Under the pieces are notes generated by a model that saw nothing but the letters and a program-made list of their open reading frames with translations, searched no databases and was not told the DNA's origin. The position numbers were made by a program, and so were the translations under genes. Positions 1-64,000 of a DNA stretch of 64,000 bases are shown piece by piece (within the stretch, counting starts at the first letter, position 1; each line of letters starts with the position of its first letter). This stretch comes from an uncultured Bryobacteraceae bacterium (GTDB taxonomy: Bacteria > Acidobacteriota > Terriglobia > Bryobacterales > Bryobacteraceae), in contig CALKXJ010000012.1 in the NCBI GenBank assembly GCA_938003835.1, forward strand, positions 1 through 64,000, written 5' to 3'.

Positions 1-19
1 CGCTGTTTTCCCTGCGACG

Positions 20-982
20 TTGATGACAGTACGGGAATTTTGGCTCAACAAATTCGAGCCGCAACATCTCTGGAAGCTGAAGCCATCAGGGCAGAAGCAT
101 TACAGATATCTGTGGCGGAAACTCGAACCTGCGCTCGGGCACAGAAGATTGGCCGACATTACTCCCGATGACGTTGAAACCTTGATGGTACAGTGGCTGC
201 GCGAGGGAATGTCTCGGCAGACGGTCCTGCACTTGAGAAACGCAATATCGGCTGTCTTCAACCATGCCAAGCGGCTTGGCTTTTACCGGGGTGAAAACCC
301 AGCTCGAGCCATTAGGTGCCCTTCGGTTGAACCAAAAAATCGGCCATCCCTCTCGGCCCAGCAGATCAGGCTGGTGTTGGCCAGCGTGCAATCGCCAGTG
401 CGCGAAATGCTGGCCCTATCCGTGTGCACCAGCCTGAATGTGGCTGAGGTCTGCGGATTGCGCAGGAAGTGGGTCAATCTGTCCTCGGATATCAGAACTG
501 TTGACGGAGAGGTTCTTCCACCGTTCAGCCTGGCTGTGCGCGAGAACTATTACGAGGGCAAGTGGGGATCGGTGAAAACCGGGCGGCGAAAGAGGATCGT
601 ACCGCTCACCAGCGAGCTGGCAGCAATGCTCGGAACGGTCATGGCGTCAGCGGTGGACTCCAGTCCGGAGGCGCCTGTTTTTCAGAGCCGTAATGGGACG
701 CCCGTGGACGCCCACAACGTCTCGAACAGGGTGTTCCGTCCCCTCAGCGAGCGCCTTGGATTCAAGATCACATGGCATGCGTTCCGAAGGGCTCATAGCA
801 CGTTGGCCGGCATGGTGGCCGATTTGCCAGTTGACGATCGCGTGGCGCTCATGGGCCACGCTGACGCTCGAATGACTCTCTACTACTCGGTGGCTGACAT
901 AGAGAGGAGGCGGCGGGTGCCGCAAGCGATTCTAAATGCAATCCTTGGGATGGCAAGCAATGACCAGAGCATGCCAATGTGA
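20..982 (+). CDS. Tyrosine recombinase / phage-type integrase (5' end probably outside window)
   Basis: Site-specific recombinase that would integrate or excise a mobile element. Residues about 3-100 look like the SAM-like core-binding domain and 110-305 the catalytic domain. Visible catalytic positions are Lys186 (in VKTGRR), His253 and Arg256 (HAFR), His280 (LMGH) and the nucleophile Tyr289 (TLYY). The first catalytic Arg, normally in a TGLR motif, is Asn140 here (TSLN), which is unusual and may mean reduced or lost activity. The reading frame stays open to the window edge, and codon 1 used here is TTG with an ATG just after it, so an N-terminal arm-binding part may lie upstream. It sits about 90 bp before a tRNA 3' fragment, as expected for an element using a tRNA as its attachment site. 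Confidence 0.85.
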   Translation: MMTVREFWLNKFEPQHLWKLKPSGQKHYRYLWRKLEPALGHRRLADITPDDVETLMVQWLREGMSRQTVLHLRNAISAVFNHAKRLGFYRGENPARAIRCPSVEPKNRPSLSAQQIRLVLASVQSPVREMLALSVCTSLNVAEVCGLRRKWVNLSSDIRTVDGEVLPPFSLAVRENYYEGKWGSVKTGRRKRIVPLTSELAAMLGTVMASAVDSSPEAPVFQSRNGTPVDAHNVSNRVFRPLSERLGFKITWHAFRRAHSTLAGMVADLPVDDRVALMGHADARMTLYYSVADIERRRRVPQAILNAILGMASNDQSMPM

Positions 983-1010
983 TTTCCTTCGGGGCGGATC
1001 AAAGGGGTTT

Positions 1011-1031
1011 TTGCCGTACCATTGCCGTACC
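1011..1031. repeat. Two 10-bp direct repeats, TTGCCGTACC, one base apart
   Basis: TTGCCGTACC occurs at 1011-1020 and again at 1022-1031, an 11-bp period, between the integrase stop codon and the tRNA fragment. Integrase arm-type or excisionase sites are often short direct repeats in this position, so a protein-binding role in recombination is plausible. This is inference from position only. Confidence 0.5.
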
Positions 1032-1071
1032 GGTTCGTCTGACTCACTGAAAATACTGGGGAACCGCCAAT

Positions 1072-1126
1072 GAGCGTCTGCCTTCTAAGCAGAGGGTCGC
1101 AGGTTCGAGTCCTGCCGCGCCTACCA
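1072..1126 (+). other. 3' fragment of tRNA-Arg(UCU), probable att site
   Basis: The segment holds the 3' strand of a D stem (GAGC), a perfect 5-bp anticodon stem (1077-1081 with 1089-1093), a 7-base loop with anticodon TCT at 1084-1086, a 5-bp T stem with loop TTCGAGT (1099-1115), a 3' acceptor strand CGCGCCT (1116-1122), discriminator A and an encoded CCA at 1124-1126. No matching 5' acceptor strand (AGGCGCG) or 5' half of the D arm lies upstream, so this is not a working gene. The piece from the D stem to CCA is the usual tRNA att core. With the integrase next door, it marks the element boundary. The intact copy is expected left of the window. Confidence 0.85.
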
Positions 1127-1319
1127 TGGCCGCAGAGCGACTGCTTTCTCGGGGGAGGCGGCGGCACCGCGCGGCGGAATCGCTGTGCGCGTCGGAGCAC
1201 GACCTCCATGGTTTCTGTTCCGCCCGATTGCCGCGCTTTAGCCCACCTCCCGAGCTTGCCGATGGCAGGCGCCGTGCCACGGCGCGCATCTCAGTCAAAG
1301 TAACCTTATAACTTCAACT
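1127..1319. promoter_or_regulatory. Intergenic stretch with a -10-like TATAAC 7 bases before the next start
   Basis: No convincing gene is seen between the tRNA fragment and the aminotransferase. TATAAC lies at 1307-1312, and 7 bases (TTCAACT) separate it from the ATG at 1320. I see no good -35 hexamer and no Shine-Dalgarno sequence, so a leaderless transcript is possible. This rests on one hexamer and its spacing. Confidence 0.35.
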
Positions 1320-2519
1320 ATGCGGAGGACCTCGGTCGGTTTTCGGGACAGTGGCGGCAGGCGCCCGCGCTTTCAAAGCCGCCGGACGGCGCATTTTACC
1401 GAGTCGGTGATCCGCGAGATGACGCGGCTGGCGCTCGAGGCCCGAGCGGTGAACCTCGCACAAGGCTTCCCCGACTTCCCGGCGCCGGACTTCCTTAAGG
1501 AGGCGGCCCGCCGGGCCATCGCCGAGGATCTCAACCAGTACACGATCACCTGGGGCGCCAAGCCTTTCCGCGACGCCATCGCCGCCAAGTACGCCCGATT
1601 CTATGGACTGGAGATCGATCCGGAACGCGAGATCACCGTCTGTTGCGGCGCCACCGAGGGCATGATCGCCTCGCTTCTGGCCGTCACCGAGCCCGAGGAT
1701 GAAATCGTCATTTTCGAGCCCTTCTACGAGAACTACGGGCCGGACACGTATCTGGCCGGCGCGCGGCGGCGTCTGGTGCGCCTGGAGCCGCCGGACTGGA
1801 GCTTCGATCCAGCCGAGCTCCGCGCCGCCTTCAACCGCCGCACCAAGGCAATCATCCTCAACACCCCTAACAACCCGACGGGCAAGGTCTTCTCGCGCGA
1901 GGAGCTCGTGCTCATCGGCGAGCTTTGCCAGGAGTTCGACGCGCTGGCCATCACCGACGAGATCTACGAGCACATTCTCTACGACGGCGCGCGGCACATC
2001 CCGATGATGACGCTGCCCGGCATGCGCGAGCGCTCGATCCTGGTCAACAGCATGAGCAAGACTTATTCGGTCACCGGCTGGCGGGTGGGCTGGGTGATCG
2101 CGGCGCCGGATCTCACCGACTCGATCCGCAAGGTGCACGATTTCCTGACGGTGGGCGCCGCGGCGCCGCTTCAGTACGCGGGCGTCGCGGCTCTCAGCCA
2201 GCCGGAGGCCTACTATGAGACGCTTGCCGCCGATTACGCCCGCCGTCGCGACATCCTGCTCGAGGCGCTCGAGGCGGCCGGATTTCGCTACTGGCGGCCG
2301 CGCGGCGCCTACTACGTCATGACTGACATCTCCGGATTCGGCCTCCGCAACGACTATGCATTCGTGCGGCATCTCATCGAGGTCGCCGGCGTGGCTGCTG
2401 TCCCGGGCTCCAGCTTCTTTGAAGACCCTTCCCGCGGCGCCGGGATGGTTCGCTTCTGTTTCCCCAAAAAATATGAGACGCTAAGGGAAGCGGGAGAGCG
2501 ACTGAAGAGACTCGCCTGA
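1320..2519 (+). CDS. PLP-dependent class I/II aminotransferase
   Basis: Fold-type I aminotransferase of about 399 residues that moves an amino group between an amino acid and a 2-oxo acid in the cytoplasm. The PLP-binding lysine is Lys247 in SMSKTYSVTGWR. NTPNNPTG (residues 181-188) supplies the PLP-contacting Asn, Asp213 (ITDE) would bind the pyridine nitrogen, and a C-terminal Arg in MVRFCFP would bind the substrate carboxylate. The pattern (LAQGFPDF near residue 46, then NQYTITWG) resembles kynurenine/methionine/aspartate-type enzymes (YbdL, KAT), and the substrate cannot be fixed from sequence. The first 20-25 residues are basic and unlike the family, so a later start is possible. The next gene follows 18 bases downstream, suggesting co-transcription. 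Confidence 0.9.
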   Translation: MRRTSVGFRDSGGRRPRFQSRRTAHFTESVIREMTRLALEARAVNLAQGFPDFPAPDFLKEAARRAIAEDLNQYTITWGAKPFRDAIAAKYARFYGLEIDPEREITVCCGATEGMIASLLAVTEPEDEIVIFEPFYENYGPDTYLAGARRRLVRLEPPDWSFDPAELRAAFNRRTKAIILNTPNNPTGKVFSREELVLIGELCQEFDALAITDEIYEHILYDGARHIPMMTLPGMRERSILVNSMSKTYSVTGWRVGWVIAAPDLTDSIRKVHDFLTVGAAAPLQYAGVAALSQPEAYYETLAADYARRRDILLEALEAAGFRYWRPRGAYYVMTDISGFGLRNDYAFVRHLIEVAGVAAVPGSSFFEDPSRGAGMVRFCFPKKYETLREAGERLKRLA

Positions 2520-2537
2520 CCGCCCAGAGGTGAAGTT

Positions 2538-2951
2538 ATGGCAGCGAACGCCGCTTCCCTGCTCCCAAACTTCCTCGTTCCGGAGAGCGTGCAGCGCGCC
2601 GACGGGGAGTCCGAGGCGTTTGCTCTCGGACCGCTGAAAGGGAAGCTCATCGTGCTGACGCTTGGCATCACGCGCATCATCGAGCAGGAGAGCCTGGACG
2701 TTTCCATCTGGGGATCGGCCGACGGCGCCGACTGGGGAGAACGTCCCCTGGCCGCCTTTCCCCAGAAGTTTTACTGCGGCACCTACACCATCGTGGTGGA
2801 TCTGAGCAAGCATCCGGAGGTCAGCTACCTCAAGGCCAGGTGGAAGATGAACCGCTGGGGGCGGGGCGACCCGAAGCCCCTATTCGGCTTCTATCTTTAC
2901 GCTGAGGCGATGAGCGGCGAGGCGGCGATGCCCGCCGGCGGCTCCGGTTAG
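2538..2951 (+). CDS. Conserved-looking hypothetical protein, 137 aa
   Basis: I do not recognise a family. The protein is soluble, with no signal peptide or membrane segment, and alternates short hydrophobic beta-like stretches (KLIVLTLGITRI, YTIVVDLS, YLKARWKMNRW, FGFYLYAEAM), as expected for a small beta-sandwich. The ATG is preceded by GAGGTG at a good distance, and the gene sits 18 bases after the aminotransferase and 23 bases before maf, so it reads as part of that operon. The function is unknown, and being co-directional with a nucleotide-cleaning enzyme does not define a role. Confidence 0.7.
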   Translation: MAANAASLLPNFLVPESVQRADGESEAFALGPLKGKLIVLTLGITRIIEQESLDVSIWGSADGADWGERPLAAFPQKFYCGTYTIVVDLSKHPEVSYLKARWKMNRWGRGDPKPLFGFYLYAEAMSGEAAMPAGGSG

Positions 2952-2974
2952 AGCCGTTCGCACGACGTCAGGCG

Positions 2975-3547
2975 ATGCCGAGACTGGTGCTGGCTTCGGC
3001 CTCACCGCGGCGGCGCGAGATCCTGCGCGCTGCCGGGATTCCCTTCACCGTCCGGAGCGCGGCGGTTCCGGAGGAGCACGACGGCAGCGAGCCTCCTGAG
3101 GATCTTGTCCGGCGCCTGGCGCAGGCTAAGGCAATGGCCGTCGAGCTCAAAGCCGACGACGAGATCATTCTCGCCGCTGACACCGAAGTCGTCATCGACG
3201 GCCTGATTCTCGGCAAACCCGCGGGAGCCGACGAGGCGGCCCGGATGCTCAGGCTGCTCAGCGGCCGCGAGCACGAGGTGCTGACCGGAATCTGTCTGAG
3301 GCACGCGGCGGGCGCGCTCACCGACATCGAGCGCACACGGGTCCGGTTTGTCTCCCTTACTCGGGGGGAGATCGCCGCCTATGTCGCCACCGGCGAGCCG
3401 ATGGACAAAGCCGGCGGCTACGCTATCCAGGGACGCGCCTGCCGCTTTATCGACCGCATCGAGGGCTGTTATTTCAACGTGGTGGGCCTGCCCGTGGCAC
3501 TCGTCTATCGGCACCTGAAGCGCCTGGCGCCCGGCGGCTGGATCTGA
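2975..3547 (+). CDS. maf: Maf family nucleoside triphosphate pyrophosphatase
   Basis: House-cleaning enzyme that hydrolyses non-canonical or excess NTPs (dTTP/UTP or m7GTP in characterised members) to NMP and pyrophosphate. At 190 residues it has the usual family length. It begins with the diagnostic LVLASASPRRREIL, carries the ADTEVVIDG and LGKP motifs near residues 68-82, and ends with KAGGYAIQG, which matches the dTTP/UTP-type (YhdE) subgroup better than the YceF group. Last gene of the 1320-3547 block. It converges on the EVE gene with only 3 bases between the stop codons, so no space is left for a separate terminator. Confidence 0.93.
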   Translation: MPRLVLASASPRRREILRAAGIPFTVRSAAVPEEHDGSEPPEDLVRRLAQAKAMAVELKADDEIILAADTEVVIDGLILGKPAGADEAARMLRLLSGREHEVLTGICLRHAAGALTDIERTRVRFVSLTRGEIAAYVATGEPMDKAGGYAIQGRACRFIDRIEGCYFNVVGLPVALVYRHLKRLAPGGWI

Positions 3548-3550
3548 GGC

Positions 3551-3961
3551 TCACAGGGACAGCTTCGGGTAGCGCCGCCTCATCCAGGCGACAAACGCCT
3601 CGGGCGCCGGCATGGTCGAGAGCCGCGGCTGGCGCACGAGCTCCCAGTCGGCGAACCGGCCCGAGGCCTTGATCTCGGCGAGCGGCGTCGGCGGCTCCAG
3701 CCGGGCCAGGAACCGGAGATCCACCACCCAGGATTTGGCATCCCGGGGATCAGGCCGCGGCTCGCCGGCGACCTCAGCCAGTCCGACCACTGCCGACTCG
3801 CCGCCGCTGTGGTAGATAAAAACCCTGTCGCCCGGTCGCATCTGGCGCACGGCGCGGACGGCCTGAGGGTTTCGCACGCCGTCCCAGATCGTGACGCCCT
3901 CGCGCTCGAAATCCTCGATGGAATAGGCGGCCGGATCGGTCTTCGCCAGGAAATATCCCAC
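3551..3961 (-). CDS. EVE domain-containing protein
   Basis: A 136-residue single-domain protein of the EVE family (PUA-like fold, related to human THYN1), which in characterised cases binds modified cytosines or RNA bases. It starts with the family pattern YFLAKTDP..YSIEDF, followed by WDGVRNPQA, a basic loop (MRPGDRVFIYHS) and the C-terminal LVRQPRLSTMP. EVE genes are often found with restriction or defence genes, but no such gene is next to it here, so a housekeeping RNA or DNA surveillance role is more likely. GGAGG lies 11 bases before the ATG. The gene is divergent from the polysaccharide export genes. Confidence 0.88.
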   Translation of the reverse strand: MGYFLAKTDPAAYSIEDFEREGVTIWDGVRNPQAVRAVRQMRPGDRVFIYHSGGESAVVGLAEVAGEPRPDPRDAKSWVVDLRFLARLEPPTPLAEIKASGRFADWELVRQPRLSTMPAPEAFVAWMRRRYPKLSL

Positions 3962-4036
3962 AAGCGCCTCCGCAAAGAAGAGTTGCCGTTACCAATATAG
4001 CGGCCGGCGGCGGTCGCATCCGGGGTGTCGCCGCGC

Positions 4037-4042
4037 TACAAT
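4037..4042 (+). promoter_or_regulatory. Possible -10 (TACAAT) for the polysaccharide export operon
   Basis: TACAAT lies about 65 bases before the wza-like start codon, in the divergent gap after the EVE gene. The -35 region (TCGCAT at 4014) is poor. It is offered only as the best -10 match in this gap. Confidence 0.3.
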
Positions 4043-4107
4043 GAAGGCAACGTGCGCAACTACCTGTTTGGGGCCGCACCTGGACGGTCGCGTCCCAGCG
4101 ATCCACG

Positions 4108-4749
4108 ATGAGCCCGAAAAGGTTGACCCATTTTCTCTTGATCGCGTGCCTGGTCGCTGCCGCCGCCTCCGGCGCGCAGAATCCGCAGCAAGGAGCCCCG
4201 CCGGCGCCCACCTCCAACATCCCGACGATTGAGGAGATCAAACCCGGGGCAGACACCCCCTCGGCGCCCGTGGATCCGAGCAGCTACGTCATTGGGCCGG
4301 AAGATCAGCTCCGCGTTCGGGTCTGGCGCGAGCCCGACGTCTCGGGGGAAGTGACGGTCCGGCCGGACGGCAAGATCACCCTGCCGCTGATCGGCGATCT
4401 TCAAGCAGCCGGCCGCACACCCCAGGCCCTGGCGCAGAACATCACGGAGAAACTGTCGGAATTCCTGAATCGTCCGGAGGTCACCGTCGAGGTCCGGGCG
4501 GTTCGCAGCAAGAAGTACTACATCACCGGACAGGTCAACCGGACCGGGGCCTTCCCGCTGACCGTCCCCACGACGGTGCTCGAAGCCCTGAGCGGCGCCG
4601 GCGGCTTCCAGCAATGGGCCAAGCGGAAGAAAATCGTCATCCTCCGCGGCAACAAGCGCTTCAAGTTCAATTACAACGAGGTCATCGAGGGGAAGAACCT
4701 GGAGCAGAATATTTACCTGGAAAACGGCGATCATATTATAGTGCCGTGA
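4108..4749 (+). CDS. Polysaccharide export outer-membrane protein (Wza-like)
   Basis: Periplasmic/outer-membrane protein of the polysaccharide export family, expected to form the channel through which a capsule or exopolysaccharide leaves the cell. Residues 1-23 are a signal peptide (basic start, LLIACLVAAAASGA). The Poly_export domain begins around residue 58 (SYVIGPEDQLRVRVW) with VRPDGKITLPLIGDL, and one SLBB-type segment follows at about 130-213 (YITGQVNRTGAFPL). At 213 residues it is shorter than E. coli Wza (about 380) and has a single SLBB repeat, the short form common outside Proteobacteria. I see no clear lipobox cysteine. First gene of a three-gene export block with the chain-length and kinase genes. 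Confidence 0.88.
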   Translation: MSPKRLTHFLLIACLVAAAASGAQNPQQGAPPAPTSNIPTIEEIKPGADTPSAPVDPSSYVIGPEDQLRVRVWREPDVSGEVTVRPDGKITLPLIGDLQAAGRTPQALAQNITEKLSEFLNRPEVTVEVRAVRSKKYYITGQVNRTGAFPLTVPTTVLEALSGAGGFQQWAKRKKIVILRGNKRFKFNYNEVIEGKNLEQNIYLENGDHIIVP

Positions 4750-4795
4750 GAACGCCCCGGCGGGTGGAGGCCGGGGTGAGGAGGATCACCGCAGC

Positions 4796-6481
4796 ATGCA
4801 ACTGGGCTCGATTCTTACGCCTCCCGGAGGGGCCGCTCCTGACAGCGGAACGGTGCCGCGGCGGCAGCTCGACGTCGAGGACCTGATCGACATCGTCCGG
4901 CGCAACAAGGGTTGGATCGCCGGTCCGGCGCTGGCCGGGCTGGTGCTGGCGGTGGTGGTGGCCTTTCTTTGGCCCGACACCTACGTCTCAACGGCGGTCA
5001 TCCGCGTGGTGCCTCCCCAGATTCCGGAGCGCTTGGTCCCGACCAACGTAAATATCGCCATGTCGGCCCGCGTCAACGCCATGGCCCAGACCATCCTGAG
5101 CCGGGCCACTTTGCGCAGCGTGATCGAGACTTACGGGCTCTATCCGCGGGAACGGGCGCGCATGCCGATGGAGGACGTTGTCGGCCTGATGCGGCAGAAC
5201 ATCGACATCGGCCGGGTGGAGACGCTCGGAGGCGATTCGCGACGCGGGGATTCTCTGAGCGCCTTCCGGATCTCGTTCCGCTACGAGAACCGTTTCCTGG
5301 CGCAGAAGGTGACCCAGGACCTGGCGAGTCGCTTCATCAGCGAGAACCAGAGACAGCGCGCGCTGCAATCGACGATGACGACGCAGTTCCTGCGGGAGCA
5401 GTGGCTGAGCGCCAAAAGGAATCTGGATGAACTCGAGCAGAAACTGACCGCGTACCGGATCCGCCACATGGGCCGACTGCCCGACCAGTGGAATGCGAAC
5501 ATTCAGAAGCTGACGGCCCTGGAGGCGCGCCTGACGACGTTGAACGGCGCCATCGCGAGGTTGGAGCAAGAGAAATTGGTGACCAACTCCGAGATGCAGC
5601 TTCTCCGAGATCGCATTGACGGCATTCTGAACGTGCGCCCCGAGGAGCCGCGCGCCGTTGCCGATCCGCGCCTGGCGGCGCTCGACCAGAGGATCCGCGA
5701 GTCGGAGCTGAACCTGGCGCGTCTGCTCGAGGCGTACAAGCCGAACCATCCGGACGTCATCCGCTTCAAGGCGCAGATCGAAGTGCTCCGGCGCGAGCGC
5801 GAGGAATACCTCAAAGCGCAGGCCCAGCCCGCCGCCGAGCGGCCGGAGGCGCGACAACTGACTCCGGAGCAGGCCCGGGAGGTGCGCGAGTTGAACAACC
5901 GGATCGCGACGATGCAGATTCAGATCCAGGCCAGGGACATGCAGATCGCCGAGCATCAACGCGAGATCGAGCGCGTGAACGCCCAGATGGAGGAGGCACG
6001 CCGGGCCATGCAGGTGGCGCCGGCCGACGAGCAAGAGTACATCTCCCTGATGCGGGAGGTCGAGCTGGCCAAGCGCACCTACAACGACCTGAATCTGAAG
6101 ATGCAGCAGTCGGAGATCGCCACCGACCTGGAGAACCGCAAGCAGGGCGAGACGCTCGAGATGCTCGATCAGGCCTCCCTGCCGGAGAGGCCGTCGGAGC
6201 CCAAGCGGCACCAGATCATCCTGTTTGGTCTGGGAGGCGGTCTGGTGGTTGGCGGCCTGCTGGTGTTTGCGCGGGAGGTCAAAGACACGACGCTGAAGAC
6301 GCTCAAGGATGTTCGTGCCTACACGCGCCTGGCGGTGCTCGGAAGCGTCCCGCTGCTCGAGAACGATCTGGTAGTGATGCGGCGGCGGCGCATCGCCTGG
6401 CTGGCCTGGTCGGCGGCCTGCTTCCTCTCGCTCGTGATCATGGCGGGGGCGGTTTACTATTACTACGCCACCAAGGTCTGA
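4796..6481 (+). CDS. Polysaccharide chain-length determinant (Wzz/GumC-like)
   Basis: Inner-membrane polysaccharide co-polymerase of 561 residues that sets chain length and links the export channel to its kinase. A cytoplasmic N-terminus (RQLDVEDLIDIVRRNKGWI) leads into membrane segment 1 (about 39-60). A large periplasmic part has long coiled coils at about 190-260 and 290-440, and a GNVR-like stretch precedes the C-terminal membrane segment near 480-500 (LFGLGGGLVVGGLLVF). A further hydrophobic segment closes the protein. No kinase domain is fused; the next gene supplies it. GGAGG sits 11 bases before the ATG. It follows the Wza-like gene by 46 bases and precedes the kinase by 28, so this is one operon. 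Confidence 0.9.
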   Translation: MQLGSILTPPGGAAPDSGTVPRRQLDVEDLIDIVRRNKGWIAGPALAGLVLAVVVAFLWPDTYVSTAVIRVVPPQIPERLVPTNVNIAMSARVNAMAQTILSRATLRSVIETYGLYPRERARMPMEDVVGLMRQNIDIGRVETLGGDSRRGDSLSAFRISFRYENRFLAQKVTQDLASRFISENQRQRALQSTMTTQFLREQWLSAKRNLDELEQKLTAYRIRHMGRLPDQWNANIQKLTALEARLTTLNGAIARLEQEKLVTNSEMQLLRDRIDGILNVRPEEPRAVADPRLAALDQRIRESELNLARLLEAYKPNHPDVIRFKAQIEVLRREREEYLKAQAQPAAERPEARQLTPEQAREVRELNNRIATMQIQIQARDMQIAEHQREIERVNAQMEEARRAMQVAPADEQEYISLMREVELAKRTYNDLNLKMQQSEIATDLENRKQGETLEMLDQASLPERPSEPKRHQIILFGLGGGLVVGGLLVFAREVKDTTLKTLKDVRAYTRLAVLGSVPLLENDLVVMRRRRIAWLAWSAACFLSLVIMAGAVYYYYATKV

Positions 6482-6509
6482 GAGGTGCTTTGGCGGCAAT
6501 GGAGGTGCG

Positions 6510-7385
6510 ATGAGCCGGGTTCATGATGCACTCAGGAAGGCCGAGGCGGCCAGTCCGACTTCGACGCCGGCGCCTCAGGCGGCGCTCGGGACGCCCCCGA
6601 TTCTCACTGCGGAGGCACGGCGTCCGGCATTCCTCGAAGAGATCGAAGAGGTGGAATTCGCTCCGCCGCCGGAGACCCATCTCATCGTGGTGGGCGGCAC
6701 CGGAGCCGCCGGCGGCAGTCCTGCCGAGGAGTTCCGCAGCTTGCGGACCCGCCTGAATCACCTCCAGACGTTGCAGCCCATCCGGACGATCATCATCACC
6801 TCGCCCGGCCCGGCCGAGGGCAAGTCGTTCACCGCCGCCAACCTGGCCATCGCCGAGGCGCAACTGGTGGACAACCCGACCCTGCTGTGCGATTTCGACT
6901 TCCGACGGCCCGTCATCCACACGTATTTCAACCTCAGCCGCTCACCCGGCATTACCGACTACCTTCAGGAGCGGGCGACGCTGCGCGATGTCATCCGCAA
7001 GATTGCCGGCATGAACCTCTATGTGATGGCCGCCGGAGAGCCCGTCATCAATCCTCTCGAGCTGCTCAATCTTGCCCGTTGCCGGCAGATGATCGAGGAG
7101 CTTTCGCGGCATTTCAACTGGGTCATCCTCGATACGCCGCCCCTGCTGTACGCCTCCGACGCCAACCTCCTCGGCACGCTCTGCCATGGCACGCTGCTGG
7201 TGGTTCGCATCGGCGTGACCACGATCGAATCGGTCACGCGGGCGGTGCAGACGCTGTGCGAGAACAACCTGCTGGGCGTGGTGGCCAACGGCGCGCACCA
7301 CCGCGAGCTTTACAGCAAATACTCTTCGTACTACTCCTACTACTATCAGCACGACAATGAGGCCGAAGAGACCGCGGCTGGCTAG
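6510..7385 (+). CDS. BY-type tyrosine kinase of the CpsD/CapB family
   Basis: Cytoplasmic ATPase/kinase that autophosphorylates on C-terminal tyrosines and so gates polysaccharide export with its membrane partner. It starts MSRVHDALRKAEA, typical of this family. Walker A is near residue 96 (PAEGKSFTAAN), Walker A' is LLCDFDFRRP and Walker B is VILDTPPLLYASD. The tail is a Tyr cluster (SKYSSYYSYYYQ) near 268-280, the expected phosphorylation sites. The SD GGAGGTG is well placed. No glycosyltransferase, flippase or polymerase lies next to the operon, so the sugar-building genes must be elsewhere. Confidence 0.9.
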   Translation: MSRVHDALRKAEAASPTSTPAPQAALGTPPILTAEARRPAFLEEIEEVEFAPPPETHLIVVGGTGAAGGSPAEEFRSLRTRLNHLQTLQPIRTIIITSPGPAEGKSFTAANLAIAEAQLVDNPTLLCDFDFRRPVIHTYFNLSRSPGITDYLQERATLRDVIRKIAGMNLYVMAAGEPVINPLELLNLARCRQMIEELSRHFNWVILDTPPLLYASDANLLGTLCHGTLLVVRIGVTTIESVTRAVQTLCENNLLGVVANGAHHRELYSKYSSYYSYYYQHDNEAEETAAG

Positions 7386-7508
7386 CGCCGGCCGAGGAAG
7401 TATCCGGACCTTTCCCGACAGCCTCGTTGTTCCTCGCTCCGGCAGCGGAGAGAATGGGAACTCGACGGGGTCCCGGCGCCGTGGCCGGAGGGCGGCCCCG
7501 TTGCGTTC

Positions 7509-8234
7509 ATGGGAGGACTTCGAAAACGGCTGATCCTGCTCGGCGCCGCGCTGCTGGCAGTGCTTGCCGCCGGGACCGCGGGCGATGTGCTGATTGCCGG
7601 CTACTCCCCGTTCGAAGCCTTCTACATGGCGCTGATCACCATCACCACGGTGGGCTATTCGGAGGTTCAGCCGCTCGGCCGCGCCGGCCGCATCTTCAAC
7701 GCCTTTATCGTGCTTTTCGGCGTCATGACGATGTTTTTCGCCATCGGCGCCATGACCGAATTCATCGTGAAGGCGCAGCTTGTGGAGTTCTTCGGCAAGC
7801 GCCGGATCAAGAACATGATTGACAGACTCGTGGATCACTACATTGTTTGCGGTTACGGCCGGGTGGGCCGGGGAGCCGCCGCGGAGTTGCGGCGCTCGCA
7901 GGCGCCGTTCGTGGTCCTTGACCGGGATCCGGCCAAAGTCGAGCGGGCCTTGCGTGACGGCCTGCTGGCTCTCGCCGCCGACGCCACCAGGGACGACGCG
8001 CTCCGGGAAGCGGGCATCCTGCGGGCCAAAGGGTTCATTGCCGCTCTCGCCACGGATGCGGAAAACCTTTTCCTGATCCTGTCCGCCAAAGCGCTCAACC
8101 CGCACCTGCGCGTCGCGGCCCGGGTGAACGAAGAGGAGTCGGAAGCCAAACTCCGCCGGGCGGGCGCCGACGCCATCTTCCGCCCGTACAACATCACCGG
8201 ATTCCGTCTGGCTCAGGGCATCCTCCGGCCGTAG
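7509..8234 (+). CDS. Two-TM potassium channel with RCK domain, cut short by an amber codon
   Basis: N-terminal 241 residues of a K+ channel of the ion_trans_2/TrkA-N type. Membrane helix 1 lies at about 8-30, the pore loop has the selectivity filter TVGYSE (47-52), helix 2 is at about 62-86, and an RCK (TrkA-N) nucleotide-binding domain begins with VCGYGRVGRG (113-122). The frame ends at TAG (8232-8234) exactly between the RCK N domain and its missing RCK C domain, and the same frame continues without another stop to 8534. The likely sense codon is CAG, CAC or CAT (ILRP-x-VFEFLDL). Either this is a recent nonsense mutation, a sequencing or assembly error, or a suppressed codon. A truncated product might still form a pore but would lack the C-terminal regulatory half. 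Confidence 0.85.
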   Translation: MGGLRKRLILLGAALLAVLAAGTAGDVLIAGYSPFEAFYMALITITTVGYSEVQPLGRAGRIFNAFIVLFGVMTMFFAIGAMTEFIVKAQLVEFFGKRRIKNMIDRLVDHYIVCGYGRVGRGAAAELRRSQAPFVVLDRDPAKVERALRDGLLALAADATRDDALREAGILRAKGFIAALATDAENLFLILSAKALNPHLRVAARVNEEESEAKLRRAGADAIFRPYNITGFRLAQGILRP

Positions 8235-8534
8235 GTCTTCGAGTTCCTGGACCTGACCACCTCGACCGCCGACATGGGGCAGAACATCGGCCTCGAGCAG
8301 GTGCGCGTGGGCGAGCGGAGCGAGTTCGCCGGGCGCTCGCTCCGCGAGCTTCCGATTCGCCGGGACCTGGGCGTCATCGTGCTGGCCATCCGCCGCGCCG
8401 GCGGCTCCATGCTGTTCAATCCGCCTGCTGACGCCGTCATCGAGGGCGGAGACCACCTGGTGGTGATGGGCGACCTCGACCATCTCCGCCGGCTCGAGCA
8501 ATGGGTGGGGAAGGTGGCCCTCGAGGCTTTCTAG
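8235..8534 (+). pseudogene. In-frame 3' remainder of the K+ channel gene (RCK C domain)
   Basis: After the amber codon at 8232 the frame codes VFEFLDLTTSTAD and then a typical TrkA-C/RCK-C domain (GQNIGLEQVRVGE, SEFAGRSLRELPI, DHLVVMGD). An ATG at 8274 could start a separate 86-residue protein, but no Shine-Dalgarno sequence precedes it and that Met lies inside a conserved linker, so it is better read as the second half of a broken 340-residue channel. No frameshift is needed to join the halves. Confidence 0.8.
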
Positions 8535-8564
8535 CGGCCTCTGCCGGCCTCAAGCCGCATTCGC

Positions 8565-8570
8565 TAGAAT
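8565..8570 (+). promoter_or_regulatory. Possible -10 (TAGAAT) before bamA
   Basis: TAGAAT lies about 100 bases before the preferred bamA start and 30 bases after the channel remnant ends. The -35 region is weak (CTGCCG at 8541). It is offered as the best -10 in this gap. Confidence 0.3.
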
Positions 8571-8668
8571 AAAGTTTCGATTCCGCGCGGGCAGTGGAAA
8601 CCTGAAACCTCATGAGATTGGCTCACGTCTCCTGCCACAGCGCGGACTGGAAAGGAACCCGGATCCTG

Positions 8669-11668
8669 ATGAGCGCAAGCAGGCGGAGACGCCTGGGCTG
8701 GGTGGTTTGCCTGTTGCTGGCGGTTCTTGCGGCGCCGGCCCAAATGGCCGCCGCGCCGACGCCGCAGGAATCCCAGCAAGCCGAGCCGCAACGTCCACCG
8801 CAGCGACCCAGCCCGTTTGAAACCGTGCCGCAGGCCAGCCCGTCCGGCGCCGGGCAGCAGAAGCCGCCGTCTCCGTTCGAGGCGCCCCCGGTCGCCCAGG
8901 AGGAGCCGAAGCCGCAGCGGCCGCCCTCTCCCTTCGAAACCCCGAAAGAGGCCCAGCCGCCGAAGCCCGAGGAACCGGTCCAGGACATCATCGAGGCGAT
9001 CGAGTTCCGCGGGGCGCGTCGCGTGCCGCAGGACACGCTCCGGGCGATGATCTTCACCAAGAAGGGGGACAAGTACGATCCGGAGGCGTTGCACCGGGAC
9101 TTCATGGCGCTGTGGAACAGCGGGCGTTTCGATGACATCACGCTCGAGCGGGAGCGGGGCAAGTACGGCTGGATCATCCGCTTCCGCGTGGTCGAACGCC
9201 GCGTGGTGCGCTCCATCAAATACGAGGGCAACAAGTCGATTCAGGTCTCGGAGATTCTCGACCGCTTCAAGGAGCGGCGCGTGGGCCTGGCGGTGGAGAC
9301 CCAGTACGATCCCAACAAGGTTCAACAGGCCACGGTGGTGCTCAAGGAGTTCCTGGCCGAGCGCGGCCGCCAGTTTGCCACCGTCGAGCCGGTGATCCGC
9401 CAGGTGCCGCCGTCGTCGCTCGAGATCACGTTCCGCATCAACGAGGGCCCGAAGGTCAAGGTCGGCCGGATCAACATCGACGGCAACACCGTCTTCAGCG
9501 ATCGCGCCGTCATCCGCGCGATGAAGAACCTCCGGCCGATCGGCATCCCGTACTCGCTGCTGTTCGAGAACCTGTTCTCGAAGGCGTTCGACTCCACCAA
9601 ACTCGAGGAGGACAAGGACCGCATCCGCAACCACTACCAGGAGCGGGGCTACTTCACGGCCCGCGCGCTCGATCACAAGGTGGACATCCGGGACGTCGGC
9701 GGCGGCAACTTCAAGGTGCCCCTGTTTTATCCCAACAAACCGGGCAAGCGGGCTGACATCGCCATCCGGCTCGAGGAGGGCCGGCAGTACCGTCTCAACA
9801 AGATCAACTTCGAGGGCGTCAAGCTCTTCCGCACGCCGGAGACGCTGATGCGACCGCTGTTTGGAATGGAGAAGGGCGACATCTTCTCCACCAAGAAGCT
9901 GCGCAAGGGCTTGGAGAACATGCGCAAGCTCTACGGCGAGTTCGGCTACATCGACTTCGTCCCGGAGCCCTATCCCGAGCCCGTGCCCGGCACCAACCTC
10001 GTCGACCTGAACCTCTCAGTCGAAGAGGGCAAGCAGTTCTTCGTCCGCCGCATCGATTTCTCCGGCAACACCACCACCCGCGACAAGGTGATCCGGCGCG
10101 AGCTGCTCATCGACGAGGGCGACATGTTCAACACGCGGCTCTGGGAGGTGAGCATTCTCCGGCTGAACCAGCTCGGCTACTTCGAAGTTTTGAAGGAGGA
10201 GGAGGCCGCTGAGATCCGGCGTGACACGAGGACCAATACGGTCGACATCACGCTCAAGGTCAAGGAACGGGGCAAGAACTCGGTGCAGATGACCGGCGGG
10301 GTGAGCGGCATCGCCGGTTCGTTCCTTGGCTTCGGTTACGCCACCAACAACTTTCTGGGGCTCGGCGAAACGCTCAGCATCGACGCGCAGGTGGGCACGC
10401 GCCTGAAGAACGTCACCTTCGGCTTCACAGAGCCGTACCTGTTCGACCGGCCCATTCAGGCAGGCTTCACCATTTACACCACGCGGTTCAACTTCGACCA
10501 GGGGCGCGAGCTGAGCCTGCTCACCGGACGGAACCTCATCCCGTTGTTCAACGCTCTCGGCACGCAGAACCTGCTCAACTACATCTCGCAGGGCTACGGC
10601 TTCACCACCTTCGCCAGCTATCCACTGCGCCGGTCGTTTGCGCGGGTCAGCCTAACCTACGGCTTTGACCGGCAAGACATCGAGACGTTGAGCGAAGCTT
10701 CGAAGGAGTATTTCGACTACATCAACTTCCAGGGCCTGGACGGCCCCAACTCGCTCACCGGTATTCGCACCAGCCGCATCGTGCCGGCCTACCACTACAA
10801 CACCGTCAACCACCCCATCACGCCCTCGAGCGGCAAGCAGATCTTCGTTTCGACGTCGTTTGCCGGCATCGGCGGCAACGTGAAGATGATCTCGCCCACC
10901 ATCGACTTCAAGATGTTCCGGCCGGCGCTGCGGCAGGGGCACGTCTGGGGCGTGCACTTCCTCGGGCGCGTGGTGACCGGCTACGGCGGCGTGGCCGCGC
11001 CGCCCTTCCACCGCTTCTATATGGGCGGCGAGAATGACGTGCGGGGCTTCGAGATCTGGAGCATCATTCCGGTGGCGTGGGTGCCGAGCTTCACCCGCGC
11101 GCGAATCCTCAACGACGACGGTTCGGCGCGCACCCAGAAGATCATCACCTCCGACGGCAAGGTCGCCTTCTCGCCGGTCTTGCAGGAGGTGCCCATCTAC
11201 CAGATGATCTTCCCGGGCGGAGACGCCCAGGCGGTGGGCAATTTCGAGTACCGCATCCCGATCGTGGGACCGCTGACGCTGGCCCTGTTTTTCGATGCCG
11301 GCATCAACAAGATCATCTTCCCGAACCAGCTCAAGCTGAACTCGGGCCGCCTGGCGGAGCTGAACGGACGGTTCCCACAGGCCGCCTTCGACGGCAAGGC
11401 CGTGCTCAACCGCGTCACCCAGAGCCTGCGCACCTCCACCGGCGTCGAGTTCCAGATCATGATGCCGGTGGTGAACGCGCCGTTCCGGCTTTATTGGGCC
11501 TACAATCCGAACGTCGTGCAGACTTGGCTCCAGCCGCCGGTGGTGGCCGACCGGTCCTACTTTCCCAACCAGGCGTCGTTTCTCGACTCGGTCATCCGTT
11601 TCGGGCAGGCCTTTCCGTACTATGAACAGCGCCGGATGTTCCGGTTCACCATCAGCCGCACGTTCTGA
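8669..11668 (+). CDS. bamA: Outer-membrane protein assembly factor BamA
   Basis: Essential outer-membrane insertase. The start at 8669 is chosen because it opens directly into a signal peptide (SRRRRLGWVVCLLLAVLAAPAQ); an earlier ATG at 8612 adds 19 residues before it. A proline-rich linker with three PSPFE motifs follows at mature residues about 45-95. POTRA repeats begin near IIEAIEFRGARRVPQDTL and run to about residue 560 (FVRRIDFSGNTTTRDKVIRREL is typical of POTRA 5). The C-terminal part is a 16-strand-type barrel with the conserved GGENDVRGFE (VRGF-like) loop and a terminal phenylalanine (FTISRTF). At 999 residues it is longer than the E. coli protein (810), mainly through the linker and barrel loops. 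The Skp gene follows closely, the usual arrangement. Confidence 0.93.
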   Translation: MSASRRRRLGWVVCLLLAVLAAPAQMAAAPTPQESQQAEPQRPPQRPSPFETVPQASPSGAGQQKPPSPFEAPPVAQEEPKPQRPPSPFETPKEAQPPKPEEPVQDIIEAIEFRGARRVPQDTLRAMIFTKKGDKYDPEALHRDFMALWNSGRFDDITLERERGKYGWIIRFRVVERRVVRSIKYEGNKSIQVSEILDRFKERRVGLAVETQYDPNKVQQATVVLKEFLAERGRQFATVEPVIRQVPPSSLEITFRINEGPKVKVGRINIDGNTVFSDRAVIRAMKNLRPIGIPYSLLFENLFSKAFDSTKLEEDKDRIRNHYQERGYFTARALDHKVDIRDVGGGNFKVPLFYPNKPGKRADIAIRLEEGRQYRLNKINFEGVKLFRTPETLMRPLFGMEKGDIFSTKKLRKGLENMRKLYGEFGYIDFVPEPYPEPVPGTNLVDLNLSVEEGKQFFVRRIDFSGNTTTRDKVIRRELLIDEGDMFNTRLWEVSILRLNQLGYFEVLKEEEAAEIRRDTRTNTVDITLKVKERGKNSVQMTGGVSGIAGSFLGFGYATNNFLGLGETLSIDAQVGTRLKNVTFGFTEPYLFDRPIQAGFTIYTTRFNFDQGRELSLLTGRNLIPLFNALGTQNLLNYISQGYGFTTFASYPLRRSFARVSLTYGFDRQDIETLSEASKEYFDYINFQGLDGPNSLTGIRTSRIVPAYHYNTVNHPITPSSGKQIFVSTSFAGIGGNVKMISPTIDFKMFRPALRQGHVWGVHFLGRVVTGYGGVAAPPFHRFYMGGENDVRGFEIWSIIPVAWVPSFTRARILNDDGSARTQKIITSDGKVAFSPVLQEVPIYQMIFPGGDAQAVGNFEYRIPIVGPLTLALFFDAGINKIIFPNQLKLNSGRLAELNGRFPQAAFDGKAVLNRVTQSLRTSTGVEFQIMMPVVNAPFRLYWAYNPNVVQTWLQPPVVADRSYFPNQASFLDSVIRFGQAFPYYEQRRMFRFTISRTF

Positions 11669-11728
11669 GCGCGCAACCAGGTGCGTCCGCGTATGCTAGG
11701 ATCATTATTAGCCTCAGGAGTTTTCAAA

Positions 11729-12313
11729 GTGAACAAACCGATTGAGTTGGCTTTTGTGCTCGTCTGCGCTTTGGCGTCGACGGCGGCCGCGCAGGGCCAG
11801 GCCGCTCCGAACAAAGTGGGGATCATTCACGTGCAGCAGGCCCTGGTGAGCACCGAGGACGGCAAGAAGGCCGTCGCCGAGCTTCAGGCGAAGTTCGAAC
11901 CTACCAGCAAGAAGCTCGAGAGCATGCGCGATGAGATCGCCTCCTTGCAGGCCGAGCTGAGCAAGGGCAGCAACACCATGGGCGAGGAGCGCCGCCGCCA
12001 GCTCGCCCGTGAGATCGATCAGAAGACGCGCGACCTCAACCGGGCGCAGGAGGACGCGCAGGAGGAGTTCCAGCGCGAGCAGGAGAAGCTGCTCCAGACG
12101 CTCGGCCAGCGCATGATGGCGGTCATCAGCAAGTACTCGAACGACAACGGCTACTCGCTGATCCTCGACGTGAGCAATCCGCAGACGCCGGTCCTGTACG
12201 CCGCCAACAACATCGACATCACGCAGGACATCATCAAGCTGTACAACGAAGAAGCGGCCAAGGCGGCCGCGGCCACAGGCGGCGCGGGGAACGCTGCGGC
12301 GAAAAAGCAGTAG
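11729..12313 (+). CDS. OmpH/Skp-family periplasmic chaperone
   Basis: Periplasmic holdase that keeps unfolded outer-membrane proteins soluble on the way to BamA. GTG at 11729 is chosen as start: AGGAG lies 8-9 bases before it and the product opens with a clean signal peptide (FVLVCALASTAAAQ). The longer frame from 11681 lacks both. The mature part begins NKVGIIHVQQALVSTEDGKKA, the Skp body strand, followed by a long charged coiled coil (residues about 60-130, the tentacles) and the returning SLILDVSN strand. The tail is Ala/Gly-rich. A -10-like TATGCT lies at 11694, so it may have its own promoter besides read-through from bamA. Confidence 0.88.
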   Translation: MNKPIELAFVLVCALASTAAAQGQAAPNKVGIIHVQQALVSTEDGKKAVAELQAKFEPTSKKLESMRDEIASLQAELSKGSNTMGEERRRQLAREIDQKTRDLNRAQEDAQEEFQREQEKLLQTLGQRMMAVISKYSNDNGYSLILDVSNPQTPVLYAANNIDITQDIIKLYNEEAAKAAAATGGAGNAAAKKQ

Positions 12314-12332
12314 GGGCCGGCGCAGCGGCCGA

Positions 12333-13532
12333 TCAACTGGAAGCAGGGGCCCGCTTCACCTTCCGGCCTTCGCGCCAGGCCAGGTTCGCCATGTGCGGCC
12401 CGGCGACGGCGGCCGCGGCCACCTCGATCGGGCAGTTCGGCTGTTTTCGCGACCGGATGCACTCCAGCAGGTTTTGCAGATGGCGCGCCGGGCTGTCCCG
12501 GTCCGCTTCCCGATAGATAAGCTCACCCTGCTCCTTCACAGCCCAGGGTGTCCCCGACGGTCCCGGGTCGGAGAGGATGCGCGAGCCGTGGCGGTCCAGC
12601 ACCATCGCCCCCTTGTCGCCAATGAACTGGATGGACCAGTCATACTCGAACGAGGTCCGGTAATCAAGCGTCCAGGTGGCGAGAAAATTCGGATACTCAA
12701 AGGTGGCTGAGAAGACGTTGGGGACCTCGGCGCCCGGAGCGTCGATGATCTTCCCGGCGCAGTCGGCCGCCAGGGGCGGTCCGGAGCTGGTGAGCCACTG
12801 CACCACATCCATCAGGTGCGTGCCCTGGTCGGTCATGTTGCCGCCGGAATAATCCCAGAAGCCGCGCCACCACCGAAACCGTCGCGGCTCGAGCGGGCGC
12901 TTAGGCGCCGGGCCGAGGAACCGCTCCCAGTCGAGCTTGCCCGGCAGCGGCGAGTTGTCGAGCGGCAGGTTGAAGTTCCAGTTCCACTTGGCCTTCACCA
13001 TCGAGATCTTGCCCAGGATCCCCTCGTCGATAAGGCTCTTGGCGCGCCAGATGAACGGCATGCTGCGGCGCTGCATCCCGATCTGAACGATCTGCCGGGT
13101 CTTCCTCACCGCGCGCACCATCTCCTCGCTTTCCTCGAGCGACATGGACAGGGGCTTCTCGAGGTAGACGTCCTTGCCTGCTTCGAGCGCGGCCAGCAGG
13201 TTGGGGCGGTGATGGTGGTCGGGCGTGGCGATGACCACGAAATCGATGCCCGGCTGCGCCAGCATCTCGCGATAGTCGATGTAGGTCTTGACACCCGCGG
13301 GCGACTCCTTGCGGGCCAGCTCGAGGTTCGGCTCGTAGACGTCGCACAGCGCCACGCACTGCGCCCCCAGCTCCTGGAAAGTCCGGCTCAGCCATCGGCC
13401 GCGCCCTCCGGTACCGATCACGGCATAGGCGAGGCGGTCGTTGGCGCCCCAGGCGCGGCGGGGAACCACCACCGGAGCGGCCGCCAGAGCCGCGCCGGCC
13501 TGGTGCAGAAAAGCTCTCCGGCTCTTGTTCAT
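12333..13532 (-). CDS. Tat-exported Gfo/Idh/MocA family oxidoreductase
   Basis: NAD(P)-dependent oxidoreductase of 399 residues, probably acting on a sugar or polyol. Start at 13532 is supported by AAGGAG 8 bases upstream and by a twin-arginine signal (SRRAFLHQAGAALAAAP). The Rossmann motif GTGGRGRW is near residue 39, the family signature EKPLS near 128, and the C-terminal alpha/beta domain carries DQGTHLMDVVQWL with the conserved His. Tat-exported members are abundant in Bacteroidetes and Acidobacteria, where they presumably fold with a tightly bound cofactor before export. It is divergent from the secreted hydrolase gene next to it. The exact substrate cannot be told. Confidence 0.9.
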   Translation of the reverse strand: MNKSRRAFLHQAGAALAAAPVVVPRRAWGANDRLAYAVIGTGGRGRWLSRTFQELGAQCVALCDVYEPNLELARKESPAGVKTYIDYREMLAQPGIDFVVIATPDHHHRPNLLAALEAGKDVYLEKPLSMSLEESEEMVRAVRKTRQIVQIGMQRRSMPFIWRAKSLIDEGILGKISMVKAKWNWNFNLPLDNSPLPGKLDWERFLGPAPKRPLEPRRFRWWRGFWDYSGGNMTDQGTHLMDVVQWLTSSGPPLAADCAGKIIDAPGAEVPNVFSATFEYPNFLATWTLDYRTSFEYDWSIQFIGDKGAMVLDRHGSRILSDPGPSGTPWAVKEQGELIYREADRDSPARHLQNLLECIRSRKQPNCPIEVAAAAVAGPHMANLAWREGRKVKRAPASS

Positions 13533-13601
13533 TCTCGGTCTCCTTTCGCTCTCCCCGATTATCCTGCATCGCCGGGCGCCGGGAGCGGGCCCCGCGCTAG
13601 C

Positions 13602-14828
13602 ATGACGGCTATGACACGCCGCCTTGCCCTCCTGCTGATCGCCTCTTCCGCGCTCTTCGCTCAGCGCACGGAAAGCTGGCTCGGAACCCTGGCGCCGATC
13701 GCCCGCTCCATCCAGCGCGAGCGGGGATTTCCCATGGCCTTCGAGCACAAAGGCGCCGTCTCGACCGAGGAATGGCGGAAGCGCGCGCGGGCCGAGCTCG
13801 AGCGCGCGCTCGCCTATTTCCCCCAGCCCGTGCCCCTGGACCTCAAGGTTCACGCGGTGGTGCGGCGCAACGGGGTCGAGATTCGCACTGTCTCGTTCGC
13901 CGGCTCCGCCCATTACCGGATTCCGGCCTTCCTGCTGGTGCCGGTCACGGGCCGCGGGCCCTACCCCGGCGTCGTGGCCCTGCACGACCACGGCGGCTGG
14001 TTCTACCACGGCAAGGAAAAGCTGGTGCGGATGGAGGGCGAGCATGCTGCGCTGGCCGGCTTTCGCGGGCAGTACTATGGAGGCCGCGCCTGGGCCGAGG
14101 AGCTGGCCCGCCGCGGCTTCGTTGTCATCGTGCCCGACGCCTTCTACTGGGGCGAGCGCCGCCTCGAATACCGCGAGCCGCCCGAGGAGCTCACCAGGCG
14201 CCTGGCGGGCCTCGAGCCGGCACAGGGGGAATATGTCCGGGCCTGGAACGCCTTCGCTCGCGAGCAGACTGCCGTGCTCAACACCTGGTTAGGCTTCGCC
14301 GGCACCACCTGGATGGGAATTGTCGCTCAAGACGATCGCCGGGCGGTGGAGGCCCTCGCCTCGCTGCCCGAGGTGGACGCTTCGCGGCTGGGCTGCGCAG
14401 GGCTGTCGGGCGGTGGCTACCGCGCCACGTACCTCACGGGGCTGGAGCCGCGGCTGAAAGCGGCGGTCATCGTCGGCTGGATGACTTCGCTTGCCACCAC
14501 CTGGGATCTCCCGTATGCATCGCATATGGCCCTGTTCGACGCCGCGAGTGTGCACGCTCACCTCGACCATCCGGACATCGCCTCTCTCGGCGCGCCCGGC
14601 TGCGCGCTGTTCGTTCAGAACTGCGCCCGCGACCGCCTGTTCACGCGCGCCGGCATGGAGGCGGCCGCCCAGAAGATCCGCGCCGTCTATGAGGCCCTCG
14701 GCCACCCGGAGCGCTACCGCATGCGGTTCTACGACGTGCCGCACCAGTTCAACGTCGAGATGCAGGAGGAGGCCTTCGACTGGCTGGCCGAGTGGCTGGG
14801 CGGCGAGGGGACTCGCCAGGGGAGATGA
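13602..14828 (+). CDS. Secreted alpha/beta hydrolase (acetyl-esterase/dienelactone-hydrolase type)
   Basis: Signal peptide (RRLALLLIASSALFAQ) followed by an alpha/beta hydrolase of about 390 residues. The nucleophile elbow is GLSGGG (about residue 270), a likely acid is Asp in NCARDRLF and a likely base is His in DVPHQFN. The insertion HDHGGWFYHGKEKL after the first strands and the overall length resemble the large Abhydrolase_7/acetyl-xylan-esterase-like group found beside polysaccharide degradation genes. Two ATGs three codons apart (13602 and 13611) could start it; the signal peptide fits either. Neighbours are another secreted sugar-type oxidoreductase (divergent) and a FucI-like protein (downstream), which suggests carbohydrate work outside the cytoplasm. 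Confidence 0.82.
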   Translation: MTAMTRRLALLLIASSALFAQRTESWLGTLAPIARSIQRERGFPMAFEHKGAVSTEEWRKRARAELERALAYFPQPVPLDLKVHAVVRRNGVEIRTVSFAGSAHYRIPAFLLVPVTGRGPYPGVVALHDHGGWFYHGKEKLVRMEGEHAALAGFRGQYYGGRAWAEELARRGFVVIVPDAFYWGERRLEYREPPEELTRRLAGLEPAQGEYVRAWNAFAREQTAVLNTWLGFAGTTWMGIVAQDDRRAVEALASLPEVDASRLGCAGLSGGGYRATYLTGLEPRLKAAVIVGWMTSLATTWDLPYASHMALFDAASVHAHLDHPDIASLGAPGCALFVQNCARDRLFTRAGMEAAAQKIRAVYEALGHPERYRMRFYDVPHQFNVEMQEEAFDWLAEWLGGEGTRQGR

Positions 14829-14917
14829 TTCCCCGCAAACCGGTGCGCCGGGCGAAACTGGCGTACAAGACCTGATAATCTTGTTAAGACAGAACCGGTC
14901 GCTACGAGGAGGTTCTT

Positions 14918-16321
14918 ATGCCCACTTCCTGTTGCCTTCTGAGCCGCCGCCAGTTCGGTCTGGCTCTCGGCCTGGCTTCGCTCGCCCGTTCCCTGCGCGG
15001 GGCTCGGACCCGGGCACTCCCCTGCGAGGAGCCGGCCACCGTCGCCCGCGTCTATCTGGCCTCCGAGAGGGTGCATTGGCCCAAGCCGACGCTCGATGTG
15101 GCTCAGGACGTCGCTGAGGTCGAGGCCCGCCTGGCCGAGGTGGCCCGGCGAAACGCGGCGAACGCGCGCCTGGTGGGCGGCGAGATCCTGCGCCGCCCGG
15201 AGGAGGTACGGCCCTGGCTCGAGCAGATGGGGGACATCGACGGCGTGCTGATGATCCCGGTCTCGCAGCCCACGCCCCCGATGCGCCCGCTGATAAACGC
15301 CCTCCAGGTGCCCGCGCTGGTCTTCTCGCGTCCCTATGCCACGCACGCCTGGTCCTCCGTGGCCGCCTTACAGCGAGAGGGCCGGAAGCTCGACGTCATC
15401 GCCACCACCAGCTATTCCGATCTGGATCCTTACCTGCGCGCCTTCCGCACCGTGCGCCACCTGCGCAAGAGCAAGGTTCTGGTCGGCGCCACCACTCCCG
15501 GCGCCCGCCAGCAAATCGCCGACGCCTACCAGCGCCACTTCGGCACCAGCTTCCGGTTCCTCACCGGTCCGGAATTCGTCGACGCCTTCCGCGCCGTCGA
15601 TGTCGAGCGCGCGCGCGAGGCGGCCGACGAGTTCGTTCGCGGCGCGCTGCGCGTGGAGGAACCTTCCCCGGAGGAGATCCTGAACGGCCTGCGCTTCTAC
15701 CTTGGTCTCGAGGAGCTGCTGGAGCGCGAGAAGGCCAACGCGGTCACCATCGACTGCTTCGGCACGATGGCGGCCAACACGCTGCCCGGCTATCCTTGCA
15801 TCGCTTTTTCGAAGTTCAACGACGCCGGCCGCTACGGCGTCTGCGAGGCCGACCTGCATTCGGCGATGACGCAGATGCTGGTGACCTCCTATTCGTCGAT
15901 GCCGGGCTTCATCTCCGACCCGGTCTTCGACCTGAGCCGCAACGAGGTCATTCACGCCCACTGCGTGGCGGCGACGAAGATGCGCGGACTGAACGCGCCG
16001 CCTGCGCCGTACATCATCCGCAATCACCTGGAAACCAACGAGGGCGCCGCGCTCCAGGTGCTGATGCCGGCAGGTGACACCGTGACCGTGGCCCGCTTCG
16101 ACGGCCCGCGCCGGATGCTCGTCTCCACGGGCGAGGCGCTGGGTCCGGTCTCGAGCGACCGCGGATGCCGCAGCCAGGTGCGCACGCGCGTCAGTGACGC
16201 CGCGCGCTGGTTGCGCAGCTACAGCTCCGGCCTGCACCGCGTGGTTTTCTACGGAGACCAGACGGCGGCCATCGACATGCTCGGCCGGCTGATGGCCTTC
16301 GAGGTCGTTCGCGAGCTCTGA
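14918..16321 (+). CDS. Tat-tagged L-fucose/L-arabinose-isomerase-like protein
   Basis: A 467-residue protein resembling the FucI/AraA isomerase superfamily (N-terminal and middle domains with GVLMIPVSQPTPPMRPLI, then TIDCFGTMA and GVCEADLHSAMTQ). It opens with a twin-arginine-type signal, LSRRQFGLALGLASLA, which is odd because characterised fucose and arabinose isomerases are cytoplasmic. GAGG lies 9 bases before the ATG. It could be a periplasmic sugar-binding or isomerising enzyme, or a family member that lost catalysis; the metal ligands were not checked one by one. It follows the secreted hydrolase in the same direction. Confidence 0.7.
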   Translation: MPTSCCLLSRRQFGLALGLASLARSLRGARTRALPCEEPATVARVYLASERVHWPKPTLDVAQDVAEVEARLAEVARRNAANARLVGGEILRRPEEVRPWLEQMGDIDGVLMIPVSQPTPPMRPLINALQVPALVFSRPYATHAWSSVAALQREGRKLDVIATTSYSDLDPYLRAFRTVRHLRKSKVLVGATTPGARQQIADAYQRHFGTSFRFLTGPEFVDAFRAVDVERAREAADEFVRGALRVEEPSPEEILNGLRFYLGLEELLEREKANAVTIDCFGTMAANTLPGYPCIAFSKFNDAGRYGVCEADLHSAMTQMLVTSYSSMPGFISDPVFDLSRNEVIHAHCVAATKMRGLNAPPAPYIIRNHLETNEGAALQVLMPAGDTVTVARFDGPRRMLVSTGEALGPVSSDRGCRSQVRTRVSDAARWLRSYSSGLHRVVFYGDQTAAIDMLGRLMAFEVVREL

Positions 16322-16340
16322 GGCGGCCACCCGCGCCAAA

Positions 16341-17756
16341 TCAGCCAAGTAGGCGCTGGTAAAGAGCGGCATACTCGCGTGCGGAGGCATCCCACGAGTA
16401 GTCTTTCTTCATGCCGCGAACCATCATGGCCTGCCAGGCCTCCCGATCGCGGTAGGTGGCCAGTGCGCGGCGGACGGCCTCGAGCAAGGCCGTAGCACTG
16501 TAGTCGGCGAACTTGAAACCCGTCATCTCGTCCACGGTGTCGTCCAGACCGCCGGTGGCTCGCACGATGGGGACGGTGCCGTAACGCAGACTGTAGATCT
16601 GATTCAGCCCGCAGGGCTCGTAGCGGCTCGGCATCAGAAACATATCGGAGCCGGCTTCGACCTTGTGCGCAAACCCATTGTCGAAAGCGATGCGAACCGC
16701 AACGGTTCGCGGATGTTCCGCCGCCAGGTGCCTCAGGCGGTCTTCGTAATAGGGATCTCCGGCGCCGAGGATCACCAGATAGAGGTTCTCCCGCGCCAGG
16801 TCCTCGGCCGCTTCGCAGAGGAGATCGAAGCCCTTCTGCGCCGCCAAGCGCGAAACCATGCCGATCACCGGCCGGTCGTCGTCAGGGTCGAAGCCGCATT
16901 CGGCGAGCAGGTCTCGTTTGCAGGCCCGCTTGCCCGCGAGATCTTCGGCCGAGTAACGCGCGGCGATGAAGGGGTCCGTCTCCGGATTCCACTGCGAGTA
17001 GTCGGCACCGTTGAGAATCCCGGTAAGCACCGCCGAACGCGCCCGCAGCAACCCGTCCAGGCCGTGGCCGAACTCCGGCGTCTGAATCTCGCGGGCGTAA
17101 GCGCGGCTGACCGTCGTGATGGCGTCGGCGAAGACGATTCCGCCTTTAAGAAAGTTAACCTGGCCCCAGAACTCGAGTGCGTCCGGCTGGAAGAGTTTCT
17201 TGTCCAGGCCCAGCTCGGGCATCACCTTCGCCGGAAACAGGCCCTGATAGCCCAGGTTGTGAATCGTCAGCACCAGCCGGATGCCCAGAAACGTGGGGTC
17301 GAGCGCGAGCGTGTGCCGCATGTAGGGACCCACCAGGGCCGCCTGCCAGTCGTGGCAGTGCACAATCTGGGGCCGGAACAGGCGCCGCACGATCTCGAGC
17401 GCTCCGCGCGCCAGCACGGCGAACCGTACGGCATTGTCCGGATAGTCGTCGCCGCCCGCGCCGTAGAGACCCTCGCGGTCGTAAAGCGGCGGGCAGTCGA
17501 TCAGGAAGACCTCGACGCCCCGCTCCAGCCTGGAGTAGACGTCAGTGCGCCAGGCCGTGCCGCCCAGCCAGATCGCCAGGTTTTCGTAAACCCGCTTCAG
17601 GTCGGCCAGAGGGATGCAGCGGTAACGCGGCAGCACTGTGGCCACGATGTGGCCCTGCGCGGCAAGCGCCGCCGGCAAGGCGCCGAGCACGTCACCCAGC
17701 CCGCCGCTTTTTGCGAACGGCTCCGCCTCGGAGGCAACCATCAGCACCTTCGTCAT
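16341..17756 (-). CDS. glgA: Glycogen synthase (ADP-glucose type)
   Basis: GT5-family enzyme of 471 residues that extends alpha-1,4-glucan from ADP-glucose in the cytoplasm. The N-terminus carries the diagnostic KSGGLGDV (residues 16-23). Later motifs include HCHDWQAAL, the acceptor-side THNLGYQG and, in the C-terminal GT-B domain, the ESDR/ERYEPCGLNQ-type region (SRYEPCGLNQIYSLRYG), followed by ATGGLDDTV. Length and motif order are normal. It stands alone, and no other glg gene is in the window. It converges with the FucI-like gene (19 bases between stops) and is divergent from the TonB receptor gene. Confidence 0.95.
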   Translation of the reverse strand: MTKVLMVASEAEPFAKSGGLGDVLGALPAALAAQGHIVATVLPRYRCIPLADLKRVYENLAIWLGGTAWRTDVYSRLERGVEVFLIDCPPLYDREGLYGAGGDDYPDNAVRFAVLARGALEIVRRLFRPQIVHCHDWQAALVGPYMRHTLALDPTFLGIRLVLTIHNLGYQGLFPAKVMPELGLDKKLFQPDALEFWGQVNFLKGGIVFADAITTVSRAYAREIQTPEFGHGLDGLLRARSAVLTGILNGADYSQWNPETDPFIAARYSAEDLAGKRACKRDLLAECGFDPDDDRPVIGMVSRLAAQKGFDLLCEAAEDLARENLYLVILGAGDPYYEDRLRHLAAEHPRTVAVRIAFDNGFAHKVEAGSDMFLMPSRYEPCGLNQIYSLRYGTVPIVRATGGLDDTVDEMTGFKFADYSATALLEAVRRALATYRDREAWQAMMVRGMKKDYSWDASAREYAALYQRLLG

Positions 17757-17846
17757 GGCAGCAAGCCTCAGGCTAGCACGGCCTCACCGCCGGATGGTAC
17801 CCTGTAAGGTCTAACGTCGGACACACCCGATCTGGGACCGCTTCGC

Positions 17847-19679
17847 ATGTTCCGCTTTTTCTGCTTCCTGTTGCCGGTGTGCCTGGCCGGCTCGGCGCCG
17901 GCCGCCCCTGCGGGTCCTGAGGCGGAGGAAAAGCGCGAGGCGGGCGCCGAGCGCCGCGATGTGATCGTGGTGACAGGCACCTTCGAGCCCGTACCGCTCG
18001 AGGAGATGGACCGCTCGATCCGCGTGCTCGACACCTCGGCTGACCGGCGGCTGCTCGGAGCCACGGTGGTGGACTTCCTCCGCCTGGAGCCCGCGGTCGA
18101 CCTGCGCCAGCGCGCCCCGCAGAACGTGCAGACCGACGTCTCGATCCGCGGAGGCACCTTCGGCCAGACGCTCGTGCTCGTCGACGGCATGCGGCTCAAT
18201 GACGTCCAGACCGGCCACCACAGCATGAATCTGCCCCTGCCGCTCGAGGCGTACGAGCGGATCGAGGTGCTCAAGGGCTCCGGCTCAGCCTTCTACGGCT
18301 CGGACGCCGTGGGCGGCGTCATCAATTTCATCACGCCGGCGCCGGCGGCGACCGAAATGAGCTACCGCGCCGGCTTGGGCAATTTCGGAACGAACCAGCA
18401 GCGGGCGGCCATGGCCTTTACGGGCGCCCGCTTCTCCCAGCAGCTCTGGGCCTCGCGGGACTTCTCGAGCGGCTTCAGGGAAAACCGGGACTATCGCGTG
18501 CTGGCGCTGGCATCCAAAAGCATGCTCCGCAGCCGGCTGGGCACCGGCAGCCTGCTGTTAGCCCATGCCGACCGGCCCTTCGGCGCCGACCGTTTCTACG
18601 GCAACTTCAACTCCTGGGAGCGCACCAAGACCTGGTTCGTCGCGGCACGCCAGCCGCTCGGCGAGCGCACCCAGCTCGCCTTTGCCTTCCGCCGCCACAC
18701 CGACCTGTTCGTGCTCTATCGGGACCGGCCGGAGGTCTTCACCAACCGGCATGCCTCCGAGACCTTTCAGGGCACGTTCCGGCGCTGGGAGCCCCTGGGG
18801 CAGAACGGGCGGTTCCATTACGGGCTGGAGGCGCTCCATGAATCGATCGCCAGCAGCAACCTCGGTTCGCACACGCGGGCCCGTGGGGCCGGCTTTCTGG
18901 CGCTCGACGTGCGCGCGCTGGGGCGATTCTCCTTCACCGCTGCGGCCCGCGAGGAGATCTATGGCGGAGTGCAGAGCCGTCTGAGCCCGACGGCCTCGGC
19001 CGGCGTCTGGCTGGCGCCCCAGCTCAAGCTGCGCGCCGCCGTCGGGCACGCCTTCCGCTTGCCGAGCTTCACCGATCTCTACTATCACGACCCGGCCAAC
19101 CGCGGCTCGCCGGACTTGAGGCCCGAGTCCGCCTGGAGCTACGAGGCGGGGCTGGACTGGCGGGCCGGAAGCCGGCTGCGCGGCGAGCTCACCGTCTTCG
19201 AGCGCCACGAGCGGGACGGCATCGACTACGTCCGTCGCACTCCCACCGACATCTGGCGGGCCACCAATATTCATCGGCTCAGGTTCACTGGCGTCGAGGC
19301 CGCGCTCGCCGCCTCGCCGGGGCGCAGGCAGCACATCGAACTCCGTTACACTGCACTCACCGGAGCGCAGGCCGCGCTGCCCGGCGTCGTCTCGCGTTAC
19401 GTTTTCAATTACCCCCGCCACAGCGGCGTCGCCTCCTGGGAGGGCGAACTCGGCGGAGTCCTGGCCGTCCGTTCGCGGCTCGGCGCGCTTCAGCGCTACG
19501 GGCGCGATCCCTACGCGCTCTGGGACCTGTTTCTGGCGCGAAGCCGCGGCCGCTGGCGCCCCTTCCTTCAGCTCACCAACCTCACCGCGACGGCGTACGA
19601 GGAGATTCCGGGCGTCGCCATGCCCGGGCGGGCCATCTTCGGCGGCGTCGAGTTCCGCGCGATCGCGCCCTCGAGGTGA
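17847..19679 (+). CDS. TonB-dependent outer-membrane receptor (BtuB/FepA-like)
   Basis: A 610-residue receptor of normal size, unlike the giant Oar-type ones further on. A signal peptide is followed by a TonB-box-like stretch (DVIVVTGTFE), a plug domain (about 50-165, with DVSIRGGTFGQTLVLVDGMRLNDVQ in two parts and SAFYGSDAVGGVINF), and a 22-strand barrel with the typical C-terminal NLTATAYEEIPG..MPGRAIFGGV. The closest general likeness is BtuB (cobalamin). No cobalamin riboswitch fits in the 90-base upstream gap, so the substrate is open. No periplasmic binding protein or ABC genes lie beside it. Confidence 0.88.
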   Translation: MFRFFCFLLPVCLAGSAPAAPAGPEAEEKREAGAERRDVIVVTGTFEPVPLEEMDRSIRVLDTSADRRLLGATVVDFLRLEPAVDLRQRAPQNVQTDVSIRGGTFGQTLVLVDGMRLNDVQTGHHSMNLPLPLEAYERIEVLKGSGSAFYGSDAVGGVINFITPAPAATEMSYRAGLGNFGTNQQRAAMAFTGARFSQQLWASRDFSSGFRENRDYRVLALASKSMLRSRLGTGSLLLAHADRPFGADRFYGNFNSWERTKTWFVAARQPLGERTQLAFAFRRHTDLFVLYRDRPEVFTNRHASETFQGTFRRWEPLGQNGRFHYGLEALHESIASSNLGSHTRARGAGFLALDVRALGRFSFTAAAREEIYGGVQSRLSPTASAGVWLAPQLKLRAAVGHAFRLPSFTDLYYHDPANRGSPDLRPESAWSYEAGLDWRAGSRLRGELTVFERHERDGIDYVRRTPTDIWRATNIHRLRFTGVEAALAASPGRRQHIELRYTALTGAQAALPGVVSRYVFNYPRHSGVASWEGELGGVLAVRSRLGALQRYGRDPYALWDLFLARSRGRWRPFLQLTNLTATAYEEIPGVAMPGRAIFGGVEFRAIAPSR

Positions 19680-19714
19680 GTTACACTGAAAAGGGAGTTC
19701 GGTAGCAACATCTC

Positions 19715-21214
19715 TTGACGGGCGTCCTTCGCAATCTGGCGGCTTTCCTCCTGCTGGCGCCGGCAGCGCTTTTCCCTCAGCAAGGACAGCTTGACGGCAG
19801 CGAAACGGAGTTTACGGTGCTCGCGGCGATCAACGCCGCCGGCTACGATGCCGACCTGGATTCACCCTCCAACCACCCACTCCGCCGCCAGGTGCGCCAG
19901 TATCTGGCCGCGCGCCCACTGCGCTCGGTGGCGAAACTCAAGACCTTTTTCGAGGAGCATCGCCAGGAGAACTGGACCGCCGAGCTCAGCCAGTATGTTT
20001 CCTTCGCGCTCCAGGTAACCGGCCCGCCGGACTTCAAGTTCCGGACCCTCACCTATCAGCTTCCGCCGGACGTCCAGAGGCTCGAGGGCTTGGGACCGCT
20101 TCTGGCCGAGTTTTACCGGGAGGCGGAGATCGGCACCCTCTGGAAGAAGGCCCAGCCTTATTACGATGAGGTGATTGCCCGCTACCACGAGCCGGTCACC
20201 CGCGCGCTGCTCGAGCTCAACGTCTACCTGCGCAACCCCACCAGCGGCGTCTCCGGGCGCACCTTCATGGTCGTGATCAGCCTGCTGGCCGCGCCTCATC
20301 AGATACACACGCGGAGTTATGAGGGCAATTACTATGTCGTCGTGAGCCCCTCGCCGGAGCCGCAGATCGAGGACATCCGCTACGCCTACTTACACTACCT
20401 GCTCGAGCCCGTCGTCACCCGCAACCAGGACAAGCTCCTGGCCAAGAAGGCGCTCGGCGATTACGCGCTCGGGGCGCCTTATCTGGAGGAGCACTATAAA
20501 CAGGATTTTCTCCTGCTCGCCACCGCCTCCCTGATCCGCGCCATCGAGGCGCGCCTCGCCAGGGTTCCGGCCGTCGAGAAAGAGGCAATGATCGATCAGG
20601 CCTGGCGGCGCGGCTTCATCCTGGCGCCGCATTTCTGGGAGCAGTTGCCGGCCTACGAGAAACAGGAACAGGCCATGCGCTTCTACTTCGAGGAGATGGT
20701 GAACGCCATCGACCTGCGCAAGGAGGAGGCGAGGGCGCAGAATCTCGAGTTCGATCAGACGCCGCCGGTGCGCAAGGCACGGCAGGTGACGCCGGCGCCG
20801 CCCGAGCCCTCGGCCGCAGAGAAGCTGCTCGACGAAGCGGAGGCGCTATACCGGCAGCGGCGACTGGAGGAGGCCCGGGAGCTGTTCTTGCGCTTGGTGC
20901 GGGAGCGCGCTCCGAAGCCGCTCGAGGCCCGAGCCTATTACGGACTGGCGCGCATCGCCACCCTGAAGAACGACCCGGAGCTGGCAGCCTCGCTGTTTCA
21001 AAAGACGCTCGAGTCCTCCCCGGAACCTCAGGAGAAGGCCTGGGCGCTGGTCTACCTCGGCCGGCTCGCCGACGTCGCCGGCCGCCGCGAGGAGGCCGTG
21101 GCGTACTATCAAGCTGCGCTCGGAGTCGAGGGGGCCTCTGAAGGCGCCCGCAAGACCGCTCAACAGGGACTGGCCGGCGCTTTCGCCAGGAGCCCGGATC
21201 CCGCGGGACAATGA
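19715..21214 (+). CDS. Secreted TPR-containing hypothetical protein
   Basis: 499 residues starting at a TTG codon that opens a signal peptide (LAAFLLLAPAALFPQ). The first 330 residues are of unknown family. Residues about 365-490 are predicted TPR repeats (AEALYRQRRLEEARELFLRLV, in two parts, then AYYGLARIATLKNDPELAASLF and KAWALVYLGRLADVAGRREEA). It reads as a periplasmic scaffold or assembly protein. A second exported TPR-type protein follows 50 bases downstream and rnc after that, so the three may be one transcript. AAGGGAG lies 20 bases upstream of the TTG, rather far for a ribosome site, so the start is not certain. Confidence 0.72.
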   Translation: MTGVLRNLAAFLLLAPAALFPQQGQLDGSETEFTVLAAINAAGYDADLDSPSNHPLRRQVRQYLAARPLRSVAKLKTFFEEHRQENWTAELSQYVSFALQVTGPPDFKFRTLTYQLPPDVQRLEGLGPLLAEFYREAEIGTLWKKAQPYYDEVIARYHEPVTRALLELNVYLRNPTSGVSGRTFMVVISLLAAPHQIHTRSYEGNYYVVVSPSPEPQIEDIRYAYLHYLLEPVVTRNQDKLLAKKALGDYALGAPYLEEHYKQDFLLLATASLIRAIEARLARVPAVEKEAMIDQAWRRGFILAPHFWEQLPAYEKQEQAMRFYFEEMVNAIDLRKEEARAQNLEFDQTPPVRKARQVTPAPPEPSAAEKLLDEAEALYRQRRLEEARELFLRLVRERAPKPLEARAYYGLARIATLKNDPELAASLFQKTLESSPEPQEKAWALVYLGRLADVAGRREEAVAYYQAALGVEGASEGARKTAQQGLAGAFARSPDPAGQ

Positions 21215-21266
21215 ACGCGCCGGAAAACAGTTACGATGAGAAATTGACTCGACCAAGGAGTTCTTG

Positions 21267-22064
21267 ATGAAAATCCGTGTCCGATCCGTCACCATTCTGC
21301 TGGCGCTTGCCGCCGCGGTGATCCTGCCCGCCCAGGAGACCTCCACCTCGCCGGTGGCGCCCCAGCCCAAGCCCAAGTCTCAAAAAGAAGTCGAAGCCAT
21401 CATGGCGATCGTCAACGCCCAGGATCCGGACTCCCGGATCAAGGCCGCCGAGGAACTGGTGCGCAACTTCGCCGATAGCGAGTTCAAGGCCTTCGCCTTG
21501 CAGATGGCGACGATCTCCGCCCAGCAAAAGAACGACAACGAGAATGTGCTCATTTACGGCGAGCGCACGCTCGAAGCCGACCCGGACAACTATACGGCCA
21601 TGATCATCATGGCACAGACCCTGGCGCAGACCACCCGTGAGTTCGACCTGGACCGGGAGGACAAGCTCAAGCGCGTCGAGGGTTACGCCAACAAGGCGAT
21701 CCAGTTGCTCGAGAAGGCGCCCCGCCCCAATCCCAACATCACCGACCAGCAGTGGGAGGAGGCTAAGAAGGATTTTCGTTCCCAGGCCTTCGAGGCCCTC
21801 GGCATCGCTGAGATGGTCCGCAAGAACTACGACCGGGCGATCGCTCACTTCAAGACTGCCATCGACGTGGCAGGCACGCCGAACGCGCCGACCAAGATCC
21901 GGCTGGGCGCCGCGCTGAATCTTTCAGGCAAACACGACGAGGCGATCGCCGTGCTGGACGAAGTGATGGCCGACGCCCAGCTCCATCCGCAGCTCCGCAG
22001 CTTCGCCCAGGCCGAGCGGCTGAGGGCGGTGCAAGCCAAGGAGGCCAAGAGCAAGCAGCAGTAG
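21267..22064 (+). CDS. Exported TPR-like repeat protein
   Basis: 265 residues. ATG at 21267 is preferred because AAGGAG lies 8 bases before it; a TTG immediately upstream is the alternative. A signal peptide (VTILLALAAAVILPAQ) is followed by a low-complexity Pro/Lys linker and then helical repeats: FKAFALQMATISAQQ, NYTAMIIMAQTLAQ, AFEALGIAEMVRKNYDRAIAHF (in parts) and LGAALNLSGKHDEAIAVLDE, which match TPR consensus positions. It is probably a periplasmic or outer-membrane-associated scaffold. The partner is unknown. It lies between another exported TPR protein and rnc. Confidence 0.75.
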   Translation: MKIRVRSVTILLALAAAVILPAQETSTSPVAPQPKPKSQKEVEAIMAIVNAQDPDSRIKAAEELVRNFADSEFKAFALQMATISAQQKNDNENVLIYGERTLEADPDNYTAMIIMAQTLAQTTREFDLDREDKLKRVEGYANKAIQLLEKAPRPNPNITDQQWEEAKKDFRSQAFEALGIAEMVRKNYDRAIAHFKTAIDVAGTPNAPTKIRLGAALNLSGKHDEAIAVLDEVMADAQLHPQLRSFAQAERLRAVQAKEAKSKQQ

Positions 22065-22088
22065 GGACGCCCTCAGGTTCCTCCGTCC

Positions 22089-22802
22089 ATGGCCGCAGTC
22101 GAGGAGCTGGAGGCGAAGCTCGGCTACTCGTTTCGCGACCGGGCATTGCTCAAACAGGCGCTGACCCACCGTTCCTGGGCCTTCGAAAAAGATCCCGGGC
22201 ATCAGGGTGCCCTCAGCAATGAGCGGCTGGAGTTCCTGGGCGACGCCGTGCTCGGCCTCGTGGTGAGCGAGATCCTGATCGAGCGGCATCCGGAGCTGTC
22301 GGAAGGGCGCCTCTCGCAGCTCAAAGCGCGGCTGGTGAGCGCTCGTCACCTTCACGAGAGGGCACGCCAACTCGAGCTCGGGCCGCACCTGAACCTCGGC
22401 CGGGGCGAGGAGGTCACCGGTGGCCGGTCCAAGCCGACGCTGCTGGCCAACGCGCTCGAGGCTTTGATCGGCGCCATATACCTGGACGGCGGCATGGCTT
22501 CCGCGCGAGCGTTTATCGAATCGCGGATCCTCGCAGGCGGCGGTCTCGAGGGCACCGGCCCGGAACGCGATTTCAAGAGCCGGCTCCAGCAATTCGCTCA
22601 GACGCGTGGCCTGCCCGCGCCGCGCTACAGGACGATCTCCGCCAGCGGTCCGGATCACTGCAAGGTCTTCACGGTCGAGGTCGCCATCGGCGAGCACCTC
22701 ACAGCCCGCGCCGAAGGCAGTTCGCTGAAAGCCGCCGGACAGCGCGCCGCCGAGATCCTGCTGAACCGCCTGAGCGAGGAGCAACCGCCCAAGGATCAGT
22801 GA
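22089..22802 (+). CDS. rnc: Ribonuclease III
   Basis: Double-strand-specific endoribonuclease that processes rRNA and structured mRNAs. At 237 residues it has the normal length. The RNase III domain (about 5-155) carries the signature NERLEFLGDAVL (44-55) with the catalytic acidic residues. The double-stranded-RNA-binding domain (160-230) ends with EGSSLKAAGQRAAEILL. The second catalytic motif reads ANALEALIGAIYLD, so the position of E. coli Asp114 is Asn121 here while Glu124 (E. coli Glu117) is kept. It converges with motB and the two genes overlap by 7 bases at their stops. Confidence 0.94.
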   Translation: MAAVEELEAKLGYSFRDRALLKQALTHRSWAFEKDPGHQGALSNERLEFLGDAVLGLVVSEILIERHPELSEGRLSQLKARLVSARHLHERARQLELGPHLNLGRGEEVTGGRSKPTLLANALEALIGAIYLDGGMASARAFIESRILAGGGLEGTGPERDFKSRLQQFAQTRGLPAPRYRTISASGPDHCKVFTVEVAIGEHLTARAEGSSLKAAGQRAAEILLNRLSEEQPPKDQ

Positions 22803-23650
22803 CGCGCCGCCGATTTCGGCTTCGCGGCTGCGGTCTCGGCCTCGACCGTATGCGGCTCGGCGCGCACGCCGACCTCGCTCAGCAGCACGATGTCGACGCG
22901 GCGGTTTCGGGCCCGGCCCTCCTCGGTGTCGTTGGTGTCGGCCGGGGCATTGTCGGCGTAGGCGGCAATCGACATGCGGCTCCGCGGCACCCCATAGCGG
23001 CCCGCAAACAGCTCCAGCATCGCGATGGCGCGCGCCGCCGACAGCTCCCAGTTTGAGCGAAACCGTTCGTTGTGGATGGGCACCGAATCGGTGTGGCCCT
23101 CCATCCGAATGGGATTGGTCAGGCGTTTGATGACCACTGCCAGCTTGTCGATGGAGGCGATGTTGGCCTGCGAGATCGTCGCCTCACCGGAGGGGAAGAA
23201 AGCAGCCTCCCGTAAGCTCACCACCAGGCCGCGCGGCTCGAGCGAAACCGCCATCTTGCCCGCCTTCAGCTCCTCGGCCAGCTCCTGAGCCAAGATCGCC
23301 AGCGCCGCTTTGAGGTCTGCCTGGGAACCGCCGCCCAAGTCTTCGCCCCGGCCCGGCGCTTTGCCCCCGAGGAAGATCTGGCTGGCCCCGCCAGGTCCCT
23401 TCATCTGCGCGTTGCCCTGGCCCCGGTCGCCGGTGGTGCCGCCGAGCACCGCCGCCACGAGCGTCTGGAAATGGCCCTTCTCGAGCGCCTGCTTGACCGA
23501 CTCGGAGACCTGCTGCGCTTTGCCTTTATCGGTCTGCGAGCTGGCGAACATCACCACGAAGAAGGCAAACAGCAGCGTGATGAAGTCGGCGTAGGAGACC
23601 AGCCAGCGCTCGTGATTCTCATGCGGGCCGTGCTTCTTCTTTCGCGCCAT
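22796..23650 (-). CDS. motB: Flagellar motor stator protein MotB
   Basis: Stator subunit that couples ion flow to rotation and anchors to peptidoglycan. The N-terminus is basic (MARKKKHGPHENHERW), followed by one membrane helix carrying the ion-binding Asp in VSYADFITLLFAFFVVMF. After a glycine-rich plug/linker comes the OmpA-like peptidoglycan-binding domain (about 150-265) with MEGHTDSVPI and ELSAARAIAM plus RNRRVDIVL. 284 residues, normal length. It is last in the flbD-motA-motB operon, 7 bases after motA. Whether protons or sodium ions drive it cannot be told. Confidence 0.92.
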   Translation of the reverse strand: MARKKKHGPHENHERWLVSYADFITLLFAFFVVMFASSQTDKGKAQQVSESVKQALEKGHFQTLVAAVLGGTTGDRGQGNAQMKGPGGASQIFLGGKAPGRGEDLGGGSQADLKAALAILAQELAEELKAGKMAVSLEPRGLVVSLREAAFFPSGEATISQANIASIDKLAVVIKRLTNPIRMEGHTDSVPIHNERFRSNWELSAARAIAMLELFAGRYGVPRSRMSIAAYADNAPADTNDTEEGRARNRRVDIVLLSEVGVRAEPHTVEAETAAAKPKSAARH

Positions 23651-23657
23651 CTCCGCT

Positions 23658-24512
23658 TTAGCCCTCCGCGGCAGCGACGGCTTCAGGGGCCTTGGCCGCC
23701 GCGCGGCCTTTGCCGGCGGGCGCCCGCTGCGGGCCTTCCTTGGCGTAGGCTTCCAGCTTGATGCGGAGCAACTTCGGGTTCAAGCCCTCGACGATGCCCA
23801 CAACCCCCTCGAGCGCCAGCTCGCGGATCAGCAGCATCTTGTGCGCGCGCGCCCGGATCTTGCTCGCCGCCGGCAGAAAGAAAACGTTGGCCGAACCCAC
23901 GCCATAGACCGTGGCCACGAACGCCACGGCGATGCCATGGCCCACCTCGTCGATATTGGCCAGGTTCTTCATCACCTGGATCAGGCCGAGTACCGCCCCG
24001 ATGATGCCGATGGTCGGCGCGAAGCCGCCCGCCGCCTCGAACACCTTCGCCTGCGCCTCCACCTGCTGCTCCTCCATGGCGATCTCCAGCTCCATCATCT
24101 TGCGAATCTCCTGGAGATCCGTGCCGTCGACGGCCAGATTCAGCGCCTTGCGCAGGAACGGGTCCTCGATCTGCTCGGCGTCCTGCTCGAGCGAGACGAT
24201 CCCGTTCTTGCGCGCCTTGGTGGCGTAAGTGATGATCTCGTCGATCGTCGAGGCCGGCGTGATCGTCTTGTCGAAGAACAGTCCCATGAGCTGCCTGACG
24301 GCGCCGATCACCACCGGCAGGGGCGTCGCCACCAGCACGGCGCCGATTGTTCCGCCGAAGACGATCACCGCCGCCGTGTACTGGAGGATATCTTTGAGCT
24401 CACCCCCTTCGAGGATCAGGCCGCCGACAATGCCGCCGACCGCGATCAGCAGGCCGGCAAACGTCGCCAGATCGGGCTTCCTGCCCGCCCCTTTCGCTTT
24501 CGCCTCCGCCAT
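23658..24512 (-). CDS. motA: Flagellar motor stator protein MotA
   Basis: 284-residue stator partner of MotB with four membrane segments: about 18-36 (FAGLLIAVGGIVGGLILEG), 43-66, 165-185 (FAPTIGIIGAVLGLIQVM) and 195-215 (GIAVAFVATVYGVGSANVF). The conserved P-T-x-G-I-x-G motif of helix 3 and the cytoplasmic loop with charged residues (RKNGIVSLE, EEIRKMMELE-like) are present. The C-terminus has an extra Ala/Lys-rich tail. It is separated by 16 bases from flbD upstream and 7 from motB downstream, so the three genes are one operon. Confidence 0.92.
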   Translation of the reverse strand: MAEAKAKGAGRKPDLATFAGLLIAVGGIVGGLILEGGELKDILQYTAAVIVFGGTIGAVLVATPLPVVIGAVRQLMGLFFDKTITPASTIDEIITYATKARKNGIVSLEQDAEQIEDPFLRKALNLAVDGTDLQEIRKMMELEIAMEEQQVEAQAKVFEAAGGFAPTIGIIGAVLGLIQVMKNLANIDEVGHGIAVAFVATVYGVGSANVFFLPAASKIRARAHKMLLIRELALEGVVGIVEGLNPKLLRIKLEAYAKEGPQRAPAGKGRAAAKAPEAVAAAEG

Positions 24513-24528
24513 AGAGCCTGCCCGCTCG

Positions 24529-24756
24529 CTAGCCGCCCGTCCCGAAAGACGCCTCCGTCAAGACACGCTCGGCGCCGTCCTGGATCATCCGGCGGAACTC
24601 CACCACGCGCCGTATCACTTCCTCGGGGCTTTCCAGAACGACGAACTTCTGCCCCGTCGTCAGGCTGATGACGGTGTCGGGCGTCACCTCGACGTGCTCG
24701 ATCAGGTCCGAGTTGAGCACAAGCGGGACGTGATTGATGCGGGTGAGCCGGATCAT
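24529..24756 (-). CDS. flbD: Flagellar protein FlbD
   Basis: 75-residue FlbD-family protein, an almost invariant neighbour of motA in many phyla. The sequence starts with the family pattern MIRLTRINHVPLVLNSDLIE and continues with HVEVTPDTVISLTTGQKFVV, then a helix with EEVIRRVVEFRR. Its molecular role is not settled. GGAGGTG is 6-7 bases before the ATG. It heads the stator operon and is divergent from the sigma-28-promoted gene next door. Confidence 0.92.
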   Translation of the reverse strand: MIRLTRINHVPLVLNSDLIEHVEVTPDTVISLTTGQKFVVLESPEEVIRRVVEFRRMIQDGAERVLTEASFGTGG

Positions 24757-24818
24757 GAGATCACCTCCCGCATCTTCTCATCGACCCCGGGCGGACCGGT
24801 GAGCACACAAAAAAACCT

Positions 24819-24844
24819 TAAAAACATCCCACGGCGGCCGATAA
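24819..24844 (+). promoter_or_regulatory. Sigma-28 (FliA) type promoter
   Basis: TAAAAACA (24819-24826), 10 bases, then GCCGATAA (24837-24844). The FliA consensus is TAAAGTTT, 11 bases, GCCGATAA, so the -10 element matches 8 of 8 and the spacer is one base short. The predicted start point near 24851 leaves a leader of about ten bases that contains the ribosome site AAGGAAGG before the ATG at 24862. It lies in the gap between flbD (minus) and the FliT-like gene (plus). Confidence 0.75.
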
Positions 24845-24861
24845 GAGCAGCGAAGGAAGGG

Positions 24862-25179
24862 ATGAGGCGCCCGAAGCAATTTCGTCCACCGCATCAGGCG
24901 GCCCGCGCCATACTCGAGGCGGCAGCGGCGGGCGATTGGACTGTCATGGACCAGCGCCTGGCCGAGAGCCAAGCCCTCACCCCCGGAGCCGGCTACGCCA
25001 GCACGCTCGAGGCAGAGCGAGCCGAGCTGCTCGCCGCGGTCGCTGCCGACCTCCGGCAGGCCTGGCGGGAGCCGACGTCCGACCCGGCCAGACTATCCGA
25101 AATCCGCGCCTCGTTGGCCCTGCTCGGGCACCTGGCGACCTCGCCGGGCGCCAATCAGCCGGGTTTGCGTCCGATGTAG
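24862..25179 (+). CDS. Small FliT-like flagellar protein, probably FliA-controlled
   Basis: 105-residue protein with no signal or membrane segment and mainly helical. The stretch ARAILEAAAAGDWTVMDQRL (residues about 14-33) has the pattern of FliT export chaperones, helix-AxxGDWxxL followed by a charged helix, and a second helical region runs at about 45-96. FliT-like proteins hold FliD and other late flagellar exports. The promoter just upstream is a close match to sigma-28, which controls late flagellar genes, and flbD-motA-motB lies on the other side of that promoter. The family link is from pattern only. The gene overlaps the convergent methyltransferase by 25 bases. Confidence 0.65.
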   Translation: MRRPKQFRPPHQAARAILEAAAAGDWTVMDQRLAESQALTPGAGYASTLEAERAELLAAVAADLRQAWREPTSDPARLSEIRASLALLGHLATSPGANQPGLRPM

Positions 25180-26087
25180 AGGGTCGAGACGGCGTGGAAG
25201 TACAGGTCGTCGCGCTGGAAAACGTAGGCCGGATCTTCGGGGTCGAGCAGCCGAGCCACCACCTGCCGGTCGGCTTCCGAGACTCCCTCCAGAGCCGCAC
25301 GCCGGCGCAAATACCCCGCCAGGTAATTCCGTGTGAGCTCATCGAACGGCGGTTCCCCCTCGTGCAGGAAGGACCGCGCCGTGACTCCCACCAGGCCTGC
25401 CTCCCGCAGCAGGCGCTTCCAGCCGTAGGGGTAGGGGCCCCGCTGCTGGCGATCCGCGACCAACCAACGAAGCAGAGCGCACTCCAGCCGCCCCTCCAGC
25501 CCGGGCTCGCCCACCCCGACATCGGTCGGCAGCCAGCTCATCGAACCGGCACGATTTTCCCGAACCACCAGCCGCCCCCCGGGCTTGATCATCCGCACGA
25601 GAATTCGAGCGGCACCCGGCAGATCACCTAAAGTGTGCAGGACATGGCTGCACCAGACCAGGCTGAAAGAGTTCTCCGGGTAGGGCTGGTCGAACAGGTC
25701 CGCAGTGCACACTTCGACGTTTCGCCCCAACCCGGCGGACGCTAGGCGGCCTTTGGCGATGTCCACCCGCGCGGGGTCGCGGTCGAAACCGGCTACGCTG
25801 CCAGCAAAGCGGGCTAAGAGGAGCAGGTGGCCGCCATAGCCGCAACCGGCGTCCAGAACACGGTCCTGCTTGCCGAGCCCAAGCGAGCGAATAATCTCCA
25901 GATCGAACCGATCCCAAAAGTGCGAGACCAGCTCCCAGTGCGGCTTGGCGCCTTCGGCCTCGCGCGGGGCGTGCGGCACGGAGGCCGACACCGCCCCGCT
26001 TGCTCCCAGCAGACCGGCGAAATGGCGCCGGCTCATAGACCGGCGCCCGTTCGCGGCGTCAGTGACGGATGAGACACACCGCTTCAT
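25155..26087 (-). CDS. Class I SAM-dependent methyltransferase with N-terminal Tat-like signal
   Basis: About 310 residues. Motif I is DRVLDAGCGYGGHLL, the acidic residue after strand 2 is AGFDRDPARVD, followed by motif II-like VEVCTADLF and the strand-4 LVWCSHVLHTLGD. It belongs to the broad UbiE/Methyltransf_11 group, so the substrate is unknown. The N-terminus has SRRHFAGLLGASGAVSAS, a twin-arginine-type signal, rare for a methyltransferase since SAM is cytoplasmic. The start is uncertain: ATG at 26087 is 5 bases after the receptor gene's stop; ATG at 26036 would begin right at the twin-arginine motif. Last gene of the block that starts at 31079. Confidence 0.75.
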   Translation of the reverse strand: MKRCVSSVTDAANGRRSMSRRHFAGLLGASGAVSASVPHAPREAEGAKPHWELVSHFWDRFDLEIIRSLGLGKQDRVLDAGCGYGGHLLLLARFAGSVAGFDRDPARVDIAKGRLASAGLGRNVEVCTADLFDQPYPENSFSLVWCSHVLHTLGDLPGAARILVRMIKPGGRLVVRENRAGSMSWLPTDVGVGEPGLEGRLECALLRWLVADRQQRGPYPYGWKRLLREAGLVGVTARSFLHEGEPPFDELTRNYLAGYLRRRAALEGVSEADRQVVARLLDPEDPAYVFQRDDLYFHAVSTLYIGRKPG

Positions 26088-26091
26088 GACC

Positions 26092-29000
26092 CTAGAAGGC
26101 GTAGCGCAGCAAGAACTGCATGGCGCGTGGCGCCACCAGCAGCGAGGAATATTGGCCGAAGGGGCCACCGGTGCCCGCCACGAGCGAGAGGCCCCGCGTG
26201 TCGAAACGGACCGCGTTGAGGGCGTTGAAGAGCTCCCAGCGAAACGTCAGCTCGTGGCGCTCCGAACCGGGCAAGGCAAAGCTCTTGCCGATGCCCAGAT
26301 CGAGCGCCAACAGACCGTCACCGCGCACATTGTTGCGCGCCCCGGTCTGCCCCATCAGAGTCGGGCCGAAGCTTCGCGCGGCCGCAGCCGGATCCTCGAA
26401 GACGTTCGGCGCCAGGGCGCCCGTCTTGTTTCGGCCGGTCCTCGGCGCCGGGCCGGTGGGCGAGGCGAAGCCCTGGAAGTAGTAGCTGGTTGCATAGCCG
26501 TACCCGTTCAGCACGGTTGCCGGAAACCCTGAGGAAACGCGGAAGATGCCGGCCAGTTGCCAGCCGCCGGCGAGGGCATTGGCTGCCGGGCCGGCCGATC
26601 CCCAAAAGCGCCGGTTGCGACCAAAGGGCAGCCGCCACAGCCAATGCGCATTCGTGTTATGCCGCAAGTCATAGTCAGACGGACCGCGCATCTGCGCGGG
26701 ACTCCAAGAGTTGATGATGTTGGCGCGACCGAACGGATCGGTGCGCTCCACTCCGCTCGTCCAGTCCATGCTGCGACTCAAAGTGTAGTTGACGTCAAAC
26801 TCCAGATCGCCTCTCCAAGCGCCCCGCAGGCTGACCTGAAGAGCATGATAGTCGGACTTGCCAAGCGACCTCCAGGAGAACAGCGACGAGAACTGGTCAT
26901 GGAAAAGGGCATACGGCCCGAAGCGGCTGCACGCCGGACGGCATTGAATGTCCACAGCCGGCAAGGCTCCTCGAACGGGGTTCGTCGGATGGAGCTGGCC
27001 GAACAGAAAGTAGGCCGTTTGCGTCGGCGTCAGGCGCCGCGCCGGCTCCACGCCCGGATTGAAGCGTGCAAACTGCGGGTAGAGCCGGCTCAGATCGCTC
27101 GCCGAAAGCGCGAAACCCGGGAAGAGGTTGTCCCAGAAAGCGCTCTCCCGCACAGCAGAGAAGGCGTTGGGGCCCACAGCGATCAGTTCATTGACCGCCT
27201 CGAACAGCTCGATCCCCGTCTGCGGGTCCCGCCAGTTGATCGGCGCGGCAGCGTCGAACAGCGCAAGCTGCTTGTAGCCAAACCGGCCCACATAGGCGGT
27301 CTCCAGCGTCAGGCGTCCAGCGAGCTGTCGCTGCCAGGAGACCGTGGGCGCCAGCGCGTACGGCGTGCGCAGATGAATGTCCGGGGCGGGAACGATCGCT
27401 CCCACCTGTCCCGGGCCCGGTTTTGGGTAAAGCGACGGAAACCGGAACGGGGGCGCCGGCGGCAGCAGTCCCGGCGGCACGACATCGATGGCGGTCAGAC
27501 GCGGCGCCGTCGCAATGGAAAACTGGCCCGCCGGCGACACCAGGATGCTGCCCAGGCCGAATGATCCCACCGCCTCGTAATAGGCCGCCGAAGCCGTGCC
27601 GACACGGTCATAGTAGGTGGTGAATCCGACGCGGACCGAGGAATTCTGCGGGCCGCCCGTCAGCCAGCGCACCCAGCCCGTCTGGGCAGCCGGCGACCAG
27701 GCGAGGGACAGGCGAGGCGCCAAATTGTTGCGGTCCCACTCATAAAAGCCGGGACGGCCGTGCCGCGGGCCGGCGAGCAGGTAGGCCAGCGAGGGAGCCG
27801 CTGAGGCTGGTAGGCCGGCCGCCGCGTTGGCGCGTCGCAGCTCGAACCATTGGCCGATCGGAATGTGCGTGTTCACCTGCAAACCCTGCGTCTCGGCAAG
27901 CGGCGAGTACAAAGAGTAGCGGACGCCGAGATTGATCTGCACATTGTCCCGCAGCCGCCAGCCATCCTGGAAGTAGATCTCCGCCTCGGTCGTGCGATAC
28001 CGGCGGCGGACCGGCTCGCCTTCGGGAATCAGTCGTCCGTCGCTCGTGTAGTTGTAGGCGGCATTGCCCTGCGAAACCACACCCATGGCAATGATGGCCG
28101 CACGAACGAAATCGTTGCGGTTGGTCGCGGCAATGTCTGCCGGCAGGATTTCATAGCCTAGATTGGCCAGACGCGGCTGCTGGGTAACCATGAGGGTGCG
28201 GTTCGATTCGAAGTTATACCGGTTGTTCCCGATCCAGCGGAAATTCCCCCCGAATTGAAGCAGGTGCCGCCCAGTGGCGTGCCAGGACCAATCTCCGGTG
28301 AGATTATGCGTCGGCGTACGGCGACCCCGACTGTAAGTGAACGGAATGGGCGCGCCGATGCCGCCGCCAAAGCTGAATTGCGGTCCCGTCGAGGTGCCGA
28401 TCTCATCCAAGGCGAGTCGGGTCAACCCGTAGCGGATGGTCTGGGTCCACTGCGCGCCCCAGATCGAATTCCAGCCGGCGACGAATCCCTTGCTCGTGTC
28501 GCGCGAAACGATGGGAGGGGGCGTGCCTGGGAGTTGCAGCGCCGCCTCGCCGCGATCGTTTTGCAGGCTGGCTCGCAGCCACAGATTCTGCGAATCGCTC
28601 GCACGCATGTCGAGCCGGGCGAGCGCCGTGTTGGTCGCATCCCGCACCGGCGAATTGAACCGGAAACCGCCAAAGTTCAGCGGATCGATCGTGGGACGGT
28701 CATTCGGCAACGGAAACCGGCGAAGCAGTTCGAGCGCCACCGGATTGGGGCCGATGCCCCTGGGATCGATGGTACGCAGTTGTTCGGGGGAGATCGTTCG
28801 CACCTCGCCGGAAGCGGTGAGGTACTTTACCGTACCGTTCCGGAATGCCTCGGTCGGGACGTTGCGCAACACGGTGGCCTCGCTGGCGTCGCGGCGCCCC
28901 TCATAGGCGGCAAAGAAGTGGAGTCGCGACGGAATCAGCGGCCCTCCGACGGAGGCGCCGAAGACATTCCGCAACAGCTTCGGCCGGCGGGCTCCGATGC

Positions 29001-29835
29001 GGTTGTTGAACCAGCTATTGGCGGCCGTTGCGGTGTTGCGATGCGAGTGGAAAAGCGAACCGTGGAAATGCGACTCTCCGGCGCGGGTGACAAGAGCGAT
29101 CTGCGCGCCGGAGCTGCGCCCGAGCTCGGCGCCGGCACCTGTGGTAATCACACGAAACTCCTGCACCCCCTCGACCGGCACGCGCAGCGCCCCCTGAAAC
29201 GCCAGGCCCATCTGCGGGTCGTTGTTATCGGCCCCGTCCAAAGTTAAGTTGGCCTGATCGCTGCGGCCGCCGTTGACCGCTCCGTTGCGCGCATCGGCGT
29301 CGGGATCTCCGATGTTATTGCGGTAAATGATATTGACGTCTCTGAGATACGCTACTCCCGGCTGCAGGCTGAGTAGCGCCGCGACGTTACGCCCCTCAAG
29401 CGGCAACTGGACGATGCGCTCCACTCGAAGATGGTTGCCCAGCGTCGCGTCAACATAATTCAACGGCCGCCCGCCGTCGCCTCGCACCTCGATGCGCTGC
29501 GGCTCAGCAGGCGCCACCTGAAGCGTCACCGCGATCTGCGTGGTGGAGTTGACGCGAACCTCGGCCACCGCACGCCAGGGCTGAAAACCCGGGTGAGTCA
29601 CGTCGACCGTCCAGGCCCCCGGCAGCAGGCTCGTGAAGAGAAATTCTCCGTCGGCGGATGAGGAGAGGGTCCGTTCATACGGCCCGAAGTTCGCCTTGAT
29701 CGAAGCGCCCGCAACGGCAAGTCCGCTCGGGTCAGTGACCCGTCCGCGAAGAGCGCCCAGACTTTGTTGGCCCGCCAGCTCGACAGCGGCCAAAGAGAAT
29801 GCCGCCAGTGTCATCAGAATTCGGAAACGTCTCAT
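26092..29835 (-). CDS. Giant TonB-dependent receptor with carboxypeptidase-regulatory domain (Oar-like)
   Basis: Outer-membrane protein of about 1247 residues. ATG at 29835 is preferred because GGAGGT lies 10 bases before it; a GTG 12 bases upstream is the alternative. The order is signal peptide, CarboxypepD_reg domain at about 25-110 (LRGRVTDPSGLAVAGASI and FLFTSLLPGAWTVDV), a divergent plug (LPLEGRNVAALLSLQPGV) and a long barrel ending FLLRYAF. This is the SusC/Oar-type form that is very numerous in Acidobacteria. The expected job is uptake of large or complexed substrates or surface adhesion. It follows a His-rich secreted protein and precedes a methyltransferase, so the substrate may be a metal complex, which is only inference. 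Confidence 0.87.
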   Translation of the reverse strand: MRRFRILMTLAAFSLAAVELAGQQSLGALRGRVTDPSGLAVAGASIKANFGPYERTLSSSADGEFLFTSLLPGAWTVDVTHPGFQPWRAVAEVRVNSTTQIAVTLQVAPAEPQRIEVRGDGGRPLNYVDATLGNHLRVERIVQLPLEGRNVAALLSLQPGVAYLRDVNIIYRNNIGDPDADARNGAVNGGRSDQANLTLDGADNNDPQMGLAFQGALRVPVEGVQEFRVITTGAGAELGRSSGAQIALVTRAGESHFHGSLFHSHRNTATAANSWFNNRIGARRPKLLRNVFGASVGGPLIPSRLHFFAAYEGRRDASEATVLRNVPTEAFRNGTVKYLTASGEVRTISPEQLRTIDPRGIGPNPVALELLRRFPLPNDRPTIDPLNFGGFRFNSPVRDATNTALARLDMRASDSQNLWLRASLQNDRGEAALQLPGTPPPIVSRDTSKGFVAGWNSIWGAQWTQTIRYGLTRLALDEIGTSTGPQFSFGGGIGAPIPFTYSRGRRTPTHNLTGDWSWHATGRHLLQFGGNFRWIGNNRYNFESNRTLMVTQQPRLANLGYEILPADIAATNRNDFVRAAIIAMGVVSQGNAAYNYTSDGRLIPEGEPVRRRYRTTEAEIYFQDGWRLRDNVQINLGVRYSLYSPLAETQGLQVNTHIPIGQWFELRRANAAAGLPASAAPSLAYLLAGPRHGRPGFYEWDRNNLAPRLSLAWSPAAQTGWVRWLTGGPQNSSVRVGFTTYYDRVGTASAAYYEAVGSFGLGSILVSPAGQFSIATAPRLTAIDVVPPGLLPPAPPFRFPSLYPKPGPGQVGAIVPAPDIHLRTPYALAPTVSWQRQLAGRLTLETAYVGRFGYKQLALFDAAAPINWRDPQTGIELFEAVNELIAVGPNAFSAVRESAFWDNLFPGFALSASDLSRLYPQFARFNPGVEPARRLTPTQTAYFLFGQLHPTNPVRGALPAVDIQCRPACSRFGPYALFHDQFSSLFSWRSLGKSDYHALQVSLRGAWRGDLEFDVNYTLSRSMDWTSGVERTDPFGRANIINSWSPAQMRGPSDYDLRHNTNAHWLWRLPFGRNRRFWGSAGPAANALAGGWQLAGIFRVSSGFPATVLNGYGYATSYYFQGFASPTGPAPRTGRNKTGALAPNVFEDPAAAARSFGPTLMGQTGARNNVRGDGLLALDLGIGKSFALPGSERHELTFRWELFNALNAVRFDTRGLSLVAGTGGPFGQYSSLLVAPRAMQFLLRYAF

Positions 29836-29975
29836 CTTCTCAATCACCTCCTCACTGGTTGCGGCAACCTCAGAAAGGGTGCCGCGCCTTTGGTCTCAGC
29901 AATTCCGAGAAGCGGTGCGCCAAGGCCCCGATCGGCAGGTCCCGGCACACCGCCTCTTTCGACTTCAGTGGCGCG

Positions 29976-30569
29976 CTAGCACGGGTAGAAGACAGTGAGC
30001 CGGATGTACGTGTCCTGATCCTGCTGGGCGACCAACGACGCCAGCGTGAGCGCTGCGTGGTTGGCTTTGTTCAACTCGGGCAGGCTCAGCGTCTGCGCGC
30101 GCGCGCCCTCCAGAGCCAGCACCTTCTCCCGCATCTGCTGGCCCGCGCATCGGCGACCGCGGCTGTGAAGGATCTCGGCCTCGAGCTCCTGGCGGAGCTC
30201 CGCCACCGAGGCGCCCTGCCAGGAGACCCGCAGCACGTCTCCGTTCTGCTGCCGCTCAAAGTAGTAGACTTGAGCTGCCTCAGAAGTCTCGATCACCATC
30301 AGATAGACACGCCCGGTGGCCGAGCCGGCGAGCCGATCTTCGATCGCCCGCATCTCGTGAAGCACCTGAGAGGGCTTGCCGTAAAAGCTGTGCGAAACGA
30401 CACCTTTAAAGTGGCAAGCCAGCGGTGCCGGCACCGGCAATTGAGGCCAGATGCCTTGCTCGACCTGCTCCGCGCCCGCCCCGTGCTGATGCGAATGATG
30501 CTGCTGGGCAAAAATCGGCGCGGCCGCCAAAACGACTCCGGCGACAAACAATGTTGACTTACTTTGCAT
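29976..30569 (-). CDS. Secreted His-rich hypothetical protein
   Basis: 197 residues. A clean signal peptide (STLFVAGVVLAAAPIFAQ) is followed at once by HHSHQHG, a cluster of histidines that could bind copper, nickel or zinc. The rest is an unrecognised domain with two Cys in the second half (RGRRCAGQQM and a C-terminal YPC) and one in the first (PLACHF). AAGGAGGG is 6 bases before the ATG, a strong ribosome site. It lies 140 bases upstream of the giant TonB receptor in the same direction. The metal role is an inference from the His cluster and position. Confidence 0.72.
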   Translation of the reverse strand: MQSKSTLFVAGVVLAAAPIFAQQHHSHQHGAGAEQVEQGIWPQLPVPAPLACHFKGVVSHSFYGKPSQVLHEMRAIEDRLAGSATGRVYLMVIETSEAAQVYYFERQQNGDVLRVSWQGASVAELRQELEAEILHSRGRRCAGQQMREKVLALEGARAQTLSLPELNKANHAALTLASLVAQQDQDTYIRLTVFYPC

Positions 30570-30601
30570 TCGTTACCCTCCTTACCAGTGGAATTGAGAG
30601 T

Positions 30602-30633
30602 GAACCGGAGAGCCGAGGCTGCGGCTCCGGTTC
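30602..30633. repeat. Inverted repeat / hairpin in the leader of the His-rich gene
   Basis: GAACCGGAG at 30602-30610 pairs perfectly with CTCCGGTTC at 30625-30633. A further CCG/CGG extends the stem inward with a 2-base bulge. It lies 33 bases upstream of the minus-strand start at 30569. There is no T run on either side, so it is not a standard terminator. An mRNA stability or regulatory hairpin is possible. Confidence 0.55.
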
Positions 30634-30803
30634 GGTGACGGAAGCACGAACGGCCTCCGGCGAATCGACCGCACCCAGGCGAACGATTCCGTTCGCAGCG
30701 AGATCAGACCCGCCTGGTTGGCTGAATGTGCGCGTCGTTAGGTACTTCGATCCTCGGGAGACCGCTCAGACGGATAGCCGGGGAAGACCGAATAAGAAAC
30801 GAT

Positions 30804-31079
30804 TCAGGCTGAGGGAGGAGCCCGAGCAGGGGCAACACAAACGGCCCCGGCCGGGAGCGCCTGCGGCGCCACGGGTGTCCGGAAAGGCTCACCCGGGGAG
30901 GGCAGCTCGACGGCGGGCGGAGCGGTTGGGAGCAGACTCCCGGCTGCGACCACGCAAATCCCGCAGGCCGGATCGTCATGGACGACCTCGTGGGCGGGCC
31001 CAGCCGCCACGATGGCACCCCAGAGCAGCAGCAGCAGGACAACGGCGAAGCGCCTCAGGAGAAGGCCTGCGTTATCCAT
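30804..31079 (-). CDS. Small secreted Cys/His protein, possibly DUF2946-like
   Basis: 91 residues starting at ATG 31079. A strong signal peptide (LLLRRFAVVLLLLLWGAIVA) is followed by a short mature part with HEVVHDDPACGIC, a His/CxxC pattern, and a Pro/Ala-rich tail with one more Cys. The composition and the CxxC resemble small exported proteins of the DUF2946 type that sit near copper-related TonB receptors in other bacteria, but I cannot confirm that family here. It is the first gene behind a near-perfect promoter. No ribosome site precedes the ATG, in keeping with a leaderless mRNA. About 230 bases separate it from the His-rich gene. Confidence 0.6.
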   Translation of the reverse strand: MDNAGLLLRRFAVVLLLLLWGAIVAAGPAHEVVHDDPACGICVVAAGSLLPTAPPAVELPSPGEPFRTPVAPQALPAGAVCVAPARAPPSA

Positions 31080-31086
31080 ACTTGAA

Positions 31087-31115
31087 AGTATAGACAGAGG
31101 CGCCAAGCCTGTCAA
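31087..31115 (-). promoter_or_regulatory. Near-perfect sigma-70 promoter giving a leaderless transcript
   Basis: Read on the minus strand: TTGACA (31115-31110), 17 bases, TATACT (31092-31087), then 7 bases (TTCAAGT) to the ATG at 31079. The -35 is a perfect match, the -10 matches 5 of 6, and the spacer is optimal. The usual start point, 7 bases after the -10, falls on or one base before the A of the ATG. Confidence 0.8.
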
Positions 31116-31197
31116 GCGAATTTTCCATCAACCTGAACGGCTTTCGGCCCCCTGCCGCCGGCTCTCGCCCGAACGTGTTATCGTTTCGACAACGCCC

Positions 31198-32895
31198 ATG
31201 CCTGGAATCGATCGTCGTCGATTTCTCCACCTGCCCCTGCTGCCGGTCTGCTCGACTGCCTCTTCTCAGACACTCCGGCGCAATCGCCGCTTTGATGTGG
31301 TGATCGCCGGCGGCGGTGTCGGCGGATGTGCCGCTGCGCTCGCCCTGGCCCGGAACGGCTTGCGCGTGGCGATGACGGAGGAGACCGATTGGATCGGCGG
31401 CCAGCTCACCCAACAGGCCGTCCCGCCGGACGAGCACCCTTGGATCGAGCAGTTTGGCGCCACGCGCGCCTATCGGCGCTACCGCGAGACGGTGCGCGCC
31501 TACTACCGCGAGCACTATCCGCTTTCCGCGGCTGCCCTGCGCACGCCGGCGCTCAATCCAGGCAATTGCTCGGTCTCGCGTCTCTGCCACGAACCTCGAG
31601 TCGGCCTGGCCGTACTCGAGGCCATGCTGGCGCCGTACGTCTCCAGCGGGCGGCTCACCATTCTGCTCGAACATGTTCCGGTCGGCGCCTCCGTCAATGG
31701 CGATCGCGTGGAGTCCCTGCACGTCCGAAACCTTCGCGGAGGAGAAGAATTCGAGCTTACGGCAGCTTACTTTCTGGATGCGACTGAGCTCGGCGACCTG
31801 CTGCCGATGACGAAGACCGAGTATGTCACCGGGGCCGAATCGGTCAAACAGACCGGCGAACTCCACGCCAAGAGCGAACCTGACCCGGCCAACATGCAGG
31901 CCATCACCTGGTGCTTCGTGATGGATTACGTGGAGGGCGAAGACCATACCATCGACAAGCCGCCCAACTATGAGTTCTGGCGCGATTATGTGCCCCGCCT
32001 GAAGCCGCCCTGGCCGGGCAAGCTCCTGAGCTGGACCTACTCGCACCCGATCACGCTCGAGCCGCGGACGCTCCCGTTCGACCCGCGCCGCAACGACCCA
32101 GCGGGAGACCGGGGCCTGTGGAGCTACCGCCGGCTGCTCAATACCGCCAACTTCGAGCCGACCGGCTGGCTCGGCGACGTCTGCCTGGTCAACTGGCCGC
32201 AGAACGACTACTGGCTCGGCAACATCATCGATGTCAGCGAAGAGGAGGCCCGGCGGCACCTGGAGGGCGCGCGCCAGTTGAGCCTGGCGCTCTTCTACTG
32301 GATGCAGACCGAGGCGCCCCGTCCGGACGGCGGCGCCGGCTGGCGCGGCCTGCGCCTGCGGGGCGACCTCACGGGAACCCCCGACGGGCTGGCCAAGCGC
32401 CCCTACATCCGCGAATCCCGGCGCCTTCTGGCCGAGTTCACCGTCCGCGAAGAACACGTCGGCACCGAGCAGCGCATGCAGCTCACCGGGCTCGGGAAAG
32501 GCGAAGTAACCGCGGCGCACTTTTCGGATTCAGTCGGCATCGGCAGCTACCGGATCGATCTGCACCCGTCCACCGGCGGCGACAACTATATCGATGTCAG
32601 CTCGTTGCCCTTCGAAATCCCCCTCGGCGCGCTCATGCCGCGGCGCACCGAAAATCTGCTCGCCGCGGCGAAGAATCTCGGCGTCACCCACATCACCAAC
32701 GGCTGCTATCGGCTCCATCCGGTGGAGTGGAACATCGGCGAGGCCGCCGGGATGGCAGCCGCCTGGTGCATCCAGCGAAAGCAGACGCCGCGCCAGTTGC
32801 GGAATACGCCGGCGATTCTCGAAGAGTTTCAGCGCGAGCTCCAGCGCCAGGGCATCGAGATCCGCTGGCCCGAGCCGCTGCGCTCGCCGCGCTAG
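31198..32895 (+). CDS. Tat-exported FAD-dependent oxidoreductase
   Basis: 565-residue flavoprotein. Start at 31198 opens with IDRRRFLHLPLLPVCS, a twin-arginine signal; the frame upstream to 31012 is not supported. The FAD-binding Rossmann motif DVVIAGGGVGGCAAALALAR is near residue 31, and DWIGGQLTQQ resembles the family's second FAD contact. A C-terminal FAD motif is ALMPRRTENLLAAAKNLGV..ITNG. The group is the FAD_oxidored (PF12831) family found next to sugar and xanthan-degradation genes, with unknown exact substrates. It overlaps the ceramidase-like gene by 4 bases, tail to tail. Confidence 0.85.
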   Translation: MPGIDRRRFLHLPLLPVCSTASSQTLRRNRRFDVVIAGGGVGGCAAALALARNGLRVAMTEETDWIGGQLTQQAVPPDEHPWIEQFGATRAYRRYRETVRAYYREHYPLSAAALRTPALNPGNCSVSRLCHEPRVGLAVLEAMLAPYVSSGRLTILLEHVPVGASVNGDRVESLHVRNLRGGEEFELTAAYFLDATELGDLLPMTKTEYVTGAESVKQTGELHAKSEPDPANMQAITWCFVMDYVEGEDHTIDKPPNYEFWRDYVPRLKPPWPGKLLSWTYSHPITLEPRTLPFDPRRNDPAGDRGLWSYRRLLNTANFEPTGWLGDVCLVNWPQNDYWLGNIIDVSEEEARRHLEGARQLSLALFYWMQTEAPRPDGGAGWRGLRLRGDLTGTPDGLAKRPYIRESRRLLAEFTVREEHVGTEQRMQLTGLGKGEVTAAHFSDSVGIGSYRIDLHPSTGGDNYIDVSSLPFEIPLGALMPRRTENLLAAAKNLGVTHITNGCYRLHPVEWNIGEAAGMAAAWCIQRKQTPRQLRNTPAILEEFQRELQRQGIEIRWPEPLRSPR

Positions 32896-34379
32896 CGGGC
32901 CAATTCTTCGAGCATCTCGAGCAGGCTCGCGGTAATTTTGCGCGAGGCCTCCACCTCGACACGGCAGGTGCCGAGCCAGGTTTCATACCCGCCGAGCGCA
33001 TGCTGCTCGGGCGTCGGCAGGTAGCCGTAGGAGCCGTTGGCGAGCGAGATGGTGAAGGTGGGCCGCAGCGGGCTTTTCCGTTTGATTTCGAGGCCGGTCT
33101 CGGCAAAGACCTCGAACGGGATGGCCACGATGCCGAGCTCGCCGATGCGAATCGCCTGGAGCGGCACGCTGACCGTGTCTGGACCGGAGGCGGCCGCAAG
33201 CGCCCGGCGGGCGTAGGCCTTCGCGTTGCGCGGCAGCCCGGATTCATCCTGGCTCGCCAGAGCGGCACGGGCGAAGGCAAGCTGCGCTTCACTCGGTTTG
33301 CGCAAAGCGAGTTGCAGCTCGCGCTGAGTCATGCTGAGCTTGACGTCCCGCCGGTGACGGATCGACTTGCAGGCTTCGAAGGCCCGGTCGGCCACGCTCG
33401 AGGCCACCAGGCGGATCTGCTCGAACGGCTCGCGAGACGGCCGCGGCCGGCGGAAATCGATGTTATTGACGTCGCCGCTCGTGCCGTTCGAGAGGATCCC
33501 CACGAACTTCTCGCCCGCGCCCAGCCGCTGGCGGATCTGGCGGGCGAACTCGCCGAAGTAATCCGCCGAGACCTGCCCCGGCGGCGTCCCGCCGACGTAA
33601 TGCAGCGAATAGTTGGCCAGCAAGGCCAGGGGCTCGCCCCGGCGGCTTCTCACGCTGACGACCGTGAGCCCAGGATCGACGGGCCCGGCAGGCTCGATCA
33701 GGTCCGGGCTGGCCACGGGCGGATTCATCTGAACGCGGTCGGTGGTTCCGCCGAAGGGGTCCGGAGGGATCGTGCCCGGCTTGCGGAACCAGCGGCGGTT
33801 GTTGAGGTGATCGGGAAGTTCGGTGACGGCCCAGCCGATCTCGGCGGGCTCGAGGTTGCGCGCCGCCTGCTCGACGGCGGCGGCGATCTGTCGCACCAGA
33901 TATTCCACGTAGTGCCGGTTGGCCTCCACCGCGGCGTCGTAAAGCGCGTAAGCGTCGTTGGCCGGCGCCAGCGAGGACTTCGGCCAGCGCAGGGCGATAT
34001 CCTCGACGCGCGCCGGCGGCGCCGAATGCGTATGCGTCGAAGCCACCAGCATCCGTTCGACAGGGATGCCCGTCGCCCGGCTCGCCCGCGCTTTGGCCTC
34101 ATCGAGAAGTTCGCGGTGGACGCCGACGTTGTCGACGAGCACGATCGCCAGGCGCGTGCCGCCGTCGTCGAGCACCAGCGCCCGCGCCGAAAGCGGGTCA
34201 TGGGCCGCCGTCGCCGGGCGGAACTCGAAGGTGCCGCTCATCGGCACGGGCCAGGCTTGCGGCGTGAGGTCCGCCGTGGCGGCGCCTGCCTTCAACCCCT
34301 GCTCGGCACCGCAGGCAGCACTTCCGGCGGCCAGCAGGGCGGCGAGGGTGAGGACCCGGGGCTCAATCGGAAACGACAT
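32892..34379 (-). CDS. Neutral/alkaline ceramidase-like enzyme
   Basis: 495-residue secreted protein of the neutral/alkaline non-lysosomal ceramidase family, which cleaves the amide bond of ceramides with a zinc ion. A signal peptide (VLTLAALLAAGSAACG) is followed by the family start AGAATADLTPQ and the zinc-ligand-like ASTHTHSAPP near residue 113. The catalytic-Ser-type region FVGILSNGTSGDVNNIDF is present. AGGAGG is 6 bases before the ATG. Many bacterial members without a proven ceramide substrate exist, so the enzyme may act on another amide or ester. Convergent with the flavoprotein gene, overlapping 4 bases. Confidence 0.8.
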   Translation of the reverse strand: MSFPIEPRVLTLAALLAAGSAACGAEQGLKAGAATADLTPQAWPVPMSGTFEFRPATAAHDPLSARALVLDDGGTRLAIVLVDNVGVHRELLDEAKARASRATGIPVERMLVASTHTHSAPPARVEDIALRWPKSSLAPANDAYALYDAAVEANRHYVEYLVRQIAAAVEQAARNLEPAEIGWAVTELPDHLNNRRWFRKPGTIPPDPFGGTTDRVQMNPPVASPDLIEPAGPVDPGLTVVSVRSRRGEPLALLANYSLHYVGGTPPGQVSADYFGEFARQIRQRLGAGEKFVGILSNGTSGDVNNIDFRRPRPSREPFEQIRLVASSVADRAFEACKSIRHRRDVKLSMTQRELQLALRKPSEAQLAFARAALASQDESGLPRNAKAYARRALAAASGPDTVSVPLQAIRIGELGIVAIPFEVFAETGLEIKRKSPLRPTFTISLANGSYGYLPTPEQHALGGYETWLGTCRVEVEASRKITASLLEMLEELAR

Positions 34380-34394
34380 CGTCGGCCTCCTGTG

Positions 34395-34766
34395 TCAGCC
34401 GCTCATGCTATCACAGGCAAGTTTGCCGATCAAGTTGATGAGTTCCTCGGTTGGAACTGGCTTCTTCAGATAATGATCGACCAGGACGCGCGCAGCCGAC
34501 CTCTCAAAGTTCTCCTCCGCCCCCGAGAGCACCACGATCGGCACGGCGGAGCAGCACTGGCGCAGCTCCCCGATCAGCCGAAGCCCGTCCTCGGTTCGAG
34601 GCAGGCGCAGATCCATGACCACAATCGCCGGTTGGGCCTCCCCGAAAGCCTGAAGCGCCTCCTGCCGACTCGCGGCCGTCCACACGCGATGGCCGGCGTG
34701 CTCGAGGATGAGGCGGCGCAGCTCGAGCTGGTCCGGGTCGTCCTCGACCAGAAGCAGCCTGGCCAC
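34395..34766 (-). CDS. Single-domain response regulator
   Basis: 123-residue stand-alone CheY-like receiver. The acidic pair is in LLLVEDDPDQ (residues 9-10), the phospho-acceptor is Asp52 (VVMDLRLP), Ser81 stands at the Thr/Ser switch position and Lys102 at the invariant Lys (KKP). There is no output domain, so it would act by protein contact, or be one step of a relay. The start is a GTG codon. It begins 5 bases after the FxLYD-type gene's stop in the same direction, so the two are co-transcribed. No sensor kinase is adjacent. Confidence 0.88.
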   Translation of the reverse strand: MARLLLVEDDPDQLELRRLILEHAGHRVWTAASRQEALQAFGEAQPAIVVMDLRLPRTEDGLRLIGELRQCCSAVPIVVLSGAEENFERSAARVLVDHYLKKPVPTEELINLIGKLACDSMSG

Positions 34767-34771
34767 GGCCT

Positions 34772-35245
34772 TCAGTCGGCAAAGACGATCTGCGCGATCA
34801 CGAGCTGCGGCATCACCTGGTTCCAGCTCTTGGGCAGCGCGTCAAAGGGCAGGCGGAACCGGCGCGTTTCGCCGGGCTGCATCACTCCGTCCCGGGCCCG
34901 GACGATCGCCACCCGCTCGCGGTGGACGACCTCGCCGTAGGGGTCGTAGAAGACGCAGTTGAGCTCCACCAACTGGAGCGGCCGGTCCCCGTTGTTGGTG
35001 ATCTGCCCGATGATCTCCACCAGCGTCTGTCCCAACGCATTCTCGGTGGCCTTCATCTCGACGTCGCTGAGCTGGAGATTCCGCGTGTAGGCCTTGGCCT
35101 CGGGTGTCAGGATGGGCTCGGCGGGGGCCTGAACGGGGCTCTTCTCCAGATACCAGAAGATGCCGCCGGCGGCAGCCACAAGCGCCGCTAGCCAAAGCCA
35201 GCGGCGGCGCGACCTCGGGGTTGCTTGCGGAAGGGTTGGCGTCAT
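34772..35245 (-). CDS. Membrane-anchored FxLYD/DUF-type hypothetical protein
   Basis: 157 residues beginning at ATG 35245; the longer frame to 35314 has no support. A basic stretch (RSRRR) is followed by one membrane helix (WLWLAALVAAAGGIFWYL) and then a periplasmic beta-domain (about 60-157) with the pattern LVEIIGQITNNGDRPLQLVE and CVFYDPYGEVV, then PGETRRFRLPFD, typical of FxLYD-like immunoglobulin folds. The function is unknown. It is the upstream partner of the single-domain response regulator. Confidence 0.75.
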   Translation of the reverse strand: MTPTLPQATPRSRRRWLWLAALVAAAGGIFWYLEKSPVQAPAEPILTPEAKAYTRNLQLSDVEMKATENALGQTLVEIIGQITNNGDRPLQLVELNCVFYDPYGEVVHRERVAIVRARDGVMQPGETRRFRLPFDALPKSWNQVMPQLVIAQIVFAD

Positions 35246-35358
35246 CGGATCTTCGCGGCTCTTCGCCCCCGGCATCGCCCTCAAAAGCGGCGCCGCCGGG
35301 CGGAACACCATCAAGGTAGCACGCCCCGCCTCCGGCGCGGGAATCCCTCAAGACAGCG

Positions 35359-35386
35359 GGGCCGGCCTCCTGGCGAAGGCCGGCCC
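35359..35386. repeat. 10-bp GC palindrome downstream of the second giant receptor
   Basis: GGGCCGGCCT (35359-35368), 8-base loop, AGGCCGGCCC (35377-35386). It starts 28 bases after the stop of the minus-strand receptor gene. No T run follows on either strand, so it is a REP-like or factor-assisted terminator palindrome at best. A similar GCCGGCCC/GGGCCGGC palindrome lies between dprA and topA. Confidence 0.6.
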
Positions 35387-35413
35387 GCTTTCAGGCGAGC
35401 TGTCGGCCGGTTC

Positions 35414-38400
35414 TCAGAAATGCAGCCGCAGCGAGTACTGCACCTCGCGACCGTAGTTACCCGCGGCCGGGCCGATGGAGCGGCCGAAGGTGGCCGAGGT
35501 CACGCTGGTCGAGGGTGCGGCCAACATGAAGCTGTTCGGCACGTTGTAGGCTTCCAGCCGCAGCTCCATGCGGAAGCGCTCGGTGAGCTGGAAGAACTTC
35601 GCCAGCGTGCCGTCCCAGCTCCAGAAGCCCGGGCCCCGCAAGCCTTCATACTGCCAGGGATTCGTGCGGGGCGTGTAGGGGATGGCGATAGAGAACACCT
35701 CGGTGCGGAACCACTTGTCCGGCGTAGGATTCTCCAGGATAGGGTTGCCGCTCACCTCCATCTGGCCGAACCGCAGGAAGCTGCCGCAGTTCCACATGAA
35801 CAGATGGCTGGTCGACCAGCCGCCCAGAATCGCGTCGAGCACGGGATGCATGTTGGAGCCGAACTTCCGGCCCTTGCCCACGGGGAACTCCCAGACGCCG
35901 CCCAGGCTGATGCGGTGGCGTGGATCGGCGCTGGGCATCAGGGTCTTGCGGTCCAGATACTGGTCGTCGGCGTTGAAGTAGACGTCGCTCCTCTGGCGAT
36001 GGTAGTTGTAAGCTGCTGTGAAGGTGTAGCCGCCCGAAAAGGCGCGCTCCGCCCGGAGCTGCAACGCGTGGTAGCGGTCCCGGAACCCGTCCTTGAAGTC
36101 AATAATCAGGTCGCTGTACTGCGGATACGGTCGGAGCAGTTGCCGAACCGCCACCGTCGCCTGGTTCCGAAGCGACCCCGGGAACTTCTCCGGGGGGAGG
36201 ACGTTGTAGAACGGATTCGGGACTCGCGCATCCACGGCCGCCTTGTGCTGGTAGACTAACCGCGGGTCAACTAGGTTCACGTTGAAATCCTGCCCGCCAT
36301 TGCCCCAGATATTCGGCAACGGAGCATTGTGTCCGATGTTAAGGAAGTACGTGATGTCGGCCACGATTCGGTTGGGCAGCTCGCGCTGCAGGCTCACATT
36401 GACCCGGTCGTTGACACCCACCTTCATGTCCTGCAGGAACCAGGTCGCGCTCTGGCCGAGGTTTTCATACCGGCCCCGGCTCTTTTGCGCGGGCAAGATC
36501 AGCGGGTTTTTCGCGGCCGGGAACGGGTCGCTCAGCACGGCCTGCGGAACCCCTTCCACCATCGGCAGCGGGTTGGTGACTGCGCTATAGCCGTCGGCCG
36601 GAATGTACCAGCTCGAACCGATCGCGTTTACCATCGGCACGGCGTATCGACCCCAACCGACGCGCAAGGCCATCCGGTCGGAGAGCCGCAAGGCGACGCC
36701 CAGCCGCGGCAGAAACAGATTGCGCGGGGCCCTGTAAAGCCGGCGGTTGTTGGGGTCGGTGAAGATCCAGGCTCCGTTGTAGATCGGCGCGCTCTGGCGA
36801 ATCGCCGTCACCTGCGCCGGCATCTGTGGAGGTTTCGCCTGGAATTCCGGAATTGGATCTTTCAGGTCCAGGTAGCGCGACATCCGATCGAACTCTTCGA
36901 TCGGCGCCGTTTCGTACTCGTAACGCAGGCCGAGGTTTAGCGTCACGCGCCGACTCAGCCGGAAGTCGTCTTGGATAAAGACGCCGTACTGCCTGCGGAT
37001 GATGTTCTGCGGTGGGGCGTATCGGGCATAGGAGCTCGAGTCGATCACGCCAAGCAATACCGACGCCCAAGAGTCGCCGAATTGCCGGGTGTCTGGGCTG
37101 ATGAAGGTATTCGCCGTCGAGGCCGGCCCGAAATCCCAGCGCATCAGATTCGGCAGAACGTTCGTTCCCCAGGAATGCCGGTACGCAGCGCCGTATTTGA
37201 CGGTGTGCCGGTCGATGTTCTTGGTGACATTGCCCTGGATGCTCCACTTGCGCGGACGGTAAAACCAAGTGCTGCTCTTGCCGAAGCTGCCCTTGCCGCT
37301 GACGTTCATGTGCGGATAGTATATTGCCGGCACCCCGGAAAGGTAAGGTTTGTACCAGGTGTTATTGCCCCAGAATTTGCGCAGGCCCTCTTCGCCGACC
37401 TTGGCCCACTCGGAGTTGTAGTCGTCCTCGAGACCGCTATAGGAGCCGCGGATGTTCAACACCGTCGTCGGGCTCAGCGTCCAGACGGCGTCACCGGCGC
37501 CGTTGCGCGCATCCATCAGTCCGCCGTTGTCGGAGGGCACAGCCGGCGAGTTGGCATAGTTCTCGTTATCCAGGCGCGTGCGGAAGAAGCTCCAGCGGCC
37601 GAAGATCCGCAGCCGGTCGTTCACATGCCAGTCGGTGCGGTTCGAGAAGTTATGATAAAAGTTCCACCACGGGTATGTGAGCTTGAAGTTGTTCGTGCCC
37701 GTGATATCGTCGCCCGGGCCGTTCGGCTTCCAGACGTCCGCCATGAACACTTTCGCCGTCGGGTCGATCCGCGAGGCCGGGATGATGTTGCCCGGGAAGG
37801 GTTGCCGGGTGGCGCGGTTAGCGGCCGCGTCGAACTGAGTGGTCCAGGGGTCGTAGATGACGCGGAGGCCGCCCTGAATGTTTCTCGACTGCGAGAAATC
37901 GCCTGCGCGCTCCAGATCGGTCGGCAGTGTCCGCGTGCCCTCACGCGGCTGGATATCGCGCATGTACTCATACACGCCGTAAGTGAACAGCTTGTTCTTG
38001 ATGATCGGCCCGCCTGCGGTTCCGCCGACTACGTGCTTGCGCACGATCTGCTCGCTCCGTGTATAGCGGTTCGCCAGTGCATTGAGCGCCGGGTTCCGGC
38101 CGAAATAATACGCCGTGCCATGCAACTCGTTGGTGCCCGCCTTCATCGAGACGCTCATGGTGCCGCCGGCCGAGAAGCCGAACTCGGCGTCCATGCTGTT
38201 CTGCTCGACCGCCACCTCCTGGACGGCATCCATCGGCGGGGCGTAGGAGCCGCGCGAGTCCACCCCCAGCGGGGTCCCATCGAGCAGCAGGTCGTTGCGG
38301 CCGCCGGTGTTGCCGCCCACATCGACGCCGTTGGAGGACTGCATGTAGTACGGGTTGCGGTGTGCAATGTCCCAGTAGCGGTTGATCACCGCCGGGTTGA

Positions 38401-38872
38401 GCAGCACCAGCGTGAACGGGTTGCGCGCCAGCACCGGCAGGTCCGCCAGCAGGCGGCTGGTAATGGTCTGGGCCATCGTCGTCGTGTTGAACTTCACCTC
38501 GACAGGCGCGGCCTCGACGGTGATCGATTCGGCGACGTCGCCGACGCTCAGCGTGGCATTCACCGTCACGTCGCCTCGGGTGAGCACCGTGATGTTCTCT
38601 TGAACAAAGCGGTTGAAGCCGGCCGCCTGCACCGTCAGAGTGTAGGAGCCCGGCTCGACGAAATCAAAACGGTAGTTGCCTAACGCGTCGGTCTCGCGCG
38701 TCGTCTCGATGCCGGTCTTCACGTTGCGCAAGCTGACCGTCGCCCCAGGGATGGCCGCCTGGGTGCTGTCCATCACCGTGCCCATGACCCGGGCGCGGTA
38801 GTCTTGCGCCGGCGCGGGAGCAACGCAGAAGAGGAGCGCGAGAAGGCAGACGCCGATGAAAGCGTTCCGCAT
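35414..38872 (-). CDS. Giant TonB-dependent receptor with carboxypeptidase-regulatory domain (second copy)
   Basis: 1152-residue outer-membrane receptor of the same Oar/SusC-like class as the one at 26-30 kb. A signal peptide is followed by a CarboxypepD_reg domain at about 25-110 (VMGTVMDSTQAAIPGATVSL and FDFVEPGSYTLTVQAAGF), a plug (LPVLARNPFTLVLLNPAV, NDLLLDGTPL) and a long barrel ending YSLRLHF. It is not a close duplicate of the first. GGAGGT lies 9 bases before the ATG. It stands alone, with its nearest neighbours pointing away or separate, so the substrate cannot be guessed. The leader is about 110 bases long if the upstream TTGACA-like site is used. Confidence 0.88.
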   Translation of the reverse strand: MRNAFIGVCLLALLFCVAPAPAQDYRARVMGTVMDSTQAAIPGATVSLRNVKTGIETTRETDALGNYRFDFVEPGSYTLTVQAAGFNRFVQENITVLTRGDVTVNATLSVGDVAESITVEAAPVEVKFNTTTMAQTITSRLLADLPVLARNPFTLVLLNPAVINRYWDIAHRNPYYMQSSNGVDVGGNTGGRNDLLLDGTPLGVDSRGSYAPPMDAVQEVAVEQNSMDAEFGFSAGGTMSVSMKAGTNELHGTAYYFGRNPALNALANRYTRSEQIVRKHVVGGTAGGPIIKNKLFTYGVYEYMRDIQPREGTRTLPTDLERAGDFSQSRNIQGGLRVIYDPWTTQFDAAANRATRQPFPGNIIPASRIDPTAKVFMADVWKPNGPGDDITGTNNFKLTYPWWNFYHNFSNRTDWHVNDRLRIFGRWSFFRTRLDNENYANSPAVPSDNGGLMDARNGAGDAVWTLSPTTVLNIRGSYSGLEDDYNSEWAKVGEEGLRKFWGNNTWYKPYLSGVPAIYYPHMNVSGKGSFGKSSTWFYRPRKWSIQGNVTKNIDRHTVKYGAAYRHSWGTNVLPNLMRWDFGPASTANTFISPDTRQFGDSWASVLLGVIDSSSYARYAPPQNIIRRQYGVFIQDDFRLSRRVTLNLGLRYEYETAPIEEFDRMSRYLDLKDPIPEFQAKPPQMPAQVTAIRQSAPIYNGAWIFTDPNNRRLYRAPRNLFLPRLGVALRLSDRMALRVGWGRYAVPMVNAIGSSWYIPADGYSAVTNPLPMVEGVPQAVLSDPFPAAKNPLILPAQKSRGRYENLGQSATWFLQDMKVGVNDRVNVSLQRELPNRIVADITYFLNIGHNAPLPNIWGNGGQDFNVNLVDPRLVYQHKAAVDARVPNPFYNVLPPEKFPGSLRNQATVAVRQLLRPYPQYSDLIIDFKDGFRDRYHALQLRAERAFSGGYTFTAAYNYHRQRSDVYFNADDQYLDRKTLMPSADPRHRISLGGVWEFPVGKGRKFGSNMHPVLDAILGGWSTSHLFMWNCGSFLRFGQMEVSGNPILENPTPDKWFRTEVFSIAIPYTPRTNPWQYEGLRGPGFWSWDGTLAKFFQLTERFRMELRLEAYNVPNSFMLAAPSTSVTSATFGRSIGPAAGNYGREVQYSLRLHF

Positions 38873-38982
38873 AGTTGGCTGACCTCCGGATGGGAATCAC
38901 GATGGCGCCCCGGGCCGAGGACGCGCGCCGAAAACTTACGGAGCGCTGCGGAACCGGAGTCGAACCCCATCGTCGTGCAGAG

Positions 38983-39012
38983 AGTGTGCCACGACAGTTT
39001 GACCATGTCAAG
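38983..39012 (-). promoter_or_regulatory. Possible promoter for the second giant receptor
   Basis: On the minus strand TTGACA (39012-39007), 18 bases, CACACT (38988-38983). The -35 is perfect, the -10 is only fair. It would give a leader of about 100 bases before the receptor's ATG at 38872. Low confidence because of the -10. Confidence 0.35.
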
Positions 39013-39063
39013 TCCTGTCCCGGAAACTTGTTTCTCTATTGAAACAACAGCCGACTCCGCGTC

Positions 39064-41856
39064 TCAACGGATGGCCACGGTCGCCGAGGCCGGACTCGAA
39101 ACGCCGCCCACGGTGAGCACCACCGGCACGGCGCTGCCGACAGGCGCGCCGGCCGGCACCACCGCGTTCACTTGCATGACTCCCGCCACCAGACTCGGCG
39201 CCGCGCCCGCATACTGCACCTCCGCCGCCACGCCGCCGATCGTCACCGAAACCCCGAGCGCTTGCGACGGGATCGGTCCGAACACCGGAGAGGCGACCCG
39301 GCCATCGACGCCCGCCGGTCGCGTCTCGCCGCCCCCGGTGGCGAAGATTTGGATGACGGAGCCGCGCGGGGCCGGATTGTCCGGTGAGTTGACGGTGTTG
39401 TCCTGGTTCAGGATCGCCCCGGGTCCCACGCCGCTTGCGTTGAGCGTGAAGATCGCCGGAGCAGCGGCGGCCACGGGCACAACCACCTCGGCGGTGCGCC
39501 GACCCTGATATTCGACCGAGATCCGCGTCTCGGCCCGCCCGCCGACCGCGTAAGGAACGATCGCATTGACCTGCCCGGCTGAGGCCGCCAGCACCGGCGC
39601 CGGCGCACCGTCGAAGAGAACGCGCACTCCGGCCAGCTCCTTGGCCACCGTCAAGCTGGCATCGACCGTGAAAGCAACCAGCGTCTCCGGCCCCAGCCCG
39701 GCTCCGAAGAGACTCACGATCTCGCCCGGCGCCACCGGCCCCGGCAGCAATGAGGCGGCATTGACGATGCCGCCGTGCGCCAGGCACGGCGCGGCGGCCG
39801 AGCTTCCGAACGCAACGCGGGCGACGAACGCATCCCCACCGCGAAATCCCTGCCGGTAGGCGGTGCTGTAAGCGCCCTGCGTGGTGGGAAAGTTCGGCGA
39901 ACGCGTCGCGCCGACCACGACCGCGATGCCGCCGCTTGCCGCCGCCACGGCTTGGCCCTCGTCGTCGCCGCGTCCGCCGAGGAACAGCGCCTCCGGCGGT
40001 GAGCTGCGCTCAAGATCCAGACGCGCCACGAATGCGTCACGCCGGCCTCCGTAGCCGGTTTCGCACGGAGCGCTGGCACCGGGGAAATCCACCGAGGCGG
40101 TCTGCCCCGCGGCAAGCACCACACCCGGCGAATCGAGCGCAATCGCGTTGACCCGGTCGCCGGCCGAGCCGCCCAGATAGGTGCCGCGCAGCAGCTCCTG
40201 TCCGGCCGCCGAAAGCAGGACGATGAAGCCGTCTTCATACAGCCCGTTGTCGGCCTGCCGGCGTTGAAAGCCGGTCGGCGTCACCGGGAAGTCGAGCGAG
40301 CGCGTATAGCCGGCCACATACATCCTCCCCGTGCCGTCCAGCGCGACCGACGTCGCGACGTCGTCCGCCGAGCCACCCAGATAGGTCGAGTAAGCTAAAG
40401 CAGAACCGTCCGCACTCAGCTTGGCGACGAAGCCGTCCAGCTTCGAGCGCCGCTCGCGGCTGAGCGCTCCCGCCGTCACCGGGAAATCGCCCGAGGTGGT
40501 ATAGCCTACCGCGACTGCGCCACCCTGGGCGTCCACGGCGACGTCGAGCGCCTCTTCGTGCGAGGAACCGCACAGGAAATTGACGGAGAGAAGCGTCGAG
40601 CCGGCAGCGTTTAGCTTCACCAGAAAGGCGTCCAGTCCTAAGCCCGGGCAACGCGTGCTACGAAACGAGCCCCGCGTGGACGGAAAATTGTCGGAATTCG
40701 TCGCGCCGGCCAGATAGGCGTTGCCTTCCCGGTCGAGGGCAACTCCATGGATGCGGTCCGACTCGATGCCGCCGAGGTAGGTCGAATAAACAAACCCCGT
40801 GCCCTGCGGGTTGAGCTTCAACACGAACCCGTCCGGAGAGATGCCGTCGCCTGGCGCGGAGGTGCGGAAGCCGCCGCTCGTAGTAGGAAAGTCGAGAGAA
40901 TCGGTGTAGCCGACGACGAGGACATTGCCCACTGGATCGACGGCCAGGTCGGTGGCCACGTCGGTCCGTGAGCCGCCGATGTAGACGGCCCAGATGAGCC
41001 GCGCCCCATCCGGGGCTAGCTTAGCCACAAACACGTCGCCAGGGAATTGCGCCGGCGGCGGCAAGACCGGATTCGTCGCCGGAAAATCGGCCGATTGCGT
41101 CGTTCCAGCCACATAGACGTTTCCCTGGGCGTCCACGGCCAGGCCGCGGGCCTCGTCCGGCCCACTGCCGCCCAAGAAGGTCGAGAAACTGACGACGGGG
41201 TCGATGATCAACTCCTTGCCCGGATCGTGCGGCCCGAGCGCGATCTCGACCCGGTCGCGCCCGCGGATCCTGTATTCCGCTGTTACTGGATGCCGCCCCT
41301 GAGGTCCAAGCTGCCAGGCGGCGGGCCGGTGGTGGGTGAAGATACCGTGCGCCGTTTCGATCCGCAAGGCTCCGGCCGGATCGAGGCGCACCGATTTCAT
41401 CCCACTCAGGCGAAAGCTGATCCGCGCCGGGTTTGCTTCGGGCGCCAGGATAAGGTCGTATTCCAGGTGTCCGTCATGCGTGTAGAACAGTGCATCCACG
41501 CCGGCATAAAGGCCCCGGCACCGGACGCGCGGGTAAGCGGGAATCCCCGTCACCCAGCGCTTGCGATCGCCTCCTCGAATAAAGCTGACATGGGCCGGCG
41601 TCCCCTCGACTTCGAACCGGCACGGCCGGGCAGGGCTATCAAAGGTCACCTCCAGCGCCTCGCCCGGGCTGCCGTAAGGCCTGAAGATAATTCTCGGCCC
41701 GGCAAGCTGAACCGTGTAGCCATTGAAGCGAGCGGCGAATTCAATCCCGGAGGGCAACTGGCCCCGGTTGGCCTCGAAGACAGCGGGTAGCCCCGCTCGG
41801 GCCGGCAGGCAGGCAGCGAACAATCCGAAGCCAAGCAACCGCCTAACGGCCGACAA
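39064..41856 (-). CDS. Secreted SBBP beta-propeller protein with Solibacter-type C-terminal domain
   Basis: 930 residues. After a signal peptide comes a region found in many acidobacterial SBBP proteins (FEANRGQLPSGIEFAARF), then about eight beta-propeller repeats of about 55-60 residues (SFSTFLGGSGPDEARGLAVD, GNVYVAGTTQSADFP; later YSTYLGG and VAGYT..DFP). A C-terminal beta domain at about 700-930 begins GGIVNAASLLPGPVAPGEIV, the TIGR03437 pattern named from Solibacter. It is probably a surface-exposed or secreted adhesin or scaffold. The start used is TTG; a second TTG six codons later is possible. It overlaps the subtilisin gene's stop by 14 bases, so translation may be coupled. Confidence 0.85.
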   Translation of the reverse strand: MSAVRRLLGFGLFAACLPARAGLPAVFEANRGQLPSGIEFAARFNGYTVQLAGPRIIFRPYGSPGEALEVTFDSPARPCRFEVEGTPAHVSFIRGGDRKRWVTGIPAYPRVRCRGLYAGVDALFYTHDGHLEYDLILAPEANPARISFRLSGMKSVRLDPAGALRIETAHGIFTHHRPAAWQLGPQGRHPVTAEYRIRGRDRVEIALGPHDPGKELIIDPVVSFSTFLGGSGPDEARGLAVDAQGNVYVAGTTQSADFPATNPVLPPPAQFPGDVFVAKLAPDGARLIWAVYIGGSRTDVATDLAVDPVGNVLVVGYTDSLDFPTTSGGFRTSAPGDGISPDGFVLKLNPQGTGFVYSTYLGGIESDRIHGVALDREGNAYLAGATNSDNFPSTRGSFRSTRCPGLGLDAFLVKLNAAGSTLLSVNFLCGSSHEEALDVAVDAQGGAVAVGYTTSGDFPVTAGALSRERRSKLDGFVAKLSADGSALAYSTYLGGSADDVATSVALDGTGRMYVAGYTRSLDFPVTPTGFQRRQADNGLYEDGFIVLLSAAGQELLRGTYLGGSAGDRVNAIALDSPGVVLAAGQTASVDFPGASAPCETGYGGRRDAFVARLDLERSSPPEALFLGGRGDDEGQAVAAASGGIAVVVGATRSPNFPTTQGAYSTAYRQGFRGGDAFVARVAFGSSAAAPCLAHGGIVNAASLLPGPVAPGEIVSLFGAGLGPETLVAFTVDASLTVAKELAGVRVLFDGAPAPVLAASAGQVNAIVPYAVGGRAETRISVEYQGRRTAEVVVPVAAAAPAIFTLNASGVGPGAILNQDNTVNSPDNPAPRGSVIQIFATGGGETRPAGVDGRVASPVFGPIPSQALGVSVTIGGVAAEVQYAGAAPSLVAGVMQVNAVVPAGAPVGSAVPVVLTVGGVSSPASATVAIR

Positions 41857-44197
41857 TGGTCACCTCACGCGACAAAGTCCCGGCCTCGATCCGAAAGACG
41901 TTGTTGCCGGCCTGCGGCCCCAGCCGCACGGTGATGTCAAACAGGCCGGGTGCCTCCCTATCGGCCGAGTCGACGCTGACCACGCTGCCGCCTCCCGAGA
42001 CGACGGTCACCGTCGGTGCCGGCTGGCGCAGGGGAATGCCGGCGCCGTCGGTCACGCGGACGGAAATGGCCCGGCGTAGCAGGCTTCCCGGTGAGCCCTG
42101 TTCGGTTTGGTTGACAATTTTCAGAAATGCCGCGACGCCCGAAGAGATGGCATGCCACCACGGGATATGGATTTCGGCGCCCGTCTGAGGTCCGAGGACC
42201 CAGATGTGCCCCTGATACTCGCCCGGGGAGGCGCCTTGCGGCGCATATCGCAGCGAGATCGTCCTGGAATCGCGCGGCGGAATGGAGACGGAGGTCTCCG
42301 ACGGCGCCGGCGCGGGCCCGCCCTGATAACTTTGCACCATCACAGTCAGCGTCAACTCCGTGGTGCCGAGATTGAAGAGGGTAAGTTGCTCGAGGGCTTC
42401 GCTCGTGGTGGTGCCGAAGCTCACCGAAGTCGGATAGGCCGTCAGGGTGGCGTTGACCGCAGCCTCCAGATTCAACACGCCGCCCCCGACCGCGCGCACC
42501 GGCGCCGGCCGCCCGTCCGGCAAGACCAGGGGCGTGGCGGTGTTGATGAGCAAGGAGCGGTAGTGGCTGCCCGGGTAACCGGGACGCAAGCCTTTGAGCA
42601 CCGCCGCCGCACCCGCCACCAGCGGCGCCGAAAAGCTCGTTCCCTGCACCGTCTGGAAGCCGCCGCCGGGGGCCGCCGTGCGCACCGACGTTCCCGTCGC
42701 TACCAGGTCGGGCTTGATTGCGAAGTCCGTGCTCGGCCCGGTGCTCGAGAAATCGGCCAGGCGGTTCGGATTCACCGGGAACGGGCTGGAACGGAAATCG
42801 ATGGTCACCGTCAGGTTGTTCGAGGCCGCCAGCCGGCGTTTGATCGCCACGCCGTCATCGTAGCTGACCATGGCCGCGGGCAGCGTCGCGCTTCCGACCG
42901 CCATCGTAATGGGCTCCGGGCGCGCCTGGTCGGTGTAGACCAGCGCGCCCACGGCGCCGGCGGCGCGGGCGTTGTTGAGCTTCTCCTCGAACAGGCAGGT
43001 GCCCCGGAGGATCAGGGGGATCCGGCCGCTCAGGCTGGCGGCGGGAAGCGTACCGCAGACCAGGCCCGTCGGGTCGAGTGTCGCAGCGTCGATGAGCGGC
43101 GCCGTGAGGGGCTGGGCCGGGCGGGGACCGCTTCCCGGCAGGGCCCGGAAAAGCTCGCCGCTTGAAAGGCGCGCCGTCGCGCTGAAGATTCGATCGTTCC
43201 AGGTCGCGCCCACGGAGATCGCCGCCGGGGCCACGCTCAAGTCGCTCACCGTGAACGGCTCCGGTCCCTCGTTGCCCGCCGCCACCACCAGGAGCGTACC
43301 GAGCGCCGTGGCGCGCTCCGCCACGGCGGTGAATAGTTCGTCTGCGGGCCGCCCGGCAAAGACCGAACCGAGGCTCAAGTTGATCACATCCATGCCGTCG
43401 CTGACCGCGTCGTCGATCGCTTTGAGCACGATATCCTGCCGGGTGCGGCCGCTGCCTCGCTGGAAGACGTTATAGGAGCCCAGATACGCCTTGGGGGCGA
43501 CGCCAGCGATGACGCCGTCGGGACTCGCCACGGGCATGCCGGCCGCCGCCATTGCCGCCGCCGTGCCGTGACCGTCAGTGTCGCGCGCCGAGATGTCCGA
43601 CTCTCCGAGCAGCCTGAGATAGCTGCGCGCCACGATCACCTTATTGGAAGTGAACTCGAGGTCCGAGCTCTGGTTGACGCGCGGAAATCCCTCCGGCATG
43701 GGCAGGGCCGGATCGACGAAGGCCGGGTGGCGGTTGTCGATGCCGCTGTCAATGATGCCGATCTTGACGCCCAGACCCGCCAGATCCGCACCCCCCAAAT
43801 TGTTCCAGGCCTGCGGCGCCCGGTGCAGCGGGATCGCCCGGTCCAGGCTGGCCTGGAGCCAGCGCACCGGGTGAAGGCGCTTGACTCCGGCAAGCGACCG
43901 TATCCGTTCCACCTGCTCGTCCGGGATCTCCACCAGCAGGGCGTTCGCCACACGCTCGACTGAACCGTAGATGCGCGCCCGGTGCGGCGCCAGGCGCCGT
44001 CGCACCTGTCGCTGTTGCGCCCGAACGGCGGCACTGCGGTCGCCCGCCGCGCGCCGGGGCTCTCCCGGTTTGGCCCGCACCAGGGCGACGGGCTCTTCGG
44101 TCAGCTCGACGATGTAGCGTCCGGGGACAGGCTGGGCTGCCGCCGGCAGCCCTCCGAGTAGCAACAGCCAGGCCCCGAGCAAACTTGAACGTCTCAC
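41843..44197 (-). CDS. Secreted subtilisin-like serine protease (S8) with PA domain
   Basis: 784 residues, GTG start. A signal peptide is followed by an inhibitor-I9-like propeptide (about 25-110, RYIVELTEEPVALV and VERVANALLVEIPDEQ), then the S8 domain with catalytic Asp150 (GIIDSGID), His210 (DTDGHGTA), Asn309 (VVAAGNEG) and Ser521 (GTSFSAP). A PA insert lies at about 365-470 (RIPLILRGTCLFEEKLNNA). The last 200 residues are beta-rich (Fn3-like/Ig-like) domains. All catalytic residues are present, so it should be an active extracellular protease. It is transcribed with the SBBP protein gene that follows, whose start overlaps its end. Confidence 0.9.
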   Translation of the reverse strand: MRRSSLLGAWLLLLGGLPAAAQPVPGRYIVELTEEPVALVRAKPGEPRRAAGDRSAAVRAQQRQVRRRLAPHRARIYGSVERVANALLVEIPDEQVERIRSLAGVKRLHPVRWLQASLDRAIPLHRAPQAWNNLGGADLAGLGVKIGIIDSGIDNRHPAFVDPALPMPEGFPRVNQSSDLEFTSNKVIVARSYLRLLGESDISARDTDGHGTAAAMAAAGMPVASPDGVIAGVAPKAYLGSYNVFQRGSGRTRQDIVLKAIDDAVSDGMDVINLSLGSVFAGRPADELFTAVAERATALGTLLVVAAGNEGPEPFTVSDLSVAPAAISVGATWNDRIFSATARLSSGELFRALPGSGPRPAQPLTAPLIDAATLDPTGLVCGTLPAASLSGRIPLILRGTCLFEEKLNNARAAGAVGALVYTDQARPEPITMAVGSATLPAAMVSYDDGVAIKRRLAASNNLTVTIDFRSSPFPVNPNRLADFSSTGPSTDFAIKPDLVATGTSVRTAAPGGGFQTVQGTSFSAPLVAGAAAVLKGLRPGYPGSHYRSLLINTATPLVLPDGRPAPVRAVGGGVLNLEAAVNATLTAYPTSVSFGTTTSEALEQLTLFNLGTTELTLTVMVQSYQGGPAPAPSETSVSIPPRDSRTISLRYAPQGASPGEYQGHIWVLGPQTGAEIHIPWWHAISSGVAAFLKIVNQTEQGSPGSLLRRAISVRVTDGAGIPLRQPAPTVTVVSGGGSVVSVDSADREAPGLFDITVRLGPQAGNNVFRIEAGTLSREVTIVGR

Positions 44198-44295
44198 GCC
44201 TCTTGAGATGCCTTACCCAGCATACGCGGTTCTGCGGCCCGGGGGTTACCGGAGCTAAACTTTCCGAGCTTGTCGGCCGATGAGCGCTTGAGAGA

Positions 44296-45489
44296 ATGCT
44301 TCGCGCAATCCTGATCGGGGCCCCGGCGGAACTGGCTTCCGAGCTGGGGCGCGCCATGGACGCCAGCGGGCAGTTTGCGCTGCTCAGATCCGTCGAGCGC
44401 TATCCCGCTCGCCCCGAGCTGGGGCGCTTGCTGCGCACCTACGCCCCCCAGGTCCTCCTGCTGTGCGCCGACCGGCTGGCCGAGGCGCTCGAAGTCGCCG
44501 CCGCGGCCGAAGAGGCCATACCCGGCCTGCCAGTGGTCGCTTTCGGCAGCCATGTCGAGCCCCGGGCCCTGCTGGAGCTGATGAAGGCCGGCATCCGCGA
44601 GTACCTTCCGCCGCCCTTCGAACCGCAGGCAGTGGCGGAACTTGCCCACCGATTGAAAGACAAGCTCGCCAGGAATCCCGTCTCTTACGAGCTCACTGAC
44701 CTAGTCTTCGCTTTTCTGCCGGCCAAGGCGGGCGTGGGCGCCTCGACGATCGCGGTGAACCTGTCCGTCGCGCTGGCGCGCCGGCCGGACAAGAAGGTCC
44801 TGCTGGCGGATTTCGACCTCAGCAGCGGCCTGATCGCCTTCATGCTAAAAATCAGCAGCACCTATGCGCTACTCGATGCCGCGGAGATGTCTGCGGAGCT
44901 CGATGACGTTGTCTGGGAGAAACTAATTCAACAAAAAGGGAACCTGCACGTGCTCCCGGCGGGAAGGCCCGAGCCCGGCGTGCGGATCCGGCCGGAACAG
45001 GTTCAACGACTGCTCGCCTTCAGCCGGCGCCTCTACCATGTCGTCTGTGTTGACCTTTCGGGAAATCTCGAGAAGTACTCCTTCGAGCTGATGCACGAGG
45101 CCAAGCGGATCTTCCTGGTCACCACGCCGGAGGTCCCGCCCCTGCATCTGGCTCGCGAGCGCCTGCGCCTGCTCCGGGAACTCGAGCTCGCAGACCGGGT
45201 GAGCGTGCTGGTAAACCGCTACCACCGCGCCAGCGCCATCTCCGTGCAGCAGGTCGAGGACGTTCTCGAAGCGCCGGTTTTCGCCACCCTGCCCAACAGT
45301 TACCGGACGGTTCATCAGGCGCTCATCGAAGGCCGGCCGGTGGAGGAAAGCTCGGAGCTTGGCAAACAGATTGTTGAGCTGGCCGAGCGCATCCTCGAAC
45401 CGAATACCCTCAAGGCGCGGCCCGAGCCCAAACGGTTCATCGAGTACTTCTCCGTGCTCCACCCCAAATTCTCCTTGCGCGAGCAGTAA
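44296..45489 (+). CDS. CpaE/TadZ-like MinD-family ATPase
   Basis: 397 residues. Residues 1-120 resemble a CheY-like receiver without the phospho-Asp (VLLLCADRLAEAL, ALLELMKAGIREYLPPPF). Residues 133-385 are a MinD/ParA-type domain. The Walker A reads KAGVGAST at 144-151, so the usual GKST lysine is Ala; the lysine at the motif start is kept. Walker A' is LLADFDLSSGL and Walker B is VVCVDLSG. TadZ/CpaE proteins place Tad pilus secretion machines at the cell pole, and their Walker A is often atypical. No other tad/cpa gene lies here, so the partner genes are elsewhere or the protein serves another polar structure. Confidence 0.8.
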   Translation: MLRAILIGAPAELASELGRAMDASGQFALLRSVERYPARPELGRLLRTYAPQVLLLCADRLAEALEVAAAAEEAIPGLPVVAFGSHVEPRALLELMKAGIREYLPPPFEPQAVAELAHRLKDKLARNPVSYELTDLVFAFLPAKAGVGASTIAVNLSVALARRPDKKVLLADFDLSSGLIAFMLKISSTYALLDAAEMSAELDDVVWEKLIQQKGNLHVLPAGRPEPGVRIRPEQVQRLLAFSRRLYHVVCVDLSGNLEKYSFELMHEAKRIFLVTTPEVPPLHLARERLRLLRELELADRVSVLVNRYHRASAISVQQVEDVLEAPVFATLPNSYRTVHQALIEGRPVEESSELGKQIVELAERILEPNTLKARPEPKRFIEYFSVLHPKFSLREQ

Positions 45490-45499
45490 CGGGGACGCT

Positions 45500-46822
45500 C
45501 TAGGGGTGCGACGGCGGTTCGTTACCCGCCTGGCGGGCCCCGGCCTGCACGTCCACCCTGGCCAGCAACGCCAGGCCCACGAGAAAGAAAACAATCAGCG
45601 AGAGCACCGCCAGCCGGTAGCGTCCGGTGAATTGCAGGGCCAGGCCGAAAAACAGCGGACCCAGCCAACTGGTGCCTTTGTCGCTGATTTCGTACAGGCT
45701 GTAGTATTCGGCCTCCTGGCCGCGCGGAATCAAGAAGGAAAACAGGGACCGGCTGAGGGCCTGGCTCGCCCCCATCACCATGCCGATCACAGCCGCCAGA
45801 GCATAGAAGTCCGAGGCACCGCGCACGCCCGCATACACGTAAACCAGCGTCAGACTCCAGATGACGAGCGTGAGCATCACGGCGCGCCGGGCGCCCGTCC
45901 AGGCGGCGACATATTTGAAGCCCAGCGCGCCGAGGAAGGCCACCATCTGCGCCAGGAGGATGGAACCTGTCAGCACGCCCATCGACAAGCCGAGTTCCTC
46001 CTGGCCGAACTGGGCCGCCAGGGTAATCACCGTTTGGATGCCATCGTTGTAAATCAGGTAAGCCAGCAGGAACAGCAAGGCCTGGCGGTAGGTACGGATG
46101 TGGCGAAGAGTGGAGGAAAGCTGGCCGAGGCTCGCTCCCAGATAGGAGGTGCCGGGCGGCGGCGCCTTGGCGGGACCGCGATTGCGCAGGGTCGCCAGCG
46201 GAATCAGCGTGAACAGCGCCCACCAGAGGCCCGCCGAGGCCAGGCTGAGCCGCACCGCGTCGGATTCGCCGATTCCCAGCGACGCCGCGTTGGCGTAAAG
46301 CAGCAGGTTCAGCGCTAGTAACAGCCCTCCGCCCAGGTAGCCCAGCCCCCAGCCGTTCGAGGAGACCGCGTCGCGCTCCTCGGCGGAGGCGATCTCCGGA
46401 AGAAATGAGTTGTAGATGACGACGGAGGCGCCAAAGCAGAAATTGGCCACGAGAAACAGCAGGCAGCCCAACAGATACCGGTCCCCCTCGAGCAGGAACT
46501 TCAGGACCGTGGCCGCGGCGCCGGCATACGCCAGCAGGCCAAGCATCTCCTTCTTGCGGCGGCCGTAATCGGCCAGCGCCCCGATGAGCGGGAGCGCTGC
46601 CACCTGCGTGAGTACGCTTGCCGAGATCAGATATGGCCAGACCGCCTGCGCCGGCAGGCGCAGCCCGAGTAGGCTCACTGAGCCGTCCTCGCCCGCGGCG
46701 GCCCTGGCGAGCGTCGTCAGATAAGGTCCGAAGAACAGGGTGACGACCGTGGTCGAGAAGGCCGAATTGGCCCAGTCGTAGAAATACCAGCCCCGTTGCT
46801 CGCGTCTGCTCGGCGGAGTCAT
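45500..46822 (-). CDS. MFS transporter, UMF1/Atg22-like
   Basis: 440-residue membrane protein with about 12 predicted helices. It starts with the group-specific WYFYDWANSAFSTTVV and has the MFS-type loop GALADYGRRKK between helices 2 and 3 and SLYEISDKGTSWLGPLFF in the second half, both typical of the UMF1 family (related to vacuolar Atg22 efflux proteins). Substrate unknown. Its ATG overlaps the aas stop in an ATGA arrangement, so the two genes are translated together. In Proteobacteria the MFS neighbour of Aas is LplT, a lysophospholipid flippase; this one is from a different MFS branch, so a similar role is possible but unproven. Confidence 0.82.
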   Translation of the reverse strand: MTPPSRREQRGWYFYDWANSAFSTTVVTLFFGPYLTTLARAAAGEDGSVSLLGLRLPAQAVWPYLISASVLTQVAALPLIGALADYGRRKKEMLGLLAYAGAAATVLKFLLEGDRYLLGCLLFLVANFCFGASVVIYNSFLPEIASAEERDAVSSNGWGLGYLGGGLLLALNLLLYANAASLGIGESDAVRLSLASAGLWWALFTLIPLATLRNRGPAKAPPPGTSYLGASLGQLSSTLRHIRTYRQALLFLLAYLIYNDGIQTVITLAAQFGQEELGLSMGVLTGSILLAQMVAFLGALGFKYVAAWTGARRAVMLTLVIWSLTLVYVYAGVRGASDFYALAAVIGMVMGASQALSRSLFSFLIPRGQEAEYYSLYEISDKGTSWLGPLFFGLALQFTGRYRLAVLSLIVFFLVGLALLARVDVQAGARQAGNEPPSHP

Positions 46823-48954
46823 CGAAGCTGCTCTGCCAGGCCCTTGAGCCGGACGTAGTCGAACTTGCCCGTGGCCAGCCTCGGGATCTCAGCCAGATAC
46901 TCGATGCGGCGCGCCACGGCAAGCTCGGTCACCCCAAGCCGGCGCGCGGCCTCGAAGAGCGCTTCGCGCCGCAAGCCCGGGTCGGCAGTGAACAGCACGA
47001 TCGATTCGCCCCGGCCCGCTTCCGTCCTGGCCACCGCCGCCGAGGGCGCCCGGGGCGAGGCCTCCGCAGCGAGCCGCTCCGCGAGCTCCAGGGGCACCAT
47101 CTCGCCGGCCACCTTCACGAAGCGTCGCAACCGCCCGGTGATGTATAAGAAGCCGTCTTGGTCCATCTCGGCCACGTCCCCGGTAGCATACCAGCCCGAC
47201 CCCAGGCTCGAAGCCGGAGGCTCGAGCCGGCCGGGCCGCTCCGGGCGCAGATGCCCCAGCATGAGATTCGGGCCGCAGACGTGCAGCTCGCCGCCGCGGG
47301 CGATGCCGGGTACCGGCACGATGCGGCACTCCATCCCCGGCAGGGGCCGTCCCACGGAACCGGGTTTGTATGCGAACGGCGTGTTTACTGCCACCACGGG
47401 CGCGCACTCGGTGGCCCCGTACCCCTCAAGGATCCGGATGCCGAACTTGTCCAGCCAGAGTCGGCGCACATCCTCCGGCAACCGCTCGGCCCCGGCGATC
47501 ACATACCGCATGTTGTAGAAGTCATACGGATGCGCGAGCGCCCCGTAGCGCGCCAGGAACGTGGGGGTGCCGAGCAGCACGCTCGCGTCGCGCCCGTAGG
47601 CGAGCTCGGGAATCGTGCGGTAATGGAGCGGCGACGGGTATAGCACCGTACGGCAGCCGTTTAGCAGCGGTACCAGCAGCCCGCAGGTCAGCCCGAAGGA
47701 GTGAAACAGCGGCAGAACGGTGAGGAAACGGTAGCGGTTGGAGATCTCGACTACGGCGCGCACCTGCGCCAGGTTCGCCAGCAGCGCGTCGTGGCTGAGT
47801 ACGACGCCCTTCGGCCTGGCCTCGGACCCGGAGGTGAATAGAATCACGGCCGGCTCGGACGGCTTGGCGCGCGCAGCCGCTCGCTTGGGAAACCATCTGG
47901 CCCAGCCGGCCAGCCAGAGCTTGTCCCAGAGGCGGAGCTCCGCGCGAAGGTCTTCGAGGTAAAGGATGCGTATGCCTGGCAAAGAGGAAAGCTTTCCGGC
48001 CAGCCGCGCCCGCTCCAGGAACGCCCGCGAAGTGACAAGTGTGCGGACCGCCGCAGCGGCGACAGCCGATTGCAGGCCTTCAGGTCCCACCGTAAAGTTC
48101 AACACCGCCGCCACGCGCCTGGCGGCGGCGACGCCAAAGATGAGCGCCGCGGTCGGAGCCGCGTTTGGCATCAACACACCGACGGCCTCACCCTCGCGGC
48201 CGATGCGCCGGATCAGCCGGCTCAGCGCCAGCGAGGCCTTCAGCAGCCAGGCGTACGTCTGGCCTTCTTGCTGGGCGTCATCCAGAACTTGGGTCCGCCG
48301 GCCGTAAAGCGCCGCGGCATCCGCCAGCGCCTCAAACAACGTGGCTCGAGGGCGCGAGGCCAAGCAGGCCTCTTCGAGCAGCGCGCGAAGTTGCCTTGCC
48401 GCCGCCTGGCGCTGCGCCTTCCGGCTGGTTACGGGCGGGCGCGCGATCATGCGCGGCTCGACCACCGTCAGCCGGATCCGCGGGAACAGCCTGCGCGGAA
48501 ACGGCGCCTTCATCCGGCTGAACGGTGTATAGATGGCGCCGTCGATGAAAACCGTCACCACCGTCGCGCCCGTGGCGAGCGCCACGAACGCGGCGCTCTC
48601 ATAAGTCTTCATCAGACCGCCGGTGACGGTGACCCGCCCCTCGGGAAAGAGCACCACGGGGCGGCCCGCTTCGAGCTCTCGAAGAATCCCACGAACGGCG
48701 GCCGGCCGGAGCGCCTCGACGATGACGTGGGGGAACCAGCGGACCAGGATGCGGAAGCGTCGCTGCCGCCAGATGTCGGCATGCACGACCCAGACCACTT
48801 CCCAGGGCAGGAAGGCGAAAAGGAGCACGGCGTCGAGCAACGACTGGTGGTTGGCGATCACCAGCAGCCTTTCCGGCGCCGGCCGGGGCCACTCTCCGCG
48901 AACCTCCACGCGGTAGAGCAGCCGGAGGATCAGCCGGAGGAGCCGCCGGAGCAT
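46819..48954 (-). CDS. aas: Aas-like acyltransferase / acyl-ACP synthetase fusion
   Basis: 711 residues, close to E. coli Aas (719). ATG 48954 is chosen: GAGG lies 6 bases before it and it falls just after topA, whereas the longer frame to 49104 would run inside topA. The N-terminal 200 residues are a PlsC-type acyltransferase (NHQSLLDA, the HX4D-type motif, and FPEGRVTVTG). The rest is an AMP-binding domain with TSGSEARPKGVVLSH, GYGATECAPV, YATGDVAEMDQDGFLYITGR and a C-terminal Lys in ATGKFDYV. Expected role: activate a fatty acid on ACP and re-acylate lysophospholipid at the inner membrane. It forms an operon with topA upstream and the MFS gene downstream. Confidence 0.85.
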   Translation of the reverse strand: MLRRLLRLILRLLYRVEVRGEWPRPAPERLLVIANHQSLLDAVLLFAFLPWEVVWVVHADIWRQRRFRILVRWFPHVIVEALRPAAVRGILRELEAGRPVVLFPEGRVTVTGGLMKTYESAAFVALATGATVVTVFIDGAIYTPFSRMKAPFPRRLFPRIRLTVVEPRMIARPPVTSRKAQRQAAARQLRALLEEACLASRPRATLFEALADAAALYGRRTQVLDDAQQEGQTYAWLLKASLALSRLIRRIGREGEAVGVLMPNAAPTAALIFGVAAARRVAAVLNFTVGPEGLQSAVAAAAVRTLVTSRAFLERARLAGKLSSLPGIRILYLEDLRAELRLWDKLWLAGWARWFPKRAAARAKPSEPAVILFTSGSEARPKGVVLSHDALLANLAQVRAVVEISNRYRFLTVLPLFHSFGLTCGLLVPLLNGCRTVLYPSPLHYRTIPELAYGRDASVLLGTPTFLARYGALAHPYDFYNMRYVIAGAERLPEDVRRLWLDKFGIRILEGYGATECAPVVAVNTPFAYKPGSVGRPLPGMECRIVPVPGIARGGELHVCGPNLMLGHLRPERPGRLEPPASSLGSGWYATGDVAEMDQDGFLYITGRLRRFVKVAGEMVPLELAERLAAEASPRAPSAAVARTEAGRGESIVLFTADPGLRREALFEAARRLGVTELAVARRIEYLAEIPRLATGKFDYVRLKGLAEQLR

Positions 48955-48970
48955 CGCCGGCCTCGATCCT

Positions 48971-51406
48971 CTAGGCCGGAACTTCGGCCGGCTCCAGCTT
49001 GCGTTTGTACGTGCACTCTTGATTCGGGCACCGGAGCACAGTATCCGACTTCTGCCAGCGCTCCACCAGATACGGGCTGCCACATTCCGGACAAGACTCG
49101 GCAACGGGCTTGGCCCAGGAGACGAAGTCGCAGTCCGGATATCGACTACAGCCGTAGAATACTTTGCCGCGCTTGCTGCGCCGCTCGACGAGCTCTCCCT
49201 CGGAGCATTTCGGGCAGGCGACGCCGATCGTTCTGTGCTTCACGTACTTGCAAGTGGGATAGTTGCCGCAGGCGGTGAATTCGCCGTAACGGCCGCTCTT
49301 GATCACCAGCCGCCCGCCGCACTGCGGGCAGGTCTCCTCGAGCGGCACATCAGGCTTCTTGGGCTCGGAGTTCAGCCGGCGCGTGGTCTTGCACTCGGGA
49401 TAGCCGGAGCAGGCCCAAAACTGGCCGAAGCGGCCTTTCTTGAGCACCATGGGGCGGCCGCAGTTCGGGCAGTACTCCTCGGCTTGATCGCCGAGCGCCG
49501 CCCGCTCCTCCTCCGGCAGCTCGATAGCGATCTCCCGGGTATTGGTGCACTCCGGATAACCGGAGCAGGCCAGGAACCGGCCGTGGCGGCCCCACTTGAT
49601 GACCATCGGCCGGCCGCATTTCTCGCAGGTCTGGTCGGTCGGCTCCTCCATCCGCTTGATGTTGGCCATCTCGGTCTCGGCCCGCACCAGGTCCAGCTTG
49701 AACTTGTCGTAGAACTCGGCAATGGCGGCGCGCCAGTCGCGGCGGCCTTCCTCGATCTCGTCGAGTTCCTCCTCCAGGCGCGCCGTATAGCGCACGTCGA
49801 AGATGTCGTCGAAGGCCTCCACCAGAAGGTCATTGACGATCTTGCCGAGCTCCGTCGGATAGAACCGGCCGCCTTTCTTGACCACGTACTCGCGCTCCTG
49901 GATGGTGGACAGGATGGAGGCGTAGGTCGAAGGCCGGCCCACCCCGTCGGCCTCGAGCTCCTTGACCAGGGTGGCCTCGGTGTAGCGCGGCGGCGGCTCG
50001 GTGAAGTGCTGCTCGGGCTCGACAGAGCGCAACTGAAGCTTCTCGCCCTCCTCCACCGGCGGCAGCTTGTGTTCGAGCTCCTCGTCCTCCTCGTCCCTCT
50101 GATCTTTGCCTTCCTCGTAGACCTTCAGGAAGCCGTCGAACTTGAGGACCGAGCCAGTGGCGCGGAGCAGGTACTGCGCGCCGTCCCCGCCGTGTGCGGC
50201 AACCTCGATGGTGGTCTGATCGAACAGAGCGGGCATCATCTGGGAGGCGACGAAGCGCTGCCAGATCAGGCGGTAGAGCTTGAGCTCGTCCTCCGCCAAA
50301 TAGGGCGCCACGGCATCCGGGGTGTTGAGCACGGAGGTCGGGCGGATGGCCTCGTGGGCGTCCTGCGCCTCTTTCTTACTCTTGTAGTAAACGGGCGCCT
50401 CCGGCAGGTATTCCTTCCCGTAGCGCTCGCCGATGAAGCTGCGAACCTCGGCCAGCGCGTCGGCGGAGACGCGCGTCGAGTCGGTCCGCATGTAAGTGAT
50501 CAGACCGACCGAGCCCTCACCGCCCAGCTCGACGCCTTCATAGAGCCGCTGCGCCAGCGCCATCGTGCGCTTGACGCTGAAGCGCAGCTTGCGCGCCGCC
50601 TCCTGCTGGAGCGTCGAGGTAATGAACGGCGCTACGGGATTGCGCTTTTTCTCCCGGGTGATGACCGACTTGACGCGATAGTCGGCCCCCTCGAGCACGG
50701 CGGCGAGCTTCCGCGCCTCCTCCTCGTTCGGGATTTCGACCGCCTGATCGTCGCGCTTGATAAGCCGCGCCTCGAGCACGGGCGGCTTGCGCGCCTTCAG
50801 ATGAACGTCGATCGTCCAATACTCGCGCTTCTCGAACTGCTCGATCTCGCGCTCGCGCTCGACGATCAGGCGCAGGGCGACGGTCTGGACCCGCCCGGCC
50901 GAAAGTCCTCGCCGGACTTTGTCCCACAGCAAGGGAGAGATCTTGTAGCCCACCAGGCGGTCCAGGACGCGCCGGGCCTGCTGGGCTTCTACAAGATTAG
51001 GATTTACAAAGCTGGGCCGCTGAAACGCTTCACGGACCGCCTTGGCCGTGATCTCGTTGAACATCACCCGGTAGATCTTGGGCGCCGGCTTGCGCTTCCG
51101 GCCGTTGCCCTGGAGTTCCTCCGCCAGGTGGTAGCAGATGGCCTCCCCTTCCCGATCCGGGTCCGCAGCCAGGTAGACTGCCTCGGCTTTCTCGGCGGCC
51201 TTCTTGAGCTCCTCGATCAGCTTCTTTTTGCCCTCGATGATCTCGTAACGAGGGGTGAAGTCGCGGTCAATGTCAACCGCCAGTTCATTCTTGGGCAGAT
51301 CCTTGACGTGGCCGAGCGAGGCCTTGACAGTGAAATCTTTGCCCAAGTACTTGCTAATCGTTTTCGCCTTCGCCGGCGATTCGACGATGACGAGCGATTT
51401 CGCCAT
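48971..51406 (-). CDS. topA: DNA topoisomerase I with five zinc ribbons
   Basis: 811-residue type IA topoisomerase that relaxes negative supercoils. Start at 51406 opens with the family sequence MAKSLVIVESPAKAKTISKY (TOPRIM). The active-site Tyr is in GLITYMRTDSTRVS near residue 317. Metal-binding acidic residues appear in AADPDREGEAICYHL. The C-terminus carries five CxxC...C(x)nC ribbons in a row (CEKCGRPM, CPNCGRPM, CPQCGGRL, CPKCSEGE, CPECGSPY), more than the three of E. coli. AGGCG lies 7 bases before the ATG. It lies 77 bases behind dprA in the same direction, the classical dprA-topA pair. Confidence 0.95.
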   Translation of the reverse strand: MAKSLVIVESPAKAKTISKYLGKDFTVKASLGHVKDLPKNELAVDIDRDFTPRYEIIEGKKKLIEELKKAAEKAEAVYLAADPDREGEAICYHLAEELQGNGRKRKPAPKIYRVMFNEITAKAVREAFQRPSFVNPNLVEAQQARRVLDRLVGYKISPLLWDKVRRGLSAGRVQTVALRLIVEREREIEQFEKREYWTIDVHLKARKPPVLEARLIKRDDQAVEIPNEEEARKLAAVLEGADYRVKSVITREKKRNPVAPFITSTLQQEAARKLRFSVKRTMALAQRLYEGVELGGEGSVGLITYMRTDSTRVSADALAEVRSFIGERYGKEYLPEAPVYYKSKKEAQDAHEAIRPTSVLNTPDAVAPYLAEDELKLYRLIWQRFVASQMMPALFDQTTIEVAAHGGDGAQYLLRATGSVLKFDGFLKVYEEGKDQRDEEDEELEHKLPPVEEGEKLQLRSVEPEQHFTEPPPRYTEATLVKELEADGVGRPSTYASILSTIQEREYVVKKGGRFYPTELGKIVNDLLVEAFDDIFDVRYTARLEEELDEIEEGRRDWRAAIAEFYDKFKLDLVRAETEMANIKRMEEPTDQTCEKCGRPMVIKWGRHGRFLACSGYPECTNTREIAIELPEEERAALGDQAEEYCPNCGRPMVLKKGRFGQFWACSGYPECKTTRRLNSEPKKPDVPLEETCPQCGGRLVIKSGRYGEFTACGNYPTCKYVKHRTIGVACPKCSEGELVERRSKRGKVFYGCSRYPDCDFVSWAKPVAESCPECGSPYLVERWQKSDTVLRCPNQECTYKRKLEPAEVPA

Positions 51407-51451
51407 AAATTCGCCTGCTGATCCTCCTTGGCGATGGTCCGAACGCGGCGA

Positions 51452-51476
51452 GCCGGCCCGGGGCAAAAGGGCCGGC
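51452..51476. repeat. GC-rich palindrome between dprA and topA
   Basis: GCCGGCCC (51452-51459), 9-base loop, GGGCCGGC (51469-51476). It begins 7 bases after the dprA stop and about 45 bases before the topA start. The sequence core is shared with the palindrome at 35359-35386. No T run. It may lower read-through from dprA to topA, or be a dispersed REP-like element. Confidence 0.55.
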
Positions 51477-51483
51477 CTGCTAC

Positions 51484-52656
51484 CTACCACACTTTAACAA
51501 AGTTCTTTCCGGGCAGTTGCCGGACGAGGCCGAGCATTTCGAGCTCAAAGAGCGCGGCAATCAGCTCTGAAGAGGAATAGTGATCGAGCCGATCCAGAAT
51601 CTCGTCCAAGTGAAGCGGCTTATCCACCTGACAGAGATTGAGCACGGCTCGGCAGACCTCGCCGGCCGGGCCGAGCGGAAGGGACGTCTGTCGAGGCGCC
51701 GTGGACGCGGGCTGCCGTCCGGCGCCCGGCGCCTCCGCCTCGAGGCGTTCCGCCAAGCGCCGGCGCTCGCCCACCGGGAGCTCATCGAGGATGTCGGTAG
51801 CCTCCTGGACGAGCTTGGCCCCTTGTTTTATCAGCAAGTTAGGGCCCCAGCTCATCTTCGAGGTGACGTTGCCGGGCACGGCGAAGACCTCCCGGCCCTG
51901 CTCCATGGCCAGTCGGGCCGTGATGGCCGAGCCGGAGTACTGGGCGCCCTCAACCACAAGCACCCCGAGGCTCATCCCGCTGATGATTCGGTTCCGAACC
52001 GGAAAGTTTTGCGGCTGGCCCGGCGTGCCCATGGGAAATTCCGTGATGATCAGTCCCTTTCGCGCGATCTCAGCGGCCAGGGACCGGTTCTCGGCCGGAT
52101 AGATGACGTCCAGACCGCAGCCGAAGACCGCGACCGTGTCCCCACCGGCGGAAAGCGCGCCGCGGTGAGCGGCCGTGTCAATTCCCCGGGCCATTCCGCT
52201 GACGATCACCAGACCCGCCCGCGCAAGGTCCTGAGAGAGCCGCTCCGCGACCGCAACGCCGTACGGGGTGGGGCGCCGAGTGCCCACGATCGCCAGCATC
52301 GAGCGCTGAAGCAGCTCGACTCTGCCCTGGGCAAACAAGAGCACCGGCGGGTCGAAGATCTTGCGCAGCGACGGCGGGTAGCGCGGATCGCGCAGCGGCA
52401 CCAGCTCGGCGCCCGCGCGGACCAGCCTCTGCTGCTGATCGACAGCCTCTTCAAAGGCACATCCGCTGGCGATGCTCTGAGCGACACTGCCGCTTAGCCC
52501 CGCCTGCTCGAGTTCGGACCGGGAAGCGCTGAAGACGGCCTCCGGCGTGCCGAATCGCTCGAGAAGCCGCACAGCCGATCGTGCGCCGAGGCCGGGCACC
52601 AGCCGCAAGGCGAGCCAGTAAAGCAGAGTCTGTTGGTCTACAGCCGCGCCGAGCAC
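51484..52656 (-). CDS. dprA: DNA-processing protein DprA/Smf
   Basis: 390 residues, GTG start. An N-terminal HhH/SAM-like part (LRLVPGLGARSAVRLLERFG) precedes the Rossmann DprA fold (about 110-300) with AIVGTRRPTPYG, VSGMARGIDTAAHRGAL and FPMGTPGQPQNFPVRNRII, all family hallmarks. A C-terminal winged helix (about 330-390) follows a variable linker. It binds incoming single-stranded DNA during natural transformation and loads RecA; it is also kept in organisms not known to be competent. Located directly before topA, as in many bacteria. Confidence 0.94.
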   Translation of the reverse strand: MLGAAVDQQTLLYWLALRLVPGLGARSAVRLLERFGTPEAVFSASRSELEQAGLSGSVAQSIASGCAFEEAVDQQQRLVRAGAELVPLRDPRYPPSLRKIFDPPVLLFAQGRVELLQRSMLAIVGTRRPTPYGVAVAERLSQDLARAGLVIVSGMARGIDTAAHRGALSAGGDTVAVFGCGLDVIYPAENRSLAAEIARKGLIITEFPMGTPGQPQNFPVRNRIISGMSLGVLVVEGAQYSGSAITARLAMEQGREVFAVPGNVTSKMSWGPNLLIKQGAKLVQEATDILDELPVGERRRLAERLEAEAPGAGRQPASTAPRQTSLPLGPAGEVCRAVLNLCQVDKPLHLDEILDRLDHYSSSELIAALFELEMLGLVRQLPGKNFVKVW

Positions 52657-52704
52657 CTCTACCCGGTTTGGTGCCGGTTGCCCCGCCGGGCTCTCAGCCG
52701 CACC

Positions 52705-53499
52705 TCAGAGGCGGCCGAGCCCTTCGGTCAGCTCGATGTAAGTGCCCCAGGGATCGGTGAAAAACGCCACCCAGACGCCCAGCCTCTCGACGAACTGATA
52801 CGGCACGTCGAAGCGCACCCCCTGCTGCTCAAGCCGTCGGCAGAAGTCTTTGAGACCTCTGATCTCGAATCCGATATGGTCCAGGGCGCGGCCGCGCGTG
52901 CCGGCCACCTCCCCTTTGGCCTCCGAGAAGGAGAGGTTGGCGCCGGGGATGTCGGCGGCTTCGAACTTGCCGCGCCGGCCGGGGATGGCTCCGAACGTCT
53001 TGACGTACCAGGCTCGCGTGGCCTCGACCGCGGGTGTATAGAAGTGGACGTGATGATGGGCGATGGGCGCCGCCAGCGACGGCTCCTCGGTCAGCTCCAC
53101 CTTCAGGTCTCCCGGAAATCGCAGGAAGACCTGGTTGGGGTTGGGGCGTGTTTCATACACCTCACCGCCGGCGGCCTTCCAGCGCGCTTCTGCCGAGGCG
53201 AGATCGCGCACGGCGAATCCCAGGTGGTTCACCGTGGAGCCTTCCGTGCCGCCTGTCGGGTCCCCTTCCCGGAGCGCCACGAAGACACCGGGAAATTTGA
53301 GCAGCTCCATCGGCCCGAGCATTACCGGCTCGGACCCTAGGCCCTCCACCCACAGCCGGCGAGAGGCCGCAAGGTCCTGGACCAGGATGTGCAGGTGTCC
53401 CATCGAGACTCCCGCCCGAGAGGGTGCGGCAAGCTGGGTGAAGGCAACCCGGGGCGCCGCCAGCGTCGACAACAAGGCAATCGCTTGCCTGCGGTTCAT
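52705..53499 (-). CDS. Exported VOC (glyoxalase/bleomycin-resistance fold) protein
   Basis: 264 residues. The N-terminus NRRQAIALLSTLAAPRVAF is a signal peptide, possibly Tat-like (RR). Two VOC modules follow: MGHLHILVQDLAASRRLWVE with NHLGFAVRDL at about 32-145, and HHHVHFYTPAVEATRAWYVK with DHIGFEIRGL and TDPWGTYIELTEG at about 146-262. Metal ligands typical of the fold (His at the start of strands, Glu near the end) are present (H36-like, H148-like, E258-like). Substrate unknown. It is divergent from the ATP synthase operon. Confidence 0.82.
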   Translation of the reverse strand: MNRRQAIALLSTLAAPRVAFTQLAAPSRAGVSMGHLHILVQDLAASRRLWVEGLGSEPVMLGPMELLKFPGVFVALREGDPTGGTEGSTVNHLGFAVRDLASAEARWKAAGGEVYETRPNPNQVFLRFPGDLKVELTEEPSLAAPIAHHHVHFYTPAVEATRAWYVKTFGAIPGRRGKFEAADIPGANLSFSEAKGEVAGTRGRALDHIGFEIRGLKDFCRRLEQQGVRFDVPYQFVERLGVWVAFFTDPWGTYIELTEGLGRL

Positions 53500-53639
53500 G
53501 GTGCAATCGTCCCCACCGAGCCTATCATGCGGCGACGGGCGGTTGCACGGCCGGCGAGCGGTGTGGTAGCTTAACGACTTCGGGACCTCTTCTCGTTACC
53601 GGGTAGTTGCTTCGTAGATCGGGATCCCCGGCAGACCCA

Positions 53640-54089
53640 ATGGACGCAGTTCTAACCGCGCTGGGTGGGCTGATGCTGAAAGCCGTGCCCACCCTCATTC
53701 TGCTCGTTCTGCTTCACCTATACCTGAATTGGGCATTTTACGGCCCGATGGACCGCCTTTTGGAGCGCCGGCGCGAGGCGACCGAGGGAGCGCGCCGGGC
53801 GGCGGAGGAGAGCTTCCGCCACGCGGAAGAGAAGGCCGCAGCCTATGAGGAGGCGCTGCGGCAGGCGCGCGCCGAGTTGTTCGCGGAGCAGGAGCAGCGC
53901 CGCGCCAGGCTCCAGCAGGAACAGGCCGAGGCCCTGGCGCGAACCCGCCGGGCGATGGAGGCGCTCGTCAGTGACGCCCGCGCCCAGGTGGCGCAGGAGG
54001 CGTCGGCCGCACGGCGCGCCCTGGAGGCCGAAAGCGACGCGCTCGCCGAGCAGATCGCCGCGGCGCTGCTGGCCAGGAGGCTCAATTGA
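53640..54089 (+). CDS. atpF: ATP synthase F0 subunit b' (first of two b-type subunits)
   Basis: 149 residues from ATG 53640; the longer frame from 53607 lacks support. One N-terminal membrane helix (LMLKAVPTLILLVLLHLYLN) leads into WAFYGPMDRLLERRREATEG and then a long charged coiled coil to the C-terminus (LLARRLN). It is the peripheral stalk that holds the F1 head to F0. A second b subunit follows at once, so the stalk is likely a b-b' pair as in cyanobacteria, Acidobacteria and other phyla. Its TGA overlaps the next start (TTGA). No a or c gene lies upstream. Confidence 0.87.
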   Translation: MDAVLTALGGLMLKAVPTLILLVLLHLYLNWAFYGPMDRLLERRREATEGARRAAEESFRHAEEKAAAYEEALRQARAELFAEQEQRRARLQQEQAEALARTRRAMEALVSDARAQVAQEASAARRALEAESDALAEQIAAALLARRLN

Positions 54090-54655
54090 GGCGGCACGGG
54101 ATGCTGGCGGCCTGGCTGCTGCTGGGGGCCGGCCTGGTTTTTGCGGCCGAAGGCGACGGCGAGCACCACGGCAACCCGACGCTCTGGAAGAGTCTCAATT
54201 TCGTTGTCCTTGCCGCGGGCTTCGGCTATCTCATTCAAAAGGCCCTGCGGCCCTATCTCGCCTCGCGGACCGAGTCAATTCAGCGCGAAATCGCTGAAGC
54301 GACCCGCCTGCGCGCCGAAGCCGAGGCACGGGCGGCGGAGACGGATCGGCGACTGGCCAACCTGGACGCGGAAATCGAAGAGCTGCGGGCCGAAGCGCGG
54401 CGGGAGATGGAGGAGGAAGAGCGGCGCCTCAAGGCGGAAAGCGAGCGGGCGATCGCGCGGATGCAGTCGAGTGCGGAGCTCGAGATCGCCTCCCTGACCA
54501 AGCGCGCGCGGCAGGAGCTCAAGGCCTACGCGGCGGAGCTGGCGCTCAAGCTGGCCCGGGAGAAGATCCGGCAGCGGATGACCCCGGAGATCGCGCACGC
54601 CCTGGTGGACAACTTCGTCCACAGCCTCGACCGGCGCCCGAGGAGGGCCGATTAG
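54086..54655 (+). CDS. atpF: ATP synthase F0 subunit b (second b-type subunit)
   Basis: 189 residues from TTG 54086, which overlaps the stop of the b' gene by 4 bases; an ATG five codons later (54101) is an alternative. It starts with an extra hydrophobic stretch (MLAAWLLLGAGLVFAA) that looks like a signal peptide, a feature seen in some acidobacterial b subunits. Then comes the normal membrane helix (LWKSLNFVVLAAGFGYLIQ) with ALRPYLASRTESIQREIAEA and a coiled coil to about 160. The C-terminus pairs with delta. Confidence 0.87.
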   Translation: MRRHGMLAAWLLLGAGLVFAAEGDGEHHGNPTLWKSLNFVVLAAGFGYLIQKALRPYLASRTESIQREIAEATRLRAEAEARAAETDRRLANLDAEIEELRAEARREMEEEERRLKAESERAIARMQSSAELEIASLTKRARQELKAYAAELALKLAREKIRQRMTPEIAHALVDNFVHSLDRRPRRAD

Positions 54656-54660
54656 CCGCT

Positions 54661-55206
54661 ATGTCGCTCGCGGTGGCAAAACAGTATGCGCAAGCGCTGG
54701 CCGATCTGGTGTTCGCCCCGAACTCGGCCGTGACGGCGGCCCAGGTGGCGGACCAACTGCGCTCCATCGAGGAGCTCACGCGCTTCTCGGCGGAACTGCG
54801 GACCATCCTGCTGAGCCCGGCCGTGCCGCCGGCACGGAAGCGCTCGGTCATCGCCCGGCTGACCGAACCGCTCGGGCTGGCCCGCCTGGTGCGCAATTTC
54901 CTGTTCGTCGTCATCGACCGGCGCCGGATTGCGTTGCTCGGGCCGATCCGGGAGGCCTTCGAGCGGCTGGTGGACGAGCGGGAGGGGATCGTGCGAGCCC
55001 AGGTCCGCGCCGCCGGCGAGCTGCGCCCAGAGCACCGGGCCCGGCTCGAGGAGGCGCTCGGGAGGCTGACGGGCCGGCAGGTGCGGAGCGACTACGCGGT
55101 GGACGAAGAGCTGCTCGGCGGTCTGGTGCTCCGGCTCGGCTCAACCGTCTACGACGGGTCGTTGCGCGGCCGACTGGAGGCGCTCAGGCGGCGCCTGGCG
55201 GAGTAG
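54661..55206 (+). CDS. atpH: ATP synthase F1 subunit delta
   Basis: 181 residues linking the peripheral stalk to the alpha subunits. It begins [20 protein letters not shown], the OSCP/delta pattern, with helices through residue 105. The C-terminal conserved part is [14 protein letters not shown] and [20 protein letters not shown] (family motif VDPxLIGGxxxRxG), then [15 protein letters not shown]. It lies 5 bases after the b gene and 10 bases before atpA. Confidence 0.92.
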
Positions 55207-55216
55207 GAATTCGACT

Positions 55217-56746
<1,530 letters not shown>

Positions 56747-56752
56747 AGGCCG

Positions 56753-59082
<2,330 letters not shown>

Positions 59083-59083
<1 letters not shown>

Positions 59084-59511
59084 TGCCGGAAACGTTTCTG
59101 CTGGAGGTGGCCACCCCGGAACGCCTGCTGGTTCGCGAGCAGGTGCGCGAGGCACAGATCCCGGCCGCGCGGGGCTACATCGGCGTGCTGCCGGAACACG
59201 CCCCGCTGCTGGCCGAGCTGGGCACGGGGACGCTTTCCTACGCCGTCGGTGAGAGGCGAAGCAGCATCGTCGTCTCCGGCGGCTTCGTCGAAGTTCAGCC
59301 GGATCACGTACGCGTGCTGGCCGAGACGGCCGAGCGCCCCGAGGAGATCGACACCGAGCGGGCGCGCCAGGCGCTCCGCCAAGCCGAGAGGGAGCTGCTG
59401 ATGGCGCCCCCGGGCGCCGACATCGCCCGGGCGTTGAACAAGCTGCGCAAGGCCCAGGAGCGGCTGGCGGCGGCCGAGAAACAGAAGGCGCAAACGGGGA
59501 AGAGGGCCTGA
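59083..59511 (+). CDS. atpC: ATP synthase F1 subunit epsilon
   Basis: 142 residues. The start ATG at 59083 overlaps the beta stop (TGATG) and is preceded by GAAGG. The beta-sandwich domain starts FLLEVATPERLLVREQVREA with ARGYIGVLPEHAPLLAELG (family motif GEMGILPNHAP) and SGGFVEVQPDHVRVLAETAE. A C-terminal helical hairpin follows (TERARQALRQAERELL). Last gene of the ATP synthase operon; it converges with lysA with about 10 bases between. Confidence 0.93.
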
Positions 59512-59521
59512 GCCGGGCGCC

Positions 59522-60781
59522 TCAGAGCTCGCCGCGGATCAAGTCTTCGTAGGTCTCCCGGGCGCGCACGACGCGCCAGCGATCCCCCTCGACGAGCACC
59601 TCGGCCGGGCGCGGCCGCGCATTGTAATTCGAAGCCAGCACGAAGCCGTAGGCGCCGGCCGAGCAGACCGCCAGCAGATCGCCGGGCATGACGTTGGCCA
59701 TCCTCCGGTCACGGGCCAGAAAGTCCCCGGTTTCGCAAACCGGCCCGACGACGTCGGCCACCACCTCGCCCAGCGCCGGAACGCGGCGCAAGGGGATGAT
59801 CTCGTGGTGTGACTGGTAGAGCGCCGGCCGGATCAGATCGCTCATCGAGGCGTCGACAATGACGAACTCCTTGCGCCCGGTGCGCTTGCGATAGAGCACG
59901 CGGGTAAGCAGCACGCCCGCCTCGCCGACAATGGAGCGGCCCGGCTCGATGATGACCTCGAGGCCGGTGCCGGCCACCTTTTCCGAAAGGAGCCGGATGA
60001 AGGCGCGGACGTCGGGCGCCCGCTCCTCCGGCCGGTAGGCGATGCCGAGGCCCCCGCCGAAGTCGACATGGGTGAGCACGACCCCGCGAGCCCGCAGCCG
60101 GGAGGCGAGCTCGAGCATCCTGTCCACCGCCTCGATGAGCGGGTCGGTGTCGAGCAACTGGGAGCCGATGTGGCAACTGAGGCCTACCAGACGCACGTGA
60201 CCCAGCGAGGCGGCGCGCTCGTAGACCCCCACGGCGTCGGCCATGTCGATGCCGAACTTGTGTTCCTTCAGCCCCGTGGCGATGTAAGGATGAGTCGCCG
60301 GGTCGACGTCGGGGTTGACCCGGATGGCTGCGCGAGCCACCAGCCCCCGCCGGGCGGCCAGCGCGTCAAGGAGCGCCAGCTCGGCCTCGGATTCGCAGTT
60401 GAAGCTGTGAATGCCCGCCTCGAGGGCGTAATCGATCTCCTCGGCGGTCTTGCCGACTCCCGAGAAGACCACCGTCGCCGGGTCTCCTCCGGCGCGGAGC
60501 ACGCGGAAGAGCTCGCCGCCCGAGACGATGTCGAAGCCCGCCCCGGCGCGCGCCAGAAGCGCCAGCACCGAAAGATTGAAGTTGGCCTTGACGGCGTAGC
60601 AGATCCGGTGGGGTGTGGCGCCGAAAGCCTCGCGGTAGGCTTCGAACTTCTCCCGGATCGAGCCGGCCGAGTAGACATAACAGGGCGTGCCCACCTCGGA
60701 GGCGATCTCCGACAAGGGGACGTCCTCGCAGAAAAGGCTGTGGTCACGATACTCGTACGCTGGCTTCATCCTCAAGATCAC
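59522..60781 (-). CDS. lysA: Diaminopimelate decarboxylase
   Basis: PLP enzyme of the alanine-racemase fold that makes L-lysine from meso-diaminopimelate. PLP Lys65 lies in CYAVKANFN. Other motifs are FDIVSGGELFRVL, HVDFGGGLGIAY, IIEPGRSIVGEAG and the Cys/Glu pair in DVVGPVCETGDFLA and AGAYGFVLASNYN. 419 residues. The GTG at 60781 overlaps the preceding gene's TGA (GTGA), suggesting coupled translation; ATG at 60769 is the alternative and I see no ribosome site for either. Confidence 0.95.
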   Translation of the reverse strand: MILRMKPAYEYRDHSLFCEDVPLSEIASEVGTPCYVYSAGSIREKFEAYREAFGATPHRICYAVKANFNLSVLALLARAGAGFDIVSGGELFRVLRAGGDPATVVFSGVGKTAEEIDYALEAGIHSFNCESEAELALLDALAARRGLVARAAIRVNPDVDPATHPYIATGLKEHKFGIDMADAVGVYERAASLGHVRLVGLSCHIGSQLLDTDPLIEAVDRMLELASRLRARGVVLTHVDFGGGLGIAYRPEERAPDVRAFIRLLSEKVAGTGLEVIIEPGRSIVGEAGVLLTRVLYRKRTGRKEFVIVDASMSDLIRPALYQSHHEIIPLRRVPALGEVVADVVGPVCETGDFLARDRRMANVMPGDLLAVCSAGAYGFVLASNYNARPRPAEVLVEGDRWRVVRARETYEDLIRGEL

Positions 60782-62529
60782 TGAATGCGAATGGCGATCA
60801 CGGTCTGGTCATCGGTCATTGGGGCGCCCGCGGTGAAAGCGTCCAGATCGGCAAAGACGGCCTCGACCACGGCCGGAGCCGGCTCACCGGAATAGCGTTC
60901 CAGCACCGAATACAGGCGCCCGCGGCCGTAGGCCTCACCGGCCGCGTTCTCCTGATCGTGCACGCCGTCGGAGTAGAGCAGGATCAGATCGCCCGGCTGG
61001 GCCTCGAAGACCACCTCGTCATACTCGGCGTCATCGAGCAGCCCGAGCGGAACACCCTCCACCCGCTGCTTGAGGATCTTGCCGTTCCGGCAGGCGATGG
61101 GGGGAAAGACCCCGGCATTGGTCATGCGCAGCCGGCGCGCGCCCGGCTCCCAGCACAGCACCAGAAGCGTGACATAGGTCGCTTGCACCTTCCGCTGGCA
61201 CAGCGCCTCGTTGAGCGAGCGCAGCAGCGCCGCCGGCGTCCTGTGACGCGGGGCCAGGATGCGCAACAGGCCGTTGAGCAAGGCGCCATAGAGAGCGGCG
61301 GCGGCGCCCTTGCCGCTCACGTCGCCGAAGGTGAGCACCCAGCGGCGGTCGTCCTGCTCGAAGAAATCCCAGACGTCGCCCGTGATCTCCTCGGCGGCGC
61401 GAGAGCGGACGGCAATCTCCAGGCCCTCGACGGCCGGCGGCGGGCGCAGCAGCAGAGCCTCCTGGAGGTGCCTGGCGGCGCGCAGATTCTCGGCGGCCCG
61501 GCGTTCGCGCGCGGCGATCTCTTCGTAAAGCCGGGCGTTCTCGATCGAGTTGGAGACCAGCGGCGCCAGCAGCGCGAGCATCTGGACGTGATCGTCCGTG
61601 AAGTGGCCCACCCGCCGGCTTTCGAGGTCCATCACGCCAAGCACCCGGTCACGAACCATCAGAGGGACGGCCACCTCGGAGCGGATGCCGGGCGTCGCTT
61701 CGATGTAACGGGGGTCGGTGCGGGTGTCATCGACGCGGATGACCTGTTTGGCGGCGACGGCGGCGCCGCTAATCCCTTTGTCGAGCGGGATGTCCTCCAG
61801 CTCGACCCGCTCGCCGGAGCGCAGGCTGAAGCGGGAACGAAGCACGCCGCGCGCCGGATCGACGAGCAGGACGTGAAAGGCGTCATAGCTGATGAGGCGG
61901 CGGACCGTGGTGGCGATCCGGTTGAGCAGCTCGTCCAGATCGAGCGTCGAGGAAAAGCTATGCGCCAGGGCGGCCAGCGTGCGCAAGGAGTGGTTCTGGC
62001 GGACGACCCGGCGGTGCAGGCGGGCGTTGTCGATCGAGGCGGCCACCCGCGAGGCGATCAGTTGCACCAGGGCGGTGTCGGCGGCGGTGTAGGCGTTCGG
62101 CCGGGTCGACTGGAGATCGATGACGCCGACCAGGCGATTGCGAGCCACCATCGGCACGGCCAGCTCCGTGCGCGCGGCGTCGACGGTGGGGATGTAGCGC
62201 GGGTCGTTGCGCACGTCGCCGACCAGGATGGGCTCCAGCGAGCTGGCGGCTGCGCCGGTAATTCCTTCGTTCAATTGAATCAACAACTTATCGACGATCG
62301 CCGCGCGGTGGCCGATCGCATAGCGCACGCGCAGCCCGCCCTGCTTTTCGCTGTAAAGCAGGATGGCGAACAGGTCGTAGGGCACCACTTCCTGGACGAC
62401 GGCAGCCACCTGCTCCATCAGCTTGTCCAGGTCGAGCGTCTCCGAGGTGAGCTGGGCAACCTCGAGCAGGAAGTCCAGCAGCTCGGTGCGGTCCCGGAAC
62501 CTGGCGTGAGATTGAGGATCGTCGGCCAT
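60778..62529 (-). CDS. GAF-GAF-SpoIIE (PP2C-type) phosphatase
   Basis: 583 residues from ATG 62529. GAF domain 1 at about 15-165 (LLDFLLEVAQLTSETLDLDK to IDNARL), GAF domain 2 at about 185-340, a short coiled coil (ENARLYEEIAARERRAAENL), then a SpoIIE/PP2C domain at about 375-583 with RSRAAEEITGDVWDFF, FGDVSGKGAAAALYGALL, LLYSDGVHD and MTDDQTVIAI, carrying the metal-binding Asp residues. Such proteins dephosphorylate anti-anti-sigma factors or other regulators after a GAF-sensed signal. Overlap with lysA by 4 bases means they share a transcript; the link is not obvious. The promoter side faces rpoD's leader. Confidence 0.88.
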   Translation of the reverse strand: MADDPQSHARFRDRTELLDFLLEVAQLTSETLDLDKLMEQVAAVVQEVVPYDLFAILLYSEKQGGLRVRYAIGHRAAIVDKLLIQLNEGITGAAASSLEPILVGDVRNDPRYIPTVDAARTELAVPMVARNRLVGVIDLQSTRPNAYTAADTALVQLIASRVAASIDNARLHRRVVRQNHSLRTLAALAHSFSSTLDLDELLNRIATTVRRLISYDAFHVLLVDPARGVLRSRFSLRSGERVELEDIPLDKGISGAAVAAKQVIRVDDTRTDPRYIEATPGIRSEVAVPLMVRDRVLGVMDLESRRVGHFTDDHVQMLALLAPLVSNSIENARLYEEIAARERRAAENLRAARHLQEALLLRPPPAVEGLEIAVRSRAAEEITGDVWDFFEQDDRRWVLTFGDVSGKGAAAALYGALLNGLLRILAPRHRTPAALLRSLNEALCQRKVQATYVTLLVLCWEPGARRLRMTNAGVFPPIACRNGKILKQRVEGVPLGLLDDAEYDEVVFEAQPGDLILLYSDGVHDQENAAGEAYGRGRLYSVLERYSGEPAPAVVEAVFADLDAFTAGAPMTDDQTVIAIRIQ

Positions 62530-62615
62530 GGGCGAGCGCCGGAGTATCCGGGCGATCCCCTTTATTGTAGTACTTGGCTTACCAACAAGATTCCGGCGTT
62601 GGGGGCGATTTTTCT

Positions 62616-62644
62616 GCGACAAATTTGGACTTCGATGATATAAT
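62616..62644 (+). promoter_or_regulatory. Candidate sigma-70 promoter for rpoD
   Basis: GCGACA (62616-62621), 17 bases, TATAAT (62639-62644). The -10 is perfect, the -35 matches 4 of 6 of TTGACA. The expected start near 62651 gives a leader of about 210 bases to the rpoD start at 62863. A 62-codon frame that begins at the ATG inside this -10 (TATAATG) therefore could not be made from this transcript. Confidence 0.55.
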
Positions 62645-62650
62645 GCCGTC

Positions 62651-62862
62651 TGGAAAGTGTCTGGTGTGCCTCAGTCCGGCGCGGGCGCAGGAGTCGTATT
62701 TTGAGGAACTTGGGGCCAACAGAGCCTCGGCGGATGCGGCCGGCGCAAATCCCAGACGCCTGCGGCGCATCGGAAGCGGGCCGAAACCTTCGTATCGCGG
62801 AAGAAACGAGGGCCGCCCGGAGTGTCCCTAGGTTCCGGGCAGGCCGCAGCAGGTGATCATCC
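62651..62862 (+). other. Long GC-rich leader of rpoD
   Basis: About 210 bases between the predicted start point and the sigma-factor gene. No good protein-coding evidence is seen; a short frame with a CLVC motif crosses it but its ATG lies inside the -10. A ribosome site AGGTGA (62851-62856) sits 6 bases before the GTG. The leader could hold regulatory structure, but I could not fold it. Confidence 0.45.
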
Positions 62863-64000
62863 GTGGATCATTTAGAAGATCAATATCTTAGTGACGGAAA
62901 CGAGCCGCTGAGCCTCCCCTTCGATGACGAGGCGGGCTTCTTTCATCCCGAAGAGATACACGACGGCGACGAGTTTCATGCCCACCAACACGCCGAGGAA
63001 TCCATCTACACCGATGACCCGGTGAGGGTGTACCTGCGGGAGATGGGCGCGGTGCCCCTGTTGACCCGGCAGGGCGAGGTCAGCCTGGCGCGAAAGATGG
63101 AACAGGGAAAGCTGCGGATGCTTCGGGCGATCAGCCGCTCGCCCGCCGTGCAGCGGCTGGTGGCCGAACAGGCCGAGTTGATCCGGAGCGGCGCTGAGCA
63201 GTTGGACACCTACGTCGAGATCGGCGGGGAGATGGAGACGGCCGGCTCGGCCTCGGAAGACCGGCGCGAGGAGATTCGCAAGCTGTACCTCGACGTGCTC
63301 GCGCTCGAGAAGCAGCACCGCCAGCTCTCCGAGAAGTTCCAGAACGTCAATCCCTCCAACAAGCGCCTCCGCCGGCGCTGGGGATGGCGACTGGGACGGT
63401 GCCGGATCCAACTGTCGCGCGCCATCCGGGCCATCCCGTTCCGCCAGCAGTACTGGCGTCTGTTTGCCGGCGAGATCGAAAGGGCCTGCGAGGAACTTTC
63501 TCACCTGGAGGCGGAACTGAGGCGTCTCGAAGAGCGGGGCGAAGCCGCCGCGCCCCGCCTGCGTGAGCTTCGCCGGGAGATCCGCAAACGGGAGTCCGCC
63601 GCCGGGGCCACCTTCCAGGAGCTGAGCCGGACGCTGGCCCGGATTCGCGAGGGCGAGGCGCAGGCCGAACGGGCCAAGAAGGATCTCGTTGAGGCCAACC
63701 TGCGCTTGGTGGTCTCGGTGGCCAAGAAGTACGTCAACCGCGGCCTGCATCTGCTCGACCTGATCCAGGAGGGCAACATCGGACTGATGCGCGCGGCCGA
63801 CAAGTTCGAGTATCGCCGCGGCTACAAGTTCTCGACCTACGCCACCTGGTGGATCCGGCAGGCGATCACGCGCGCCATCGCCGATCAATCGCGCACCATC
63901 CGAATTCCGGTGCACATGAACGAGAGCATGAACAAGTTCCTGCGCGCCACGCGGGAGCTCGAGAAGGAGCTCGGCCGGGCCCCCACCAACGAGGACATCA
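62863..64000 (+). CDS. rpoD: Primary RNA polymerase sigma factor (group 1 sigma-70), 5' part
   Basis: Begins at GTG 62863: AGGTGA lies 6 bases before it, and an in-frame stop (TGA at 62854) excludes any start further upstream. The product starts [18 protein letters not shown], with a short acidic N-terminus instead of a long region 1.1. Region 1.2 is [20 protein letters not shown], followed by a non-conserved charged helical insert (about 80-270), then regions 2.1-2.4 with [40 protein letters not shown] and [20 protein letters not shown], then the start of region 3 ([16 protein letters not shown]). Runs off the window end, so regions 3 and 4 are unseen. Confidence 0.96.

Follow-up and report, generated by a model that had tools for sequence, protein, structure and literature searches.

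Does a short gene that stands back to back with flagellar genes belong to the flagellar system itself and, if so, what might its product do there? The gene, which we call X, lies in a 64,000-nucleotide stretch of DNA (the window) and runs on the forward strand from an ATG at 24,862 to a stop at 25,179; this yields the 105-residue product described in an earlier note on this DNA, for which a structure model predicts a four-helix protein. The mechanical reading frame is longer (316 residues, from 24,229); its initial portion lies antisense to motA and flbD, and hence the start downstream of the promoter discussed below is the sensible one. The divergent arrangement stands with all three neighbors confirmed by Pfam: flbD (24,529–24,756; FlbD, 86.3 bits), motA (23,658–24,512; MotA_ExbB and MotA_N) and motB (22,796–23,650; MotB_plug and OmpA) are all on the reverse strand. 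From the other side, a class I methyltransferase gene (25,155–26,168, reverse strand) converges on X and shares a 25-base overlap with its 3′ end.

The region in front of X carries a predicted sigma-28 promoter. Its −10 element, GCCGATAA (24,837–24,844, forward strand), is recognized by sequence, by the genome pattern scan and from relatives; it occurs twice in the 64-kb window and agrees with the published −10 consensus, as the earlier note had proposed. Between it and the ATG lie 17 nucleotides, including a likely ribosome-binding sequence, AAGGAAGG (24,853–24,860, forward strand). The same note had placed TAAAAACA 10 bases 5′ of the −10 element, and the positions are as claimed; this octamer (24,819–24,826) overlaps what we regard as the −35 element, CTTAAA (24,817–24,822, forward strand), for which the relatives give the consensus YTCAAA. 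The sigma-28 consensus quoted in PMC2859248 is TAAAGTTT-n11-GCCGATAA, so that a 10-base spacer is one base short; with TTAA (24,818–24,821) as the −35 core, which is the register common to the relatives, the spacing becomes that of E. coli. A weak sigma-28-like −10 element, CGATGAG (24,777–24,783, reverse strand), faces flbD, and no well-placed −35 element was seen for it in this genome.

A scan of the genome for the same promoter, a check that the earlier note had suggested, linked X to known late flagellar genes. In the draft assembly (5.0 Mb, 38 contigs) the strict pattern TAAA-N14-16-GCCGATAA has two sites, one before X and the other before fliD, against one match for a backward-pattern control. 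The looser pattern AAA-N14-17-CGATAAG returned 16 rows representing 12 distinct places (two matches for the backward control): four precede X, fliD, flaG and fliS, and at six of the remaining eight no gene was recognized as flagellar by reading, the other two (C6 and C13) having been left out of that reading. Direct reading further located CCGATAAG upstream of both flgK and fliC, each identified by Pfam. This box is thus common to six promoters of one genome, those of X, fliD, fliC, flaG, fliS and flgK, with a −35 element that is most often YTYAAR-like and lies 15–16 bases 5′ of it. The fliA gene, whose possible absence the earlier note had raised, is present at C20:173599–174264 (TIGR02479, 243.4 bits; cut-off 189.6). 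Another sigma factor of the FliA/WhiG type (C5:30953–31612) also exceeds this cut-off with 220.0 bits, and both are candidates for reading these promoters. The genome also has flgM, as a separate gene.

The promoter is likewise seen in relatives. In a first set, 61 genomes of the same family, 55 encode FlbD, at 59 loci in all, and 33 of the 59 loci have a divergent X-family frame (32 by iterative profile and one, L062 at a contig end, by eye, with an E-value of 0.065 in the profile search). A forward CGATRAG within 180 nucleotides is present at 25 of these 33 loci and at none of the 26 that lack a divergent X (Fisher 5e-10, relatedness ignored). The 25 sites, when aligned, display YTCAAA at −22 to −17 (counted from the C of CGATRAG) followed by CGATRAG. 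At least six of the 26 loci without a divergent X (L033, L037, L038, L061, L074 and L079) come from genomes that have X at a greater distance or in another place, so that the box goes with X and not with flbD. At flbD loci that lack a divergent X (L035, L042, L082 and others), flbD often seems to be preceded by a different gene of the same orientation that reaches into it, the end of which resembles, by eye, that of a MerR-type regulator. The strict box is missing at eight of the 33 loci, with near forms, such as CCGATATG and CCGAAAAG, recognizable by eye at four of the eight. On the flbD side, a sigma-28-like box, CTYATCG, facing flbD within 60 nucleotides occurs at 32 of the 59 loci, regardless of X (15/33 with a divergent X and 17/26 without); hence, where X is present, the intergenic region would often hold a pair of divergent late promoters.

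A site model built from this first set was applied to a second set of 39 X loci picked by protein profile. It gave p < 0.05 at 25 of them, as against 37 of 571 random windows of the same loci, and missed that level at 14; CGATRAG itself was present at 19/39 loci versus 11/571 windows. From these counts the best boxes of L141 (in the 25 and the 19) and L178 (in the 19) are to be discounted as they fall inside flbD; L141 has another CGATAAG closer to the start of X, by eye. Ten loci have X behind flgL, and among these only L157 reached p < 0.05 and two had CGATRAG (4/992 random windows); the form AAA-N13-17-CGATR within 80 nucleotides, picked after the sequences had been seen, is present at eight of the ten versus 9/992 random windows of equal length. 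The genome, the first set of relatives and the second set therefore all support the earlier proposal of a sigma-28 promoter and of flagellar control for a gene that has no family assignment. On this sequence evidence we consider it very probable that the promoter is of the sigma-28 type and that X is a class 3 member. In the literature, as judged by titles and abstract openings, we found neither X nor sigma-28 promoters of its family.

X is protein-coding. In 29 tested pairs of its members dN is less than dS; in closer pairs dN and dS are 0.13 and 0.85, 0.22 and 1.18, and 0.31 and 0.81, with dN/dS around 0.15–0.4. An alignment of 28 of the 32 detected members (L041, L050, L068 and L073 left out) shows 19–37% identity to the window protein, an invariant E52, nearly invariant L88 and H90, and L56 and E55 kept in 25/28 and 24/28 members, respectively. 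The conserved core, ExERxELL...LLxHLA, is in the C-terminal half, and some members of 63–73 residues have little beyond it. The structure model (mean pLDDT 88.7) predicts helices at residues 10–23, 26–37, 48–69 and 75–93, and the product is apparently cytoplasmic. Comparisons of the window protein with Pfam, NCBIfam and PDB returned nothing beyond chance-level matches. When all 28 aligned members were searched, there were single-member matches only, to 16 families in Pfam (best E 0.0049) and eight in NCBIfam (best E 0.032); these families are unrelated to one another and the matches were taken as chance. A sequence profile search of PDB gave a best E-value of 0.12, to an unrelated protein. A fold search with the model recovered no significant relative (best Foldseek E 0.29), and a second fold comparison placed YmoB first (Z 8.4, rmsd 4.3, 96 aligned residues) amid many unrelated bundles. 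The fold matches are generic helical bundles and tell little; no FliT, FlgN or FlgM entry is among the best 50, a result that speaks against none of the three.

The distribution of X is confined. Of the 257 genomes of the order, 97 gave a match in the profile search, and every one of these belongs to one family, which we take to be the Bryobacteraceae of the GTDB; the matches include genomes that contributed no row to the profile (e.g., G145 at 1.3e-22). Among 396 genomes of the phylum, five match at E ≤ 0.01, one being the genome of the window; the other four (E 7e-4 to 8e-3, inside frames of 328–479 residues) were taken as chance. Named genomes, when scanned with the X protein, yielded no relative. 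In the order, flbD is present in 177 of the 257 genomes, with X and flbD together in 89, X only in eight, flbD only in 88 and neither in 72 (Fisher 1e-10, relatedness ignored), that is, X is found in 89/177 flbD-positive versus 8/80 flbD-negative genomes. As X was not detected in 88 of the 177 flbD-positive genomes, flagella can do without it; in seven of the eight X-only genomes, it is beside flagellar genes.

Of 28 further X loci, 23 have a flagellar gene no more than 3 kb away; these 28 are not a random sample, as they are mostly cases where X was not known beside flbD, was duplicated or came from an flbD-negative genome. In ten of the 28 X is directly behind flgL on the same strand, and in nine it is divergent from flbD. 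No flagellar neighbor was seen at five of the 28, three of which lie close to the end of a contig or on a contig that is short. The X of L136 has no recognized flagellar neighbors and no recognizable site; it is one of two copies in G242, the other being located behind flgL. That of L148, on a short contig, also has no recognized flagellar neighbors, and CGATAAG is present there. The fullest gene order, in L157, is flgM, flgN-like, flgK, flgL, X, fliC, fliD and fliT-like, with flgK, flgL, fliC and fliD labeled by tblastn and the others by reading. Gene calling overlooked some true genes and accepted some antisense frames; the labels that matter most were therefore verified with Pfam or tblastn, and those outside this recheck rest on reading.

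What kind of flagellar protein might X then encode? The earlier note had called it FliT-like, an assignment that Pfam, motif, tyrosine and position all tell against. FliT (PF05400), the chaperone of FliD, is like X a small helical flagellar protein under late-gene control, and GDW-like turns occur in FliT. The AxxGDW pattern is indeed present at residues 21–26 of the window protein; as a mark of FliT it fails, as the window protein is the one member of the 28 aligned that has it. In the profile comparisons that the note had recommended, none of the 28 members matched PF05400 at E ≤ 1 and X did not match FlgN (PF05130). The FliT profile has no match anywhere in this genome, and the control search found E. 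coli. According to PMC5932034 and PMC8527033, FlgN, FliS and FliT dock on FlhA via a conserved tyrosine, which in Salmonella FliT is Tyr106 in the FlhA-binding last helix (PMC5932034). In the 28 X proteins there is no conserved tyrosine, at the C-terminus or elsewhere, with no column holding more than 3/28.

Moreover, the gene next to fliD codes for another protein: X is on contig C12 and fliD on C3 of the draft assembly, where a 119-residue helical protein is encoded directly behind it (L092:8873–9229). It has counterparts behind fliD in L138, L143, L150 and L151, and such a gene is also found in relatives that carry X. This protein is likely the FliT of the lineage, missed by Pfam; its matches to FliT structures are weak (3h3m_A of Bordetella with Z 7.4, 88 aligned residues, 3.4 Å and rank 50; 3a7m_B with E 4.2), and four of five such proteins have a tyrosine in the last third, the one from this genome having none at all. 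Similarly, a 95-residue protein encoded between flgM and flgK (L101:1181–1465, on C7), with only a sub-threshold Hpt match, is likely the FlgN of the lineage, again missed by Pfam. Its gene is in the usual place in relatives as well, and a tyrosine is found in the last third of five of six members, this one included. Both labels rest on position and shape, as neither protein matches Pfam FlgN or FliT.

The other known late proteins fare no better as a name for X. FlgN, the FlgK/FlgL chaperone, is also small and helical, and X is linked to flgK-flgL in part of its family; however, X matches neither PF05130 nor the lineage's separate FlgN-like family (profile comparison P 0.25), and this identity was rejected. 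With FliS (PF02561), the flagellin chaperone, X shares the promoter box in its own genome, and it has a weak fold resemblance to 6gow_E (E 0.47), a chain of the flagellin–FliS complex; however, X does not match the Pfam family and FliS is a separate gene (95.7 bits). FlgM (PF04316), the anti-sigma-28 factor, is like X in size, as a late flagellar gene and in its C-terminal helix pair; it too was rejected, for X matches neither PF04316 nor the lineage's own FlgM, the profile comparison (hhalign, P 0.029, probability 1.7%) not being significant. In this genome and in relatives the positions of FlgM, FlgN-like, FlgK, FliC, FliS, FliD and FliT-like are filled by other genes.

X is probably a late sigma-28-controlled gene whose four-helix product would aid a filament-stage substrate or its carrier, a grading that is a compromise for the whole explanation, spanning both promoter and class 3 membership and the escort role. 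The role as such, that of a substrate escort or export-order factor, is a tentative proposal, favored because in several genera X adjoins flgL or is flanked by flgL and fliC. In Salmonella, as described in PMC8527033, completion of the hook lets FlgM leave, which frees FliA for the late genes. By its promoter, X would follow the same timing: with the hook complete and FlgM exported, the freed FliA (sigma-28) would bind the promoter that X has to itself and transcribe the gene along with fliC, fliD, flaG, fliS and flgK. The predicted small four-helix protein, conserved in its C-terminal helix pair ExERxELL/LLxHLA, might then attach to a substrate exported at the filament stage, or to the carrier of such a substrate, and help in the ordered making or export of that substrate. 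The gene order flgL-X-fliC offers FlgL or flagellin as first guesses for the partner, and the neighborhood alone is insufficient to name it. Thus, X would act like FlgN, FliS and FliT while being none of them and having no FlhA-docking tyrosine.

The main rival to this proposal is a regulator of late expression: X, made late, could be a second partner of FliA/FlgM, or a partner of another flagellar regulator, and tune class 3 genes after the filament has started. The fact that X keeps a sigma-28-like box to itself even when embedded in a series of flagellar genes (in L157 by the site model too) and the weak alignment of its C-terminal helix pair with the C-terminal part of FlgM are consistent with such a role. 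We consider it unlikely, for that alignment is not significant and FlgM is a separate gene both here and in X-bearing relatives (in L149 by Pfam with E 3.3e-4 and 21.2 bits, below the cut-off of 25; in others by reading). Next comes a motor accessory acting on MotA/MotB or the switch. In its favor, X in the window diverges from flbD-motA-motB, as it does from flbD at 33 of 59 loci, and a fliM-like gene adjoins X in L135, L139, L146, L149, L150 and L151. It is less likely still, as neither motA nor motB lies within 3 kb of X in L147, L157, L158, L159, L162 and L163 (3 kb of sequence on both sides in L157 and L158 only); at these six loci X adjoins flgL, and in L157–L159 fliC as well.

A diverged FliT, which would bind the FliD tail and carry FliD to FlhA, appears improbable. 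Such an origin would account for the small helical model, the GDW turn that connects the first and second helices in the window protein and the promoter type common to X and fliD, and the FliT-like family gives the lowest P (0.016) of the three profile comparisons; yet the probability there is just 2.9%, and the missing Pfam match, motif and tyrosine stand against it alongside the other family behind fliD with its weak FliT structure matches. As for X being a spurious frame, whose promoter would drive a non-coding transcript or nothing, the low identity between members and the lack of a database family could be so read; the dN/dS values, the confident model and the profile matches in non-contributing genomes make this scarcely credible. 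Returning to the filament-stage role, X might even be a new kind of factor of one acidobacterial family, neither a chaperone of the FlgN/FliS/FliT type nor an anti-sigma factor. It would then be a small helix bundle that serves as a checkpoint or escort, is produced only once the hook is complete and does not dock on FlhA through a tyrosine. We regard this stronger version as speculative.

As a system, X amounts to a further accessory gene, specific to its lineage, of a machine already known. Its case indicates that a promoter and the order of genes can point to a role in the flagellum when comparisons of sequence and fold fail to do so, and it has brought to light the FlgN-like and FliT-like genes missed by Pfam. 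With six promoters sharing CCGATAAG and the YTYAAR-like −35 element, further class 3 genes become callable. X itself is small and would go without a name in annotation; it has the look of a genuine, conserved flagellar gene, and it adds a conserved, unnamed member to the late flagellar set of soil acidobacteria known here largely from metagenome assemblies.
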